From contig NZ_CH672387.1 of NCBI RefSeq assembly GCF_000153465.1, forward strand, positions 212,179-276,178: a DNA stretch of 64,000 nt, in the 5' to 3' direction. Within the stretch, counting starts at the first letter, position 1, and each line of letters opens with the position of its first letter. Source of the stretch: Aurantimonas manganoxydans SI85-9A1 (GTDB taxonomy: Bacteria > Pseudomonadota > Alphaproteobacteria > Rhizobiales > Rhizobiaceae). Position numbers and translations under genes: made by a program. The notes under the pieces were generated by a model that worked only from the letters and a program-made list of their open reading frames with translations, ran no database searches and was not told where the DNA came from. Of this stretch, positions 1 through 64,000 are shown piece after piece.

Positions 1-30
1 CTTTTCGTTGCCGTCGTCGGTCTCGCTCAT
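1..30 (-). CDS. 5' end of an unidentified gene (partial)
   Basis: An ATG at 30-28 on the minus strand overlaps the TGA stop (29-27) of the upstream thioesterase gene in an ATGA arrangement, typical of translational coupling. Only ten codons, beginning MSETDDGNEK, lie in the window, so no function can be given. The acidic, hydrophilic start suggests a cytoplasmic protein or the cytoplasmic tail of one. This is inferred from the overlap alone. Confidence 0.4.
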   Translation of the reverse strand, partial: MSETDDGNEK

Positions 31-479
31 ATGGTCAGCTCCAGAAGCCTGTTGCGCAGCCGGTCGTCCAGCGGGGCCGGGCGGCGGGTGTGGCGGTCGA
101 CATAGACATGGACGAAGAACCCTTCCGCCGCCGCGGTGTCGGCCTCGCCGCGAAACAGCCCGACTTCGTAGCGCACCGATGAGGTGCCCAGCCGGCCCAC
201 CCTTATGCCGGCCGTGACCGGGTCGGGGAAGGCGAGTTCGGCAAAGTAGCGGCAGCTGGTCTCCACCACGAGCCCGATCCGGTCACCGCGATGGATGTCC
301 AGAAGATCGTTGGCGATCAGCCAGCCATTCACCGCGCTGTCGAACAGGGCGTAGTGCACGACATTGTTCATGTGGCCGTAGATGTCGTTGTCCGACCAGC
401 GCGTCGTCAACGGCACGAAGGCCCGGTAGGCCTCGCGTCGTCCCGGCCCCGGTCTGTCCTGTTGTCTGTCGTCCGGCAT
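27..479 (-). CDS. Acyl-CoA thioesterase, 4-hydroxybenzoyl-CoA thioesterase/YbgC-like hotdog family
   Basis: A 150-residue single hotdog-fold protein, expected to hydrolyse acyl-CoA thioesters in the cytoplasm. The N-terminal part carries WSDNDIYGHMNNV, which matches the family's active-site stretch (W-x-D-x-D-x-x-G-H-x-N-N), with the catalytic Asp and the start of the long hotdog helix. The C-terminal half ends in FVHVYVDR, a typical final strand. Length is normal for the family. The ATG at 479 diverges from the nucleoside transporter operon, leaving a 159-base shared upstream region. Its stop overlaps the start of the next minus-strand gene by four bases. The substrate cannot be told from sequence. 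Confidence 0.85.
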   Translation of the reverse strand: MPDDRQQDRPGPGRREAYRAFVPLTTRWSDNDIYGHMNNVVHYALFDSAVNGWLIANDLLDIHRGDRIGLVVETSCRYFAELAFPDPVTAGIRVGRLGTSSVRYEVGLFRGEADTAAAEGFFVHVYVDRHTRRPAPLDDRLRNRLLELTI

Positions 480-638
480 CGCCGCTCTCGTCCGTCGTCC
501 CCGTTCGCCGACTCATCCCGTATGCGTGCCGCCAACGCAACGCCCGATCCGGCGATGCGGTGCGGGCCGCTTATGGACTGGCATTCACGGCCCCCGCTCT
601 CTAAGCTCCGGCGAACGACGTCAGGCCAGAGAATCTGC

Positions 639-2171
639 ATGCCCGATCCGGCGATCGAACTGATCGACATCGACAAAAGCTTTGGCGTGGTGCGGGCCAA
701 CAAGCGCATCAATCTGGCGGTGGAACGTGGCACGATCCACGGCATCATCGGCGAGAACGGCGCCGGCAAGTCGACGCTGATGTCGATCATCTACGGCTTC
801 TACCAGGCCGATTCCGGCACGATCAAAGTCGGCGGCAAGACGGTGGACATCTCCGATCCGAACGCCGCCATCGCGGCGGGCATCGGCATGGTCCACCAGC
901 ATTTCATGCTGGTCGAGAACTTCACCGTGGTCGAGAACGTCATGCTCGGCGCCGAGCAGTCGCCGCTGCTGTTTTCCGGCATCGCCAGGGTGCGGGCCGA
1001 GCTGAAGCGGCTGGAGCGCGACCATTCGCTCGACGTCGACCCCGACGCCATCGTCGAGGAGCTTCCCGTCGGCCGCCAGCAGCGGGTCGAGATCCTCAAG
1101 GCACTGTATCGCGGCGCCGACATCCTGATCCTCGACGAGCCGACCGGCGTCCTGACCCCGGCCGAGGCCGACCACCTCTTCGCGGTGCTGCGGCAGCTGC
1201 GCGACGAAGGCAAGACGATCATCCTGATCACCCACAAGCTGCGGGAGATCATGGCGATCACCGACAATGTCTCGGTGATGCGGCAGGGCGAGATGGTGGC
1301 GACGCGCCGTACCGCCGATACCGATGTGGCCGAACTCGCCGAGCTGATGGTCGGGCGTCGCGTGCTCCTGACGGTGGACAAGGCGCCGGCCGCGCCGCGC
1401 GACGTGAAGCTGAGCGTGACGGGTCTGACGGTGCGCGACCGGCGCGGCGTCGTCATGGTCGAGGATGTGTCCTTCGACGTGAAGGCCGGCGAGATCGTCG
1501 GTATTGCCGGCGTCGCGGGCAACGGCCAGTCGGAACTTCTGGAGGCGTTGGCCGGTATCCGCCGGGCCGAAAGCGGCCGCATCGCCATGCTGGGGCGCGA
1601 CATCGACCCCTCGCAGGAGGTCGATCCGGCCGAGATTCGCCGCATGGGCTGCGCCCATGTGCCGGAGGATCGCCACCATATGGGCCTCGTCCTGCCCTTC
1701 GAGGAAAACGAGAACGCCATTCTCGGCTACCAGGGCGATCCGCGCTTCGCCAAGGGGCCGCTGCTCGACCGCGACGCCATGCGCCGGGACGCCGAGGCCA
1801 AGATCAAGGCCTATGATATTCGTCCGCCGGACTGCCGGCTGAAGACCTCGAACTTTTCCGGCGGCAACCAGCAGAAGATCGTGCTGGCCCGCGAGATGGA
1901 GCGCGATCCGGACGTGCTGTTGATCGGCCAGCCGACCCGCGGCGTCGATGTCGGCGCGATCGAGTTCATCCACCGGCGTATCATCGAGATGCGAGACGCC
2001 GGCAAGGCGATCCTGCTCGTCTCGGTCGAGCTCGACGAGATCCGCGCCCTGTCGGACCGCATCCTCGTCATGTTCGCCGGCCGCATCGTCGGCGAGCGTA
2101 GCCCCGATGCCGGCGAAGGCGAGCTCGGCCTGCTGATGGCCGGGATCGAGGGCCAGGAGGCGGCGGAATGA
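639..2171 (+). CDS. Nucleoside-type ABC transporter ATP-binding protein (two fused ATPase domains)
   Basis: A 510-residue ATPase of the BMP/nucleoside (RbsA-like) ABC importer family. Domain 1 has Walker A GENGAGKST (about residues 38-46) and Walker B ILILDEPTG (about 165). Domain 2 has the degenerate Walker A GVAGNGQSE (about 290), the signature SGGNQQK (about 406) and LLIGQPTRGVD. Such asymmetry is usual in this family, where only one site hydrolyses ATP well. The ATG at 639 was chosen because the homologous sequence begins there (PAIELIDIDKSFG); the open frame extends upstream but overlaps the divergent promoter region. It heads an operon with two permeases and nucleoside-catabolic enzymes, which points to nucleosides as the substrate. 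Its stop overlaps the VOC gene by four bases. Confidence 0.9.
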   Translation: MPDPAIELIDIDKSFGVVRANKRINLAVERGTIHGIIGENGAGKSTLMSIIYGFYQADSGTIKVGGKTVDISDPNAAIAAGIGMVHQHFMLVENFTVVENVMLGAEQSPLLFSGIARVRAELKRLERDHSLDVDPDAIVEELPVGRQQRVEILKALYRGADILILDEPTGVLTPAEADHLFAVLRQLRDEGKTIILITHKLREIMAITDNVSVMRQGEMVATRRTADTDVAELAELMVGRRVLLTVDKAPAAPRDVKLSVTGLTVRDRRGVVMVEDVSFDVKAGEIVGIAGVAGNGQSELLEALAGIRRAESGRIAMLGRDIDPSQEVDPAEIRRMGCAHVPEDRHHMGLVLPFEENENAILGYQGDPRFAKGPLLDRDAMRRDAEAKIKAYDIRPPDCRLKTSNFSGGNQQKIVLAREMERDPDVLLIGQPTRGVDVGAIEFIHRRIIEMRDAGKAILLVSVELDEIRALSDRILVMFAGRIVGERSPDAGEGELGLLMAGIEGQEAAE

Positions 2172-2605
2172 GCGCGGCGCGGGTTTCCCTCGTCACGCTC
2201 GGCGTTGCCGATGTTGCGCGGGCCGTGGCCTTCTACGAGGCGCTGGGCTGGACGAAAGCGCCACAGAGCGTCGAATCGACGGCCTTCATGATCGGCGCGT
2301 CGATCGTCCTCGGCCTGTGGAATCGCGACGAGATGATCGCCGATGGCGGCGAGGGCGAATTGCCGGTGGGCTCCGGATCGGTGGCGCTGGCGGTGAATTT
2401 CGCCTCCGTCGACGCGGTCTCCGAGGCCTATGATCGGGCACTCGCGGCCGGTGCCCTGCCGGTGAAGCCGCCGGCAGAGGTCTTCTGGGGCGGGTTCTCC
2501 GGCAATTTCCGCGATCTCGACGGGCATCTGTGGGAATATGCCCACAACCCGTTCTTCAAGCTGTCCGACGACGGTCATCTCGACCTTCTCGCGAGCGACG
2601 AGTGA
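2168..2605 (+). CDS. VOC (glyoxalase/bleomycin-resistance fold) family protein
   Basis: A 145-residue vicinal-oxygen-chelate protein. It opens with LVTLGVADVARAVAFYEALGW, the usual first beta-alpha-beta module, and ends with FRDLDGHLWEYAHNP, the usual C-terminal D-x-D-G-x-x-W/x-E module holding a possible metal-ligand Glu. It sits between the ATPase and the first permease of a nucleoside ABC transporter, overlapping the ATPase stop (ATGA) and ending eight bases before the permease start, so it is certainly co-translated. VOC proteins include isomerases, lyases, dioxygenases and resistance proteins. No specific reaction can be assigned. Confidence 0.8.
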   Translation: MSAARVSLVTLGVADVARAVAFYEALGWTKAPQSVESTAFMIGASIVLGLWNRDEMIADGGEGELPVGSGSVALAVNFASVDAVSEAYDRALAAGALPVKPPAEVFWGGFSGNFRDLDGHLWEYAHNPFFKLSDDGHLDLLASDE

Positions 2606-2612
2606 CCCCCAC

Positions 2613-3755
2613 ATGAGCCGCCCCTACGCCAAGCTTCCGCCGTTGATCGACTACGGCCTGATCCCGCTGATCAATCTCGTCGTGGCCTTCGCCGTCGCCG
2701 GTCTCGTCGTCCTCGTCGTCGGCGAAAGCCCGGTCGAGGCCGCGGCGCTGATGATCCGCGGCGCCTTCGGCTATGGCGAGGGCATCGGCTTCACCCTCTA
2801 TTACGCCACCAGCTTCATCTTCACCGGCCTCGCCGTGGCGGTCGCCTTTCATGGCGGGCTGTTCAATATCGGCGGGGAGGGGCAGGCTTATATCGGCGGC
2901 CTCGGCGTCGCCGCGGTGGCGCTGACGCTGGGCGGCATCCTGCCCTGGTGGCTGAATCTGCCGCTGGCGGTCGCCCTGTCCTGCGCCTTCGGCGCGGCCT
3001 GGGCCTTCATCCCGGCGATCCTGCAGGCCAAGCGCGGCAGCCACATCGTCATCACCACGATCATGTTCAATTTCATCGCCGCCGCGGTGATGGTCTATCT
3101 CCTCGTCGGCGCGCTGAAGCCCGCCGGCACCATGTCGCCGGGCACCGGTACCTTCGAGGCGGGCGGGCAATTGCCGAAGCTGAAGGAGCTGTTCGCGCTG
3201 TTCGGCTTCAATCTCGGCGGCGCCCCGCTCAACGTCTCGCTGTTCGTGGCGCTCGCCGCCGCCTTCTTCGTCTGGGTGCTGATCTGGCGCACGCGGCTCG
3301 GCTACGAGATCCGTACGCTGGGCTTTTCGCCGCGCGCCGCGCGCTATGCCGGCATGTCGCATACACGGCTGATCGTCGTGACCATGATGGTGTCCGGCGG
3401 GCTCGCCGGCATGATGGCGCTGAACCCGGTGATGGGCGACCAGTACCGGCTGCTGATCGATTTCCCCGGCGGCGCCGGCTTCGTCGGCATCGCCGTCGCG
3501 CTGATGGGGCGCGGCCACCCGGCCGGCATCATCCCTGCCGCCATCCTGTTCGGCGTCCTCTATCAAGGCGGGGCGGAACTCGCGTTCGACATGCCGGCGA
3601 TCTCGCGCGACATGATCGTCATCATCCAGGGCCTCGTCATCCTGTTTGCCGGGGCCATGGAGAACATGTTCCGGCCCGGCGTCGGCGCGGCCTATCAATG
3701 GGTGCGGTTCCGCACCGCGGAGCCGGCGGGCGCCGATGTCGAGGAGTCCCGCTGA
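2613..3755 (+). CDS. Nucleoside ABC transporter permease, subunit 1
   Basis: A 380-residue polytopic inner-membrane protein of the BPD_transp_2 (branched-chain amino acid/ribose/nucleoside) permease family. The conserved core GLFNIGGEGQAYIGGL (about residues 86-101) and the cytoplasmic loop RTRLGYEIRTLGFSPRAARYAGM (ATPase contact, about 227-249) are typical of the larger permease of BMP-type nucleoside importers. The ATG at 2613 was chosen over an upstream in-frame one inside the VOC gene because MSRPYAKLPPLIDYG directly precedes the first membrane segment. It overlaps the next permease at the stop/start (TGATG). Confidence 0.9.
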   Translation: MSRPYAKLPPLIDYGLIPLINLVVAFAVAGLVVLVVGESPVEAAALMIRGAFGYGEGIGFTLYYATSFIFTGLAVAVAFHGGLFNIGGEGQAYIGGLGVAAVALTLGGILPWWLNLPLAVALSCAFGAAWAFIPAILQAKRGSHIVITTIMFNFIAAAVMVYLLVGALKPAGTMSPGTGTFEAGGQLPKLKELFALFGFNLGGAPLNVSLFVALAAAFFVWVLIWRTRLGYEIRTLGFSPRAARYAGMSHTRLIVVTMMVSGGLAGMMALNPVMGDQYRLLIDFPGGAGFVGIAVALMGRGHPAGIIPAAILFGVLYQGGAELAFDMPAISRDMIVIIQGLVILFAGAMENMFRPGVGAAYQWVRFRTAEPAGADVEESR

Positions 3756-4723
3756 TGGATGCCGGCGCCTGGATCAACGTCATCGATTCGACCATCCGGC
3801 TGTCCACGCCGCTGCTCTTCGCGGCGCTGGCGGGCCTGTATTCCGAACGCTCCGGCATTTTCGACATCTCGCTGGAAGGCAAGATGCTGATCGCCGCCTT
3901 CGCCTCGGCCTCGGCCGCGGCGGTCTGGGGCTCGGCGCTGCTCGGGCTGCTGGTCGGCGTTCTCGCCGCGACCGGCTTCTCGCTGATCCACGGCCTTGCC
4001 TCGATCACCTACCGCGGCAACCAGATCGTCTCGGGCGTCGCGATCAACTTCATCGCCGCCGGCCTGACCATCATCCTCGGCCAGGCCTGGTTCGCCCAGG
4101 GCGGGCGTACGCCGAGCCTGTCCGGCGACAGCCGCTTTGGCGCCATCGAACTGCCGGGGGCAGCCGTCATCGCCGACGTGCCGGTGATCGGCCCGATCTA
4201 TGCCGACATCCTCTCCGGCCACGCGATCCTCGTCTATGTCGCCTTCCTGATGGTGCCGCTGACCTGGTGGGTGATGTTCCGCACCCGCTTCGGTCTGCGC
4301 TTGCGCGCCGTCGGCGAAAACCCTGCGGCGGTCGACACGGCGGGCATCTCGGTGACCTGGCTGCGCTACCGGGCGGTGATCATCTGCGGCATCCTCACCG
4401 GCTTTGCGGGGACCTATCTGGCGGTCGCGCAGGCGGCGGGCTTCACCCGCGACATGACCGCCGGCAAGGGCTACATCGCGCTGGCGGCGCTGATCTTCGC
4501 CAACTGGAAGCCGCTGCCGGTGATGCTGGCCTGCCTGCTCTTCGGCTTCCTCGACGCCATCTCGATCCGCGTCCAGGGCGTCGAGATTCCGCTGATCGGC
4601 GAGATTTCGGTGCAGTTCGTGCAGGCGCTGCCCTACATCCTCACCGTGATCCTGCTCGCCGGCTTCGTCGGCAAGGCCACTCCGCCCAAGGCCGGCGGCG
4701 TTCCCTATGTGAAAGAAAGATAG
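3755..4723 (+). CDS. Nucleoside ABC transporter permease, subunit 2
   Basis: A 322-residue polytopic permease of the same family and probable heterodimer partner of the preceding gene. Recognisable features are LFAALAGLYSERSGIFDISLEGKM near the N terminus (first conserved core) and the coupling loop FRTRFGLRLRAVGENPAAVDTAG (about residues 175-197). Its ATG shares the A of the upstream TGA stop, so the two permeases should be made in equal amounts. The nearest downstream gene is cytidine deaminase, two bases away, linking transport directly to nucleoside breakdown. Confidence 0.9.
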   Translation: MDAGAWINVIDSTIRLSTPLLFAALAGLYSERSGIFDISLEGKMLIAAFASASAAAVWGSALLGLLVGVLAATGFSLIHGLASITYRGNQIVSGVAINFIAAGLTIILGQAWFAQGGRTPSLSGDSRFGAIELPGAAVIADVPVIGPIYADILSGHAILVYVAFLMVPLTWWVMFRTRFGLRLRAVGENPAAVDTAGISVTWLRYRAVIICGILTGFAGTYLAVAQAAGFTRDMTAGKGYIALAALIFANWKPLPVMLACLLFGFLDAISIRVQGVEIPLIGEISVQFVQALPYILTVILLAGFVGKATPPKAGGVPYVKER

Positions 4724-4725
4724 AA

Positions 4726-5121
4726 ATGGCGGACGATCTCTTCGCGCTGGCGAAGTCCGCGATGCGGCGCGCCCACGCGCCCTATTCGAAATTCCCTGTC
4801 GGCGCGGCCCTGCGCACCACGGACGGACGCATCTTCTCCGGCTGCAATGTCGAGGTCGTCAGCTTTCCCGAAGGCTGGTGCGCCGAGACGACGGCGATCG
4901 GCCATCTGGTGATGGACGGCGGCGGGCGGATCGCCGAAGTCGCGGTGGTCGCCGAGAAGCTGCCGCTGTGCACCCCCTGCGGCGGCTGTCGGCAGCGCAT
5001 CGCCGAATTCGCCGACGCGGGAACGAAGGTGCATCTGTGCGACGCCGAGGGCGGCGTTCGCGAGACCGTCACCATGGGCGAACTCCTGCCGCGCGCCTTC
5101 GACCCCCAGAGCCTGGCATGA
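4726..5121 (+). CDS. cdd: Cytidine deaminase
   Basis: A 131-residue enzyme of the small tetrameric class, converting (deoxy)cytidine to (deoxy)uridine. The zinc site is visible: CAE in EGWCAETTAI (Cys ligand plus proton-shuttling Glu, about residues 52-54) and PCGGCRQ (two Cys ligands, about 84-90). The N-terminal SKFPVGAALRTTDGRIFSG is the substrate-binding stretch. The ATG at 4726 lies two bases after the permease stop, and the end overlaps the phosphorylase gene by four bases. It feeds uridine to the downstream phosphorylases. Confidence 0.95.
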   Translation: MADDLFALAKSAMRRAHAPYSKFPVGAALRTTDGRIFSGCNVEVVSFPEGWCAETTAIGHLVMDGGGRIAEVAVVAEKLPLCTPCGGCRQRIAEFADAGTKVHLCDAEGGVRETVTMGELLPRAFDPQSLA

Positions 5122-5924
5122 GCGCGGCGGCCGATTATCTGCGGTACCGGCTCGGCGACCGCCGCCCGGTGGCCGCGATGGTGCTGGGTTCGGGACTGGG
5201 GCTGCTGGTCGATGCGATCGCGGATGCGGTCCGGATCCCCTTTGCCGAGGTTCCGGGCTTTCCGGTGAGTGCGGTGACCGGCCATGCCGGCGAGATCGTC
5301 GTCGGCCGGCTCGGCGGGCGCGACATCCTCGTCCTGTCGGGCCGCGTCCATTATTACGAGGCCGGCGATGCGGCGGTGATGCGCCCGGTGATCGCGGCGA
5401 TCGCCGACCTTGGAATCGAGCGGCTGCTCCTGACCAATTCGGCCGGCTCGGTGCGCGAGGACATGCCGCCCAGCTCGGTGATGATGATCGAGGATCACAT
5501 CAATTATTCCGGGCTCAACCCGCTGATCGGCGAAGCCTCCGACGCCCGCTTCGTCGGCATGACGGCGGCCTATGATGCCGAGCTGCGCGAGCGTCTTGCC
5601 ACTGCGGCGGAGACGGCCGGCGAGACGCTGTTCGGCGGCGTCTACATGTGGTTCTCCGGCCCGTCCTTCGAGACGCCCGTCGAGATCCGCATGGCGCGCA
5701 CGCTGGGCGCCGACGCGGTCGGCATGTCGACGGTGCCCGAAACCATCCTGGCGCGGTTCTTCGGCATGAGGGTCGTCGCCGCCTCGGTGATTACCAATTA
5801 CGGGGCCGGCATGACCGGCGCCGAACTCTCCCATGCGGAGACCAAGGACATGGCGCCGAAGGGTGGCGCGCGGCTGGCGCGGATTCTCGGCGCCATGCTG
5901 GAAAACGGAGGCTTCGATGACTGA
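5118..5924 (+). CDS. Purine nucleoside phosphorylase (trimeric PNP class)
   Basis: A 268-residue phosphorylase, expected to split purine (deoxy)nucleosides with phosphate into free base and (deoxy)ribose 1-phosphate. Recognisable pieces are MVLGSGLG near the N terminus (phosphate loop), LSGRVHYYEAG, LLTNSAGS, and the GPSFETPVEIRMARTLGADAVGMSTVPE region (nucleoside pocket) in the C-terminal half. Length and motifs match the trimeric PNP-I class rather than hexameric DeoD. The start overlaps the cdd stop (ATGA), and the end overlaps deoC by eight bases. The ribose phosphate products are substrates of deoB and deoC in this same island. Confidence 0.9.
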   Translation: MSAAADYLRYRLGDRRPVAAMVLGSGLGLLVDAIADAVRIPFAEVPGFPVSAVTGHAGEIVVGRLGGRDILVLSGRVHYYEAGDAAVMRPVIAAIADLGIERLLLTNSAGSVREDMPPSSVMMIEDHINYSGLNPLIGEASDARFVGMTAAYDAELRERLATAAETAGETLFGGVYMWFSGPSFETPVEIRMARTLGADAVGMSTVPETILARFFGMRVVAASVITNYGAGMTGAELSHAETKDMAPKGGARLARILGAMLENGGFDD

Positions 5925-6678
5925 TGCCGACATGCAGGCCCGCGCACGCCAACTGATCGCCTGCCTCGACCTGACCAATCTCAACGACGACTGCACCGAG
6001 GCCGATGTCGCGGCGCTCTGCGAGCGGGCGGCGACGCCGGAAGGGCCGGTGGCGGCGATCTGCATCTGGCCACAATTCGTCGCCTTCGCGCGCGAAAGGC
6101 TGGCGCCGGCCATCCGCATCGCGACGGTGGTGAACTTCCCGGCTGGCGGCGAGGATCTGGACGCGACCCTCGCCGAGACCCGGGTGGCGGTCGCCGACGG
6201 TGCCGAGGAGATCGACTTGGTGATCGCCTATCGGAAGATTCCGGCCGATCCGGATTTCGTCGAGAACCAGGTGCGCCAGGTGAAGGCGGTCTGCCGCACG
6301 GCGCGGCTGAAGACGATCCTGGAGACCGGCGAGATCGGCGACCCGGACGCGATCCGCGTGGCCTGCCAGGCGGCGCTCGACGGCGGGGCCGACTTCCTGA
6401 AGACCTCGACCGGCAAGGTCGCCGAGAACGCCACGCCCGTCTCCGCCCGGCTGCTGCTCGGCGCGATCGCCGATTCCGGCCGTGACGTTGGTTTCAAGCC
6501 GGCCGGCGGCATCAAGACCTTCGAGGACGCGAACGGCTATCTCGAACTCGCCGAGGCGATCTGCGGGCCCGGCTGGGCGACGCCGGAGCGCTTCCGTCTG
6601 GGCGCGTCCAGCGTCCTGGGCGATCTTCTCGCGGTGGCGGGCGGCAAGCCCCGGGCCGGCGGGGCGGCCGGCTACTGA
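5917..6678 (+). CDS. deoC: Deoxyribose-phosphate aldolase
   Basis: A 253-residue class I aldolase that cleaves 2-deoxyribose 5-phosphate to glyceraldehyde 3-phosphate and acetaldehyde. The Schiff-base lysine lies in DFLKTSTGK and the second conserved lysine in [15 protein letters not shown]. The N-terminal [16 protein letters not shown] matches the family opening. The start at 5917 lies inside the end of the phosphorylase gene, and the stop shares an A with the deoA start. It supplies the final catabolic step for deoxynucleosides imported by the upstream transporter. Confidence 0.95.
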
Positions 6679-7988
6679 TGGCGATCCTGCCGCAGGAGTT
6701 CATCCGCGCCAAGCGCGACGGCGAGACCCTCGATCCGGACGCCATCAAGGCCTTCATCGCCGGCTTCGACGACGGCAGTGTCACCGAGGGGCAGGTCGCG
6801 GCCTTTGCCATGGCGGTGTTCTTCCGGGGCATGGCGCGGGACGAGACCGTCGCGCTGACCGAGGCGATGCGCGACAGCGGCGAGACGCTCGACTGGTCCG
6901 ATCTCGACCGTCCGGTCGTCGACAAGCATTCGACCGGCGGCATCGGCGACAATGTCTCGCTGATGCTGGCGCCGATCGTTGCCGCCTGCGGCGCGGCCGT
7001 GCCGATGATCTCGGGCCGCGGGCTCGGCCATACGGGCGGCACGCTGGACAAGATGGAATCGATCCCCGGCTATTCGGTGACGCCCGACAATGCGACGTTC
7101 CGGCGAACCGTGCGCGAGGTCGGCTGCGCGATCATTGGCCAGACCGGCCAACTCGCCCCGGCGGACAAGCGCTTCTACGGCGTGCGGGATGTCACGGCGA
7201 CGGTGGAATCGATCCCGCTGATCACCGCCTCGATCCTGTCGAAGAAGCTCGCCGGCGGGCTCGAAGGCCTGGTGCTCGATGTCAAATGCGGCTCCGGCGC
7301 CTTTATGGCCAGCGAGGCGGACGCCAGAGCGCTGGCAACGAGCCTCGTCGAGGTGGCCAACGGGGCGGGGCTGAAGACCACGGCGCTGATCACCCGCATG
7401 GACCAGGCGCTGGCCTCGGCCGCCGGCAACGCGGTGGAAGTGCGCAATGCCGTCCGCTTCCTGACCGGCGAGCACCGGGACGCGGCACTGGAGGAGGTGA
7501 CGCTGGCGCTGGCGGCGGAGATGCTGGTGCTGGCAGGGCTTGCGCCGGATCTTACCGCCGCTGAAGCCAAGGCGCGCACCGCCCTCGACGACGGACGCGC
7601 AGCGGAGATCTTCGGCCGGATGGTGGCCGCGCTGGGCGGACCTGCCGATTTCGTCGAGCGGATGGATGCGTATCTGCCCAAGGCGCCTGTCATTCGACCG
7701 ATTGCAGCGACGAGGCAGGGGACCGTCACGGCCGTCGATGCGCGGCAGCTCGGGCTTTGTATCGTCGGTCTCGGCGGTGGACGCACGCGGCCGCAGGACG
7801 CGGTCGACCATTCGGTCGGCCTGACGGAACTCGCCGCGATCGGCACGGTGCTGGGCGAAGGCGATCCGATCGCCATGGTTCATGCGCGGGACGGGGCGGC
7901 GGCCGAGGCGGCGGTCCGGGCAGCTTACAGCTTCGGCGATGCAGAGCCGGACGGCTCACGCCCGGCGGTCATCGACCGCATCGGCTGA
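6678..7988 (+). CDS. deoA: Thymidine phosphorylase
   Basis: A 436-residue enzyme converting thymidine (and deoxyuridine) plus phosphate to base and deoxyribose 1-phosphate. The N-terminal helical domain is followed by [12 protein letters not shown] (phosphate-binding stretch, about residues 75-86), the family signature [19 protein letters not shown] (about 114-132) and the C-terminal PYNP domain with [10 protein letters not shown]. Length is normal for DeoA. The ATG overlaps the deoC stop (TGATG), completing the cdd-PNP-deoC-deoA run. It ends 18 bases from a convergent gene. Confidence 0.95.
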
Positions 7989-8006
7989 GCGCCTCGGGCT
8001 GGGGTC

Positions 8007-8543
8007 TTATTGCTTCAGCGTCAGCTGATCGCTCGCGATCTCGAATTTCGACAGGCGGCCGAGGAAGCTCATGCCGAGGAGGGCGACGGGCAGGGTGCCG
8101 TCGCGGGTGACGAGCGTGTCGACGTCGCGCAGCTCGATCGGGCCGAGTTGCAGGCGCTCGACGGTGACGAGGGCGGCCGTGGTCTCGCCATTGGCCGTCT
8201 GCACCCGATAGCGATATTCGTCGAGTTGCGGGGCGACACCAAGGCGGCGAGCGGTGGTTTCATTGATGGAAACGTAAGTTGCGCCGGTATCCACCAGGAC
8301 CGGGACGGAGCGGCCGTTCATCCGCGTGTCGGTCCGGAAATGGCCGCTGGCATCGGCGGCGAGGCGCGCGACGCGGCCGGACAGGCTGGCGGGACGTTCC
8401 ACCGCCGCGTCGATGACCACGGGGGCGGGTTCGACGGTCTCCACCTGACCGGACAGCATGCCGGCGCGGTAGTGCTCGAAGGCCGAGGGCACGGCCAGCG
8501 CGACCAGCGAGGTCACGGCGAGGATGATGACGAAGTTCTGCAT
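8007..8543 (-). CDS. Membrane-anchored retropepsin-like aspartic protease (clan AA)
   Basis: A 178-residue protein with one N-terminal hydrophobic anchor (FVIILAVTSLVALAVPSAF) and a single retropepsin-like domain. The catalytic loop is VPVLVDTGATYVSI (D-T-G-A), followed by QTANGETTAALVTVERLQLG and the flap/hydrophobic LLGMSFLGRLSKFEI, as in the alphaproteobacterial TIGR02281-type family. Being half the size of pepsin, it must dimerise to be active. It probably faces the periplasm. It lies between deoA and upp, but nothing links it to nucleoside metabolism. Its substrate is unknown. Confidence 0.85.
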   Translation of the reverse strand: MQNFVIILAVTSLVALAVPSAFEHYRAGMLSGQVETVEPAPVVIDAAVERPASLSGRVARLAADASGHFRTDTRMNGRSVPVLVDTGATYVSINETTARRLGVAPQLDEYRYRVQTANGETTAALVTVERLQLGPIELRDVDTLVTRDGTLPVALLGMSFLGRLSKFEIASDQLTLKQ

Positions 8544-8620
8544 CCGGCTGTCCGACCCGTTGCGACTGGATCGGACAGTCTGGGCGCGGCCGGGTTAACC
8601 GGAGGCGAAAAGCCGGCGAT

Positions 8621-8641
8621 GCCGGGCGGCAATCGCCCGGC
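8621..8641 (-). terminator. Possible terminator hairpin downstream of upp
   Basis: Inverted repeat GCCGGGCG (8621-8628) and CGCCCGGC (8634-8641) with a five-base loop, 39 bases past the upp stop on the minus strand. A short T-run (CTTTTC) follows only after a further 10 or so bases, so efficiency is uncertain. It separates the deoB-add-upp transcript from the aspartic protease gene. Confidence 0.4.
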
Positions 8642-8679
8642 GCGGTTGCCGATCGGTTAAGACCGGCCTGCCATGGCGG

Positions 8680-9309
8680 CTATTTGGTGCCGTACATCCG
8701 GTCGCCGGCATCGCCGAGGCCGGGCACGATGTAGCCCTTGTCGTTGAGGTGCCGATCGATCGAGGCGGTGAAGACCGGCACGTCCGGATGCGCCGTACGG
8801 AACCGCTCGATGCCTTCCGGGGCCGCGAGCAGGCAGAGGAAGCGGATGTTCTTCGCGCCGCGCTCCTTCAGCTTCTCGATCGCCGCGATGGCCGAATTGG
8901 CCGTTGCCAGCATCGGGTCGACGACGATGACGAGGCGGTTTTCCAGATCCTCGGGCGCCTTGAAGTAATATTCGACCGGTTGCAGCGTCTCGTGGTCGCG
9001 ATAGAGCCCGATATGGGCGACGCGCGCGGCGGGCACGAGGTCGAGCATGCCCTCCAGAAGGCCGTTGCCGGCCCGCAGGATCGAGGCGAAGACCAGCTTC
9101 TTGCCTTCCAGCACGGGCGAATCCATTGCCTCCATCGGCGTCTCGATCCGGATCGTCGTCAGGTCGAGATTGCGCGTGACCTCGTAGCAGAGGAGCGTGG
9201 AGATCTCGCGCAGCAGCCGCCGGAAACTCGCCGTCGAGGTCTCCTTGTTGCGCATGATGGTGAGCTTGTGCTGGACCAGCGGGTGGTCGATCACGGTGAC
9301 GCCGTCCAT
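8680..9309 (-). CDS. upp: Uracil phosphoribosyltransferase
   Basis: A 209-residue enzyme that joins uracil to PRPP to make UMP. The N-terminal [18 protein letters not shown] is the classic Upp opening. The PRPP-binding loop reads [19 protein letters not shown], with ATANS where many homologues have ATGGS. The C-terminal [16 protein letters not shown] closes the uracil site. It is the last gene of a deoB-add-upp minus-strand run, starting 33 bases after the add stop, and recovers uracil released by the phosphorylases. Confidence 0.95.
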
Positions 9310-9342
9310 GGGGCCTCGCTTTCTGGCTGATTTGGCTTCTGC

Positions 9343-10395
9343 TTAACCGGACGATGACGGCGCGCCAAGGGCGATCGCCGAGACAACGAGCTGCTGGAGG
9401 AGACGCTGCCGGGTCGCCTCGTCGACGAAGGCGGCTTCGATGGCGTTGCGGGTGAAGCCGAGACGGTCGCCCGGCCCGAAGCCGGCAGACGCGGCAAAGG
9501 CGTATTCGGCCGCAAGATCGGTGGCGAAAAAGGGCGGGTCGTCGGAGTTCAGCGTGACCCGGCAGCCGGCTTCCACCAGCGGGCGCAGCGGATGCGAAGC
9601 CGCGTCCGGACAGACGCCGAGTGCAAGGTTGGAGTGGGGGCAGATTTCGAGGGCGATGCCTTTGTCGGCCAGCATCCGCACCACGTCCGGCGCCTCGACA
9701 GCGCGCACGCCATGGCCGATGCGGCTCGTTCGAAGAATCTCGACGGTCTCGCGGACATTCTCGGCCCCGTCGAATTCGCCGGCATGGGCGGTCAGGCCGA
9801 GCCCGGCGTCGCGGGCGATATCGAAGGCACGGGCGAAGTCCCGGGGCGTGCCGATCCGCTCGTCGCCGGCAAGGCCGAAGCCGGTCAGAAGCGGTTCGCG
9901 CACAGCATGGGTCGCGGCAAAGCGTGCGGCGGCCTCGACACGGTCGGCACCGAGATGGCGGACGCCGATGGCGATCATCCGCGCCTCGATGCCGGTCGCG
10001 GTCTTGGCGCGGCGGATACCTTCGGCGAGACCGGCCAGATAGGCTTCGCCGGGCACGCCGGCCGATGCCGCGTGGTCGGGCGACATGAAGAACTCGGCAT
10101 AGACCGCGCCGGCGCGGGCAAGGCCGGTCAGATGGTCCTCGGCGAGGCGGCAATAGTCGGCCGCGTCGCGGAAGACCAGCGAGGCGCGATCATAGGCTGC
10201 GAGAAAGCTGGTGAAGTCGTGCCAGACATAGGCGCCGTCGCGGACGATGCCGCCGAGGTCGATGCCGTGGCGTTCGGCCAGTTCCAGCACCAGTGCCGGG
10301 CGGGCCGCGCCCTCGATATGGCAGTGGAGTTCGGCCATGGGGACGGCGCCGCCGGACCTTGCGCGGGCGAGGGCCGGGGCGGCGTCGGTATTCAC
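9343..10395 (-). CDS. add: Adenosine deaminase
   Basis: A 350-residue zinc hydrolase converting (deoxy)adenosine to (deoxy)inosine. Motifs in order: [10 protein letters not shown] (two His zinc ligands), HAGEF (zinc His and catalytic Glu region), SRIGHGVRA and LNSDDPPFF (Asp ligand). The GTG at 10395 overlaps the deoB stop (GTGA), which favours it as the coupled start. An ATG at 10338, just before the HCH motif, would leave no residues ahead of the first strand and is less likely. The inosine produced is a substrate for the plus-strand purine nucleoside phosphorylase. Confidence 0.93.
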
Positions 10396-11588
10396 AAAAA
10401 GCTCGTTCCGTGGCGGCCTTCCGGCAGGCCGAGATGCGCGGCGACGCTCTCGCCGATATCGGCGAAGGTCTCGCGATGGCCGATGGCGCGGGACGCGATG
10501 CCCGGCCCGAAGCCGAGCACGGGCACGTTCTCGCGGGTGTGGTCGGTGCCGCGGAAGGTCGGGTCGCAGCCGTGATCGGCGGTGATGATGGCGAGATCGC
10601 CCGGCCGCAGCCGCGCTTCGAGCTCGGGCAGCCGGGCGTCGAAGGCTTCCAGCGCCGCCGCATAGCCGGCCACATCGCGCCGGTGGCCGTAGAGCATGTC
10701 GAAATCGACGAAATTGGCGAAGACGATGTCGCCGTCGGCCGCGTCGTCCATGGCGTCCAGCATGGCGTCGAACAGCGCCATGTTGCCGTCGCCCTTGCGC
10801 ACCTCGGAGATGCCCTGGTGGGCGAAGATATCGCCGATCTTGCCGATCGCGGTGACGCGGCGGCCGGCGGCGACGGCACGGTCGAGGATGGTGGGCTCGG
10901 GCGGAGGCACCGAATAGTCGCGGCGGTTGGCGGTCCGGCGGAAGGTCGCGGCGGTCTCGCCGATGAAGGGGCGGGCGATGACCCGGCCGATATTCAAGGG
11001 ATCGACGTGCCGCCGTGCGACCGCGCAGAGCGCGTAGAGCCGCTCCAGGCCGAAATGGGTCTCGTGGGCGGCGATCTGCAGCACGCTGTCGGAGGAGGTG
11101 TAGAAGATCGGCTTGCCGGTCGCGATGCTCTCCTCGCCGAGATCTGCGATGATCGTGGTGCCCGACGCGTGGCAGTCGCCGAGAATGCCGGGAATGTCGG
11201 CGTCGTCGCCGATCTGCGCGATCAGGGAGGCGGGGAAGGTCGGCACGGTATGGGGAAAATAGCCCCAGTCGAAGGTCACCGGCACGCCGGCGATCTCCCA
11301 ATGTCCGGACGGGGTGTCCTTGCCGTGGGAGACCTCGCCGGCCGAGCCCCAGAGGCCGTCGGGCGATCCGTTGCCGTCGAGGCCCGCGGCTTGGAAGAGA
11401 CCGAGGCGGCGCATGTTGGGCACGGCAAGCGGACCCTGACGCAGTCCGGCACGATCGGCCTCGCCGGCTTCGGCGCGTTGCAGGATATGGCCGAAAGTGT
11501 CGGCTCCCACGTCGCCGAACGCCTCGGCGTCCCTTGCATGGCCGATCCCGAAGGAATCGAGAACGATCAAAACAGCGCGCGCCAACAT
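10392..11588 (-). CDS. deoB: Phosphopentomutase
   Basis: A 398-residue alkaline-phosphatase-superfamily metalloenzyme interconverting (deoxy)ribose 1-phosphate and 5-phosphate. The metal-binding N terminus [21 protein letters not shown], the substrate segment [11 protein letters not shown] and the C-terminal [20 protein letters not shown] metal motif are all present. The ATG at 11588 was chosen because GGCAAGGAGAGA lies just upstream and the sequence begins directly at the first strand; a frame extension of 18 residues is basic and not conserved-looking. It bridges the phosphorylases and deoC and leads the deoB-add-upp unit. Confidence 0.95.
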
Positions 11589-11720
11589 TCTCTCCTTGCC
11601 GCGACCGGAGCCCCGGCCTGTCAGGCGCCGGCGGGCAGCCAAGGCCGACGCGGCGTGTGGTCAGCCAGATAGGCGGACCGGGACGGTTTCACAGGGGAGG
11701 TGGGGTGGCGCGGCGCAAGA

Positions 11721-12194
11721 CTACTGCTTGGCGGCATCCATCGCCATGCCCTGGCGCTGGGCATATTGCTGCGCGGCCTCTCCGAAGCTGTCGACATTGT
11801 CGCCGATGGTCACGGTCGGCTCGCATTTGGGGGCGCAGGCATAGGTGACGCGGCTGGCCTGGCGGTAGACCCGCACCGTGTTGTCCTCGAAGCTCTGCAC
11901 CGCCACCTGCTGGTCCATGACGATGTCGCCATTGGCGTCGAGGATGACGAGATTGGTGATGCCGTAGCTGCGGCCGGTGAGGACGAGGCGGTTCGAGGAC
12001 AGCACCTCCACATCGACGATCGCCGGATTGCCGACGATCACCGTGGCAGCCGGGTTGTCGATCTGGACGATCCGGGCGTGATCCACCTCGACCGGCAGGA
12101 CATCGCGGCTGTCGACGGCGGCGGCATTCCCGCATGCGGCGAGAACGGCGATCGCAGCCAGTGCGGCGCGCAGTGTGCTGGTCATGTGGCTCAT
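11721..12194 (-). CDS. Stand-alone pilus/secretin N-domain protein (CpaC N-terminal-like)
   Basis: A 157-residue exported protein with a signal sequence (LRAALAAIAVLAACGNAAA; the C may be a lipobox, AAC-G) followed by one domain like the N-terminal region of tad-locus secretins: VDHARIVQIDNPAATVIVGNPAIVDVEVLSSNRLVLTGRSYGITNLVILDANG. Compare VIVLEADAHDILVANPAVADAVTRDARRIYIFGKQIGQTNIVVFD in cpaC of this locus. The C-terminal tail has two Cys (CAPKCEP) that could form a disulphide. No secretin barrel is present. It is divergent from flp with a 231-base spacer, suggesting a role in pilus secretion, perhaps as a secretin partner; this is inference. Confidence 0.8.
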   Translation of the reverse strand: MSHMTSTLRAALAAIAVLAACGNAAAVDSRDVLPVEVDHARIVQIDNPAATVIVGNPAIVDVEVLSSNRLVLTGRSYGITNLVILDANGDIVMDQQVAVQSFEDNTVRVYRQASRVTYACAPKCEPTVTIGDNVDSFGEAAQQYAQRQGMAMDAAKQ

Positions 12195-12425
12195 CCCGTT
12201 CTGCTGCTGGAGTCCTCACTCTAGGTAGAACGGTCTTGGTAAACGCCGGATTAAGCCCGGTCGTGAAGCAAAGATGAAAATTCGATGCAAGTACCGAATG
12301 GAAAATAAACCACGCCGCTTAAGACGATCGCAACCGGCCAGCCTTAGACATGGCTCAATCCGATCGACAAGGCTGTCGACGGGGATACTGCTTCAAACGG
12401 GTATCTGGATATCAAGGAGTTCCCA
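12195..12425 (+). promoter_or_regulatory. Divergent upstream region of the flp/tad locus
   Basis: This 231-base spacer between the lone secretin N-domain gene and flp is distinctly A+T-richer than its surroundings around 12260-12330. It should hold the flp promoter and probably that of the divergent gene. I could not assign convincing -35/-10 or sigma-54 elements. The ribosome binding site AAGGAG (12413-12418) with a seven-base spacer sits ahead of the flp ATG. Confidence 0.45.
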
Positions 12426-12611
12426 ATGTCCAAGCTTTTCGCTCGCTTCGCCAAGGATGAGTCCGGCGCAACCGCCATCGAATACGGCCTGATCGCCGCC
12501 ATCATGGCTGTCGCCCTGATCGCCGCGTTCCCGTTCGTGACCGGCGGCCTCACCACCTCCTTCACCAACATCGGCACGATGCTCGGCTCCACGCCTGCCG
12601 CCATCAAGTAA
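12426..12611 (+). CDS. flp: Flp-type IVb major pilin prepilin
   Basis: A 61-residue prepilin. The short basic leader MSKLFARFAKDESG ends in the Gly of the prepilin peptidase site, followed by ATAIEYGLIAAIMAVALIAAF, with the conserved Glu at mature position 5 and adjacent Tyr (the Flp signature) and a long hydrophobic helix. The mature pilin is about 47 residues, as in other Flp pili. A strong AAGGAG site precedes it. It is the first gene of the tad locus and is separated from cpaA by a hairpin that may let flp be expressed more strongly than the assembly genes. Confidence 0.95.
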   Translation: MSKLFARFAKDESGATAIEYGLIAAIMAVALIAAFPFVTGGLTTSFTNIGTMLGSTPAAIK

Positions 12612-12655
12612 TCACGACGCGTCTCGCCGAGATGCAGTGTGATACCTTGATCATC

Positions 12656-12690
12656 AGGACCGGGACGGAGCAGACGCTTCGCCCGGTCCT
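12656..12690 (+). terminator. Hairpin between flp and cpaA, possible attenuator or mRNA 3' stabiliser
   Basis: Perfect nine-base inverted repeat AGGACCGGG (12656-12664) / CCCGGTCCT (12682-12690) with a 17-base loop, 45 bases past the flp stop and 18 before cpaA. There is no T-run, so it is more likely a partial terminator or RNA-end stabiliser than a full stop. Such an element would explain high pilin but low peptidase output. Confidence 0.5.
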
Positions 12691-12708
12691 GGCTCCTGGA
12701 GTGAGTGC

Positions 12709-13221
12709 ATGACGGCCCTTGCGATCCTCGTCATCTTCCCCTTCGCCATGCTCTACGCGGCCGCGTCGGATCTGGTGTCGATGACCATCGCCAACCGTGT
12801 GTCCATCCTCCTCGCCCTGGCCTTTCCCGTCGTCGCCTATGCGGCCGGCATGGCGCCCGGTGCGATCGGTGCCCATCTCGGCATCGGCCTCGTCTGCCTG
12901 ACCGTCTGCTTCGGCATGTTCGCCGCGGGCTGGATGGGCGGCGGCGACGCCAAGCTCCTGGCCGCCACCGCGGTGTGGTTCGGGCCCACCCCCATGCTCC
13001 TCGAATACATCCTCTTCGCCAGTATCTATGGCGGGCTCCTGACGATCGGGCTCCTGACCATCCGGGCCTTTCTGCAGCCCGTGACCGGCGTCGCCTTCAT
13101 CGATCGCCTGCTCGAGCGGGAAACCGGTATTCCCTATGGGATCGCCCTCGGCCTTGCCGGCCTGACCGTCTATTCCGGCAGTGTCTGGATCGACATCGCG
13201 GCCCGCAGCGCCCCGTTCTGA
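12709..13221 (+). CDS. cpaA: Prepilin peptidase CpaA/TadV
   Basis: A 170-residue polytopic inner-membrane aspartic peptidase (A24 family, short type without the methylase domain) that removes the Flp leader. The two catalytic Asp are visible: in AAASDLVSMTIANRV (about residue 20) and in GWMGGGDAKLLAA (G-x-G-D, about residue 79). The rest is hydrophobic helices. It lies directly after flp and its hairpin and before cpaB, the normal tad-locus order. The C-terminal segment contains a polar loop and a last membrane helix. Confidence 0.93.
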   Translation: MTALAILVIFPFAMLYAAASDLVSMTIANRVSILLALAFPVVAYAAGMAPGAIGAHLGIGLVCLTVCFGMFAAGWMGGGDAKLLAATAVWFGPTPMLLEYILFASIYGGLLTIGLLTIRAFLQPVTGVAFIDRLLERETGIPYGIALGLAGLTVYSGSVWIDIAARSAPF

Positions 13222-13332
13222 CGCCTGCCCGCCAAGGCGGAGAGATTTCGTTAACCATACATTGAGGGTTTGTCGGCGATAACCGTCGTGAACAGCCGCA
13301 TGGTCGCGGCCTCGTTTGCGAGGAGTAGCCCG

Positions 13333-14151
13333 ATGAATCTAGCCCGCATGGCAGTTGTGGCGGTCGCATTGGTCGCAGCCATGGGTGCGGCATTCGTCGC
13401 CTTGAACCTGCAGCCCGAAAAGGCCGAGCCGGTGATCATCACGGCGGCGCCGGCCGAGCCGCCGATCAAGCTCGCCGAAGTGCTGGTCACGTCCCGCGAC
13501 CTGTCGATGGGCGAGGCGGTGGACGAGGCGCTCGACTGGCAGAGCTGGCCCGAGGACGGCATCGGACCGACGCTGATCCGCAAGTCCGACCGGCCCGACG
13601 CCCTCGAGACGCTCAAGGGATCGTTGGCCCGCCAGTCCTTCTTCGCCGGCGAACCGGTGCGCGAATCCAAGCTGATCCGTTCGGACCAGGGCTTCATGTC
13701 GGCCGTCCTGCCGGCCGGCAAGCGGGCGGTCGCCGTCCAGATCGCGGCCGAAACGTCGGCCGGCGGCTTCGTCCTGCCGAACGACCATGTCGACGTCATC
13801 ATGACCCGCCGGGTTTCCAGCTCGGAAAACCGCGGCGACCAGGTCCTGACCGAGACCGTCCTGCGCAATCTGCGGGTCCTGGCCATCGACCAGACCATCC
13901 AGGAGAAGGACGGCGAGAAGGTCGTGGTCGGATCGACGGCGACGCTCGAAGTCGATCCCGAACAGGCCGAAGCCCTCACCGCCGCCCAGCAGATCGCCGA
14001 CCGTCTGGTGCTGTCGCTGCGCTCGCTCGCCGATTCCGTGCCCGGTTCGCCCGGCTATGCGGCCTTCCTGCTCGCCCAGGAGAACGCCCGGAACGGCAAG
14101 ATCCGGGTCGTGCGCTACGGCCAGTCCTCCGAAATCACCACCAAGGAATGA
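13333..14151 (+). CDS. cpaB: Flp pilus assembly protein CpaB/RcpC
   Basis: A 272-residue exported protein with an N-terminal membrane anchor (MAVVAVALVAAMGAAFVAL) and a SAF-like domain starting at AEVLVTSRDLSMGEAVDEALDWQSWP. The central block RAVAVQIAAETSAGGFVLPNDHVDVIMTRR is characteristic of CpaB. It is periplasmic, thought to work with the secretin channel. The ATG at 13333 follows AGGAGTAGCCCG, a good ribosome site, and gives the usual anchor; an upstream start would add about 20 non-conserved residues. It precedes cpaC by 35 bases. Confidence 0.93.
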   Translation: MNLARMAVVAVALVAAMGAAFVALNLQPEKAEPVIITAAPAEPPIKLAEVLVTSRDLSMGEAVDEALDWQSWPEDGIGPTLIRKSDRPDALETLKGSLARQSFFAGEPVRESKLIRSDQGFMSAVLPAGKRAVAVQIAAETSAGGFVLPNDHVDVIMTRRVSSSENRGDQVLTETVLRNLRVLAIDQTIQEKDGEKVVVGSTATLEVDPEQAEALTAAQQIADRLVLSLRSLADSVPGSPGYAAFLLAQENARNGKIRVVRYGQSSEITTKE

Positions 14152-14186
14152 CGGGCAACCCGATGAACGATTGGAGAGGATCCGAC

Positions 14187-15770
14187 ATGCTACGCGCCCG
14201 GCTTCGCAAACTGGTGGTCGTCATGGCCGCGGCGTCCACGGCACTCGCGCCGCTGGCAACGACCCTGCCGGCCCAGGCCGAGCAGACCGTCGTCAACGTC
14301 CGCCAGGGCTCCCAGTCCATCAATCTCGGTCTGAACAAGACCAAGGTCATCGTGCTCGAGGCCGATGCCCACGATATCCTGGTCGCGAACCCCGCGGTGG
14401 CCGACGCCGTCACGCGCGACGCCCGTCGCATCTATATCTTCGGCAAGCAGATCGGCCAGACCAACATCGTCGTCTTCGACCGACAGAACCGCCAGATCGC
14501 GTCCATCGACCTGAAGATCGAGCGCGACATCAACGGCCTCGAAGCGACGATCCGCAAATACGTCCCGTCCTCGGTGGTCCAGGTCGAGATGCTGAACGAC
14601 AACGTCGTGCTGAACGGCACCGTGCAGACTCCCCAGGACGCCGCTAAGGTCGAGCGTCTGGCGCGGCTGTTCGTGACCGGCGGGGAGGGCACAACGGGTC
14701 AGTACATCCAGCAGGCCACCGCCTCGGGCGGGGCCGGCGGCGGCGATGGCGACGTCGGCTTCGCACAGGAAGACCGCCGCCAGAGCCAGATCGTCAATCT
14801 CCTGCAGATCCAGGGCGAGGACCAGGTGACGCTGAAGGTCACCGTCGCCGAGGTCCAGCGCTCGGTGGTCAAGCAGCTCGGCATTAACAGCACTGCGGGT
14901 AAAGGTGTAACCTACGGCCAGACTGACAGTCCGTTCGCCCTTGGTAAAGCGCTGTCCTCAAGCATGCTCGCGAGCGCAGGCAGTATTGGCGGCTTTGATA
15001 TCACCGCGCAACTTAACGCCATGGAGCAGGCCGGTGTTATGCGCACGCTTGCCGAGCCTAGCTTGACGGCGATCTCAGGCGAGAAGGCCAGTTTCAAGGT
15101 CGGTGGCGAATTTACCGTACCTGATGCCCAGAGCTATGATCCCGGCACGCCCGCACGCAGGGAGTTCCAAGGGTACGATGGCAGCGGCCAAGCAATCTAT
15201 GACACGATCCCAGCCGAGCCGCCGACTAGATCAATCGACAAAACTCGAGTCGAATACGGTATCGGTCTCGATTTTACTCCAGTTGTACTGTCACCGGGCC
15301 GCATCAGCCTAAAGATTAGGACCGCAGTATCCGAGCCGACTTTTGAGATGCCATTCAACATCTCGGGCGGCAAGGACGGCGGCGTCGGTACGGTCGGCAT
15401 ACGCAAACGTCTGGCCGATACGACTGTCGAACTGCCGTCGGGCGGCTCGCTGGTCATCGCTGGCCTGGTGCGCGACGAGGTTCGCCAGGTCATGTCGGGC
15501 TTCCCCGGCCTGTCGAAGATCCCGGTGCTGGGCACGCTGTTCCGCTCGCGCGACTTCCAGCGCTACGAGACCGAGCTGGTGATCATCGTCACGCCCTATC
15601 TGGTGCGCCCGGTTCCGCGCCAGGCACTGGCCCGCCCGGACGACGGCTTCGCCCTGTCCAGCGACGGTGCCGCCAACTTCCTCGGCCGCGTCAACCGCGT
15701 CTACGGCCACATGGAAACCAAGCTGCCACCCGGCCGGTATCACGGCGTCGTCGGCTTCATCTACAAATGA
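14187..15770 (+). CDS. cpaC: Outer-membrane secretin CpaC/RcpA of the tad pilus
   Basis: A 527-residue secretin forming the outer-membrane channel for the Flp pilus. Order: signal peptide ending at LPAQA; pilus N-domain (VIVLEADAHDILVANPAVADAV); BON-like domain (IRKYVPSSVVQVEMLNDNVVLNG); secretin domain with LAEPSLTAISGEKASFKVGG, VELPSGGSLVIAGL, IPVLGTLF and ETELVIIVTPYLVRPV. The ATG at 14187 has GGAGAGGA seven bases upstream; two ATGs further up are not needed for the signal peptide. Residues about 233-415 (14883-15430) use codons such as AAA, ACT, GTA, TCA, CTA and AGA that are rare in the rest of the gene, so the gene looks mosaic. Its stop overlaps cpaD (ATGA). Confidence 0.93.
   Translation: MLRARLRKLVVVMAAASTALAPLATTLPAQAEQTVVNVRQGSQSINLGLNKTKVIVLEADAHDILVANPAVADAVTRDARRIYIFGKQIGQTNIVVFDRQNRQIASIDLKIERDINGLEATIRKYVPSSVVQVEMLNDNVVLNGTVQTPQDAAKVERLARLFVTGGEGTTGQYIQQATASGGAGGGDGDVGFAQEDRRQSQIVNLLQIQGEDQVTLKVTVAEVQRSVVKQLGINSTAGKGVTYGQTDSPFALGKALSSSMLASAGSIGGFDITAQLNAMEQAGVMRTLAEPSLTAISGEKASFKVGGEFTVPDAQSYDPGTPARREFQGYDGSGQAIYDTIPAEPPTRSIDKTRVEYGIGLDFTPVVLSPGRISLKIRTAVSEPTFEMPFNISGGKDGGVGTVGIRKRLADTTVELPSGGSLVIAGLVRDEVRQVMSGFPGLSKIPVLGTLFRSRDFQRYETELVIIVTPYLVRPVPRQALARPDDGFALSSDGAANFLGRVNRVYGHMETKLPPGRYHGVVGFIYK
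14883..15430 (+). other. Segment of atypical base and codon use inside cpaC
   Basis: By hand count, 14881-15360 is about 56% G+C (270/480), against 63-67% in the two 60-base blocks before it and 72% in the block at 15421-15480. Third positions shift to A/T (TCA, GTA, CCA, AAA, ACT, CTA, AGA, AGG). The reading frame is unbroken and the encoded stretch keeps the secretin signature, so this is an in-frame replacement rather than an insertion. The left edge (after KQLG) is sharp; the right edge fades over about 70 bases. Confidence 0.8.
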
Positions 15771-16501
15771 CCGGTTCTGGGAGATCGCAGGTGCAAGACC
15801 GTTCGCAGATCATCGGCCGCCGCCGTCCCCGGACGTCCATGGCCGCCCTGTTGCCGCTGGCCGCGATGCTGATCGCCGGTGGTTGCGCCAACGTCCACAA
15901 TGTCGAGGTCGGCTCGATCCCCGACGACTACCGCACGCGGCATCCGATCGTCGTGTCGGAGGACCAGGAAGCCATCGACATTCCGATCGTGATGTCCGAC
16001 GCCCGCCTGTCCTACGCCAATCGCGGCCGCGTCGAGCATTTTGGCGACCGGTTCCGGGCCTCGGGCGCCGATTCCATCCAGGTGATGCTGCCGACCGGCT
16101 CGGCCAACCAGTATGCCGCCGAAAGGGTCAGCCACGAGATCGTCGAGGCGCTGCGCGGTCGCTACATCTCGCGCGACCGGATCTTCGTGCAGCCCTATTC
16201 GGCGGTGGGCGCCGAAGGACCGACGCCGATCCGGCTGACCTATGCGACGCTGGTCGCCAAGACCGGCCCCTGCGGTCGCTGGCCCGACGACATGACGGAC
16301 ACGTCCGAGAACAAGAACTACTTCAATTTCGGCTGCGCCAGTCAGCAGAACCTTGCCGCCCAGATCGCCGATCCGCGTGATCTGCTGTCGCCGCGCGGCG
16401 TCGATTCCATCGATGCCGGCCGACGCACCACGGTGCTCGACAATTACCGGCGCGGCGAGCCGACGACGACGGCGGCCGGTTCCAGCGAAATCGAATACTG
16501 A
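15767..16501 (+). CDS. cpaD: Pilus assembly lipoprotein CpaD
   Basis: A 244-residue outer-membrane-targeted lipoprotein of the CpaD family, associated with the CpaC secretin. The N terminus is basic, then hydrophobic (AALLPLAAMLIAGGC), with lipobox AGGC at about residues 37-40. The body contains DDYRTRHPIVVSE, GSANQYAAERVSHEIVEALR and the C-terminal FGCASQQNLAAQIADPRDLLSPR block with paired Cys (GPCGRWPDD and FGCAS), all typical of CpaD. The start overlaps the cpaC stop, and the end overlaps cpaE (TGATG), so the assembly genes are translationally chained. Confidence 0.92.
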   Translation: MTGSGRSQVQDRSQIIGRRRPRTSMAALLPLAAMLIAGGCANVHNVEVGSIPDDYRTRHPIVVSEDQEAIDIPIVMSDARLSYANRGRVEHFGDRFRASGADSIQVMLPTGSANQYAAERVSHEIVEALRGRYISRDRIFVQPYSAVGAEGPTPIRLTYATLVAKTGPCGRWPDDMTDTSENKNYFNFGCASQQNLAAQIADPRDLLSPRGVDSIDAGRRTTVLDNYRRGEPTTTAAGSSEIEY

Positions 16502-17793
16502 TGGGAGCCGCGGAAACCATGTCTACCGCTTCGCGCGCCGCGCCGGACACCAGCTTCGACGATCCGGCCGGTCTGGAGAACGTCCGGCCGATCCCCCGCA
16601 TCTCCATCCAGGCCTTCTGCGAAAGCGAGGCCGTGGCCCGGCCGATCGAGAATGCCGGGGCGGACCGCCGCATGGCCAAGACCCACATGCGGGTCAATCT
16701 CGGTGGCATCCGCGCCGCGGTGGAGCATTTCTCCGGCGCGCCGACGCCCAACCTCGTCATCCTGGAATCCAAGCTGCCGCCGCTCGAGCTGATCGCCGAG
16801 CTGGAATCCCTGTCGGAGGTCTGCGACCCGGGCTCCAAGGTGATCATCATCGGTCACTACAACGACGTGGCGCTCTACCGCGACCTGATGCATCGCGGCG
16901 TCTCGGAATATCTCGTCGCGCCGGTCTCGATCGCCGACATCATGACGATCATCGGCTCGCTGTTCACCGCGCCGGATTCCGAGCCGCTCGGCCGCTCGAT
17001 CGCCTTTGTCGGCGCCAAGGGCGGCGTCGGTTCCTCGACGATCGCCCACAATCTGGCCTGGTCGATCTCCAAGCTGTTCTCCAGCGACGTGGTGATCGCC
17101 GATCTCGATCTGCCCTTCGGCACCGCCAACATCAATTTCGACCAGGACCCGGCCCAGGGCATCGCCGAGGCGGTGTTCTCGGCCGAGCGGATGGACGACA
17201 CCATGCTCGACCGACTGCTGTCGAAATGCGCCGAGCATCTGTCACTGCTGGCCGCGCCGTCGCTGCTGGACCGCACCTACGACTTCTCGACCGAGGCCTT
17301 CTCGGCGCTGATCGAGACCGCCCAACGTGGCGCGCCGGTGGTGGCGCTCGACATCCCGCATGTGTGGAACGACTGGACCCGCAGCGTCCTCGCCTCGGCC
17401 GACCAGATCGTCATCACCGCGACGCCGGACCTGGCCAATCTGCGCAACGCCAAGAACCTCGTCGACATGCTGGCCAAGCTGCGGCCCAACGATCCGGTGC
17501 CGCACCTGATCCTCAATCAGCTGGCGATCCCGCGGCGTCCGGAAATCTCGCCCGAGGAATTCGCCGATCCCCTCGGCCTCGAGCCGATCGCCCAGATCAA
17601 CTTCGACCCGCAGGCCTTCGGCAATGCGGCCAATAACGGGCAGATGCTCGCCGAACTCGACGGCAAGCATCCGGCCGTGGAGGCCTTCGAGCACGTCGCC
17701 CACGTCCTGACCGGACGCGGCACGGCCAAGAAGCCGAAGAAGCAGGGCCTTCTCCAGCGGCTGCGCCACAGCGGCAAAGCAACCAGGGAGTAG
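16501..17793 (+). CDS. cpaE: Pilus localisation ATPase CpaE/TadZ
   Basis: A 430-residue MinD/ParA-like protein that places the tad machine in the cell. An N-terminal receiver-like domain (about residues 60-155, with ILESKLPPLELIAELESLSE and VIIIGHYNDVALYRDL) lacks an obvious phosphorylation site. Then comes the deviant Walker A FVGAKGGVGSSTIAHNL (about 170-186), DLDLPFGTANINFDQDP, and LNQLAIPRRPEISPEEF. It starts at the ATG overlapping the cpaD stop; a second ATG six codons later is also possible. The C-terminal tail is basic (KKPKKQG), perhaps for membrane contact. Confidence 0.92.
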   Translation: MGAAETMSTASRAAPDTSFDDPAGLENVRPIPRISIQAFCESEAVARPIENAGADRRMAKTHMRVNLGGIRAAVEHFSGAPTPNLVILESKLPPLELIAELESLSEVCDPGSKVIIIGHYNDVALYRDLMHRGVSEYLVAPVSIADIMTIIGSLFTAPDSEPLGRSIAFVGAKGGVGSSTIAHNLAWSISKLFSSDVVIADLDLPFGTANINFDQDPAQGIAEAVFSAERMDDTMLDRLLSKCAEHLSLLAAPSLLDRTYDFSTEAFSALIETAQRGAPVVALDIPHVWNDWTRSVLASADQIVITATPDLANLRNAKNLVDMLAKLRPNDPVPHLILNQLAIPRRPEISPEEFADPLGLEPIAQINFDPQAFGNAANNGQMLAELDGKHPAVEAFEHVAHVLTGRGTAKKPKKQGLLQRLRHSGKATRE

Positions 17794-17800
17794 CTGCAGC

Positions 17801-19294
17801 ATGTTCGGCAAACGCGGAGGCGAGCCTCGCAGCAATCCCGGCATGGGTCTGACCTCGACCCTGCCGAAGCCGTCGGCCGCGCCGGTCCCGGCGCCCAAGC
17901 CGCGCGAGCCCGTGTCGCGGGCGCCCGTCACGCCGCCGCCGGCGGCAGCGGCGCCGCGGGAAGCTGCCGCGACGAGCGACAATTCAGCGGCCGTGCGGCC
18001 GGACAGCTATTACGCCCGCAAGGCCGAGGTCTTCGCGGCGCTGATCGACACGATCGACCTGTCGCAGCTTGCCCGCCTCGACGCTGAGAGCGCGCGCGAG
18101 GAAATCCGCGACATCGTCAACGACATCGTCGCGATCAAGAGCTTCGCCATGTCGATCTCCGAACAGGAGGACATGCTCAGCGACATCTGCAACGACGTTC
18201 TCGGCTACGGGCCGCTGGAGCCGTTGCTGGCACGCGACGACATCGCCGACATCATGGTCAACGGCGCCCGCCAGACCTTCATCGAAGTCGCCGGCAAGGT
18301 GCTGGAGACCAATGTCCGCTTCCGCGACAACCAGCAGCTCCTGAACATCTGCCAGCGCATCGTCAGCCAGGTCGGCCGGCGCGTCGACGAGACCTCGCCG
18401 ATCTGCGACGCGCGCCTGCCCGACGGCAGCCGCGTCAACGTCATCGCGCCGCCGCTGTCCATCGACGGCACCACGCTGACCATTCGTAAGTTCAAGAAGG
18501 ACAAGCTCACCCTCGACCAGCTCGTCCAGTTCGGCGCGATCTCGCCGGAAGGCGCGCAGATCCTGCAGATCATCGGCCGGGTCCGCTGCAATGTGGTCAT
18601 TTCCGGTGGTACCGGCTCGGGCAAGACGACGCTTCTGAACTGCCTGACCCGCTATATCGACACCGACGAGCGGATCATCACCTGCGAGGATTCGGCCGAG
18701 CTGCAGCTCCAGCAGCCCCATGTCGTGCGCCTGGAAACCCGTCCGCCCAACATCGAGGGCGAGGGCGAGATCACCATGCGCGATCTGGTCAAGAACTGCC
18801 TGCGCATGCGACCCGAACGCATCATCGTCGGCGAAGTGCGCGGACCGGAGGTTTTCGACCTCCTGCAGGCGATGAACACCGGCCATGACGGCTCGATGGG
18901 CACGATCCACGCCAACTCGCCGCGCGAGTGCCTGAACCGCATGGAATCGATGATTGCGATGGGCGGCTTCTCGCTGCCCTCGCGCACCGTCAAGGAGATC
19001 ATCGTCGGCTCCATCGACGTCATCGTCCAGGCCGCGCGCCTGCGCGACGGGTCGCGCCGGATCACCCATATCACCGAAGTGCTCGGCATGGAGGGCGACG
19101 TGATCACGACGCAGGATCTGTTCGTCTACGACATGACCGGCGAGGACGCCCAGGGCCGGATCATCGGCCGCCACCGCTCCACCGGCATCGGCCGGCCGGC
19201 CTTCTGGGACCGGGCGCGCTACTACAACGAGGAGCAGCGCCTTGCCGCCGCCCTCGACGCCTCGGGCGCCGACGAGCCGGCGGGGATGCTGTAA
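17801..19294 (+). CDS. cpaF: Tad pilus assembly ATPase CpaF/TadA
   Basis: A 497-residue secretion NTPase of the GspE/VirB11 superfamily that powers Flp pilus assembly. The first 65 residues are Pro/Ala-rich and disordered. The N-terminal domain has [21 protein letters not shown], then [15 protein letters not shown]. Catalytic parts are Walker [14 protein letters not shown] (about residues 267-279), the Asp box [13 protein letters not shown], Walker [12 protein letters not shown] and the His box [13 protein letters not shown]. Length is normal. The stop overlaps tadB by one base (TAATG). Confidence 0.96.
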
Positions 19295-20301
19295 TGAACC
19301 CGGCCGGCATCATCCTGTTCATCCTGTTCTCGACGATCGCCGCCGGCGCGCTCGCCTTCGCCTTCCTGCAGCCGCGGATCGCCAAGGAACGCAAGGTGGA
19401 GAACCGGCGTGCGCAATATACGCGCGACGACACCGAGCGGCGTTCGCTGAAGGTCGCCCGCGACCGGCTGAAGGAGCAGGACAAGCGCCGCAAGACGATC
19501 CAGTCGTCGCTGAAGGAGCTGGAATCGCGCCAGAAGGAGCGCGACAAGCACACCGGCAAGCTGACCCTGCAGCGCCAGCTCGAACAGGCCGGCTGGACGA
19601 TGAGCGTCAAGCAGTTCGTGCTGTTGAGCATTGTCATGGGGGTCGTCAGCCTGTTCGTGGCGGCGATCTTCGGCGCGCCGTTGCTGCTCCTGATCGGCGC
19701 GGTCGTCGTCGGCGGGCTCGGCCTGCCGCGCTTCCTCCTGTCGCGGGCGCGCAAGAAGCGCTTCCATAAGTTCGGCGAGGAATTTCCCAACGCCATCGAT
19801 CTGATCGTGCGCGGCGTGAAATCGGGCCTGCCGCTGAACGACACGCTCAGGATCGTCTCCGGCGAGACGCTGGATCCGGTGCGCAGCGAGTTCCGCAAGA
19901 TCATCGAGAGCCAGCAGATGGGCGTGCCGATCTCCGAGGCGGTCGAGAAGCTTTATCGCAACATTCCGACGCCCGAGGCGAACTTCTTCGCCATCGTCAT
20001 CGCCATCCAGTCGCAGGCCGGCGGCAATCTGTCGGAAGCGCTGGGCAACCTGTCCAACGTGCTGCGCGACCGCAAGAAGATGCGGGCGAAGGTTCAGGCG
20101 ATGTCGATGGAGGCCAAGGCCTCCGGCGGCATCATCGGCGCGCTGCCGGTGGTCGTCGCCGGCCTCGTCTACATCACCACGCCCGACTACATCTCCGTCC
20201 TGTTCACCACCGGTACCGGCCACCTGATCCTGGCGGTCTCGGGGCTGTGGATGGCGACCGGGGTCTTCGTGATGAAGAAGATGATCAGCTTCGATTTCTA
20301 A
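19294..20301 (+). CDS. tadB: Tad inner-membrane platform protein TadB
   Basis: A 335-residue T2SSF-domain protein forming part of the inner-membrane base on which CpaF acts. An N-terminal membrane helix (IILFILFSTIAAGALAFAFL) is followed by a strongly charged stretch (about residues 33-95, rich in Lys/Arg/Glu, probably coiled coil). Then come two membrane helices, the T2SSF domain with LIVRGVKSGLPLNDTLRIVSGE and QAGGNLSEALGNLSNVLRDRKK, and a final hydrophobic region. The ATG at 19294 overlaps the cpaF stop. It is followed by tadC after 54 bases. Confidence 0.93.
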   Translation: MNPAGIILFILFSTIAAGALAFAFLQPRIAKERKVENRRAQYTRDDTERRSLKVARDRLKEQDKRRKTIQSSLKELESRQKERDKHTGKLTLQRQLEQAGWTMSVKQFVLLSIVMGVVSLFVAAIFGAPLLLLIGAVVVGGLGLPRFLLSRARKKRFHKFGEEFPNAIDLIVRGVKSGLPLNDTLRIVSGETLDPVRSEFRKIIESQQMGVPISEAVEKLYRNIPTPEANFFAIVIAIQSQAGGNLSEALGNLSNVLRDRKKMRAKVQAMSMEAKASGGIIGALPVVVAGLVYITTPDYISVLFTTGTGHLILAVSGLWMATGVFVMKKMISFDF

Positions 20302-20355
20302 GGGCCGACCGGCGCCGCTCAGAAGGCGCAGCCGAAGCGGAAGGTGCAGACGAGT

Positions 20356-21342
20356 ATGGATATGTTCGCGCTACTCGGGGTGTCCCCGGCGGTCGCCGCC
20401 AGCTTGGTCATGGCGATCGCGGTGTTCACCACATTCGTCGCCATCGCCATGCCGATGCTCGCCGGCAACCAGCTGAAGAGCCGGATGAAGGCGGTGGCGC
20501 TGGAGCGCGACGAGGTGCGGGCGCGCGAGCGGGCGCGCATGGCCGCCGAGAACGAGCGCGGCCGCTCTGGCCTGCGCCAGCAGGACAGCAAGGGCGTCGC
20601 CAGCCTCGTCGTCGAACGGCTCAACCTGCGCACGGCGCTGGCCGACGACAAGACCGTGTCGAGCCTGCGCAATGCCGGCTATCGCGGCCAGCGGCCGCTG
20701 ACCCTGTTCCTGTTCGCGCGCGCCGTCCTGCCGCTATTGATGTTCGCCCTCGCGCTGTTCTACGTCTTCGGCCTCGGCCTTCTCGACACGCATCCGACGA
20801 TGATGCGCATCGCGATCTGCCTCGGCGTCGCTTATGTCGGATTCGTCGCGCCGATCTTCTTTGTGAAGAACCGTGCCACCAAGCGCCGGCTGTCGATCAG
20901 CCGGGCCTGGCCGGATGCCCTGGATCTGCTGCTGATCTGCGTGGAATCGGGCAATTCGATCGAGGCGGCCTTTCGCCGGGTGGCCGAGGAGATCGGCATC
21001 CAGTCGATCCCGCTGGCCGAGGAGCTGGTGCTGGTCTGCGCCGAGCTTTCCTATCTGCCGGACCGCAAGGTGGCCTATGACAACCTCGCCACCCGAACCG
21101 GCCTAGACGGCGTGCGGACGGTCTGTACGGCGCTGGTCCAGGCCGAGCGCTACGGCACGCCGCTGGGCACCGCGCTGCGGACGCTGTCGCAGGAAAACCG
21201 CGATCAGCGGATGAACCTCGCCGAGAAGAAGGCCGCCGCGCTGCCGCCGAAGCTCACCGTACCGATGATCGTGTTCTTCCTGCCGGTGCTGTTCGCCGTC
21301 ATCATCGGCCCGGCGATCATCAAGGTCATGGCCGTCCAGTAA
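20356..21342 (+). CDS. tadC: Tad inner-membrane platform protein TadC
   Basis: A 328-residue T2SSF-domain partner of TadB. Features are an N-terminal membrane helix (AASLVMAIAVFTTFVAIAM), a charged cytoplasmic stretch, paired hydrophobic helices, and the T2SSF core SRAWPDALDLLLICVESGNSIEAAFRRVAEEIG, then the terminal helix LTVPMIVFFLPVLFAVIIGPAII. The start is uncertain: a GTG at 20344, and ATGs at 20356 and 20362 are all in frame. 20356 is preferred because AAGGTG precedes it at an acceptable distance. It is the last plus-strand pilus gene. Confidence 0.9.
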   Translation: MDMFALLGVSPAVAASLVMAIAVFTTFVAIAMPMLAGNQLKSRMKAVALERDEVRARERARMAAENERGRSGLRQQDSKGVASLVVERLNLRTALADDKTVSSLRNAGYRGQRPLTLFLFARAVLPLLMFALALFYVFGLGLLDTHPTMMRIAICLGVAYVGFVAPIFFVKNRATKRRLSISRAWPDALDLLLICVESGNSIEAAFRRVAEEIGIQSIPLAEELVLVCAELSYLPDRKVAYDNLATRTGLDGVRTVCTALVQAERYGTPLGTALRTLSQENRDQRMNLAEKKAAALPPKLTVPMIVFFLPVLFAVIIGPAIIKVMAVQ

Positions 21343-21649
21343 CGGCACCGTCAGCAGGGCGCCCGGCGCCGGCCGCCCGCCGGACCGGGTCTGGCCGCGC
21401 CGTGGAGTTGGCCTCGCAGGGCGCCGACCGGAACCTTCATGACCCGCGCAAAGACGATCCGGGAGCATCGCAGCGAAGCGTTGTCGCAGCACCCGAACAC
21501 CTGAAGCTCGGCCACGGCTGTCCGACCTCCCTTGATCGCGGGGAACAAGGCCGGAGTGGGCCGCAGCTGCTGCCAACGCGAGAAGGGCGCACCCTGCAGG
21601 ATGCGCCCTTCTCGTGTCTTCGCCTGTCAGCGTGAGGCGGTGGGGCCGA
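21343..21649. other. Convergent intergenic region after tadC
   Basis: About 307 bases between tadC and the convergent TadD-like gene. Apart from the terminator hairpin at 21579-21614, I see no gene, repeat or RNA. Short open frames here have no ribosome site or recognisable product. Confidence 0.6.
21579..21614. terminator. Bidirectional terminator between tadC and tadD-like gene
   Basis: A perfect 13-base inverted repeat CGAGAAGGGCGCA (21579-21591) / TGCGCCCTTCTCG (21602-21614) with a ten-base loop that itself contains the palindrome CCTGCAGG. It lies between two converging genes and can fold identically on either strand. The plus strand continues TGTCTT; the minus strand continues with no clear T-run. 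Confidence 0.75.
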
Positions 21650-22495
21650 TCAGTTCTCGGCCTTGTCCTTGTCCTTCAGCATCGCCCAGGTGTTCTGCTG
21701 GGCGAGCATCGCCTTGAGGAAGGCGACATTGGCTTCCGCCTCGGCCGGCGGCAGTTCGCTGCTGGCGATCTTCTCGGCCTCGTCGAAGCGACCCTGCAGG
21801 CCGACGACCAGTGCCAGGTTCTGGCGCACGCGGCTGTCGCTGCCGGGCTGGGAGGCAGCGGAGCGCAGATAGGATTCGGCCGACTTCAGATCGTTGCCGA
21901 GAAGGTAGGACATGCCGAGATTGGACAGGATCGTCGGCTCGTTCGGCTGCATGTCCAACGCCTTGCGATAGAGCGTGCGGGCCGGGACCTGCTGGCCCAT
22001 CTGGTCGAGAATGGCACCCTCGGCAGAATAGAGCCGCCAGTCGGGATAGTCCGGCGTCTGGGCGCGGCGGATGGTCTCCAGCGCCTTGGGCAGGTCGCCG
22101 GCCGCGGCCAGCGCCTTGCCGTAGGCGGCGAGGACATCGCGATCTTCCGGATGGGCGATCGCCATCTGCTGCATCACTGCCAACGACTGGTCGTTGCGTC
22201 CGGCCATCTGCAGGGCGGCTGCATAGGAGAGGCCGGTGGGCTTGTTCTTGGGGTCGCGGTCATAGGCGGCGCCATAGGTGCGCACGGCCGACTGCAATTC
22301 GGTGGTGTTCATCTGGGCCACCGCTCGGCCCTGCTGCGCGGGGCGCTGGATCGAACCGGTGGTCTCGTTGGACACGGAGCCGCAGCCCTGGGTCACCATC
22401 AGGGCGAGGCACGCGCCAAGGAGCAGCCCCTGTTTCGCACGGCGTCCCGAACTAGTTCCGCGCCCGACCATGATCTGCTCCTGTTCCGCCTGCAT
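21650..22495 (-). CDS. TPR lipoprotein, TadD-like
   Basis: A 281-residue exported lipoprotein with several tetratricopeptide repeats, matching the TadD position and style in tad loci. The signal region LLLGACLALMVTQGC-G gives a lipobox Cys at about residue 38. TPR-like blocks run from about residue 70 to 250 (for example DPKNKPTGLSYAAALQMAGR, PEDRDVLAAYGKALAAAGDL, PNEPTILSNLGMSYLLGNDL). The start may be the first ATG or the ATG eight codons in, directly before a basic n-region. It is convergent with tadC and so transcribed apart from the pilus operon. TadD-type proteins are thought to help secretin assembly. Confidence 0.85.
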   Translation of the reverse strand: MQAEQEQIMVGRGTSSGRRAKQGLLLGACLALMVTQGCGSVSNETTGSIQRPAQQGRAVAQMNTTELQSAVRTYGAAYDRDPKNKPTGLSYAAALQMAGRNDQSLAVMQQMAIAHPEDRDVLAAYGKALAAAGDLPKALETIRRAQTPDYPDWRLYSAEGAILDQMGQQVPARTLYRKALDMQPNEPTILSNLGMSYLLGNDLKSAESYLRSAASQPGSDSRVRQNLALVVGLQGRFDEAEKIASSELPPAEAEANVAFLKAMLAQQNTWAMLKDKDKAEN

Positions 22496-22600
22496 GTCGG
22501 CCGCATCGAAAACGGGACGGCCTTCGACGGTGAGAGTATTTCGTTAACCCTAATGACCGGTTAATGCCGGTCTCAGGACGCAAACCTCAGGACACGCCCC

Positions 22601-24010
22601 ATGCCGATCACCCTTGTCAGCGACAATGCCGCGACCGCCCTGCCTGTCTGGACGGCGACCCGTGACAGGCTCGACAACCTGCCGGAGGCGGCGCGGCGCT
22701 GGGCCAGGGCGACGCGGTTCGACGCCGGCGCCGGCCAGGTGCTGCTCGTGCCCGATGCCGACGGGGCGACCGCCGGCGCCGTTCTCGGCCTCGGCAAGGC
22801 CGCCGGAACGGGAGAGGGCGCGGCCGGACGCCGTGCGCTCGCCGCCGGTGCGCTGGCGACCCATCTGCCGGCGGGCAACTGGCAGTTTGCCGAGGGCGCC
22901 GATCTCGACGGATCGCTGGCGACACTGGCGGTGCTTCTCGGCGGCTATCGCTTCGATCGCTACCGGACCGGGGGCAAGGGCGAGGACGCGGCGGCCGACA
23001 TCCGCTTCACGCCGCCCAGCGACGTGGACGCCGCCGAGGCACAGGCGCTGGCGGCCGGCGTGGCGCTGACCCGCGACCTCATCAACACCCCGACCAGCGA
23101 CATGGGACCGGCCGAACTGGAAGCGGCGGCCCGGACGCTGGCCGATGCGTTCGGCGCGGCGGTGACGACGATCGAGGGTGACGCGCTGCTCGAGCAGAAT
23201 TTCCCGATGATCCACGCCGTCGGCCGGGCCAGCGCCTCGGCGCCGCGCCTGATCGACATGCGCTGGGGCCGGGCGGACGCACCGAAGGTGACCCTCGTCG
23301 GCAAGGGCGTCTGCTTCGACACTGGCGGCCTCGACATCAAGCCGGCCTCGGGCATGCTCCTGATGAAGAAGGACATGGGCGGCGCCGCCAATGTGCTGGG
23401 CCTTGCCCACATGATCATGGCCTGCGGCCTCGATCTGCATCTGCGGGTGCTGATCCCGGCGGTGGAAAACGCGATCTCGGCCAATGCCTTCCGTCCCGGC
23501 GACATCTTGCACAGCCGCAAGGGCAAGACGGTTGAGATCGGCAACACCGACGCCGAGGGACGGCTGGTGCTCGCCGACGCGCTGGCGCTGGCCGACGAGG
23601 AGGCGCCGCAACTCCTGATCGACATGGCGACCCTGACCGGTGCGGCCCGTGTGGCGCTTGGGCCCGACCTGCCACCCTTCTTCACCGACGATGACGGCTT
23701 TGCCGGGGATCTCGCCACGGCGAGCATGGCGGTGGCCGACCCGGTCTGGCGGATGCCGCTCTGGGCGCCCTATGCCGCCAACCTCTCGTCACGGGTCGCC
23801 GACATCAACAATGTCACCAGCGACGGCTTCGCCGGTGCGGTGACGGCCGCGCTGTTCCTGCAGGGCTTCGTCGAAAAGGCCGAAAGCTGGTCGCATTTCG
23901 ATGTCTATGGCTGGCGCGCCAAGGCGAGCCCGATCGGTCCTGTCGGCGGCGAGGCCCATGCCACCCGTGCGCTCTTCCAGGTGCTGAAGGCACGCTTTCC
24001 CCGGCGCTGA
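22601..24010 (+). CDS. Leucyl aminopeptidase family protein (M17)
   Basis: A 469-residue cytosolic dizinc aminopeptidase. The metal and catalytic motifs are intact: VGKGVCFDTGGLDIKP, MLLMKKDMGGAANVLG and the family signature NTDAEGRLVLADAL with metal-ligand Asp/Glu and catalytic Arg. The N-terminal domain (about residues 1-170) is shorter and less conserved than in E. coli PepA, matching the alphaproteobacterial branch of M17. It removes N-terminal residues from peptides. It is followed after 78 bases by an NlpC/P60 hydrolase, a pairing that suggests joint recycling of cell-wall peptides, though that is inference. Confidence 0.92.
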   Translation: MPITLVSDNAATALPVWTATRDRLDNLPEAARRWARATRFDAGAGQVLLVPDADGATAGAVLGLGKAAGTGEGAAGRRALAAGALATHLPAGNWQFAEGADLDGSLATLAVLLGGYRFDRYRTGGKGEDAAADIRFTPPSDVDAAEAQALAAGVALTRDLINTPTSDMGPAELEAAARTLADAFGAAVTTIEGDALLEQNFPMIHAVGRASASAPRLIDMRWGRADAPKVTLVGKGVCFDTGGLDIKPASGMLLMKKDMGGAANVLGLAHMIMACGLDLHLRVLIPAVENAISANAFRPGDILHSRKGKTVEIGNTDAEGRLVLADALALADEEAPQLLIDMATLTGAARVALGPDLPPFFTDDDGFAGDLATASMAVADPVWRMPLWAPYAANLSSRVADINNVTSDGFAGAVTAALFLQGFVEKAESWSHFDVYGWRAKASPIGPVGGEAHATRALFQVLKARFPRR

Positions 24011-24088
24011 CGGCCTGGGCCCGCAGGCGATCGGCCCGAGCGGGCCCGTCGCATCTTCTCCGTTTCGCACAGCAAGGCAGACGCGTTC

Positions 24089-24970
24089 ATGACCGGCTCC
24101 CCCGATCCCCGCCTCAACGCCGTGCGCCCCGATCTCGCCGACCGCCGGCTCGAGGGGCAGGTCACGGCCGACCGCTTCGTCGACGGGGTCCCGCGCCGGA
24201 TCATCGCCGCTCTGGCGCCGGTCCGGCGGCACCCGGCGGGCAATGCGCCGCTCGATACCGAGGCCCTGTTCGGTGAGGCCGTCACCGTCTTCGACGAGGA
24301 CGACGAAGGCTGGGCCTGGGTCCAGCTCCGGAATGACGGCTATGTCGGCTATGTGCCGAGCGCGGCGCTCGGCCGGCCGGGCGCCGCCCCGACGCACCGG
24401 GTCTGCGTCCCGCGCACGCTGGTGTTTCCCGGCTACGACATCAAGCTGCCGCCGCTGCACGACCTGCCGATGGGCGCGGCCCTGGCGGTGGTCGGTGCCG
24501 GGCAGGACCATAACGCCGCCTATGCCCGGATCGAGCCGGCCGGCGCGGTCGTGCTCCAGCATCTGGAGCCGGTCGCCAGCGCCGCCGCCGACTATGCCGC
24601 CATCGCCGAGCGCTTCCTCGGCGTGCCCTATCTGTGGGGCGGCAAGAGCGCGTCGGGCATCGACTGTTCGGGCCTCGTCCAGATCGCCTGCCAGATGGCC
24701 GGGATCGACGCGCCGCGCGACACCGACATGCAGGAGCGCGCGCTCGGCACGCGGGTTGCCGGCGTCGAGGCGCTGCAGCGCGGCGATCTGGTCTTCTGGA
24801 AGGGACATGTCGGGATCATGCTCGACGGTGCCCGGCTTCTGCACGCCAACGCGCATCACATGCTGACGGCGATCGAGCCGCTGATGGAGACCATGGCGCG
24901 CTTCGAGGAGCGGGGCATCGCGGTTACCAGCGTCAGGCGATTGCGGCCCGCCGCTGCGGTCCACGGCTGA
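24089..24970 (+). CDS. NlpC/P60 cysteine peptidase with SH3-like domains
   Basis: A 293-residue putative peptidoglycan peptide hydrolase. Two SH3-like segments (about residues 40-150, including VTVFDEDDEGWAWVQLRNDGYVGYVP) precede the NlpC/P60 domain. Its catalytic Cys lies in GIDCSGLVQIACQMAG (about residue 192), the first His in WKGHVGIM (about 240) and the second polar residue in LLHANAHH. The domain opens with ERFLGVPYLWGGKSASG, as in the Spr/YkfC type. No signal peptide is evident, so it may act on recycled muropeptides in the cytoplasm, in line with its M17 neighbour. Confidence 0.9.
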   Translation: MTGSPDPRLNAVRPDLADRRLEGQVTADRFVDGVPRRIIAALAPVRRHPAGNAPLDTEALFGEAVTVFDEDDEGWAWVQLRNDGYVGYVPSAALGRPGAAPTHRVCVPRTLVFPGYDIKLPPLHDLPMGAALAVVGAGQDHNAAYARIEPAGAVVLQHLEPVASAAADYAAIAERFLGVPYLWGGKSASGIDCSGLVQIACQMAGIDAPRDTDMQERALGTRVAGVEALQRGDLVFWKGHVGIMLDGARLLHANAHHMLTAIEPLMETMARFEERGIAVTSVRRLRPAAAVHG

Positions 24971-25165
24971 TCCGCGCCCGGCTGCACCACGGCAAGGCAT
25001 GGTGCGCCGCCGCCGCAGGACATCAGGAATTGCAATGGTTTGGCCAGCTTACGAAGCGCCGAAACCCCGGGTGGTTAAGCCCTTGTTAAACAGCGCAGCC
25101 TAGACGCATGGATTGCCGCGTTCGCCCTCCCCGAACGCCTTTGATGCCATAGGACATGCCCTGCC

Positions 25166-27373
25166 GTGCAGCTTTCGGACCTGAAGATTTCCACCCGTAT
25201 CGCCGCGATCGCGGCGGTCAGTATCGCCGGCATGCTGGCTCTCGCTGCCATTTTCGTCACCGACCAGAGCATCCGGTCCGACTATGCGGCGGTGATCGAC
25301 AGCGCACGTGACGCCGAACGCGTGACGCAGCGCATCGAGGTGGACTTCCTGCAGGCGCGGCGCGCGGAGAAGGACTTCTTCCTGCGCCGGACCGAGGCCG
25401 ATATCGCCAAGCACGCCGCCGTCCGCGCCCGCCTCGCGGACGCGTTCCAGAACCTCTCCGACCGGTTGCAGGCGGGCGGTCTGAGCCAGCTGGCCGGCGA
25501 AGCGGAGGCTGTTCGCCGCAGCTTCACCCGCTATGGCGAGCTGTTCGAGCAGGCGGCGGCGGTCAATCGCTCGCTCGGCCTCGACGAGAACTCCGGCCTG
25601 CAGGGCGCGCTGCGGACTGCGGTCCACGATCTCGAAGCCGAACTGAGCGAGGTGGGCAATCCCTCGCTGCAGGTGATGATGCTGATGTTGCGCCGGCACG
25701 AGAAGGATTTCATCCTTCGCGGCGACCTCAAATATGTCGAGCGGCTCAACGCCCAGGCGAGCGACCTGGCGAGTGTCGGCCCGGCCGCCTTCGGTTCGGT
25801 GCAGACGCGCAACGCGGTCCTGGCCGACCTTGCGATCTACACCAGCAATTTTGCCGGCTATGCCGAGGCAATGGCGGCTGAAGCGGCGCTGCGTAAGGAA
25901 CTGAGCGCGGTCTTCGCCGAGGTCGAGCCGCTGTTCCAGACGATCCTGTCGGGCGTGGCGGCGACGCGCGTCGATGCCGAGGCGGCCAGTGCCGCGGCCT
26001 CGTCCTTCGCCCTCAAGATCGTTCTGGCCCTGGCGGCCTTGCTGACGCTGATCATCGCGGCCACCGTTCTCGTCGTCGGTCGGTCGATCGCCACGCCGAT
26101 CTCGGTCACCGCTGCCGCCATGCGCGACTTCGCCGCCGGCGACATGACCGCCCGCGTGCCCGACGGCGCCCGCAAGGACGAGATCGGCGACATGGTCAAG
26201 GCGCTGCTGTCGTTCCGCCGGTCGGAGGAGCAGAAGCGTGCGATGATCGCCGAACGCCAGGAAGCCGAGCGTCTGGGTCTGGAACAGCGGCGCAGCGCGG
26301 AGATCGACGCGGCGGAGACGGCGCGCCAGGCGTTCATCGCCGGCATCGCGCCGGCCTTCCGGGCGCTGTCGGAGGGTGACCTCACGGCCCGCCTCGACCG
26401 GGCGCGCATGGCGGGCTTCGAGGAGATCTGTGACCTCTACAACCAGTCGGTCGCCACCCTGGAGGAGACGGTGGGGGGCGTCGTCAACGCCGTCGGCTCG
26501 ATCCGCATGGGGCTGGGGGAGATCACCACCGCCTCGAACGATCTCGCGCATCGCACCGAACAGCAGGCGGCCAGTCTCGAACAGACGGTCGCGGCGCTCA
26601 GCGTGGTGACGCAGGCGGTCAACGAAACGGCAGAGAGCGCCGGCAAGGCACAGCGCGTCGCATCGGACGCACGGGGCAAGGCCCAGAAGGGCGGCGAGGT
26701 CGTCGGCAAGGCGGTCGCGGCGATGGGCCAGATCGAGCACTCCTCGGAGAAGATCAACTCGATCATCTCGGTGATCGACGAGATCGCCTTCCAGACCAAC
26801 CTGCTGGCGCTGAATGCCGGTGTCGAGGCGGCCCGGGCCGGCGAGGCGGGCAAGGGCTTTGCGGTCGTCGCCCAGGAAGTGCGCGGGCTTGCCCAGCGCT
26901 CGGCGGAAGCCGCCAAGGAAATCAAGACGCTGATCGCCACGTCCCGCGAGCAGGTCGGCACCGGCGTCGAACTGGTCACGGCCTCCGGCAAGTCGCTGGA
27001 AGAGATCGTCACCGAGGTTAGTGCCATGGCCGAGGTCATCTCGACCATTGCTTCGAGCGCTCGCGAACAGGCGACGAGCCTGCGCGAAGTCTCGGGTGCC
27101 GCCGACCAGATGGACAAGGTCACCCAGCAGAACGCCGCCATGGTGGAAGAGGCGACGGCTGCCAGCCAGTCGCTGGCCAAGGACGCCGATGCGCTGGATC
27201 AGCTCACCGGGCGGTTCCGTACGCGGGTCGAGCCGGTCCGCCAGACGCGCTTGTCGCGATCACGCCCGGTGGCTCCCAAGTCGCCCGTCATCCAGATGCG
27301 CCAGACCGGTCGCGGCAGTGCCGCGCCGGCCCGCAACACCGCGCCGCAGAACGAGGGCTGGGAAGAGTTCTGA
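25166..27373 (+). CDS. Methyl-accepting chemotaxis protein with helical sensor and C-terminal WEEF
   Basis: A 735-residue chemoreceptor. TM1 is at about residues 12-33. A long helical periplasmic domain (about 40-275) contains [12 protein letters not shown] and [12 protein letters not shown], as in helical bimodular (HBM) sensors. TM2 lies at about 280-303. HAMP-like modules ([32 protein letters not shown] and [14 protein letters not shown]) precede the signalling domain with hairpin [31 protein letters not shown]. The last residues, EGWEEF, resemble the CheR/CheB-docking pentapeptide. The GTG start at 25166 has AGGA about 11 bases upstream and leads directly into the membrane anchor. No chemotaxis genes are nearby, so this is an orphan receptor. 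Confidence 0.93.
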
Positions 27374-27415
27374 GCCTTGTCACCGGGCGGCTCAGGCCGT
27401 CCCGATGCGCAGTCG

Positions 27416-27448
27416 AACGCCGGGCAGGGGCTTCCCCTGTCCGGCGTT
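27416..27448. terminator. Bidirectional terminator between the chemoreceptor and the dehydrogenase gene
   Basis: An inverted repeat AACGCCGGGCAGGGG (27416-27430) / CCCCTGTCCGGCGTT (27434-27448), pairing 14 of 15 positions, with a three-base loop, lies between two converging genes. The A/T ends of the stem provide short U-runs on both strands. Confidence 0.75.
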
Positions 27449-27470
27449 TCTGCATGCGCTCAGCGGTCGG

Positions 27471-28412
27471 TCAGTAGCCGGCGGTGCGGTCGACGACGCC
27501 GCGCAACGGCTCGCCGCGCTCATGGGCCGCGATCTGGCGCATGACGGCGGGTGCCAGGGCGTCCGGGTCCGACACCGCCGCCGCATGGGGCGTCACGAAG
27601 ACCCGCGGATGGCGCCAGAGCGGATGATCGGCTGGCAGCGGCTCGACATTGAAGACGTCGAGCGAGGCTTCCATCAGGGTGTCCTGCTCCAGCGCCTCGA
27701 GGATCGCGGCCTCGTTCTGCAGGCCGCCGCGCCCGGCATTGATCAGCACCGGACCGCCGAGCGGCGTGCGGCGCTTGAGGCGCGACAGGAACCCGGCGTC
27801 GATGATGCCGCGGGTCTCGGCGGTCAGCGGCAGCAGCACGACCACAATGTCCGAAGCCGCCAGGAAGCCATTCAGCCCGTCTTCGCCGGCAAAGGTCTCG
27901 ACGCCTTCGGCCGTTTTTGCGGTGCGGCTCCAGCCGGCAACGTTGAAGCCGAGGGCACGCAGCTTGCCGGCCGCGTCGCGGCCGAGTTCGCCGAAGCCCA
28001 TGATGCCGACGGTGATCTCTCTTGCCGCAGGCTGGAGACGCTCGTGCCAGATCGTCTGGGCCTGCTGGGTGCGATAGGCGCGCCCGCGGCGGAAATGATC
28101 GAGCACCCGCCACACGACATATTCGCTCATCCGCGCGGTGAGGTCGTCGGCGACGATGCGGACCACCGGCACGTCGGGCAGGGCCTTGTCGGCGAAGATG
28201 TGATCGACGCCGGCACCGAGCGAGAAGATCGCCTTGAGGTTCGGCAGGCCTTCCAGAAGGCCCGGCGGCTGCTTCCACACGACGGCGTATTCGATGGCCG
28301 GGTCGGCCGAATGGGCCGGCTCCAGAACGATGTCGCGGTCACCGTCGGCCGCCTCCAGGGCGGCGCGCCAGCGTTTCGGATCGAAGCCGGTGACGGAGAG
28401 GAGAAGGGTCAT
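27471..28412 (-). CDS. ghrA: D-2-hydroxyacid dehydrogenase, glyoxylate/hydroxypyruvate reductase A type
   Basis: A 313-residue NAD(P)H-dependent dehydrogenase. The Rossmann motif is GIMGFGELGRDAAGKL (about residues 138-153), with WSRTAKTAEGV as the cofactor-choosing loop (Arg after Ser suggests NADPH). Catalytic residues lie in INAGRGGLQNE (Arg region), EPLPADHPLW (Glu region) and HPRVFVTPHAAA (His). Length and motifs match GhrA. It closes the minus-strand yej-type transcript, three bases after the NUDIX gene, so it is probably co-expressed; the metabolic link to peptide uptake is unknown. Confidence 0.88.
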   Translation of the reverse strand: MTLLLSVTGFDPKRWRAALEAADGDRDIVLEPAHSADPAIEYAVVWKQPPGLLEGLPNLKAIFSLGAGVDHIFADKALPDVPVVRIVADDLTARMSEYVVWRVLDHFRRGRAYRTQQAQTIWHERLQPAAREITVGIMGFGELGRDAAGKLRALGFNVAGWSRTAKTAEGVETFAGEDGLNGFLAASDIVVVLLPLTAETRGIIDAGFLSRLKRRTPLGGPVLINAGRGGLQNEAAILEALEQDTLMEASLDVFNVEPLPADHPLWRHPRVFVTPHAAAVSDPDALAPAVMRQIAAHERGEPLRGVVDRTAGY

Positions 28413-28415
28413 GGA

Positions 28416-29071
28416 TCAGTCCTCCGGGCCGTCGAGGGTGCCGAGCAGCGCCTGGGCCCGCGAGCGGCCAAGCCGCGCGAACCAGTGGGCGCAGGCGATC
28501 AGATAGCCGTTCTCGACCCGCCGGTCGTCGACGGCGGCGACGAGGTCGTCGACCTTCGCAAGGATCGGGCGGATGTCCTCGTCCTCGTCGGCATTGCCGG
28601 CCGAAGTCGCAAGGTTCGACGCATCGACCAGCGCCAGGAAGATCGTCGCATGCTCGTCGGTGAGCCCGGGCGCTGCCAGCATCCGGAAGCAGTCCTCGAC
28701 CGCCTGCGGAATGAGGCCCGTCTCCTCGGTCAGCTCGCGCCGCGCGGCGGCCTCGATGCTTTCGCCCGCATCGACCAGGCCGGCGGGCAGCTCCAGCGCG
28801 GCGCCGCATTCGGTCTTCAGCGCGGCGGCCAGGCGGAACTGGCGGATGACGACGATGGAATCCAGCACCGGGTCATAGGGGATGATGACGACCACCGAGC
28901 CGGTGTGCAGATATTCGCGCCGCACCGGGCCGACCATCCCTTCGCCATCGAGGCGGGCATGGCGCAGGGTGGCCACCTTGAAGTCGCGGAAGCCGCCATG
29001 CAGCAGCTCGTCGCTGACGAGCTCCGTCTCGATCGGCTGGTCGTCGAGCCTGTCGCGGTAGTGACCTGTAC

Positions 29072-29075
<4 letters not shown>
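28416..29075 (-). CDS. NUDIX hydrolase, ADP-ribose pyrophosphatase type
   Basis: A 219-residue hydrolase of nucleoside diphosphates linked to another moiety. The Nudix box is complete: GLVDAGESIEAAARRELTEETG (G-x5-E-x7-RE-x2-EE-x-G) at about residues 97-118, preceded by ALELPAG, as in ADP-ribose pyrophosphatases. The C-terminal VENGYLIACAHWFARLG resembles the NudF/YffH dimer segment. The ATG at 29075 overlaps the ABC ATPase stop (ATGA). Activity on ADP-ribose or sugar nucleotides is inferred from family resemblance. Confidence 0.88.
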
Positions 29076-30762
<1,687 letters not shown>

Positions 30763-30766
<4 letters not shown>

Positions 30767-31764
30767 CGCGGGGACGTGGCGGCCGCGCCTGGGGCGGGCA
30801 TGTGACATGGGGCGGCGGCCGGTGCCTCGCCATGATGGTCATGGCCGTCGTCGGCGCAGATGCCGCGCTCGATCTCGACGGTCGCATGGTGGATGGCGAA
30901 GCGCTGGCGCAGTTCGGCCTTGATGGTGCGTACGACGGCCGTGCCGTCGGCTTCTTCCGCGATGCAGGCGTGCAAAGTGGCCATCGTGCGTTCCGGCGTG
31001 ATCGACCAGGCGTGGACGTGGTGGACCTCGCGCAGGTCCGGCACAGCGGCAACCAGATGCGGCGCGATCTGCGCGATGTCGACGTCGCCGGGCGCGCCTT
31101 CGAGCAGCACATGGCCGGCGTCGCGCACCAGCCGCCAGGCCGAAACGAGGATGATCACCGAAACCAGCACCGACAGGATCGGGTCGATCGGGGTCCATCC
31201 GGTCCACAGGATGACGAGCGCGGCGAGGATCGCGGCCACCGAGCCGAGGAGATCGCCGAGGACATGCAGCACCGCGCCCCGGATGTTGAGATTGTCGCGG
31301 TCGGCGCCGTGGAGAACGAGGAAGACGCCGACATTGACCACAAGCCCGGCGACCGCGACCGCCATCATGGTGCCGCCAAGGATAGGGCTCGGCGCCTGCA
31401 GCCGGTGCCAGGCCTCGTAGATGATGAAGGCGGCGATCAGGAACAGGGCGAGGCCGTTGACGAAGGCGACGAGCACCTGGAAGCGGTCGTAGCCGAAGGT
31501 GCGGCGCGCATCGCTAGGCTTGCGGGCCAGCCGGAAGGCGAACCAGCCAAGCGCCAGGGCGACGAAGTCGGTCAGCATGTGACCGGCATCGGCGAGGAGC
31601 GCGAGCGAGCCGGAGACGAGACCGCCGATCACCTCGGCCACCATGAAGGCGCCGGTCAGCCCCGCGGCGATGGCAATCCGCGTCTCGTTGGCGCCCCCGG
31701 CATGGCCGGCAAAGCCATGCGCATGGTCGTGGCTGCCGTGGTGATGTTGGGAATGATCGCTCAT
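30763..31764 (-). CDS. Cation diffusion facilitator metal transporter (CzcD/DmeF-like)
   Basis: A 333-residue CDF exporter for divalent metals such as Zn, Co or Cd. The N terminus is His-rich (HSQHHHGSHDHAHGFAGHAGG). Six membrane helices follow, with metal-site motifs LLADAGHMLTDFVAL (H-x3-D, helix 2) and RFQVLVAFVNG..., and HVLGDLLGSVAAILAAL (H-x3-D-like, helix 5). A C-terminal cytoplasmic domain has REVHHVHAWSITPER and ends in a His/Asp-rich tail (CADDGHDHHGEAP). It lies between yejE and yejF, and its stop overlaps the yejF start. This is an unusual place for a metal exporter. Confidence 0.92.
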
Positions 31765-31843
31765 GCGAGAGGCTCCGGCCGGCGGCTAGATCCGCCCCGG
31801 CTGCATCCACCGACGGAACGCGACGCCCCCCACGGTCCCCGCA

Positions 31844-33076
31844 TCACCCGAAGCTCTTGCGGGGATCGAAGGCGTCGCGCACCGCCTCACCGACGAAGAC
31901 CAGCAGCGACAGCATCAGCGAGATCACGAAGAAGCCCGAGAAGCCGAGCCAGGGCGCCTGCAGATTGTTCTTGCCCTGGGCCAGCAGCTCGCCGAGCGAC
32001 GGCGAACCGGGCGGCAGGCCGAAGCCGAGGAAGTCGAGCGAGGTGAGGGTGGTGATCGAGCCGTTCAGGATGAAGGGCAGGAAGGTCAGCGTCGCCACCA
32101 TCGCGTTGGGGAGGAGGTGTCGGGTCATGATCGTCCAGTCGCCGACGCCAAGGGCCCGGGCGGCGTTGACATATTCGAAGTTGCGGGCGCGCAGGAACTC
32201 GGCCCGCACCACGCCGACGAAGGCGACCCAGGAGAACAGCAGCATGATGCCGAGCAGCACCCAGAAGCCGGGGGGCAGGATCGCGGCGATGATCAGCAGC
32301 AGGTAGAGAACCGGGATCGACGACCAGATTTCGATGAAGCGCTGGAACAGGAGATCGAGCCAGCCGCCGAAATAGCCCTGCACCGCGCCTGCGGCGACGC
32401 CGATCACCGCCGAGGCGGCGGTCAGGATTAGGCCGAACATCACCGAAATGCGGAAGCCGTAGATCAGCCGTGCGGCGACGTCGCGAGCCTGGTCGTCGGT
32501 GCCCAGCCAGTTCATGTTGCCGAAGGTGCAGTTCGGGTCCTCGGCGCCGAGCGGATAGCGCTGGCAGCGCTCCTCCTTGGTGAACGTCCAGGAGGGCGCG
32601 GAGGGGGCCGGCGTCGGAATGGCGTTGTTGACGGTCTGGTAGGAATAGCGGATCGGCGGCCAGATCGCCCAGCCATTGGCGTCGATCTCGTCCTGCACGA
32701 AGGGGTCGCGATAGTTCGTCACCGGCAGGAAGCCGCCGAACACCTCCTCGGGATAGTCGACGACGATCGGGTAGTAGAATTCGCCCTTGTACTCGACCAG
32801 CAGCGGCCGGTCATTGGCGACGAGTTCGGCCAGCCCGGTGATCACGAACAGGATCAGGAAGATCCACAGCGACCAGAAGCCCCGCCGGTTGGCGGTGAAG
32901 TTCTGCCAGCGGCGGCGGTTCAGGGGCGACAGGCGCGGGCGCTTCGTCGTCTCCGATTCCGGCGCCATCTGGGCGATGCCGGCGGTCTGCTCGCGCGCGA
33001 TGTCGGCGGCACGCTCGTCGGGCAGTGTCGGATCCCGCTTTTCGGCGGCGAGGCGGTCTTTCTGTGCGTCGTCCAT
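31844..33076 (-). CDS. yejE: Oligopeptide ABC transporter permease YejE
   Basis: A 410-residue inner-membrane permease of the DppC/OppC/YejE type. A hydrophilic cytoplasmic N terminus of about 70 residues (MDDAQKDRLAAEKRDP...) precedes TM1 (FWSLWIFLILFVITGLAEL). A periplasmic domain of about 150 residues (with WLGTDDQARDVAARLIYG at its end) is followed by the BPD_transp_1 core and the coupling loop FVGVVRAEFLRARNFEYVNAARALG. The C terminus DAFDPRKSFG is characteristic of YejE. The ATG at 33076 is two bases after the yejB stop. Confidence 0.94.
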   Translation of the reverse strand: MDDAQKDRLAAEKRDPTLPDERAADIAREQTAGIAQMAPESETTKRPRLSPLNRRRWQNFTANRRGFWSLWIFLILFVITGLAELVANDRPLLVEYKGEFYYPIVVDYPEEVFGGFLPVTNYRDPFVQDEIDANGWAIWPPIRYSYQTVNNAIPTPAPSAPSWTFTKEERCQRYPLGAEDPNCTFGNMNWLGTDDQARDVAARLIYGFRISVMFGLILTAASAVIGVAAGAVQGYFGGWLDLLFQRFIEIWSSIPVLYLLLIIAAILPPGFWVLLGIMLLFSWVAFVGVVRAEFLRARNFEYVNAARALGVGDWTIMTRHLLPNAMVATLTFLPFILNGSITTLTSLDFLGFGLPPGSPSLGELLAQGKNNLQAPWLGFSGFFVISLMLSLLVFVGEAVRDAFDPRKSFG

Positions 33077-33078
33077 CG

Positions 33079-34212
33079 TCACACCTCCCGCTTCTCGAAA
33101 TCGATCCGCGGATCGATCCAGGTGTAGGTGAGGTCGGACAGAAGGGTCGTCACGAGGCCGAGCAGGGAGAAGATGTAGAGGGTGCCGAACACGACCGGAT
33201 AGTCCCGCTGGTAGATGGATTCGAAGCCGAGCAGGCCGAGGCCGTCGAGCGAGAAGATCGTCTCGATCAGCAGCGAGCCGGCGAAGAAGGCCGAGATGAA
33301 GGCACCGGGAAAACCGGCGACGATGATCAGCATGGCGTTGCGGAAGACGTGGCCGTAGAGCACCCGCCGCTCCGACAGGCCCTTGGCGCGGGCCGTCGTG
33401 ACGTATTGCTTGCGGATCTCGTCGAGGAAGGAGTTCTTGGTCAGGAGCGTCGTCGTGGCGAAGGCCGACAGCGACAGGGCGATCAACGGCAGGGTCAGGT
33501 GCCAGAAATAGTCCGGGATGGTCTGCGTGACGCAGCGGCCGAGATCGCCGGCCGGCGACCAGACCGCGCACCAGTCGCCGCGCACCCCGTCTGACAGGAG
33601 GCCGCGCAGCGGGAACCAGTCATAAAAGGACCCGCCGGCAAACAGCACGATGAGAATGATGGCGAAGAGGAAGCCGGGGATCGCATAGGCGACGATGACG
33701 ACGCCGGAAGTCCACACATCGAAGCGCGAGCCATCGGTCAGCGCCTTGCGGATGCCGAGCGGGATCGAGATCAGGTAGGACAGGAGCGTGATCCACAGGC
33801 CGAGCGAGATCGATACCGGCATCTTTTCCAGGATCAGCTCCCAGACGGAGACCGAGCGGAAATAGCTGTCGCCGAAATCGAAGCGGACATAGTTCCACAG
33901 CATCATGCCGAAGCGCTCCAGCGGCGGCTTGTCGAAGCCGAACTGCTTTTCGAGCCGCTCGATGAAGGCGGGGTCGAGCCCCTGCGCGCCGCGATAGCCG
34001 GAATTGTCGCTGCCGCCGCTCGAGCCCGAGCCGAAATCGCCGCCGCCACCGGACACCCGGTCCATGGCGCCGCCGGCTTCGCCCTGCAGGCTGGCGATGA
34101 CCTGTTCGATCGGCCCGCCCGGCGCGAACTGGATCACCAGGAACGAGATCGCCATGATGCCGACGAGCGTCGGGATCATCAGCAGGATGCGGCGGAGGAT
34201 ATAGGAGCCCAT
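33079..34212 (-). CDS. yejB: Oligopeptide ABC transporter permease YejB
   Basis: A 377-residue permease of the DppB/OppB/YejB type. It opens with MGSYILRRILLMIPTLVGIMAI (TM1 plus typical RR-x-LLMIPTL). The periplasmic segment has a Gly/Ser-rich run (about residues 53-73, SGGGGDFGSGSSGGSDNSG). The transmembrane core includes the coupling loop FLDEIRKQYVTTARAKGLSERRVLYGHVFRNA. The C-terminal TYTWIDPRIDFEKREV matches YejB. It pairs with YejE, two bases downstream. The preceding gap of 148 bases to the second binding-protein gene holds no gene. Confidence 0.94.
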   Translation of the reverse strand: MGSYILRRILLMIPTLVGIMAISFLVIQFAPGGPIEQVIASLQGEAGGAMDRVSGGGGDFGSGSSGGSDNSGYRGAQGLDPAFIERLEKQFGFDKPPLERFGMMLWNYVRFDFGDSYFRSVSVWELILEKMPVSISLGLWITLLSYLISIPLGIRKALTDGSRFDVWTSGVVIVAYAIPGFLFAIILIVLFAGGSFYDWFPLRGLLSDGVRGDWCAVWSPAGDLGRCVTQTIPDYFWHLTLPLIALSLSAFATTTLLTKNSFLDEIRKQYVTTARAKGLSERRVLYGHVFRNAMLIIVAGFPGAFISAFFAGSLLIETIFSLDGLGLLGFESIYQRDYPVVFGTLYIFSLLGLVTTLLSDLTYTWIDPRIDFEKREV

Positions 34213-34360
34213 GGGCGGGTGATCGTCTCCGAGATGCAGATTGCGCCGGCGAACCGGGAGCCGGCATTACCGGCCGATTGCGGTGATAACGCGGGCGTGG
34301 CGCGATCGCAAAAGCGCGGCCGCGACCCGTCCCGTTTTCAGCGTGGTGCCCGGCCGCGGA

Positions 34361-36241
34361 TCAGCCGCGGCCCAGCGCCTTGGCCTTCTCCGCTTCGTAC
34401 CACCATAGAGTCTCGACGGGCCACGAATAGTCCGGCTTGTCCTCGCGAAAGCCGAAAATATCCCAGAAGGCGGCGCGGTGGCCGTCGGCCGTGATGTTGG
34501 GCAGCCAGTCGAGCCGCCAGCGCAACACCCGGTCGAGGGCCAGGAGCGCGGTCACCAGTTCCGCACGGTTCGTTGCGCGGGCAGCGTGGCCTATCAGCGT
34601 GTCGACGGCCTCGCTGGCCATGCCGGGATAATTGTAGGCGCCCGGACGGTCGACCGCGTCGCTGCCGAAGAACAGCGACAGGCCCTCGCGCGTCGGCGTG
34701 GCACCGAGGCTGAAGGCGGCCAGCACCATGTCGAAATCGTAGCGGTTGATCCGCTCCTGGTACTGGGCCGGATCGACGAGGCGCATGGTGGCGTCGACGC
34801 CCAGGGTGCGCAGCGTGTCGACGAACTTGGCGTAGACCCGCTTCTGCTCCTGGCCATAGGTCAGATATTCCAGCCGGAACGGCTCGCCGGCGGCATTGAC
34901 CAGACGGTTGCCGTCGCGGCGCCAGCCGGCCTCGGCGAAGAGTTGCGAGGCTTCGCGCAGCAGCCGGCGGTCGCGGCCCGAGCCGTCGCTGACCGGCTGC
35001 ACCCAGACCTCGCCGAAGACCTCGTCGGGGACCGTGCCGCGCAGGGGTTCCAGCAAGGCAAGCTCGGCTTCGGACGGCTTGCCGGTGGCGACGAATTCGG
35101 AGCCCTGGAACGGCGAGTTGGAATGGACGCGCTGGCCGAACAGGAGGTTGGCGTTGGTCCATTCGAAGTCGAAGCACATGTTGATCGCACGCCGGACCCG
35201 TGCATCGGCGAAACGCTCGCGCCGCTGGTTGAGCGCCCAGCACTGGAAGCGGGGGCGCTTCTCGGCGGCAAATTCCCGCTTGATGACCTCGCCGCGCTGG
35301 ACCGCGGGGAAGTCGTATTCGGTCGCCCAGTCCTTGGTGGTGAATTCCTCACGAAAGGTGATCAACCCCTTCTTGAAGGCTTCCAGTGCCGGCTGGCGGT
35401 CGCGGAAGAAGTCGATCCGCAGCGTGTCGAAATGGCCGAGGCCGCGGGCGAAATTCAGATGCTTCGCCCAATAATCAGGGCGCTTGATATATTCGATGTA
35501 GCGGCCGAACTCGTAGCGCCCGATGGCATAGGCGCCGCTGCCGGGGATCGCCTCGGTGCTGACGGTGGCAAAGTCCCGGTCGGCAAAGAAGGCGCGCGGC
35601 AGGATCGGCATGCCGAGGGCGTCGAGGGCATCCTGGTAGCTCTGGGCGCCGGAGAAGGTGATGCGGACGGTCGCCGCGTCCTCGGCAACGGCCTCGGCGA
35701 CGTTGCGGAGCGCCACCTGCAGGCTCGGATGCCCGAACTCCTTCAGCGTCTCGTAGGAGAAGACCACGTCGTTGGCGGTCACCGGATCGCCGGTGGAGAA
35801 CCGCGCCTGCGGCCGCAGCTTGAAGGTGAAGCTGTTGCGGTCGGCCGAGAGGGTAACGGTTTCGGCCAGGGCGCAATAGATCGCGTCCGGCTCGTCCATC
35901 GCCGCGACGACGAGGGAATCGTAGAGCTTCTCGATCCGCGGCGGGGCGTTGCCCTGCAGGACGAAGCTGTTCAGCGTGTCGAAGGTCAGGGGCGACTGGT
36001 TGAGGGCCCAGTAGGCGACGGCCAGGTTCATCTGGCCGCCGGCCGGCGCGCCGGGCGTCGCATAGTCGAAATGGCCGAAATCCGGCGGATATTTCAGCTC
36101 GCCGAAGGCCGACAGGCCGTGCAGCGGCTGGTCCGTCGCCACCTGTGCGAAAGGCCGGCCCGGCAGCATCGCCGCCGCGCCGGCACCCAGCATCATCTGA
36201 CCGAAATGGCGGCGGGTGAAATGACCGAGCGCCGTCGCCAT
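34361..36241 (-). CDS. Extracellular solute-binding protein, YejA family, Tat-type signal (second copy)
   Basis: A 626-residue SBP_bac_5 (cluster C) periplasmic binding protein. The N terminus TRRHFGQMMLGAGAAAMLPG fits a twin-arginine signal (RR-x-F-x4-L). The mature part shows family marks: ELKYPPDFGHFDYATPGAPAGG, TAEDVVF-like VTANDVVFSYETLKEFG, and DIFGFREDKPDYSWPVETLWWYEAEKAKALG near the C terminus. The ATG at 36241 overlaps the preceding gene's stop by one base. The two tandem binding proteins share length and plan but use different export routes (Sec versus Tat, inferred from the leaders). Confidence 0.9.
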   Translation of the reverse strand: MATALGHFTRRHFGQMMLGAGAAAMLPGRPFAQVATDQPLHGLSAFGELKYPPDFGHFDYATPGAPAGGQMNLAVAYWALNQSPLTFDTLNSFVLQGNAPPRIEKLYDSLVVAAMDEPDAIYCALAETVTLSADRNSFTFKLRPQARFSTGDPVTANDVVFSYETLKEFGHPSLQVALRNVAEAVAEDAATVRITFSGAQSYQDALDALGMPILPRAFFADRDFATVSTEAIPGSGAYAIGRYEFGRYIEYIKRPDYWAKHLNFARGLGHFDTLRIDFFRDRQPALEAFKKGLITFREEFTTKDWATEYDFPAVQRGEVIKREFAAEKRPRFQCWALNQRRERFADARVRRAINMCFDFEWTNANLLFGQRVHSNSPFQGSEFVATGKPSEAELALLEPLRGTVPDEVFGEVWVQPVSDGSGRDRRLLREASQLFAEAGWRRDGNRLVNAAGEPFRLEYLTYGQEQKRVYAKFVDTLRTLGVDATMRLVDPAQYQERINRYDFDMVLAAFSLGATPTREGLSLFFGSDAVDRPGAYNYPGMASEAVDTLIGHAARATNRAELVTALLALDRVLRWRLDWLPNITADGHRAAFWDIFGFREDKPDYSWPVETLWWYEAEKAKALGRG

Positions 36242-38205
36242 CAGTTCGCTGCAGCCTTCTCGGCTTCGGCAGACTTCGTCCACCAGGAGAAAGGGTCGAT
36301 GCCGTTATAGGCCGGGCCCTTCTCGGGCATCTGCAGCTTGTCCCAATAAGCCAGCCAGTCCTCCGACTTGTACCATTGCGGGACGACGTAATACTCCCAC
36401 AGCAGCACCCGATCGAGCGCCCGCGTGGCGGCGACGAGGCTCTCGCGGTCCGGCGCATAGACGATGTCGTCGATGAGCTGGTCGACCGCCGGGTTCTTGA
36501 TGCCGGAATAGTTGCGGCTGCCCGGGGCGTCGGCGGCGGTGGTGCTCCAGAAGTCGCGCTGCTCGTTGCCCGGGGAGAGCGACTGGCCCGGATAGCGCAG
36601 CCCGACCACCTCGAACTCGAAGCCGTTCATGCGCTCGATATACTGGTTGGTGTCGACGATCCGCACCTCGGTCTGGATGCCGAGACGCTGGAGCTGGCGG
36701 GCGAAGGGCTCGAGGGTGCGGTTGTCCATCGGGTCGTTGCCGAGGAACTCGATGGTGAAGGGCTCGCCGGTCTGCGCGTTCACGAGCGTCGTGCCGCGCA
36801 GCTCGTAGCCCGCGTCCTTCAGGAGGCCGAGCGCCTCGCGCAGATAGTTTCGGGCCGCGCCCGGGTCGTTATAGGCGGGCAGCGCGAACTCCTCGGTGAA
36901 GACCTCGTCGGGGATCTGGCCGCGCAGCGGCTCCAGATAGGCGAGCTCGCGTTCGTCCGGCAGCCCTTTGGCGGCCAGTTCGCTATTCTCGAAATAGGAG
37001 TGCATGCGCTCGTAGAGGCCGAAGAACAGCGTCCGGTTCATCTCCTCGAAATTGTAGGCCAGCGTCAGCGCCTTGCGCACCCGCCGGTCCTGGAACTTCT
37101 CCAGCCGGTTGTTCAGCACATAGGCCTGCATCGACTGCACGGAGCCGCTTTCGAGGGTCTTGCGGATGACGCGGCCGTCCTTCACGGCGGGGAAGTCGTA
37201 GCCCTCGGCCCAGCGGCGCGACATGTTCTCCAGCCGCCAGTCGTCGAGGCCGCCCTTCTTGAAGGCTTCCCAGGCCGCGTTGGTGTCGCGCAGATAGACG
37301 TAGCGGATCTCGCCGTAATTGTAGCGGCCGACCCGGGTCGGATTGTCGAGGCCCCAATAGTCGCTGACGCGCTCCCAGGTGATGGACTGGCCGATGTCGT
37401 AGGACTTGATGCGGTAGGGACCGGAGCCCAGCGGCACCTCGGAGGTGGGCTGGGTGATATCGCGCTTCTTGCCGTCGGCGTCGGTGCCCTCCCACCAGTG
37501 CTTCGGCAGAATTGTCAGGTCGCCGACGATGTTGGGCAGCTCGCGGTTGCCGGTCTGGTCGAACGTGAAGGTCACCTCGCCGTCGCCGGACTTCTCCGCC
37601 GAGACGATGTTCTTGTAATAGGCCGACCATTGCGGGTGCAGCCCGGTCAGCGTCTCGAAGCTCCAGATCACGTCCTCGACCGTCACCGGCTCGCCATCGT
37701 GCCAGCGCGCCTCCGGGTTGAGACGGTAGGTCACCGAGGAGAAGTCCGCCGGGTAGCGGACGGCTTCGGCGATCAGCGCATGGGCGGTGCCCGGCTCGTC
37801 CGGCGACTGGTCCATCAGCGTGTCGTACAGGAGGCCGCCGCCGAAGGTGGCAAGGCCCGCCGCCGGCGTGCCGCGCACGATGAAGGGGTTGAAGCTGTCG
37901 AAGGAGCCGATGGCGATCTGGTTCAGCGTGCCGCCCTTGGGCGCATCGGGATTGACGTAGTCGTAATGGGCGAAGTCGTCCGGATACTTCGACCCCTCGA
38001 TCAGCGATGAAGATTCATGCCATTCGCCGGCGTCCTCGGCCTTTTGGGTGGCGGCCGCCGCGTTTCCGGCCTTTGCCGTTCCGGTATCCACCTGCTGGTC
38101 CGGCTGGCTGGCCGCTTTGTCCTGCGCAAGGGCCGGAGCGCCGATGACGCCGAAGGCGAGACTGCTCGCGACGGCAAGACGGACGAGACGGTTCGGCAAC
38201 GACAA
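36241..38205 (-). CDS. yejA: Extracellular solute-binding protein, YejA family (first copy), TTG start
   Basis: A 654-residue periplasmic oligopeptide-binding protein heading the yej-type operon. TTG at 38205 is chosen: GGAGG (38216-38212) lies six bases ahead, and translation gives a clean Sec signal, MSLPNRLVRLAVASSLAFG...APALAQ. No ATG between the TTG and the mature domain would keep the signal; the only upstream ATG adds 51 unrelated residues. An Ala/Gln-rich spacer precedes the SBP_bac_5 domain (KYPDDFAHYDYVNPDAPKGG; VTVEDVIWSFETLTG). The C-terminal YVVPQWYKSEDWLAYWDKLQMPEKGPAY resembles YejA. Ligands are probably oligopeptides. Confidence 0.9.
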   Translation of the reverse strand: MSLPNRLVRLAVASSLAFGVIGAPALAQDKAASQPDQQVDTGTAKAGNAAAATQKAEDAGEWHESSSLIEGSKYPDDFAHYDYVNPDAPKGGTLNQIAIGSFDSFNPFIVRGTPAAGLATFGGGLLYDTLMDQSPDEPGTAHALIAEAVRYPADFSSVTYRLNPEARWHDGEPVTVEDVIWSFETLTGLHPQWSAYYKNIVSAEKSGDGEVTFTFDQTGNRELPNIVGDLTILPKHWWEGTDADGKKRDITQPTSEVPLGSGPYRIKSYDIGQSITWERVSDYWGLDNPTRVGRYNYGEIRYVYLRDTNAAWEAFKKGGLDDWRLENMSRRWAEGYDFPAVKDGRVIRKTLESGSVQSMQAYVLNNRLEKFQDRRVRKALTLAYNFEEMNRTLFFGLYERMHSYFENSELAAKGLPDERELAYLEPLRGQIPDEVFTEEFALPAYNDPGAARNYLREALGLLKDAGYELRGTTLVNAQTGEPFTIEFLGNDPMDNRTLEPFARQLQRLGIQTEVRIVDTNQYIERMNGFEFEVVGLRYPGQSLSPGNEQRDFWSTTAADAPGSRNYSGIKNPAVDQLIDDIVYAPDRESLVAATRALDRVLLWEYYVVPQWYKSEDWLAYWDKLQMPEKGPAYNGIDPFSWWTKSAEAEKAAAN

Positions 38206-38211
38206 GGGCGG

Positions 38212-38216
38212 CCTCC
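38212..38216 (-). promoter_or_regulatory. Ribosome binding site deciding the yejA TTG start
   Basis: GGAGG on the minus strand, six bases ahead of TTG at 38205. Its quality, with the signal peptide that begins right after, is the reason for the TTG call. Confidence 0.7.
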
Positions 38217-38356
38217 ATGCAATGGGCGGGCAATGGTCCCGCGATCGGGTCTTGACCCAATCTAGGGAAGGGGGGCGGGTAAAGTCACGTGACGAAAGCG
38301 TAATCGAGCCCGGACAGGGCTTCGGGCAGCGGGATCGACGGCAGGCCGAAACGAAC

Positions 38357-38382
38357 AAAGCCCCGGCGAGGGCCGGGGCTTT
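38357..38382 (-). terminator. Rho-independent terminator of the cytochrome c gene
   Basis: A perfect 11-base stem AAAGCCCCGGC (38357-38367) / GCCGGGGCTTT (38372-38382) with a four-base loop, 33 bases past the cytochrome stop on the minus strand. On that strand the stem ends in TTT followed by GTTCGTTT, a reasonable U-tract. Confidence 0.8.
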
Positions 38383-38415
38383 GCAAGTGTTTCTCGATGT
38401 CGGTGCCGTGTCGGC

Positions 38416-39693
38416 TCAGTTGCCGGTGGTCGCGCCGCTCTCGTCGAAGGTGGCGAGATAGGCGATGACGTTGGCGACATCCTCGGGCTTCTTCAGGCCG
38501 GGGAAGACCATCTTGGTGCCCTTCACCAGACCGCGCGGATCGGCCAGCCATGCGGACAGCTCCTCGACGTTCCACGTCGGGTGCTCCTCGGCATAGGCGA
38601 CCAGCGCCGGGGAGAAGCTGTAGCCCTCGACCGAGGCAATGGCCTCGCCGACGATGCCGTTCAGCTCAGGACCGACCTTGTTCTTCGCGCCTTCGCCGAC
38701 CGCATGGCAGGCCTGGCACTTGCGGAAGACCTTCTTGCCGGCTTCCGGGTCGCCGGATACGGCGGCCGGCTCGGCCGCGGCGACCTGGGTCTCGCTCGCC
38801 GCACCTTCGGCCGGCGCTGCTGCGGCTTCCTCGTCCACGGCGTTCTCCCCGCCCGGAACGTTCTCCTCGGCGCCCGGAGCCGCCTCGGTGCCGCTGCCCT
38901 GCTGGTCGTTGGCCTTCGCTGCGCCGGCATCCTGCGGCTCGTCGGCGGCAGGCGGCGCCGGGCGCTCTTCCTCGCTCATGGTCGGGGCCTGTTCGGCGCC
39001 CGGCTGGGAAGCCGGCTCGGCATCGGCCGTGCCGCCGGCCTGGGCAGCGGATTCGCCGCCTGCGGCCGGATCGCCCTGCGTCGTCGTCGCGGCGTCGGTC
39101 GTCTCTTCGGCAGCGGCCTCTTCAGCCGGCGCCTCGGCCGGTGCTTCCGGCAGGGCCGCGGGGCTGTCGGCCTGCTCGCGCAGATAGGCGATCAGGTTCG
39201 CGCGGTCCTCCGGCTTCTTCAGGCCGGCGAAACCCATCGCGGTGCCGGGAATGTAGCCCTTGGGGTTCTTGATGAAGTGGTAAAGGTGGTCAAAGTCCCA
39301 CTTGACCTCGCCACCCTCGGAAAATTCCTGCATGGCGGTCGAGTAGCCGAAGTCGGGCACCGATGCGATCGGGCGCATGACGACATCCCACAGATGCGGG
39401 CCGACCTTGTTCGGGCCGCCCTTCTCGATGCTGTGGCAGGCGGCGCACTTCTTGAACTGCGAGGCGCCGGCCTCGGCGTCGGCGGTCTGAAGCAGTGCGG
39501 CGATCGGCGGATCTTCCGCGGCGGCGGGCGCGGCATCGCCGTCTTCACCCGGCTCGGCGGCCACGATCACGTAGCCCGGCTGCTCCGGCGCTTCGGCATG
39601 GAACAGCGCTTCCGCCAGCAGACTGCCGCCGAACAGGACGAAGATGGTCCCGAGCACGGCTCCGAAGATCTTGTTGGCCTCGAACGAATTCAT
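38416..39693 (-). CDS. Membrane-anchored diheme c-type cytochrome (tandem CycM-like domains)
   Basis: A 425-residue protein with an uncleaved N-terminal anchor ([23 protein letters not shown]) and two class I cytochrome c domains. Haem motifs are CAACH (about residues 83-87) and CQACH (about 326-330). Axial Met ligands are likely in GTAMGFAG and GTKMVFPG. The domains are joined by a linker of about 130 residues, very rich in Ala, Glu, Pro and Gly. Rhizobial CycM has a single domain with the same anchor, so this looks like an internal duplication. Likely role: periplasmic electron carrier to a terminal oxidase. The ATG at 39693 was chosen since [11 protein letters not shown] begins the conserved anchor. 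Confidence 0.9.
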
Positions 39694-39886
39694 GGGCGGG
39701 AGGGCTCCCTCTGCAAGCAGGGGCACCAGGCGCCGCCGCTTTCTGTCTGACAAAAACGCGCGGAACCTAGGTCTTTTGCGGTTTCAAGGCAATATCTGTA
39801 AGAGGCGGTTCCACCGCGCCTTTTGTCATCCCGCGCCGCTACAGACAAGCGTTTTGCGGCTTCAATTTCCGGTTCCTCGCACGCTC

Positions 39887-40621
39887 ATGTCGATCCTCGT
39901 TCTCATTCCCGCACGGCTGGCCTCCACGCGCCTGCCCCAGAAGGCCCTCGCCGACATCGCCGGACGGCCGATGATCGTGCGCGTCGCCGAGCGCGCCACG
40001 GCGGCCGATATCGGCCGCGTCGTGATCGCCACGGATTCGCAGGAGATCCTCGATGCGGTGGTCTCGGCGGGCTACGAGGCGGTGATGACCTCGGTCGATC
40101 ACCAGTCGGGCTCGGACCGGATCTTCGAGGCGCTGCAGGGACTTGACCCCGACGGCGCGGTCGAGACCATCGTCAATGTGCAGGGCGATCTACCGACCAT
40201 CGAGCCGGAGGCGATCCGCCAGGTGCTGGCCCCCTTCGAGGATCCGCGCTGCGACATCGCGACGCTCGGCGTCGCGATCACCGACGCGGAGGAGAAGACC
40301 AATCCCAACGTGGTGAAGATCGTCGGCTCGCCCAACGGCCCGTCGCGATTGCGGGCGCTCTACTTCACCCGTGCCACGGCCCCCTGGGGCGAAGGGCCGC
40401 TGTTTCACCATGTCGGCCTCTACGCCTATCGGCGGGCGAGCCTCGAACGTTTCGTGACGCTCGGGCCCTCGACGCTGGAAAATCGCGAGAAGCTGGAGCA
40501 GTTGCGGGCACTGGAAGACGGCATGCGCATCGACGCCGAGATCATCGACACCGTACCGCTCGGTGTCGACGGTCCCGCCGACCTGGAACGGGCGCGAATC
40601 ATGTACGGGGTCGAGCCATGA
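39887..40621 (+). CDS. kdsB: 3-deoxy-manno-octulosonate cytidylyltransferase
   Basis: A 244-residue enzyme activating Kdo as CMP-Kdo for lipopolysaccharide inner core. The N terminus [27 protein letters not shown] is the nucleotide-binding motif (A-R-x3-T-R-L-P-x-K). Further marks are [20 protein letters not shown] and [12 protein letters not shown]. The C-terminal [19 protein letters not shown] is the classic KdsB segment. The ATG at 39887 starts the first strand directly. It overlaps pheA by four bases (ATGA), the usual neighbour in Hyphomicrobiales. Confidence 0.95.
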
Positions 40622-41502
40622 GCGACATCCGACCCAAGATCGCCTTCCAGGGCGAGCCCGGTGCCAATTCCGACATGGCCTGCCAGGCGGTGCGGCCCGA
40701 TCACGAGCCGATGCCGTGCCCGTCCTTCGACGACGCCTTCGACGCGGTGCGGTCTGGCGAGGCGGCGCTGGCGATGATCCCGATCGAGAACACGCTGGCC
40801 GGCCGGGTGGCCGACATCCATCATCTGATGCCCGATTCCGGCCTGCAGATCGTCGGCGAATATTTCATGCCGATCCATTTCCAGCTGATGGTGCTGCCGG
40901 GAGTCGCCCGCGACGAGATCCGCACCGTGCAGAGCCACATTCACGCGCTCGGCCAGTGCCGCCGCTACATTCGCGGCAATGGCTGGAAGCCGGTCGTGGC
41001 CGGCGACACGGCGGGGGCGGCGCGGGAGGTCTCGCAGGCTGGCGACCGCAGCCGCGCGGCGCTCGCCCCGGAGCTGGCGGCCTCGCATTACGGGCTCGAC
41101 ATCATCGAGCGCGACGTCGAGGATTCGGCCAACAACGTCACCCGCTTCGTCGTCCTCTCGCGGCCCGGTGCCCAGCCAACCGATTTGTGGGCTCCGGTCG
41201 GCCGCAACACGGTCACCACCTTCGTCTTCGAAGTGCGCAACCTGCCGGCGGCGCTCTACAAGGCGATGGGCGGGTTCGCCACCAACGGCGTCAACATGAC
41301 CAAGCTGGAGAGCTACCAGCTCGGCGGCCAGTTCATCGCCACGCAGTTCTACGCCGATGTCGAAGGCCATCCGAACGACGATTCGGTCCGGCTGGCGCTG
41401 GAAGAACTGGCCTTCTTCACCCGCAAGGTGACGATCCTCGGTGTCTACGAGGCCGCGCCCGATCGGCTGAACGCCGGCACGGACCGTCCGGCCGGCGAAT
41501 AG
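40618..41502 (+). CDS. pheA: Prephenate dehydratase with ACT domain
   Basis: A 294-residue single-function enzyme turning prephenate into phenylpyruvate for phenylalanine synthesis. The catalytic domain has [34 protein letters not shown] and the signature region with [11 protein letters not shown] (T-R-F). The ACT domain (about residues 200-280) reads [32 protein letters not shown]; the ESRP motif of enterobacterial enzymes is replaced by ESYQLGG, as commonly seen in alphaproteobacteria. Phenylalanine feedback is expected. The start overlaps kdsB. Confidence 0.94.
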
Positions 41503-41526
41503 CCCGCCGGGACCGGCCGCGCCGCA

Positions 41527-42486
41527 TCAGACCTCGCCGTCGGCGAAGGCCTTGATCAGATGGTGGGCGATGGCGAAGCGCCGTGGCAGGGCGAGACCGT
41601 CCGGATGGGCCCCGGCCAGCATCGCCTGCACTTCCGCACGGTCGAACCAGCGGCAGGCTTCCAGTTCGTCGCTGTCGAAATCGATCTCGAAGGTGTTGGC
41701 CCGCGCGATGCAGCCGATCATCAGGCTGCCAGGGAACGGCCAGGGCTGCGACGCCAGATAGCGCACGGAGGCCACGGCGAGCCCCGATTCCTCCAGCGTC
41801 TCGCGGCGCACCGCGGCCTCGACCGTCTCGCCGGCCTCCACGAAGCCCGCGAGGCAGGACCAGAAATTCTCCGGAAAATGCGGCTGGCGCCCCAGCACGC
41901 AGCGGCCGTTGCCATCGTGGACGAGCATGATCGTCACCGGATCGGTGCGCGGGAAGACTACGTCGTCGCAGCGCGTGCAGCGGCGGCGGTAGCCGGCCGC
42001 TTCGGACCGGGTTTCCCCGCCGCAGCGGGCGCAGAAACCGTTGCGCGCATGCCAGCCGAGGAGATGGGCGGCCTGCCCGAGCTGGCCTTCGGTGTCGGGG
42101 TCGAAACTCGCGTGCAGGGCAAGCGAGCGCAGATCGTTGTCCTCCAGCCCTTCGATGGGAAGCGTCACCGTCGGGGCGCTGGCGGCCAGCACCGGGCGGC
42201 CGTCCGGCTCGAAGCCGAGGAGGATGCAGGTGGACAAGTCCGCCCCGAGCGCTTCGGCGTCGGCGCGGGCGAAGCCGACATCGAGGGCCGGACCACCGGT
42301 GCGGTACAGCCATCGACCGCCCGGCGTCGCCAGGAAAATCCGCGCCCTGTCATGGCCCAGCGCCTCGGCGAGGCTGTCGTCGGTGCGCCGTTCGCCGTCG
42401 CGCCACAGCGTATTGCCGGCAAAGCCGGTGCGGGCGCTCACCTCGGCCAGATCGGCGATCGCGGCGCGCTGGTTGTCATCCTTCAA
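41527..42486 (-). CDS. nudC: NAD+ diphosphatase (NADH pyrophosphatase, RNA deNADding family)
   Basis: A 319-residue Nudix enzyme. The four-Cys zinc ribbon CARCGG...CTRC (about residues 135-155) lies between an N-terminal NUDIX-like domain and the catalytic domain. The Nudix box is GFVEAGETVEAAVRRETLEESG, followed by the family-defining SQPWPFPGSLM. It cleaves NADH to NMNH and AMP and may remove NAD caps from RNA. It is convergent with pheA and transcribed after the HIT-family gene (27-base gap), both acting on nucleotide conjugates. Confidence 0.94.
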   Translation of the reverse strand: MKDDNQRAAIADLAEVSARTGFAGNTLWRDGERRTDDSLAEALGHDRARIFLATPGGRWLYRTGGPALDVGFARADAEALGADLSTCILLGFEPDGRPVLAASAPTVTLPIEGLEDNDLRSLALHASFDPDTEGQLGQAAHLLGWHARNGFCARCGGETRSEAAGYRRRCTRCDDVVFPRTDPVTIMLVHDGNGRCVLGRQPHFPENFWSCLAGFVEAGETVEAAVRRETLEESGLAVASVRYLASQPWPFPGSLMIGCIARANTFEIDFDSDELEACRWFDRAEVQAMLAGAHPDGLALPRRFAIAHHLIKAFADGEV

Positions 42487-42513
42487 GGGTCGTTCTCTCG
42501 CTTGTCCGCAGGG

Positions 42514-42927
42514 TCAGGCCGGCAGGATGGCGCGACGCATCTCGTCGGCGAATCGCGCGGCCTCGCCGGCATCATAGGGCACCGGGGTGCCATGTCCCCA
42601 AATCGGGCCCGGCCAGTTGGGATCGCCCTTGCGCCGCGCCACCACATGCAGGTGGAACATCGGCACGATGTTGCCGAGGGCGCCGATATTCATCTTGTCG
42701 GCCTTCACCGCCGTCTGCAGTGCCTTGGAAACGAGACCCATCTCGAAGGTCAGCATGGTCTGGTCGAGCGGCGTCAGCTCGTGAAACTCGGTAATGGTAT
42801 TGCGCTGCGGCACGAGGATGAGCCACGGCCAGCGGCTGTCATTCATCAGGCGCAGGTCGCAGAGGCCGAGCCGGCTGATCGACATCGTGTCCCTGGCAAG
42901 GCAGGGGTCGAGTTGGAAGGCTGGCAT
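42514..42927 (-). CDS. HIT family protein
   Basis: A 137-residue histidine-triad protein, likely a nucleotide-conjugate hydrolase or transferase. The triad region reads NIVPMFHLHVVARRKGDP, i.e. H-x-H followed by VVARR, so the third His of the canonical H-x-H-x-H is absent. Upstream NDSRWPWLILVPQRNTITEFHEL is the typical HIT strand-helix segment. The ATG at 42927 was chosen because MPAFQLDPCLARDTM starts the fold; the frame extension overlaps the SRP RNA. It is paired with nudC on the minus strand. Confidence 0.88.
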   Translation of the reverse strand: MPAFQLDPCLARDTMSISRLGLCDLRLMNDSRWPWLILVPQRNTITEFHELTPLDQTMLTFEMGLVSKALQTAVKADKMNIGALGNIVPMFHLHVVARRKGDPNWPGPIWGHGTPVPYDAGEAARFADEMRRAILPA

Positions 42928-42958
42928 CAATTCCTGTCCTCGATCTGGGGTGCCCGGG

Positions 42959-42987
42959 TTGCAATTAGGGCAGCGATCGCAGATATG
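42959..42987 (+). promoter_or_regulatory. Likely promoter of the SRP RNA gene
   Basis: TTGCAA (42959-42964) and GATATG (42982-42987) are spaced by 17 bases and end six bases before the predicted 5' end of the RNA at about 42994, matching a housekeeping sigma-70-type promoter with a good -35 and a poor -10. Inferred from spacing and position. Confidence 0.45.
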
Positions 42988-42993
42988 GAGCGC

Positions 42994-43090
42994 GGGAGGT
43001 TGGTGGTGGACGCGCCACTCGCCAACCGGGTCAGGTCCGGAAGGAAGCAGCCCCAACGAGCTCCGGCACGGGTCATCGTGCCAGCCTCCC
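42994..43090 (+). ncRNA. ffs: Signal recognition particle RNA (4.5S)
   Basis: The conserved SRP apical domain GGTCAGGTCCGGAAGGAAGC is present at 43029-43048, followed by CAGCCCCAACGAGC. The ends pair: GGGAGGTTGG (42994-43003) with CCAGCCTCCC (43081-43090), allowing one G-U. The resulting hairpin of about 97 bases fits the small bacterial SRP RNA that binds Ffh to target membrane proteins. A T-rich run (CCCCTTTTCC) follows. ffs close to dnaX is a common alphaproteobacterial arrangement; here a methyltransferase gene on the other strand lies between. Confidence 0.95.
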
Positions 43091-43167
43091 ACCCATTCCC
43101 CTTTTCCAGGACATGACTGCGTTCGAGCGTGCCGCCTCCAGGCCGCGCCCGTGACGCGCCGCGTCGC

Positions 43168-43770
43168 CTAGTAGAGACGCAAGAGCACCGGCAGATAGCC
43201 GCTGCCCTGCAGGAGCTCGACCGTCTCGAAGAACGGCAGGGCGAGGAAGAACACCAGCCCGTCCGTGAGCGTGCGATAGACGAGCCGGGTGTCGACGGTG
43301 ACGCGGCGGATGTCCCGGTAGAGCGCCGGATTGGGCAGGAAGCGCGGGACGCGGGCGACGTAGCTGTCGAAATCGGCCCCGAAGGCGTCGCGCAGATAGC
43401 GCTCCTCGCGCAGGATCACGACCCGGAAGGCCACGGCGCAGCCGAGCATGAAGATCGCGCCGAGCAGCAGGCTGCCGGTGGCCGCGCCGGCGCCGCCCGC
43501 TGCGATGCTGGAAAAGACGTAGAGCGGATTGCGCGAGATCGAATACGGCCCGCTGGCGACGATTTCCGAGGCCTTGCGGCCGCCGATATAGAGCGTGCAC
43601 CAGATCCGGCCGGCGATCCCGACGACGATAAGAGCGAGACCGGCGACCTCGATGGTCTCGTGGACCTCCTCGTTCCACGCCGAGCCGACGAAGATCAGCG
43701 CGAAAAAGGCGGCGATCAACAGAACGAACAGGGCCAGTCTGCGTCGCTCCTGATACTGCGTCAGTGCCAT
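43168..43770 (-). CDS. Isoprenylcysteine/phospholipid methyltransferase-like membrane protein
   Basis: A 200-residue integral-membrane methyltransferase-family protein (PEMT/ICMT type). Several hydrophobic helices lead to the SAM-binding C-terminal half: GPYSISRNPLYVFSSI (R-N-P-x-Y signature), VILREERYLRDAFGADFDSYVARVPRFLPN (E-E-x2-L-x3-F-x2-Y). It probably methylates a lipid or small hydrophobic substrate; which one is unknown. The ATG at 43770 gives a short basic N terminus (MALTQYQERRRL) before the first helix. Convergent with ffs and divergent from dnaX. Confidence 0.85.
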   Translation of the reverse strand: MALTQYQERRRLALFVLLIAAFFALIFVGSAWNEEVHETIEVAGLALIVVGIAGRIWCTLYIGGRKASEIVASGPYSISRNPLYVFSSIAAGGAGAATGSLLLGAIFMLGCAVAFRVVILREERYLRDAFGADFDSYVARVPRFLPNPALYRDIRRVTVDTRLVYRTLTDGLVFFLALPFFETVELLQGSGYLPVLLRLY

Positions 43771-44020
43771 CGTTCGGCTCCGTTTTGCGCGACCGCATGT
43801 GACTGTACCCGGTGCGTCCTGCGCGCTTCTGCCTCGGCCTATCGTCGCCATGCAAGGCGAAAAAACGGCAGATGTCCATCGGCCACGCAGGACTTGCGTC
43901 CCCCGCCCATTCGCTTCAGAACCGGAAGCGAGCGCGGCATCGGTCACGGGGCCGCCGCGCCGGCCGACAGGTGGCAGGCGACCGCCATCCCGCGACGCGA
44001 ATTTCCGGACCCAGGGCGCG

Positions 44021-45940
44021 ATGAGCGATATCGAAAGCGGCACTGCGATTTCATCCGAGGCCGGCGCCGCCGCGCCCTATCGGGTGCTGGCGCGCAAGTA
44101 TCGCCCGCGCTCCTTCGACGATCTGATTGGCCAGGAGCCGATGGTCCGCACCCTGACCAACGCCTTCGAGACCGGCCGCATCGCCCAGGCCTGGATGCTG
44201 ACCGGCGTGCGCGGTGTCGGCAAGACCACCACGGCGCGGATCCTGGCGCGGGCGCTGAACTACCAGACCGACGAGATCGACCAGCCGACGATCCACATGG
44301 GCGAGCCGGGCATCCACTGCCAGGCGATCATGGAAGGCCGGCATGTCGACGTGGTCGAGATGGATGCGGCGTCCCACACCGGCATCGACGACGTGCGCGA
44401 GATCATCGCGCAGGTGCGCTATCGCCCGGTGTCGGCGCGCTACAAGGTCTACATCATCGACGAGGTGCACATGCTGTCGACGCAGGCCTTCAACGGCCTG
44501 CTGAAGACGCTGGAGGAACCGCCGGAGCACGTGAAGTTCGTCTTCGCGACGACCGAGATCCGCAAGGTGCCGGTGACGGTCCTGTCGCGCTGCCAGCGCT
44601 TCGACCTGCGACGCGTCGAATCGGCGACGCTGATGGCGCATCTGACGAAGATCGCGACCGCCGAGCATGTCGAGGTCGACGAGGACGCGCTGCGGCTGAT
44701 CGCCCGCGCCGCCGAAGGTTCGGTGCGCGACGCCCTCTCCCTGACCGACCAGGCGATCGCCCACGGGGCGGGCGCGGTGACCGCGCAGGCAGTGCGCGAC
44801 ATGCTGGGCCTCGCCGACCGGGTCCGCATCATCGATCTGTTCGAGTATCTGATGAAGGGCGACGCCGCGGCGGCACTGAAGGAGCTGCGCGACCAGTATG
44901 TCGTCGGCGCCGATCCGGCCGTGGTTCTCGCCGACCTTGCCGATTTCACCCATCTCGTCACGACCCTGCGCTTCGTGCCCGATGCGGCCGAGGACGCGGC
45001 GCTGTCGCCGATGGAGGCCGAGCGCGGCCTGGAATTTTCCAAGAGCCTGTCGATCCGCACCCTCGGCCAGGTCTGGCAGATGCTGCTGAAGGCGCTGGAG
45101 GAGACGCGCAACGCCAATGCGCCGCGCCAGGCCGCCGAAATGGCGCTGATCCGCATCGCCCATGCCGCCGACCTGCCGTCGCCCGACGATCTGGTGCGGC
45201 TGATCCGCAGCGGCGAGATCGGCAATCTGCCGGCACCGGCACTGGCCGGCGGAAACGGCGCAGCCGGGCACGGTGAGGGCGGTGGCAATGGTGTGGGAGC
45301 GTCCGGCTCCGGCGGTTCTGCCGCGGCGGCGACGCAGGCCATCGCCGCCCCATCGGCGCCGGTTTCCACCGCACCTGCAGGCGGCCCGCAATCCTCCGGC
45401 ATGATGAGTGCGCGCATGGGCGGTGGGCAGAGCTCGCGGCCGCAGACCCGTCCGGTCGTTCAGGAGGGCCAGCCCGAGATTCAGATCGCGTCGCTGGAGC
45501 AGCTCGTCGCGCTCTCCGAATCCAAGCGCGACTCGCTGATGACCGTGTCGATCCGGCGCTATCTGCGGCTGGTGAAGCTGGTGCCGGGGCGGATCGAGGT
45601 CGCGCTGACGCCGGAGGCGCCGCGCACGCTGATCACCGATCTCACCCGCAAGCTGCACGACTGGACCGGGCGCCGCTGGGTGGTGACCATTTCCAACGGC
45701 GAGGCGAAGCCGACCCTCGACGAGGTCGCGACCGCGCGCCGCAATACGCTGTTGCTCGACGCCGAATCCGACCCGGAAGTCGCGGCGATCCTCGCCTCGT
45801 TTCCCGGTGCCAAGGTGGTCGATGTGCGGCTGCGCGGCGACGCCGAGGCGGCGGCTGACGAGGCAGCGCTTGTTTCGGACGTGGTCGAGGACGACATTCT
45901 GGTCGATCCGTCGGAGCAGTCCGACGACGACGACATCTAG
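44021..45940 (+). CDS. dnaX: DNA polymerase III tau/gamma subunit
   Basis: A 639-residue clamp-loader ATPase. Walker A is GVRGVGKTTTARIL (about residues 63-76), Walker B IIDEVHML, sensor 1 FATTEIRKVPVTVLSRCQRFDLR (also the SRC motif). The zinc module between Walker A and the DAASHTG segment is reduced: only one Cys (IHCQAIM) remains of the usual four. A C-terminal tau-like part follows a Gly/Ala-rich linker (about 405-470). The ATG at 44021 is chosen as the first start with recognisable N terminus. It leads the dnaX-ybaB-recR unit. Confidence 0.95.
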   Translation: MSDIESGTAISSEAGAAAPYRVLARKYRPRSFDDLIGQEPMVRTLTNAFETGRIAQAWMLTGVRGVGKTTTARILARALNYQTDEIDQPTIHMGEPGIHCQAIMEGRHVDVVEMDAASHTGIDDVREIIAQVRYRPVSARYKVYIIDEVHMLSTQAFNGLLKTLEEPPEHVKFVFATTEIRKVPVTVLSRCQRFDLRRVESATLMAHLTKIATAEHVEVDEDALRLIARAAEGSVRDALSLTDQAIAHGAGAVTAQAVRDMLGLADRVRIIDLFEYLMKGDAAAALKELRDQYVVGADPAVVLADLADFTHLVTTLRFVPDAAEDAALSPMEAERGLEFSKSLSIRTLGQVWQMLLKALEETRNANAPRQAAEMALIRIAHAADLPSPDDLVRLIRSGEIGNLPAPALAGGNGAAGHGEGGGNGVGASGSGGSAAAATQAIAAPSAPVSTAPAGGPQSSGMMSARMGGGQSSRPQTRPVVQEGQPEIQIASLEQLVALSESKRDSLMTVSIRRYLRLVKLVPGRIEVALTPEAPRTLITDLTRKLHDWTGRRWVVTISNGEAKPTLDEVATARRNTLLLDAESDPEVAAILASFPGAKVVDVRLRGDAEAAADEAALVSDVVEDDILVDPSEQSDDDDI

Positions 45941-45949
45941 GAGATCGCG

Positions 45950-46273
45950 ATGAAAGACCTGATGGGCATGATGAAGCAGGCCAAGGAGATGCAGGCCAAG
46001 ATGGCCGGCCTCCAGGAAGAGATCGCTTCCATCACGGTGACCGGCCAGGCCGGCGGCGGCGTCGTGTCGGTCACGCTGACCGGCAAGGGCGAGATGCAGG
46101 GCATCGCGATCGATCCGTCGCTGCTGAAGGAAGACGAGAAGGACATCGTCGAGGATCTCGTCATGGCGGCCCATAACGACGCCAAGGGCAAGCTTGATGC
46201 GGCCATCCAGGAAAAGACCCAGGAACTGACCGCCGGCCTGCAGCTGCCCCCCGGCATGAGCCTGCCGTTCTGA
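45950..46273 (+). CDS. ybaB: Nucleoid-associated protein YbaB/EbfC
   Basis: A 107-residue small DNA-binding protein that forms dimers and coats DNA. It starts [25 protein letters not shown] (long amphipathic helix), then beta strands with [25 protein letters not shown], and ends [16 protein letters not shown], all standard for the family. AGGAG lies seven bases before the ATG. It sits between dnaX and recR in the conserved order. Confidence 0.96.
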
Positions 46274-46299
46274 GGCGTCCCGGCGGCATCTAGACCCTC

Positions 46300-46905
46300 A
46301 TGGCCAAACCCATTGCAGGCCCGGAGATCGAGCGGCTGATCCAGCTGCTCGCCAAGCTCCCCGGCCTTGGTCCCCGTTCGGCGCGCCGCGCGGCGCTTCA
46401 TCTCGTCAAGCGGCGCGAGCAGCTTCTGGCGCCGCTGTCGGCCGCCATGGGCGAGGCGCTGGACAAGGTGACGATCTGCTCGGTCTGCGGCAATATCGAT
46501 ACCTTCGATCCCTGCACGATCTGCACCGACGGCTCGCGCGACCAGTCGATCGTGATCGTCGTGGAAGACGTCTCGGACCTGTGGGCGCTGGAGCGGGCCA
46601 AGGCGCTGAATGCGGCCTATCACGTGCTCGGCGGCGTCCTGTCGCCGCTCGACGGGATCGGCCCCGACGACCTCACCATCCGGCAGCTCGTCGAACGCGT
46701 CCACAAGGGCGGGGTGAAGGAACTGATCCTCGCCGTGAACGCCACGGTCGAGGGCCAGACGACGGCGCATTACCTGATGGACCAGCTCGAAGGCTTCGAG
46801 GTGCGGGTCACGCGCCTCGCCCATGGCGTCCCCGTCGGCGGCGAACTGGACTATCTCGACGAAGGCACGCTCTCGGCGGCCATGCGCTCGCGCACAGGGC
46901 TCTGA
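46300..46905 (+). CDS. recR: Recombination mediator RecR
   Basis: A 201-residue protein of the RecFOR pathway, loading RecA at gaps. A helix-hairpin-helix near the N terminus ([19 protein letters not shown]) is followed by the four-Cys zinc motif [16 protein letters not shown], a Toprim domain ([34 protein letters not shown]) and the C-terminal [20 protein letters not shown]. Length is normal. Convergent with the GFA-family gene. Confidence 0.96.
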
Positions 46906-46931
46906 GGGCGGCGGCTACTCGCGCCGGTGAT

Positions 46932-47324
46932 CTACGGCTCGTCGCCATCCGCGGCGTCGCGATCGCGGGCGTATCGTGCCGCGACCGGGAAGGGCGGCAG
47001 CCAGGCTTCGCGGCGGATCGTCCAGCATTCATAGGCGGGTGTCAGCTGGTCCGGGGCGTCCAGCGCGCCGAGATGCAGTTCGGTCTCGTCACCGGTGCAG
47101 GCGAAGACGGACCCGCCGCAGCGCGGGCAGAAATGCCGCCCCGCATAGGCACGCGTTTCGCCGGTGACCGTCACGGCGTCGTGGCGGAAGATGGCAGCCG
47201 CGTAGAACAGGGCGCCGTGATGCTTGCGGCAGTCGAGGCAATGGCAAAGGCCGACACGGTCGGGCCGGCCCGTCGCAACAATGCGCACGTCGCCGCACAA
47301 ACAGCCGCCGGTATATTGCTCCAT
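46932..47324 (-). CDS. GFA family protein (glutathione-dependent formaldehyde-activating fold)
   Basis: A 130-residue small zinc protein of the CENP-V/GFA family. Zinc ligands are GGCLCGDVR, CHCLDCRKHHG and FCPRCGGSVF (C-x-C, C-x-C-x2-C, C-x2-C). The reaction is uncertain: some members bind glutathione adducts, many are uncharacterised. The C-terminal tail is charged and short. It is an isolated minus-strand gene between recR and the transglycosylase gene. Confidence 0.87.
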   Translation of the reverse strand: MEQYTGGCLCGDVRIVATGRPDRVGLCHCLDCRKHHGALFYAAAIFRHDAVTVTGETRAYAGRHFCPRCGGSVFACTGDETELHLGALDAPDQLTPAYECWTIRREAWLPPFPVAARYARDRDAADGDEP

Positions 47325-47445
47325 GCCGCATCCTCCGCGTCGGTTTCATCCGTTTGCCGGCAGGAAGGCTAGGACGGGCGTCCGTCCTCGTCCATCCGTC
47401 GCAGCCGGTCTTGGCGCGCTTCGCAGGGCCGGCTACCCTCAAGCG

Positions 47446-48678
47446 ATGCAGCTATCGCTTCGCTTCCTCATCGCCGTCGTTCTCCTGTGTGCCGCGACGC
47501 TCGCGCCGGCCCGCGCGCAGAACCTGACGGCCGGTTTCCGCAATTTCCTCGAGGCCGACATCTGGCCCGCCGCCAGAGCGCGCGGGGTGCCGCGTCCGGT
47601 GTTCGACGCGGCGTTCAAGGGCGTGTCGCCCAATCTGAAGCTGCCCGACCTGCAGCTTCCCGGTGCGAAGGCGGCCGTTGCGGAGACGAATTTCCAGGCC
47701 GAGTTCAAGAGCGGCGCGGCCTATCTGTCGGAAGGCGCGGTGGCCGGCAATGCCCGCCAGGGGCGCGCCCTGATCGCGAAATACCGGGCGGTTCTCGACC
47801 GGATCGAGGCGCGCTACGGCGTGCCGGCCCCGATCATCGTCGCCATCTGGGGCCGGGAATCGGCCTTCGGCGCGGCGAAGATCCCCCATGACGCCTTCGA
47901 GGTGCTGGGCACCAAGGCCTATCTCTCACGCCGCAAGGCGATGTTCCGCGAGGAGCTGCTCGCCGCCCTGCAGATCGTCGCAGACGGCCATCTGAAGACC
48001 TTGGAGATGAAGTCGTCCTGGGCCGGCGCGCTCGGCCAGCCACAATTCATGCCGTCGAAATTCCTGGCGCTGGCCGTGGATTTCGACGGCGACGGGCGAA
48101 AGGACATCTGGAATTCGGTGCCCGACACGCTGGCCTCGATCGCGCATTACCTGCAGCAGGCCGGCTGGCAGCCGGGTCGCGACTGGGGCTTCGAGGCGCG
48201 GGTACCGGCCGCCGTCTCCTGCGCCAATGAAGGGCCGGATCTCGGTCGGCCGATCTCCGAGTTCGTCGCCGCCGGAGTGACGCGTGTCTCGGGTCGGCCG
48301 TTTCCGGGCCACGAACTGGCCGCACGCGGCCATCTGCTGATGCCGGCCGGCCGCTTCGGCCCGGCCTTCATCGCCACGCCGAATTTCTATGTCATCAAGG
48401 CCTACAACAATTCCGACCTCTACGCCCTGTTCGTCGGCCATGTCGCCGACCGGATGCAGGGCGCCGGGCCCCTGGCCGGAGACTGGAAGGCCACGGACCG
48501 CCTGACGCGCGGCGACGTCGCGCGCATGCAGCAAAAGCTCGAAGCACGCGGCTACGATGTCGGCGGCGCGGACGGGCTCGCGGGCTTCAAGACACGGCGC
48601 TCGATCGGGGCGTTCCAGCTCAAGTCCGGAATGGGCGAGACGTGCTGGCCGACAAGGGCGCTCGCCGGCGCGCTGTGA
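47446..48678 (+). CDS. Lytic murein transglycosylase, MltB family (no lipobox)
   Basis: A 410-residue periplasmic enzyme that cleaves peptidoglycan glycan strands with 1,6-anhydro product. The Sec signal MQLSLRFLIAVVLLCAATLAPARA ends in A-R-A with no lipobox Cys. Catalytic Glu lies in IWGRESAFGAAK (about residue 141). Further marks are GALGQPQFMPSKFLALAVDFDGDGRKDIW and SIAHYLQQAGW. A C-terminal peptidoglycan-binding domain (about 355-405, RMQQKLEARGYDVGGADGLAGFKTRRSIGAFQ) completes it. The ATG at 47446 directly begins the signal peptide. Confidence 0.92.
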   Translation: MQLSLRFLIAVVLLCAATLAPARAQNLTAGFRNFLEADIWPAARARGVPRPVFDAAFKGVSPNLKLPDLQLPGAKAAVAETNFQAEFKSGAAYLSEGAVAGNARQGRALIAKYRAVLDRIEARYGVPAPIIVAIWGRESAFGAAKIPHDAFEVLGTKAYLSRRKAMFREELLAALQIVADGHLKTLEMKSSWAGALGQPQFMPSKFLALAVDFDGDGRKDIWNSVPDTLASIAHYLQQAGWQPGRDWGFEARVPAAVSCANEGPDLGRPISEFVAAGVTRVSGRPFPGHELAARGHLLMPAGRFGPAFIATPNFYVIKAYNNSDLYALFVGHVADRMQGAGPLAGDWKATDRLTRGDVARMQQKLEARGYDVGGADGLAGFKTRRSIGAFQLKSGMGETCWPTRALAGAL

Positions 48679-48851
48679 TGCTATCCACAGTTGATTTAAC
48701 CTCTCGTACACGATCCCTGCCAAAACCTTTCCGCTGTTGCGGCGACGACCTTTCGCCGGCGGGGCGTGGCTTGTACCGAAGATGACGGAACCCGAGGAGA
48801 GCAGGCGGCACGATCGCCTGCCAAGCGGCGGGAGTTGCCTGGGGAGGCGAC

Positions 48852-48886
48852 GCGGACGGTTCGAAGTTCATCTTCGAACCGTCCGC
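48852..48886. repeat. Perfect 15-bp inverted repeat (hairpin) of unknown role
   Basis: GCGGACGGTTCGAAG (48852-48866) pairs perfectly with CTTCGAACCGTCCGC (48872-48886) around loop TTCAT. It lies 174 bases past the transglycosylase stop and 171 before the next start. There is no T-run after it on either strand, so it is not a standard terminator. Confidence 0.75.
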
Positions 48887-49045
48887 CCTATCCATCCGGC
48901 CCGTGACGGGCCCTCGCCCGAACCTGCGCCCCTTTCAGGGCTTGCGTGACCTTCGTCCTTCGCTGCAATAGTTTCGCCACATCCTGAGCCAATAGATTGC
49001 GGATCGGCTCGCACGATTCGCGCTCCGGGCCTTGCAATCGTTTTT

Positions 49046-49050
49046 GGGGA
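49046..49050 (+). promoter_or_regulatory. Ribosome binding site supporting a TTG start
   Basis: GGGGA six bases ahead of TTG at 49057. Chosen because the sequence that follows (KRRIWIPSSIMLLAGLGY) is a normal basic-then-hydrophobic export signal. Confidence 0.55.
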
Positions 49051-49056
49051 AACCGA

Positions 49057-50364
49057 TTGAAACGACGGATCTGGATACCTTCCAGCATCATGCTCCTTGC
49101 GGGGCTCGGTTACGCCGTCGGCAAGACGGCCGACCTCGTCATGCCGCAGATGGACGCCGGCGCCGATGTCACCGAGTTCGTCGCGCCGAAATCCGATCTT
49201 TCTCTCGATGTCTCCCTCGTCGGTCATACCGACAACGCTTTCTCCGAAATCGCGGTCGCGACCGTCGAGCCGTTCGACGCGGATGGTGACGGCACGCCGG
49301 ATGCCCACGAACTGGCTGTGCCTGCGGTTTCGAAGCCCGTCGCGACATCCGCTTCGGCCAAGCTCGCCGAACTCGCGCAGGCCGGAAGTTCCCGCACGCT
49401 GTCGCTGAAGGTGGCAGCCGCAGGCAGTACCGCCTCGACCGCCGACCTGCCGACGATGGCGACCGCCTGGCAGTCGGAGCATTTCCGCGACAATCCGCTG
49501 GTCGGCGAAGTCTTCGATGCGCGCGGCGCGCGCTCCAGCCGCGACACGCTGATGGGGGCCGCCAGCGGCGCCCGCTATCTTCTTCTCGGCGAAATCCACG
49601 ACAATCCCGATCATCACCAGTTGCAGGCCGACATCATCGGAGGGCTGGCCAAGCTGGGCACCGAGCCGGCCGTGGTCTTCGAGATGATCCCGGAAAGCTT
49701 TGCCGACGTTCTGGAAGAGTTCACCGAAGCCGGGGATCGCGACGTCGCGTCGCTCTCAGAGCAACTGCAATGGTCGGAACGCGGCTGGCCGGCCTTCTCG
49801 ATCTACCAGCCGGTCTTCGAGGCGGCCGCCGCCGAGGGCCTGACGCTTCGCGCCGGCGATCTCGATCGCCAGACAATCCGTGCGATCGGCGAGAACGGTC
49901 TCGATGCCCTGAGCGAGGCCGAGATCGAACGGCTGTCGCTGCGCCTCGAGGTGCCGGCGGAGCAGGCGGACGCGCTGGCCGAAACGATCAGGACCGCTCA
50001 TTGCGGGCTGATGCCGGAGGGCGCCATCGGCGCCATGGCGACGGTTCAGCGGGCCCGCGACGGCGCCCTGGCCGACGCGCTGGTCGATGCGGCGAGAGAG
50101 AGCGGCAGCGCCGTCTTGATCGCTGGCTCCGGTCATGTCCGCAAGGATCGCGGCGTGCCGAACATCCTCGCGGAACGCGATCCCGACGCGGCCACGGTCG
50201 CGGTGCAGATGGTCGAAGTCAGCGACGGCGAGGCCGAGGCTGCCGATTACGGCCTGACAAGCGATGCGCCGGCGCCCTACGACTACACGATCTTCACGCC
50301 GCGCAACGACATTGCCGACCCCTGCGACGGTCTCCGCGCACAGATGGGGCAGGCGGACCAGTAG
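49057..50364 (+). CDS. Exported ChaN-like protein with an EF-hand-like calcium loop
   Basis: A 435-residue protein with an N-terminal signal or anchor (IWIPSSIMLLAGLGYAVG). Then comes a low-complexity region (about residues 25-145) that includes FDADGDGTPDAHEL (about 73-86), fitting the D-x-D-x-D-x3-D-x2-E calcium loop. The ChaN-type haem/iron-related domain follows: YLLLGEIHDNPDHHQLQ, VVFEMIPESFADVLEEF, GWPAFSIYQPVFEAAAAEGL, ending in AVLIAGSGHVRKDRGVPNIL. The ChaN fold (Erythromycin-esterase/ChaN-like) is associated with haem binding in one member; function here is unproved. TTG start inferred. Confidence 0.75.
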   Translation: MKRRIWIPSSIMLLAGLGYAVGKTADLVMPQMDAGADVTEFVAPKSDLSLDVSLVGHTDNAFSEIAVATVEPFDADGDGTPDAHELAVPAVSKPVATSASAKLAELAQAGSSRTLSLKVAAAGSTASTADLPTMATAWQSEHFRDNPLVGEVFDARGARSSRDTLMGAASGARYLLLGEIHDNPDHHQLQADIIGGLAKLGTEPAVVFEMIPESFADVLEEFTEAGDRDVASLSEQLQWSERGWPAFSIYQPVFEAAAAEGLTLRAGDLDRQTIRAIGENGLDALSEAEIERLSLRLEVPAEQADALAETIRTAHCGLMPEGAIGAMATVQRARDGALADALVDAARESGSAVLIAGSGHVRKDRGVPNILAERDPDAATVAVQMVEVSDGEAEAADYGLTSDAPAPYDYTIFTPRNDIADPCDGLRAQMGQADQ

Positions 50365-50502
50365 GTCCGCCCATCGCAGGTTCCGCCTGCGCCGGGGCTT
50401 CGAGCCCAACCTTAGCGGAAGAGCCACTCCATCGAACAAGCCTGAGGATGACGGGCCTCAAGGGGGCGGTGCTGTGATGTCGGACGTCCCGCCGATGCAT
50501 TC

Positions 50503-51351
50503 TCAGAAGTCGTAGAATTTCCGGATCGCTGCCCAGCCGTCCTCGGCCGTGTCCACATAGGTCACGAGATCGAGGTCTTCCGGCGCGATCGTGCCTTCCT
50601 CCGCGAGGGCCTCCAAGTCGATCACGCGGCGCCAGAAGCTCTCCCCGAACAGAAGCACCGGAATGCGCTGCATTCGCCGGGTCTGGATCAGCGTCAGCGC
50701 CTCGAACAATTCGTCCATGGTGCCGAAGCCGCCGGGGAAGATCGCCATCGCCTTCGCCCGCAGCAGGAAGTGCATCTTGCGGACGGCGAAATAGTGGAAG
50801 TTGAAGCAGAGCTCCGGCGTAGCGAACCGGTTCGGCGCCTGCTCGTGGGGCAGGGTGATGTTGAGCGAGATCGACAACGCGTCGACATCGGCCGCGCCGC
50901 GATTGCCGGCTTCCATCACGCCGGGGCCACCGCCGGTGACGATGACGTATTCCTTGCCGCCATGGCTGTCGGCCGAATGCTGCGAGGCGATGGTGGCGAA
51001 GCGGCGGGCCTCCTCGTAGAATTTCGAATTGGCCTCCAGGTTGCGGCGTTGGGTCTCGTTGCGCGCCGCCCAGGCCTCGGTGCCCGGCTCGGGAATGCGA
51101 GCGCCGCCGAACAGCACGACGGTGGACAGGATGCCCGCCTCGTTCAGCGCCAGTTCGGGCTTCATCAGTTCCAGCTGAAGCCGGATGCCGCGGGTCTCCT
51201 CCCGGGTCAGGAAGTCGTCGTCGGCATAGGCCAGCTCATAGGTGGGGGAGCGGGTCTGCGGGGTATCGAGCTGTACTGCCGTCTCTTCCTTGTCCCGCCG
51301 CGAGCTCGGAAAGGGATCCCAGCCGTTCTGGTTGCGGGGTGTGTCTGTCAT
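50503..51351 (-). CDS. LOG family protein, long form (TIGR00730-like Rossmann fold)
   Basis: A 282-residue protein of the LOG family, whose characterised members are nucleoside 5'-monophosphate phosphoribohydrolases. The two key motifs are GGGPGVMEAGNRGA (about residues 132-145) and PGGFGTMDELFEAL (about 200-213, the PGG-x-GT-x2-E active site). A 60-residue N-terminal extension (MTDTPRNQNGWDPFPSSRR...) marks the long form. The ATG at 51351 is preferred over one 18 codons upstream for lack of conservation there. Cytokinin activation is one family role but cannot be assumed here. Confidence 0.9.
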   Translation of the reverse strand: MTDTPRNQNGWDPFPSSRRDKEETAVQLDTPQTRSPTYELAYADDDFLTREETRGIRLQLELMKPELALNEAGILSTVVLFGGARIPEPGTEAWAARNETQRRNLEANSKFYEEARRFATIASQHSADSHGGKEYVIVTGGGPGVMEAGNRGAADVDALSISLNITLPHEQAPNRFATPELCFNFHYFAVRKMHFLLRAKAMAIFPGGFGTMDELFEALTLIQTRRMQRIPVLLFGESFWRRVIDLEALAEEGTIAPEDLDLVTYVDTAEDGWAAIRKFYDF

Positions 51352-51474
51352 CGTGTCTGCCTCGTCGCCTGCATGGCCGTCGATTGACCGCCTCGGGGCC
51401 TTCAACTAGGGTCCGCGCCGACTTGGTCAGGGTGCGCAGCGCCCGCATTTTCCCCATTCTGCAGGAGTTCGCCG

Positions 51475-52329
51475 ATGACCGCGCCGGATCGCGCCGCCCT
51501 CGAAACCACCATCGAACGGGCCTTCGAGGACCGCGATTCGATCTCGGCATCGACGACCGGCGAAGTCCGCGATGCCGTCGAGGCGTCGCTCGACATGCTC
51601 GACCGTGGCGAGGCGCGCGTCGCCAGCCGCGAGGCCGACGGCAGCTGGACCGTGCACCAGTGGCTGAAGAAGGCGGTGCTGCTCTCCTTCCGCCTCAACG
51701 ACATGACCGTCATCGAGGGCGGCCCGGGCGGCGCGACCTGGTGGGACAAGGTCCCGTCGAAGTTCGAGGGCTGGAACGCCGACCGCTTCCGCGAGATGGG
51801 CTTCCGCGCCGTGCCGAACGCAGTGGTGCGCCGCTCGGCCCATATCGGCAAGGGCGTCGTCCTGATGCCGTCCTTCGTCAATCTCGGCGCCTTCGTCGAC
51901 GAGGGCACGATGGTCGACACCTGGGCGACGGTCGGCTCCTGCGCGCAGATCGGCAAGAACGTGCATCTGTCGGGCGGCGTCGGCATCGGCGGCGTGCTGG
52001 AGCCGATGCAGGCCGGCCCGACGATCATCGAGGACGGCTGCTTCATCGGCGCCCGTTCCGAGGTCGTCGAGGGCTGCATCGTGCGCGAAGGCTCGGTGCT
52101 CGGCATGGGCGTCTTCCTCGGCCAGTCGACCAAGATCGTCGACCGGACCACGGGCACGATCTCCTATGGCGAAGTGCCGCCCTATTCGGTGGTCGTCGCA
52201 GGCTCGATGCAGGGCAAGCCGATGGGCAATGGCGAGCCGGGGCCGAGCCTCTACTGCGCCGTCATCGTCAAGCGCGTCGACGAGCGCACCCGCTCCAAGA
52301 CCTCGATCAACGAGCTCCTGCGCAACTGA
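51475..52329 (+). CDS. dapD: Tetrahydrodipicolinate N-succinyltransferase
   Basis: A 284-residue trimeric left-handed beta-helix enzyme of the succinylase DAP/lysine pathway, using succinyl-CoA. An N-terminal helical domain ([18 protein letters not shown]) precedes hexapeptide repeats (for example [44 protein letters not shown]). The C-terminal arm ends [12 protein letters not shown], typical of DapD. AGGAG precedes the ATG. dapE, acting two steps later, lies 2 kb downstream on the same strand. Confidence 0.96.
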
Positions 52330-52380
52330 GCCGGCGTTGCGGCCCCTAGGTCGCGATCCTTGCCCCAAGGCCGATCCGCG

Positions 52381-53151
52381 ATGGCGCGACTGCGAACCTT
52401 CTGGCCTCTCTCGCTGATCGCGGCGAGCGGTCTGTTCGGCTGGCTGCAAAGCGTGCCGTCGCTACCGGCCGGCCATGACGGCCTCTGCCGCAGCGAAGTT
52501 GCGGCAGGGGTGGAGTATCTGGTTTGCGACGTACCGCTGGATCGCACCGATCTGGCGCTGCGCGCCGTCGACGGACACAACGCGCCGTACCAAACCTTCG
52601 AGCGTGCAGCAGAGAGCGTCGACGGCCGCGTCCGCCTGATCATGAATGCCGGCATGTATCACGAGGACCGCCGCCCGGTCGGCCTTGCGGTGCAGGACGG
52701 CGTGGAGGTCAGCCCGCTGGTGCGCGGCACCGGCAGCGGCAATTATTCGATGCAGCCCAACGGCGTGTTCTTCGTCGAGAATGGCCGGGCCGCGGTGCTG
52801 ACCACCGACGCTTACCTCGCCGCACCCCGCCAGCCGACGCTTGCGACCCAGTCGGGTCCGATGCTGCTGATCGACGGCAAGCTGCATCCCCGCTTCATCG
52901 ACGGTTCCGACAGCCGGCACGTGCGCAACGGCGTCTGCACGAGTGCGGACGGCCGGACCGTGCGCCTCGTCCTGTCGCGCAGCCCGGTCAATTTCTGGGA
53001 TTTTGCCGTGTTCTTCCGCGACCGGCTCGGCTGCCGCGACGCGCTGTTCTTCGACGGCAAGGTGTCGAGCCTGGCCTATCCGGACGGCGGCATCGCCTAT
53101 CGCCGCGACCGGCTGGGGCCGATGCTGGTCGTCTCCGACAAGACGAAATAG
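52381..53151 (+). CDS. Phosphodiester glycosidase-like (DUF2233) exported protein
   Basis: A 256-residue protein with an N-terminal hydrophobic segment (FWPLSLIAASGLFGWLQS) and a domain like phosphodiester glycosidases: LIMNAGMYHEDRRPVGLAVQDG (N-A-G-M/F), NYSMQPNGVFFVENG, LATQSGPMLLIDG, RNGVC, DALFFDGKVSSLAYP. Relatives uncover N-acetylglucosamine 1-phosphate linkages or act on cell-envelope glycans. The ATG at 52381 is used; a TTG seven codons upstream adds nothing. It sits among peptidoglycan and DAP genes, in line with an envelope role. Confidence 0.82.
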   Translation: MARLRTFWPLSLIAASGLFGWLQSVPSLPAGHDGLCRSEVAAGVEYLVCDVPLDRTDLALRAVDGHNAPYQTFERAAESVDGRVRLIMNAGMYHEDRRPVGLAVQDGVEVSPLVRGTGSGNYSMQPNGVFFVENGRAAVLTTDAYLAAPRQPTLATQSGPMLLIDGKLHPRFIDGSDSRHVRNGVCTSADGRTVRLVLSRSPVNFWDFAVFFRDRLGCRDALFFDGKVSSLAYPDGGIAYRRDRLGPMLVVSDKTK

Positions 53152-53185
53152 CGGTCCGCCGACCGGCTCACGCTGAAGCCGACGC

Positions 53186-54274
53186 TCAGTCCGCTGCGCT
53201 GCCGCGCAGTTCCGTCGCCGGTTCGTCCATGCCGGCCATGCGGGCGGCGAGGGAATCGGCATCGGCGGATGCGCTGGCCGGACGCGAGGCAATGCGGCCG
53301 CCCTTGCCTTTTTCAGGAGCCGCGGCCGTCGCAGGCGGGGGCGCTGACGCGGCCGTCTCGCCTGCTTCGGTGCGCGCAACCGGCCGCGGGATCGCCGCAG
53401 ACTTCGGTGCGGCAACATAGGCGGCTGCGACGACGGGGGTGTCGCCGCGTCGCGCCACGGCCGGTTCGCTGGCGGGTGTGGCAGTCGCGGTTTCGTTGGC
53501 CCTCGCCGGCTCGGCAGCGGCATGCCGTGCGGCCTTGGCCGGCGTCGCGGCGGGCTTGTCGGGGGCAGGTGTCACGGCAGCGACGAGCGTGCCCATCAGG
53601 CCCGGTTCGGGTTCGGGCTCGGCGACGGTTCCCGGCGCGCGGCGGCGCTTCGACACTTCGGCCATGTGCGCCTTGACGGCGGAGCAATAGCGCTGGGCCG
53701 AGGCGCTCATGCGGGTGGCTCGGTGGCCGCCCTTGTATTTCATCGAGGCCTGGCAGACGTCGTGGCCGCCCTTTTCCCAGGCGCCCTTCAGATATTTCAT
53801 GCCGTAGGTGAGGTTGGTGTCGGCATCGAGCAGCGCGCTGGCCGGGCCGGAAAACCCGAGCGACCGGGCCGTGGCCGGCTTGATCTGGCTGAGGCCGTAG
53901 ACCCCGTTGCCGCGCGCCTTGGGATTGTAGCGGCTTTCCACCCGCACGACCGCATAGGCGAGGGGGGCGGGAACGCCCGCCTCGGCGGCGTGGCGTTCGA
54001 TCAGCCTGTCGAGCGAGGCGCTGCCGGAGATGGTGCCGGTTTCGGCCGCGGCCCTCGCTTCCCTGGTGGCGACGGCAACGTCCGCTTCCGCCGGCGACTC
54101 GGCATCGTCCGCCACATCCGCCGTTTCCTTGCCGGCAACGGCGATCCCCATGGGCGATCCGCCCGGGCCGTCGGCGATGCAGCCGGCAAGGGCCGCCAGC
54201 GACGCGATCAGGCCGAACAATGCGGCCCGAGTGACGCACGCAGAGCCGTCGATGGCGATCCTCGGCAATGTCAT
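53186..54274 (-). CDS. Lytic transglycosylase SLT-domain lipoprotein with long Ala/Pro-rich tail
   Basis: A 362-residue protein with a lipobox (SLAALAGC, about residue 32). The SLT domain spans about residues 90-200: LAYAVVRVESRYNPKARG with catalytic Glu, GVYGLSQIKPATARSLGF, DADTNLTYGMKYLKGAWEKGG. Residues about 215-362 are low-complexity, Ala/Pro-rich and likely disordered, reaching through the cell wall. The paired Cys (HDVCQASM, QRYCSAV) may form a disulphide. Divergent from dapE, with 135 bases between. Confidence 0.9.
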   Translation of the reverse strand: MTLPRIAIDGSACVTRAALFGLIASLAALAGCIADGPGGSPMGIAVAGKETADVADDAESPAEADVAVATREARAAAETGTISGSASLDRLIERHAAEAGVPAPLAYAVVRVESRYNPKARGNGVYGLSQIKPATARSLGFSGPASALLDADTNLTYGMKYLKGAWEKGGHDVCQASMKYKGGHRATRMSASAQRYCSAVKAHMAEVSKRRRAPGTVAEPEPEPGLMGTLVAAVTPAPDKPAATPAKAARHAAAEPARANETATATPASEPAVARRGDTPVVAAAYVAAPKSAAIPRPVARTEAGETAASAPPPATAAAPEKGKGGRIASRPASASADADSLAARMAGMDEPATELRGSAAD

Positions 54275-54409
54275 GCAGTCCCCTCGCGAAAATTCCCCTG
54301 TCCTGCCTGTCCGTGCCGAACGCGGCGGAAACGTGGCACGTGCTCTCGACAGGCGAAGTCCGTGCCGGCTGGTGGCGTTGCGGCATCATCTGATCTATCC
54401 CGGTCGGTC

Positions 54410-55642
54410 ATGACCGACACTGTTTCCTCGCCCGTTTCCACCGCCCGCAGCGATGATGCGACCGACCCGGTCGCGATCCTCACGCGGTTGATCCGCTGCC
54501 CGTCCGTGACGCCCGCCGAAGGCGGTGCGCTCGCCGCGCTGCAGGAGATACTGGCGCCGCTGGGCTTTGCCGTCGAACGCCCGGTGTTTTCCGACATCGA
54601 CACGCCCGACGTCGAGAATCTGTTCGCCCGCGCCGGAGCGGCCGGGCCGCATCTGGTCTTCGCCGGACACACGGACGTTGTGCCGCCGGGCGACCAGAGC
54701 GACTGGCGCGAGGGGCCGTTCTCCGCTGCGATCGTCGATGGCGAGCTCTATGGCCGGGGCGCCGTCGACATGAAGGGCGGCATTGCCGCCTTCGTCGCGG
54801 CCTATGCCCGCCAAGTGGAGCGGGCGGGGCATCCGGCCGGCCAGGTCTCGCTGCTGATCACCGGCGACGAGGAAGGTCCGGCGGTCAACGGCACGGTGAA
54901 GCTCCTCGACTGGGCGAGCGCGCGCGGCGAACGCTTCGACGCCTGCGTCGTCGGCGAGCCGACCAATCCGGCGGCGATGGGCGACATGATCAAGATCGGC
55001 CGGCGCGGTTCGCTGTCGGCCGAGCTGCGCATCACGGGCGTTCAGGGCCACGTCGCCTATCCGCATCTGGCCGACAATCCGCTGCGCACCCTCACGGCGA
55101 TCGCCGAGGCGCTGATGGACGAACCGCTTGACGCGGGATCGGCGGAATTTCCCGCCTCCAACCTGGAGATCACCTCGATCGACACGGGCAACGGGTCGGT
55201 CAATGTCATTCCGGCGCGGGCCCGCCTGTTCTTCAACGTGCGGTTCAGCGATCGCTGGACGCCGGACAGCCTCAAGGTCGAGCTGACCCGGCGCATCGAG
55301 GCGGCGGCCGCTTCGGGACGGTTCCGGGAGGGCCGCGACGCCGCCAATGTCGAGATCGTCTGGCGGGCACGGCCCTCGGAATCCTTCCTGACGCGGGACG
55401 ATGCGTTGACGCAGGCGCTGGCCGGCGCGGTGAAGGCGGTCACCGGTCGCCAGCCGCAATTGTCGACCTCCGGCGGCACGTCGGATGCCCGGTTCATCAA
55501 GGACTTTTGCCCGGTTGTGGAATTCGGGCTTGTCGGCAAGACCATGCACATGTCCAATGAACGGGTGCCTGTCGAGGATCTCGAGACGCTGACGAGGATC
55601 TATGAAACCTTCATCGCCCGCTGGTTTGCCGCCCACGCCTGA
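54410..55642 (+). CDS. dapE: Succinyl-diaminopimelate desuccinylase
   Basis: A 410-residue dizinc M20 metallohydrolase producing LL-diaminopimelate and succinate for lysine and peptidoglycan. Zinc and catalytic motifs: VFAGHTDVVPPGD, LYGRGAVDMKGGIAAF, LLITGDEEGPAVNGT (catalytic Glu-Glu), CVVGEPTNPAAMGD, and C-terminal GLVGKTMHMSNERVPVEDL (last His ligand). STSGGTSDARFIKDFCPVVEFG is specific for DapE. The ATG at 54410 is the first in frame with the conserved start. A membrane-protein gene begins inside its last 14 codons. Confidence 0.95.
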   Translation: MTDTVSSPVSTARSDDATDPVAILTRLIRCPSVTPAEGGALAALQEILAPLGFAVERPVFSDIDTPDVENLFARAGAAGPHLVFAGHTDVVPPGDQSDWREGPFSAAIVDGELYGRGAVDMKGGIAAFVAAYARQVERAGHPAGQVSLLITGDEEGPAVNGTVKLLDWASARGERFDACVVGEPTNPAAMGDMIKIGRRGSLSAELRITGVQGHVAYPHLADNPLRTLTAIAEALMDEPLDAGSAEFPASNLEITSIDTGNGSVNVIPARARLFFNVRFSDRWTPDSLKVELTRRIEAAAASGRFREGRDAANVEIVWRARPSESFLTRDDALTQALAGAVKAVTGRQPQLSTSGGTSDARFIKDFCPVVEFGLVGKTMHMSNERVPVEDLETLTRIYETFIARWFAAHA

Positions 55643-56240
55643 TCTGGTGCCGAATCTCGACCACGTCCTGAATTTCTTTTCCGGCGTCGCCCTGTTGATG
55701 GCCGGGCGCGCCGAAGGGCTGAAGCGCCTCGACCTGTCGGCGGACGGCTTCTGGCAGTCGTTTTCGGCCATGCTCGTGGCGCTGCCGCCCGTGGCCCTGT
55801 CCTGGATCGAGTTCGAGACGTCGGCGCCGCGTACCGGCACGGCGGCTGGCTACGGCGCGGTGCCGGTCTATGGCGCCCATGCGCTGGCCGACTTCCTCGC
55901 CTGGACGCTGCCGATCCTGATCCTGATGCTGGTTGCCAAACGCGTCGGCTATTCGCGCAAGATCGTGCCGCTGGTGGTGGCGACGAACTGGGGCGGGGCG
56001 CTGCTGGCCTGGGTGTTCGCGCCCTACTGGCTGCTGATGCTCGCCCTCGGGCCCGGCAACGGCCTGTCGGCGCTCGGCCTCCTTGTGACCATCGCCTCCA
56101 TCGCGCTGACCGTGCGGCTGATCTACATGGCCACCGGCAAGGACATGGCCGGGGCGGCGATCATCACCATCGGCATGATCGTCATCTCGCTGATCAGCTA
56201 TGGCGCGGTGATGGATTTGACCGGCATCCGGCTGATCTGA
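55602..56240 (+). CDS. Multi-pass membrane protein of unknown function
   Basis: A 212-residue protein with about five hydrophobic segments (for example DFLAWTLPILILMLVAK, WGGALLAWVFAPYWLLMLALG, LGLLVTIASIALTVRLIYMA, GAAIITIGMIVISLISYGAV). It begins with a soluble stretch VLNFFSGVALLMAGRAEGLKRLD. ATG at 55602, with GAGG four bases ahead, lies inside the end of dapE (41-base overlap); a GTG at 55647, just after the dapE stop, is an alternative. I do not recognise the family. The overlap suggests co-translation with dapE. Confidence 0.75.
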   Translation: MKPSSPAGLPPTPDLVPNLDHVLNFFSGVALLMAGRAEGLKRLDLSADGFWQSFSAMLVALPPVALSWIEFETSAPRTGTAAGYGAVPVYGAHALADFLAWTLPILILMLVAKRVGYSRKIVPLVVATNWGGALLAWVFAPYWLLMLALGPGNGLSALGLLVTIASIALTVRLIYMATGKDMAGAAIITIGMIVISLISYGAVMDLTGIRLI

Positions 56241-56247
56241 CGCGCGT

Positions 56248-57027
56248 TCAGCCCGGATAGGGCGGCAGGGTGCGCTTGGGCGCGGTGCCGTATTCCACCC
56301 GGGTCAGATACAGCCCGTCCGGCGGGGCCACCGGGCCGCAGCGCTTGCGGTCGCGGGCTTCCAGCGCGGCGACGAGGTCCGCCGCGCTCCAGTGGCCTTC
56401 GCCGACCAGCTTCAGCGATCCGGCGAAGGAGCGGATCTGATTGTGCAGGAAGGACTGCGCCATGGCGTGGATGTGGATTTCCTCGCCCGGGCCGCGGACG
56501 ACATCCAGCTGCTCCAGCGTGCGGATCGGGTTCTTCGCCTGGCAATGGGCGGAGCGGAAGGTGTCGAAATCGTGGGTGCCGACGAGGCGCTGGGCCGCCG
56601 CGTGCATGGCATCGACATCCAGCGGCTTCGACACCCACCAGACCCGCCCGATCAGCAGCGCCGTCGGCGCCCGGCGGTTGAAGATGCGGTAGAGATAGAA
56701 GCGCTTGCGGGCCGAGAAGCGGGCGTCGAAATCGTCGGCCACCCGCTCGGCCGACAGGATCGCGACGGGCGCGTCACGCAGGTGCGCGTTGAGCGCGTCG
56801 CGCACCGTGTCCGGCTCCCAGTCCCGCCGCAGATCGACATGGGCGACCTGGCCGCTCGCATGGACGCCGGCATCGGTGCGTCCGGCGGCGAAGAGGGTCG
56901 CCGCTTCACCGGTGAAGCCTTCGACCGCGGTCTCGATTACCTCCTGCGCCGACAAATCGGTCTTCTGACGCTGCCAGCCGCAATAGGGCGTGCCGTCATA
57001 TTCGATGGTCAGCTTGAAACGGGGCAT
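56248..57027 (-). CDS. truA: tRNA pseudouridine(38-40) synthase
   Basis: A 259-residue enzyme making pseudouridine at tRNA positions 38-40. The catalytic Asp lies in [20 protein letters not shown] (about residues 46-65). The N terminus [19 protein letters not shown] and later [14 protein letters not shown] and [18 protein letters not shown] are all diagnostic. The start shares one base with the fmt stop. It forms the truA-fmt-def minus-strand run typical of Hyphomicrobiales. Confidence 0.96.
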
Positions 57028-57986
57028 CAGGCCGCGCCGGCGCGGCCGCCCGCCGGAACCGGCGTTCCCTTGAGGAGCTCTTCGGCGCTCATGCGGCGTC
57101 CGCCGGCCCGCTGCAGTTCGAGGATGCGGACCGCGCCCGTGCCGCAGGCGATCAGCAGCCGGTCGTCGAGAAGCGTGCCGGGTGCGCCGTCGCCGGTCTC
57201 GGCCGCCGCGCGCAGCAACTTCACCCGTTCGGGCGCGCCGCCGAAGCTCATCATCGTCCAGGCGCCAGGGAAGGGCGAAAAGGCATTGATCCTGCGGGCA
57301 ATGCCGGACGCGTCGCCGGTGAAGTCGAGCGCCGCCTCGGCCTTGTCGATCTTGGCGGCATAGATTGGCGCGCGGCCGGTGCGGGCGGCGATCGAATCCT
57401 GATCCTCGAAGGCCAGCGTGCCGGCTTCGAGCTTGTCCAGCGCCTCCACCATCAGCGTCGCGCAGATCTCCGCCAGCCGGTCGTGCAGGTCGGCGGTCGT
57501 GTCGGTCGCGGCGATCGGGGTCTCGGTGGTCAGCGCAACCGGGCCGGTGTCGAGGCCGGCTTCCATCCGCATGACCATCATGCCGGTTTCGGCATCGCCC
57601 GCCTCGATGGCGCGCTGGATCGGCGCCGCACCGCGCCAGCGCGGCAGCAGCGAGCCGTGGCCGTTGAGACAGCCCCGGCGGGGCATGTCGAGCACCGCCT
57701 GGGGCAGCAGCAGCCCGTAGGCGACCACCACGGCGACGTCGCAGTCGAGGGCGGCGAAGGCCTCGCGGTCGGCCGCATCCTTGAAGTTCAGCGGCGCGCG
57801 CACCGGCAGGCCGAGCCGCTCGGCCTCGAGCTGAACCGGCGAGGGCGTCAGCGTCAGGCCACGGCGACCCGCCTTGCGCGGCGGCTGGGTGTAGACGGCG
57901 ACGATGTCGTGACCGGCCGCCGCCAGGGCAGCGAGCGTCGGCACGGAAAAGGCCGGCGTTCCCATGAAGACGACGCGCAGCGCCAT
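57027..57986 (-). CDS. fmt: Methionyl-tRNA formyltransferase
   Basis: A 319-residue enzyme formylating initiator Met-tRNA with 10-formyl-THF. Marks: [17 protein letters not shown] at the N terminus, [14 protein letters not shown], the catalytic [20 protein letters not shown] (Asn, His), and [12 protein letters not shown] (Asp). The C-terminal anticodon-side domain (about 205-305) includes [12 protein letters not shown]. It follows def by 17 bases and precedes truA in the same transcript, so N-terminal formylation and deformylation are encoded together. Confidence 0.96.
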
Positions 57987-58003
57987 GGTCCCCTCCGCGT
58001 CGC

Positions 58004-58516
58004 TCAGGCGGTTCTGCGGGCGGCCTTGGTGAACTTCTTGACCACCATGTCGCGCTTCAGCTTGGAAATGTGATCGATGAACAGGACGCCGTTCAGATGG
58101 TCCAGCTCGTGCTGAACGCAGGTCGCCAGGATGCCGTCGGCAGTCTCCTCGTGCATCTTCCCGTCGAGGCCGAGATAGCGCACCGTGACCTCGGCCGGCC
58201 GTTCGACCTCGGCGTAATAGTCCGGGATCGACAGGCAGCCTTCCTCATAGACGCTGACCGCGTCGGAGATCGTCAGGATTTCCGGATTGAGGAAGATGCG
58301 CGGAGCGTTCTCCTCCTCTTCCTTGGAGACGTCGATCACCATCATGCGCAGCGGCTCGCCGATCTGGATGGCGGCAAGGCCGATGCCGGGGGCGTCGTAC
58401 ATCGTCTCCAGCATGTCGTCGGCGAGGCGACGCACCTGGTCGTCGACCGTTTCGACTGGCTTGGAGGTCTGGCGCAGAACCGGGTCTGGCAGGATGATGA
58501 GGGGCTTGATCGTCAT
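58004..58516 (-). CDS. def: Peptide deformylase
   Basis: A 170-residue metalloenzyme removing the N-formyl group from new proteins. All three motifs are present: [10 protein letters not shown] (motif I), [10 protein letters not shown] (motif II, metal Cys) and QHELDHLNG (motif III, two metal His and catalytic Glu). The N terminus [19 protein letters not shown] is standard. It is the first gene of def-fmt-truA and divergent from rmuC with 165 bases between. Confidence 0.97.
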
Positions 58517-58681
58517 GGCGTTCAGGTAATGGCTGGCACGAAGCCGGTCAATCTCGGATGAAGGCCCCCGGCCGGCTTTCCGCCGGTCTGGATCATGGCC
58601 CGCCGTCGTCAGGCGGGGCGGGATGGTCTATGTTCGCGTTTTGGTCCCGATTCGTTAAGGGTCGCCCGCTAGAGTTCGGTC

Positions 58682-59863
58682 ATGGACAGCGCCGCCTTCG
58701 CCGCAGCCTTCTCGGCTCCCGTCATCTTTCTCGGCGATCATCCGCTGACGCTGGCCGAAGCGTTGCTGGCAGGGCTGGCGGCCCTGTTCTTCGTCCTGTG
58801 GCGGCGGGCCAGCCGCGCCGCGCGAGACGCGGGCGACCATGCCGACCGCAGCGACAGCGAGGCGTCGGAGCGGCTTGACGCGGTGCTGCGCTCCCAGGCC
58901 GAGATCACCGGCCGCATGCAGACTATGGCGGAGATCATCGGCTCGCGGCAGGCGGACCTGACCCGGACACTGGCCGAACGCTTCGACGGACTCTCCACCC
59001 GCGTCGGCCAGTCGATCCGCGAGACCGGCACGGCGACCAGCGCCTCGCTCTCGGCGCTGACGGAACGGCTGGCGGTGATCGACAGGGCGCAGGGTGAGAT
59101 CCGCGGGCTTGCCGGCGAGGTCGTCCGGTTGCAGGACATCCTGTCCAACAAGCAGAGCCGCGGCGCCTTCGGCGAGGGGCGGATGCAGGCGATTGTCGCC
59201 GACGCGCTGCCGTCGGCCGCCTATTCCTTCCAGGCGACGCTGTCGAACGGCAAGCGACCGGACTGCCTGATCCGCATGCCGAATGGTGCGCCGTCGCTGG
59301 CGATCGACGCGAAATTCCCGCTGGAGGCCTTCACCGCCCTGCGCGAGGCCGAGAGCGACGAGGCGCGGACCTTCGCCGCCAGCCGGATGCGCCGCGACAT
59401 GGACGTGCATGTGCGCGCCATCGCCGACAAATATCTGATCCCCGGCGAGACCCAGGACACGGCCTTCCTGTTCGTGCCGTCCGAGGCGGTCTTCGCCGAA
59501 CTGCACGAGCGTTTCGAGGACATCGTCCAGAAGGCCTACCGGGCGCGCGTGGTCATTGTCTCGCCATCGCTGCTGCTCCTGTCGATCCAGGTGGTGCAGG
59601 CAATCCTTAAGGATGCCCGGATGCGGGCCGAGGCGGGGCGCATCCAGAAGGAAGTCCGGCTTCTGGGCGAGGATCTCGTCCGGCTCGACGCGCGGGTGTC
59701 GGCGCTGCGCACGCATTTCGGACAGGCGGGCCGCGACATCGACCAGATCCTGGTGTCGACCGACAAGCTGATGCGCCGCGGCGAGCGGATCGAGGCGGCC
59801 GAACTCGGCGATGACGGAACTGCCGCCGGGCCTGTGGCACGCACGGCGCCCGGCGCCGTCTGA
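58682..59863 (+). CDS. rmuC: RmuC-domain DNA recombination protein
   Basis: A 393-residue protein with an N-terminal membrane helix (LTLAEALLAGLAALFFVLW), a helical coiled-coil stretch (about residues 60-150) and the RmuC nuclease-like domain: SRGAFGEGRMQAIVADAL (G-x-x-GE), RPDCLIRMPNG...LAIDAKFPLEAF (D-x-K), VRAIADKYLIPGETQDTAFLFVPSEAVFAEL, VVIVSPSLLLLSIQVVQ. It limits inversions at short repeats in E. coli. Length is typical for alphaproteobacteria. Predicted membrane-tethered facing the cytoplasm. Confidence 0.93.
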   Translation: MDSAAFAAAFSAPVIFLGDHPLTLAEALLAGLAALFFVLWRRASRAARDAGDHADRSDSEASERLDAVLRSQAEITGRMQTMAEIIGSRQADLTRTLAERFDGLSTRVGQSIRETGTATSASLSALTERLAVIDRAQGEIRGLAGEVVRLQDILSNKQSRGAFGEGRMQAIVADALPSAAYSFQATLSNGKRPDCLIRMPNGAPSLAIDAKFPLEAFTALREAESDEARTFAASRMRRDMDVHVRAIADKYLIPGETQDTAFLFVPSEAVFAELHERFEDIVQKAYRARVVIVSPSLLLLSIQVVQAILKDARMRAEAGRIQKEVRLLGEDLVRLDARVSALRTHFGQAGRDIDQILVSTDKLMRRGERIEAAELGDDGTAAGPVARTAPGAV

Positions 59864-60031
59864 CCGCGATCTGACGCGGACAGCAACAGGCCGGATTTCT
59901 ACTGGCGGAACTTTCGTCAGTCGCAGGAAGAATTGCATTCGCAACCATATTAAGAAAAAGTAAAGGCCTCGTGGATCGATTTCGCGCATCCTACGTTGCT
60001 TGTCTGTCACCGGTTGATGATGGGGGATGAC

Positions 60032-61567
60032 ATGCGGCGCTCGGCGCGGGTTTTGATGACGGTACTGGCTCTGGGCGCAATGCCCATGGCGACGCCGTCT
60101 TTCGGCGCGCAGGGCTCGCAACTGGCCGTCGCCTACAACGATCAGACCGATCTCGATTTCCGCAAGGGCCTGCAGATCCGCCTGTCCTGGACCGGCGACT
60201 ACGCGGGTGCCTACGATGGTCAGATCGCGGCGTCATCGCTGCGCGCCATCCGCGATTTCCAGGCCCGGCACGGCATGGTCGCGGACGGCGTCATCGACGA
60301 GGCGATGCTGCGTCTCTTGATCCAGAAGTCCGACGGCGCCGAAGCGGCGACCGGCATGGCGCTGATCGACGATGCGGTGACCGGCCAGCGCGTGCCGCTG
60401 CCGATGCGACTGGTCGAGGATCTGGGCCCGACGGATGTCGGCCATCTGTGGCGCGCCGCCGACAAGACGGTCGAGATCGAGACGGTCCGCATCGCCGGTA
60501 CCGGCCAGACCCTGCGCGGCCTGTTCGATGTGCTCAGCACGCCGACCCCCGACCGCAGCGTCGCCAATGCCGAGTTCGGTGGCGAATGGTTCACCCTCGA
60601 CGGCAATGCCGGTGACCACGACTATGTCATGCGCTTCTCGGCAAAGGGCGGCGATCTTCGCGGCTTCTCGGTGTCCTACGCCAAGGACCGGGCCAAGGTG
60701 ATGCGGCCCTACGTGGCTGTGGCCGGCAACCTGTTCGAGCCCTTCGCCGGCGAGCCGCAGGCGCCGCTGGTCGCCTCACGCGAGCCGAATGCCTTCTCGG
60801 CGCTGCTGGCTCGCAGCCACACCAACGGCGCCTTTGAATCGCGCTACGCGATGGCTTCGGTCGACCCGAAGCAGCCGAACCTCTTCGAGATGCCGTCCCC
60901 GGCTCCGGCCAAGGCCGCACCGGCCCCGGTCGCCCAGAAGCCGGAATTCGACATGGCAGGCAGCGGCTTCGTCGTCTCGGACGATGGCTGGCTCCTGACC
61001 AACGCCCATGTCGTGCGGGCCTGCACCAGCGTGCTCGTCGGCGAGCAGCAGGTCGCCACGAAGACGATTCTCGATACCGACAACGATCTGGCGCTGGTCA
61101 AGGTCGACGGTGCGGTCGGCGAACCGCTGGCAATGTCCGTGACGAAGCCGCGTCTGGGCGAGGACGTCCTGGCGCTCGGCTACCCGCTACGTTCGATCCT
61201 GGCCGATTCCCTCAACGTGACCCGCGGCAACGTCTCGTCGCTGCTGGGTCTGGCCAATGACGAGCGCTATCTGCAGATTTCGGCGCCGGTGCAGCCGGGC
61301 AATTCCGGCGGCCCCCTCGTCGATCTGGCGGGACGTGTCGTCGGCGTGGTCACCGCCAAGCTGAACGCGGTGGCGGTTGCCGATGCGACGGGCGACATCC
61401 CCCAGTCGATCAATTTCGCCGTGCGCCCCGATGCGGCTGTGGCGTTCCTCGACCGCAACGCCGTTGCCTACGAGACCGCCGACGCCTCGCTGCCGCTGGA
61501 AAGCGTCCCCGACGCTACCGCGGCGGTGAAGGATTCGGTCCTGCCGATCATCTGCGTCGGTCGCTGA
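60032..61567 (+). CDS. Exported trypsin-like serine protease with N-terminal peptidoglycan-binding-like domain
   Basis: A 511-residue secreted protein. The signal peptide (MRRSARVLMTVLALGAMPMATPSFGA) is followed by a PG_binding_1-like domain (about residues 45-105, LRAIRDFQARHGMVADGVIDEAML), a middle region of about 170 residues without a recognised fold, an Ala/Pro linker, and a trypsin-like domain. The catalytic triad is visible: His in LLTNAHVV (about 324), Asp in DNDLALVKV (about 350) and Ser in VQPGNSGGPLVD (about 425). No PDZ domain follows. The ATG at 60032 has GGGGGA six bases upstream. Confidence 0.9.
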   Translation: MRRSARVLMTVLALGAMPMATPSFGAQGSQLAVAYNDQTDLDFRKGLQIRLSWTGDYAGAYDGQIAASSLRAIRDFQARHGMVADGVIDEAMLRLLIQKSDGAEAATGMALIDDAVTGQRVPLPMRLVEDLGPTDVGHLWRAADKTVEIETVRIAGTGQTLRGLFDVLSTPTPDRSVANAEFGGEWFTLDGNAGDHDYVMRFSAKGGDLRGFSVSYAKDRAKVMRPYVAVAGNLFEPFAGEPQAPLVASREPNAFSALLARSHTNGAFESRYAMASVDPKQPNLFEMPSPAPAKAAPAPVAQKPEFDMAGSGFVVSDDGWLLTNAHVVRACTSVLVGEQQVATKTILDTDNDLALVKVDGAVGEPLAMSVTKPRLGEDVLALGYPLRSILADSLNVTRGNVSSLLGLANDERYLQISAPVQPGNSGGPLVDLAGRVVGVVTAKLNAVAVADATGDIPQSINFAVRPDAAVAFLDRNAVAYETADASLPLESVPDATAAVKDSVLPIICVGR

Positions 61568-61598
61568 ATTCGCGGCCTTTCCCGCGCAATCCATGAAG

Positions 61599-61637
61599 AA
61601 ATGCCGTCGCCGGTCCTCTGCCGGCGACGGCATTTTG
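61599..61637 (+). terminator. Rho-independent terminator after the serine protease gene
   Basis: A perfect 15-base stem, AAATGCCGTCGCCGG (61599-61613) with CCGGCGACGGCATTT (61621-61635), and seven-base loop TCCTCTG, 32 bases past the stop and ending in TTTT. It isolates the protease gene from the small charged protein gene. Confidence 0.85.
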
Positions 61638-61743
61638 CGTCGGTGCCCGCTGTGCGGCCGTTCCGGAACCCGCGTCCCCGACGCGGCGTTGCTTTCGCAA
61701 GATCACTGGCGCATTGCGCCGTGACCCTGGACAGGAGATTGCA

Positions 61744-62052
61744 ATGACGAAGACCGACACCGACTCGGAGATGATGCGCGACCAGCAGGATCGCGACACG
61801 CCCCAGCACATGGCCAGGGACGGCGAGAAGCACCCGGCGGAGCGCAGCGATCTCGATGCGCAGAGCAAGGCCGAGCGCGAGCAGGCGAAGGACGGCACGG
61901 CTCCCAACGGCACCGAGCAGATGGAAGCGATCTTCGAGGCCAACCAGAAGGGCCCCAAGAGCGAGAAAGCTGAATCCGACCTGATGGCGGATGCGGCGAC
62001 CGACGGGCAGGCGGGGCTGGCGCGCCCGAACCGGTCGCTTCTCGGCGACTGA
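61744..62052 (+). CDS. Small, highly charged protein of unknown function
   Basis: A 102-residue hydrophilic protein, rich in Asp, Glu, Lys, Gln and Ala, with almost no hydrophobic stretch, no Cys, and therefore likely disordered (for example MRDQQDRDTPQHMARDGEKH, LDAQSKAEREQAKDGTAPNG). AGGAG (61732-61736) sits seven bases ahead of the ATG, and a terminator follows the stop, so it is a well-formed gene of its own. I do not recognise a family. Composition resembles small stress or hydrophilin-like proteins, which is only a guess. Confidence 0.7.
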   Translation: MTKTDTDSEMMRDQQDRDTPQHMARDGEKHPAERSDLDAQSKAEREQAKDGTAPNGTEQMEAIFEANQKGPKSEKAESDLMADAATDGQAGLARPNRSLLGD

Positions 62053-62077
62053 TACCCATGACACGCGACGAGCAGGC

Positions 62078-62110
62078 AGGGCGATCGGAACGCATCCGGT
62101 CGCCCTTCTT
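62078..62110 (+). terminator. Terminator after the small charged protein gene
   Basis: AGGGCGATCGG (62078-62088) pairs with CCGGTCGCCCT (62096-62106), one position being G-U, with loop AACGCAT and a following TCTT. It lies between convergent genes and may serve both. Confidence 0.7.
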
Positions 62111-62113
62111 GCA

Positions 62114-62839
62114 TCAAGCCTGGCGGATGGAGCGCAGGAATGTCGTCAGGTCGTCGGTGACGAAGTCGATGTGATCGCCGTCGCGGCCTTCGTGCTCCCA
62201 GACGTCGCCGAAGCTCTCTTCCAGATTGCGCGGCACGATCAGCACCGTGCGCATGCCCAGTGCCTTGGGCACTTCCAGATTGCGCGCAAGATCCTCGAAC
62301 ATCACGGCGCGCTCCGCATCGACCCGATGCAGGCCGAGGAACTTGTCGTAGGTCTGCGAGGCCGGCTTGGGCACCAGCCCTGCCGCGACGAGATCGAAGA
62401 TGTCCTCGAAATGGTCGAGAATGCCGAGCTGACGCGCGGCGCGTTCGGCATGGCCGCGATCGCCATTGGTGAAGATGAACTTGCGACCCGGCAGGGCGCG
62501 GATCTCGTCGCCAAGGGCGGTGTCGGGGGCGAGCCAGGAATAGTCGATGTCGTGGACATATTGCAGGAAGGCGTCGGGATTGACGTCATGCTCCTGCATC
62601 AGCCCGCGCAGGGTCGTGCCGTAGCGCCGGTAGAAATCCTTCTGTACCACCCGGGCCTCGTCCTTCGGCAGAGTCAGGAAATCCGAGACGAAGGCCGTCA
62701 TCCGCTGGTCGATCTGCGAGAACAGGTTCGTGTGGCGTGGATACAGGGTGTTGTCGAGATCGAAGACCCACTCCGTTACATGGGCGAAATCCTGCGGGCG
62801 GGCATCGGCGGTCTGGCGGATCGGCGAGTGAGCGGTCAT
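62114..62839 (-). CDS. Pyrimidine 5'-nucleotidase-type HAD hydrolase
   Basis: A 241-residue HAD phosphatase. Motif I is VFDLDNTLYPRHTNLF (D-x-D-x-T), motif II FIFTNGDRGHAER, motif III with Lys in LVPKPASQTYDKFL, and motif IV VMFEDLARNLEVPKALGM (E-D-x3-N). The DNTLYP sequence and spacing match the TIGR01993 pyrimidine 5'-nucleotidase group. The ATG at 62839 was chosen as the last before the fold. In Hyphomicrobiales this gene commonly neighbours argB, as here, where argB lies beyond the divergent transporter gene. Confidence 0.88.
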   Translation of the reverse strand: MTAHSPIRQTADARPQDFAHVTEWVFDLDNTLYPRHTNLFSQIDQRMTAFVSDFLTLPKDEARVVQKDFYRRYGTTLRGLMQEHDVNPDAFLQYVHDIDYSWLAPDTALGDEIRALPGRKFIFTNGDRGHAERAARQLGILDHFEDIFDLVAAGLVPKPASQTYDKFLGLHRVDAERAVMFEDLARNLEVPKALGMRTVLIVPRNLEESFGDVWEHEGRDGDHIDFVTDDLTTFLRSIRQA

Positions 62840-62927
62840 GGGGTCCGGAAGGTTCGAGCGTCGGGCGCCTTGCCAAGCGTCGCCGAATAGGGGAGCGAGG
62901 GCGGTAAGACAAACTGACGGATCGCCC

Positions 62928-63833
62928 GTGCCGCTCTGGATTCCGATTACCATCACCGCCGCCTTCCTGCAAAACCTCCGCTCGTCGCTGCAGCGACAGC
63001 TGAAGGGCCGGATGGGCTCGACCGGCGCGACCTTCGCGCGCTTCGGCTTCGGCTTTCCCTTCGCCGTGCTCTACATCGTGGCGCTCGACATCGTCGGCGG
63101 CGCCACCCTGCCCGGGGTGAACGCGACCTTTCTCGTCGCCGTGGCGGCAGGCGGCATTGCCCAGATCCTCGCGACCTTCCTGCTGGTCTATCTGTTCGGC
63201 TTCCGCAATTTCATGGTCGGCACGGCCTATTCCAAGACCGAGCCGGTGCAGGCGGCGATCTTCGGCCTGATCATCCTCGGCGAGACGATCTCCTGGCTCG
63301 CCTTCGGCGCGATCCTGGCGGGCGCCTTCGGCGTCGGGCTGATCTCGATCGCCGGCCGCAAGGGCGGCGCCAGCCTGCGACGGGCGCTCTTTTCGCGCGA
63401 GGCGGGGATCGGCATCGCCTCGGGTGCCTTCTTCGGCATCTCGGCCGTCTGCTTTCGTGGCGCGTCGCTGTCGCTGGAGGAGGGCGGCGTGCTCGCCCGG
63501 GCCGCCACGACGCTGGTCTGGGCCACCGGCATCCAGACCGCCGTGATGCTTGTCTGGATGGGGCTGAAGGACCGGGCCGAACTCGTCACCGTCGCGAGGG
63601 CCTGGCGGCCGGCGCTGCTGGTCGGCCTCGTCGGCGTTTCGGCCTCGGCCTGCTGGTTCACAGCCATGACGCTGGAAAAGGTCGCCTATGTCCGCGCGCT
63701 CGGCCAGATCGAACTGATCTTCACCTTCGCCTCGTCGGTGTTCTGGTTCCGCGAGAAGATCGCCCGGCTGGAGCTGGCGGGTTGCCTGCTGATCGTCGCC
63801 GGCATCCTGACATTGCTGGGCACGGCGACGTAG
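62928..63833 (+). CDS. EamA/DMT family transporter
   Basis: A 301-residue protein with about ten membrane helices in two EamA halves, a drug/metabolite-type exporter or importer. The second half has AGIGIASGAFFGISAVCFRGASLSL and the last helices ALGQIELIFTFASSVFWFREKI...LELAGCLLIVAGILTLLG (classic EamA ending). GTG at 62928 starts right at the first helix (MPLWIPITITAAFLQNLRSSLQRQL); upstream frame is hydrophilic and overlaps the divergent gene. The substrate is unknown. Confidence 0.88.
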   Translation: MPLWIPITITAAFLQNLRSSLQRQLKGRMGSTGATFARFGFGFPFAVLYIVALDIVGGATLPGVNATFLVAVAAGGIAQILATFLLVYLFGFRNFMVGTAYSKTEPVQAAIFGLIILGETISWLAFGAILAGAFGVGLISIAGRKGGASLRRALFSREAGIGIASGAFFGISAVCFRGASLSLEEGGVLARAATTLVWATGIQTAVMLVWMGLKDRAELVTVARAWRPALLVGLVGVSASACWFTAMTLEKVAYVRALGQIELIFTFASSVFWFREKIARLELAGCLLIVAGILTLLGTAT

Positions 63834-63878
63834 TCAGGAGAACAGATTGTGCGGAGGAGGCGCGCCTGCTCGATCGGC

Positions 63879-64000
63879 CTACCTGACGATCAGCGTGCCG
63901 GCGCCGTGCTCGGTGAGGAGCTCCAGAAGCACCGCGTGGCGCTTCTTGCCGTTGAGGATCACGACGCCCTCGACGCCATTCTCGATCGCCTCGATGCAGG
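63879..64000 (-). CDS. argB: Acetylglutamate kinase, C-terminal end (partial)
   Basis: The minus strand encodes the last 40 codons of a protein ending [32 protein letters not shown], then TAG. This is the diagnostic C terminus of N-acetylglutamate kinase, the second enzyme of arginine synthesis (arginine-sensitive in this lineage). The gene continues off the right edge. It is convergent with the DMT transporter, 45 bases apart. Confidence 0.9.

Follow-up and report, generated by a model that had tools for sequence, protein, structure and literature searches.

The window, the whole stretch of 64,000 nucleotides that was analysed, carries a tad operon in which an uninterrupted open reading frame of 540 amino acids at 14148-15770 on the forward strand encodes CpaC, the outer-membrane secretin of the Tad pilus. 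Upstream lie genes for the Flp pilin (12426), a prepilin peptidase (12709) and RcpC/CpaB (13270), and downstream those for CpaD (15767), a ParA-like AAA protein (16501), a T2SSE ATPase (17801) and two T2SSF proteins (19300 and 20344); from their positions we take the ParA-like protein to be CpaE and the ATPase to be CpaF. A TPR gene recognized by Pfam at 21653-22495 is on the strand opposite to the operon. Pfam matches on the neighbours place cpaC between cpaB and cpaD, and no mobile-element protein was found among the ten operon proteins run against Pfam. CpaC itself matched the pilus N-terminal domain T2SS-T3SS_pil_N (PF13629, residues 56-124, E 6e-21) and Secretin (PF00263, residues 291-487, E 2.1e-34), both passing the cut-off, while the BON match (residues 133-179) scored 26.0 bits against a cut-off of 27. 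Its best sequence match among solved structures was RcpA (8odn), and by sequence the gene is the Tad secretin CpaC/RcpA, a predicted outer-membrane pore through which the pilus passes. The structure was predicted with the CpaC sequence of the window plus 58 of 80 loci as input, the other 22 being dropped, and gave a mean pLDDT of 61.8 and a pTM of 0.34; Foldseek searches with this model reached TM-scores of at most 0.26 (normalised by query). Model and search tell us no more than that the protein is a secretin, and the model serves here for rough strand positions.

The original prediction was that residues 233-415 of this gene show foreign-looking codon use within an intact frame, and a drop in G+C, GC3 and codon choice was indeed confirmed from 14883 to about 15410. 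G+C was 57%-60% in 300-base windows starting at 14800-15200 and 62%-70% in the other windows within 13000-17700. GC3 at residues 246-424 was 62% as against 89%-91% in both flanks, and when set against 921 windows, each of 179 codons, cut from the remaining ORFs taken as genes, the core lay below the mean by 5.0 SD for GC3 and by 4.8 SD for codon log-frequency; because these windows overlap, the SD is no more than a guide. The module is real, with its limits corrected to residues 246 to about 420. Only seven of the 921 windows had lower GC3, all in the 5' part of an ORF on the minus strand at 31847-33571, where GC3 was 0.46-0.61 in 179-codon windows and G+C was normal; the start of this ORF was probably set too far upstream, leaving it over-extended. 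A separate low point of 53% G+C, below that of the cpaC core, was seen at 12200-12499 upstream of the pilin.

Among 36 related cpaC genes the window has the lowest core GC3 (0.62, compared with 0.89 in the same-genus genome G007). Selection at the RNA level, which had been offered as another cause of the codon dip, was considered and judged unlikely, given that nine further genes carry an allele of this class and eight of them have core GC3 of 77%-96%; the ninth has 65%, and its own flanks are also low (74%). Core GC3 of 0.77 against 0.92 in their own flanks was observed in two other genes, L007 (of genome G004) and L035 (of Aureimonas sp. Leaf427), and both cores could be additional imports of recent date.

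G007 is colinear with the window, with a nucleotide identity of 95.2%, and scanning in 150-base windows gave nine stretches below 0.85. The cpaC core drops to 0.47, a second stretch to 0.69 and the remaining seven to values of 0.81-0.85. The second stretch (21301-21690) takes in the last part of a tad gene and the gap separating it from the TPR gene and probably represents ordinary intergenic change. Elsewhere G007 has about 1.3 kb which is absent from the window at 63834-63884, a small insertion or deletion, and 109 additional bases at 50433. Within CpaC the native left flank (residues 1-245, 14148-14882) is 100% identical in protein and 95%-96% in nucleotide sequence to G007, and the native right flank (residues 425-540, 15420-15767) is 99% and 97% identical. 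The module between them (residues 246 to about 421, 14883-15410, GC3 about 0.62) has only 62%-66% nucleotide identity, falling to 36%-37% at residues 328-366, and 54%-58% protein identity (54% for residues 246-416). Change-point analysis of this pair put the limits at residues 246 (245-247) and 416 (415-421). In the DNA the left edge lies between 14802 and 14885, the last earlier difference being at 14801 and a dense run of differences starting at 14885, and codon alignment with G007 places the right edge between about 15395 and 15431.

The module is itself built of alternating conserved and variable parts. Variable patch A (residues 246-295, 14883-15032; family conservation 0.61, low model confidence) is followed by a conserved inner block (residues 296-323, 15033-15116; conservation 0.95) which contains the secretin motif LAEPSLTAISGEKASFKVGG, correctly predicted to lie inside the foreign stretch, and in which the residues are those of G007 and the codons are different. 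Next come a hypervariable stretch (residues 324-367, 15117-15248), a second conserved inner block (residues 368-400, 15249-15347; conservation 0.95) and a short variable patch (residues 401-416, 15348-15395; conservation 0.55) which is probably the turn of the inner lip. On either side stand conserved border blocks, at residues 215-245 (14790-14882) on the left and 417-445 (15396-15482; conservation 0.95) on the right, the right edge falling near the start of the latter. Mean pairwise nucleotide identity over the 36 family rows was 0.87 in the left border, the highest of nine DNA segments of cpaC, and 0.83 in the right border, level with the inner blocks (0.83 and 0.82), compared with 0.60 (residues 246-295), 0.50 and 0.54 in the variable patches. 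Such conserved borders are suited to homologous recombination.

In the two inner blocks, which were used for a synonymous comparison with G007, codons for the same residue differed at 33 of 57 positions as against 39 of 306 outside the module (p=1.6e-12), so that synonymous change was 4.5 times higher inside than outside. Fast protein evolution alone does not explain this, and the close relative, far from sharing the codon dip at equal synonymous divergence, has no dip at all. The Flp pilin differs from that of G007 solely in three of its last four residues, and a coupling of the module to the pilin was accordingly rejected, as no pilin exchange accompanied it.

Trees were built under LG+G4 without mixture from 36 genes of Aurantimonadaceae and near genomes with four outgroup genes, drawn from 112 distinct rows in which identical genes were kept once. 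The flank tree joined the window and G007 with support of 100/100. In the core tree the window fell instead within a set of ten (class I, support 98/96) including Aureimonas glaciei, A. phyllosphaerae, Aureimonas sp. SK2, Leaf427 and Aurantimonas sp. VKM B-3413, while G007 and G004 became sisters (99/96), against the flank tree. AU tests rejected the window and G007 as a clade on the core data (p 0.0006), and on the flank data rejected both the set of ten (0.0004) and G007 with G004 (0.0006); the first of these groups was named before the trees were made and the other two were chosen after seeing them. The segments of the gene thus have conflicting trees and different nearest relatives, G007 for the flanks and, among the best 80 of 309 matches, Aureimonas glaciei for the core (75%), followed there by A. 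phyllosphaerae (74%), SK2 (72%) and VKM B-3413 (71%).

These results leave very little room for a history free of recombination, in which the module evolves very fast under positive selection and its codon use has drifted. Patch A, the hypervariable stretch and the lip do vary across the family, and pairs of the same allele class show up to 0.16 of extra core divergence, as such a history would have it; for the window pair it is contradicted by the changed codons of unchanged residues, and it would also have to account for the move of the window to another allele class in the core tree and for the AU rejection.

We were unable to find the donor. A search of contigs with the core gave at best 75% amino acid identity (among the best 80 of 309 matches), and no donor was found in 394 genomes of the family, themselves a selection from a larger group, or in three genera represented by 6, 21 and 3 genomes; by DNA the closest core had 67% identity. 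No plasmid record covered 80% of the core, and the one in the 60%-80% identity band was outside the ten listed. Five of the 21 genomes of one of these genera, g103 (G248, G379, G419, G421 and G422), had no match to the CpaC core, possibly through loss of the tad locus. Within the genome the core had a single match at E<=0.001, with no second copy, and the G007 core as query found cpaC and two weak matches (E 0.078 and 0.118). Antigenic variation from silent cassettes was rejected, as the genome holds no further cassette copies.

That the donor is unsampled would also fit a chimera produced by assembly or contamination. Against this, the joins are in frame and at borders like those between other genomes, the assembly has a completeness of 100, contamination of 0.03 and a contig of 4.29 Mb, and it holds no second copy of the core, all of which makes a chimera highly improbable.

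Either lineage could in principle have changed, and the grouping of the G007 core with that of G004 against the flank tree would suit G007 as the recipient. Of the two, odd codons are found solely in the window core, and the G007 core is close to that of G004 (0.81 nucleotide identity, near the 0.87 of the flanks), which makes it likely that the lineage of the window received the module and leaves G007 an improbable recipient. As donor one would expect a relative of lower GC content with a class I allele. The module may itself be mosaic, since the best match of patch A is a class III allele (0.58, L004) and those nearest the Gate 1 stretch are of class I (0.61, L031 and L003), a weak indication from 50 and 44 residues.

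To relate the module to the channel we aligned CpaC with RcpA by phmmer, and residues 327-367 fell at RcpA 245-256; the available text of the RcpA study describes residues 242-255 as the unbuilt tip of Gate 1 (PMC10499894). In this alignment the most variable stretch of CpaC corresponds to the tip of Gate 1, which lies within the channel. At residues 328-366 the stretch has 39 amino acids in all ten class I rows and at most 33 in the other 26. For pIV, a filamentous-phage secretin, the accessible part of one report (PMC8563730) proposes that two glycines act as the hinges of Gate 1, with variable loop tips facing the pore, and since Gly319, Gly320 and Gly371 are invariant in 59 CpaC sequences we infer that Gly319 or Gly320 and Gly371 are the hinges here. 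The low-confidence model shows a turn at residues 406-412 between two long strands which is probably the inner lip. The lip of RcpA is expected to enter the membrane with only a minor protrusion into the outer leaflet (PMC10499894, available text), while a Caulobacter model has an upper lip that reshapes the membrane around the extracellular opening (PMC13170226, available text); exposure of the CpaC module to the cell exterior is thus no more than plausible. The suggestion that a surface-exposed secretin is a plausible target of phage or immune selection needs one change, in that the most variable part aligns with a gate tip lying within the channel. Gate 2, on our reading of the sequence near residues 447-467, would have stayed native.

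To determine whether the same tract differs in other lineages, 84 close pairs were compared by the divergence of the core in excess of the flanks. The excess lay between 0.24 and 0.45 for 56 of them and did not exceed 0.16 for the other 28, leaving a gap with no pair in it; the pairs come from 47 distinct genes with flanks above 88% protein identity (L146, another secretin, being excluded) and are not independent, so that sister groups carrying different modules are the better count. A second definition of pairs gave 30 of 100 at <=0.165, 66 at >=0.23 and four between. On the flank tree six sister groups carry different modules on matching flanks: the window versus G007; G004 versus A. endophytica with A. 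aggregata (whose modules are sub-classes within a single coarse class); A. phyllosphaerae with SK2 versus Leaf324 with an Aureimonas MAG; Jiella mangrovi, J. sonneratiae and J. pelagia versus J. avicenniae with two further genomes; G029 versus Fulvimarina; and G301 versus G188 (flank support 94/86). The class label changes 14 times on the flank tree, or 13 with two classes merged, a count with no shuffle control in which some classes are weakly supported, and we prefer the sister groups to it.

The synonymous evidence for recombination in these other groups is mixed. In the 100 pairs of the second definition, with the window left out, the synonymous excess in the inner blocks was 0.072 in differing pairs and 0.029 in same-class pairs (p 0.013, the pairs not being independent). 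Single-pair tests fell below 0.05 in four of 12 differing pairs (window/G007, G004/A. endophytica, A. phyllosphaerae/Leaf324 and A. phyllosphaerae/MAG) and in none of 17 same-class pairs, some of them from other genera. As eight of the 12 differing Aurantimonadaceae pairs lack a significant synonymous excess, the case for the other swaps comes mostly from the protein trees and the two-group pattern. The more distant genus g15 (56% identity) had flanks of 0.95-0.97 and cores of 0.60-0.65 in six of ten pairs, and same-residue codons in the inner blocks differed more than those outside in all ten (nine with p<0.05, uncorrected). Mesorhizobium-type genera gave one broad hump peaking at 0.16-0.20 with no two-group pattern, 53 of 292 pairs being at >=0.24. 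The genus comparison omitted L064 (truncated) and L106, its Jiella set was not counted because some genomes seem to be present twice, and the genus of G094 was represented by one genome.

Change-points in differing pairs tended to recur, with the left one at residues 243-249 in nine of 11 (exceptions at 189 and 238) and the right one at 415-417 in seven of 11 (exceptions at 367, 430, 464 and 464). A start at 248 was likewise fitted in three of eight same-class pairs, one of which has its end at 417, but support was weaker there, with log-likelihood gains of 14-17 compared with 28-168 in the differing pairs. Since protein-variable patches have their edges at these same borders, recurrence is partly built in and is suggestive of exchange, not proof. 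In 12-kb profiles of differing pairs the core was low but not uniquely so: the 500-base windows at or below the core numbered 16 of 241 (L032/L048), 22 of 241 (L034/L048), 7 of 241 (L044/L046), 89 of 241 (L039/L046) and 51 of 240 (L040/L046), and in same-class pairs 38 of 240, 157 of 241, 73 of 241 and 158 of 241.

Considered together, the differences between flanks and core in relatives, trees and synonymous change support the predicted in-frame replacement from a distant tad locus, and we are confident that the foreign module of the window was acquired by homologous recombination. About 530 bases of cpaC would have been replaced in frame by those of an unsampled lower-GC relative, in an exchange ending in the two conserved border blocks. 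What came in would be the first half of the secretin barrel, including the hairpin of Gate 1 and what is probably the inner lip; the protein would have kept its own N-terminal domains and C-terminal part. Because the neighbouring tad genes match those of G007, the new pore would be working with the native machine.

The forces which maintain the modules can be addressed with less assurance. It is possible that selection for diversity, acting on the gate and on the mouth of the channel, keeps several module classes circulating across genera, the selecting agents being perhaps pilus-dependent phages or others which reach the pore from outside; permeability is another candidate cause. In favour of selection are the single deep tract in 64 kb for this pair, the same tract differing in other lineages (the six sister groups and g15) and allele classes common to several genera. 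The same observations count against the other reading, about as possible, that recombination is real and neutral, the conserved borders permitting exchange and the protein tolerating change; the strong conservation of the left border, the limitation of protein variability to these patches and the lack of a known phenotype fit such neutrality, and the right border is no more conserved than the inner blocks. In Ferrovum populations RcpA/CpaC is among the genes with variable disruption, as far as the available text of that study shows (PMC8899612), which might be a hint, no more, of shifting pressure on this gene. Returning to selection, we tentatively propose that CpaC contains an exchangeable gate cassette, a few old allele classes of which would move between species and genera by way of the conserved borders, with selection at the mouth of the pore maintaining their diversity. 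This cassette, made up of the Gate 1 tip, the lip and the first barrel strands, could perhaps be regarded as the equivalent, in a bacterial pilus portal, of trans-species polymorphism.

RcpA/CpaC of the solved structure (8odn) shares with this protein its family, secretin fold, gate layout and function as Flp pilus pore, while the available text of that article (PMC10499894) says nothing of a gate module being exchanged. Neisseria porB (PMC10327514) and Yersinia ompF (PMC3105102) are, by the accessible parts of those reports, likewise outer-membrane pores with interspecies transfer or recombination; they are porins with extracellular loops, whereas in cpaC the gate module of a pilus secretin is concerned, with classes spread across genera. 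In pIV, as inferred for CpaC, Gate 1 lies between two hinge glycines and has variable pore-facing tips, and a Gate 2 mutant lets in vancomycin and bacitracin; the hinges are 29 residues apart in pIV and about 50 in CpaC by our count, and that study describes Gate 1 as more strongly conserved among secretins than the other gate, in contrast to CpaC, where no stretch varies more than the Gate 1 tip (PMC8563730, available text). In the open-licence literature, from titles and the openings of abstracts, we found no report of a pilus or Tad secretin with the gate exchanged as a unit. Mosaic surface proteins are already known, and the element that appears new is the gate exchanged as a unit in a pilus secretin. 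Caution is warranted with trees made from whole cpaC genes. The window strain and G007 form a natural pair with nearly the same machine and a different gate, and if selection drives the exchange the Gate 1 tip would be a candidate site of contact with some external agent.
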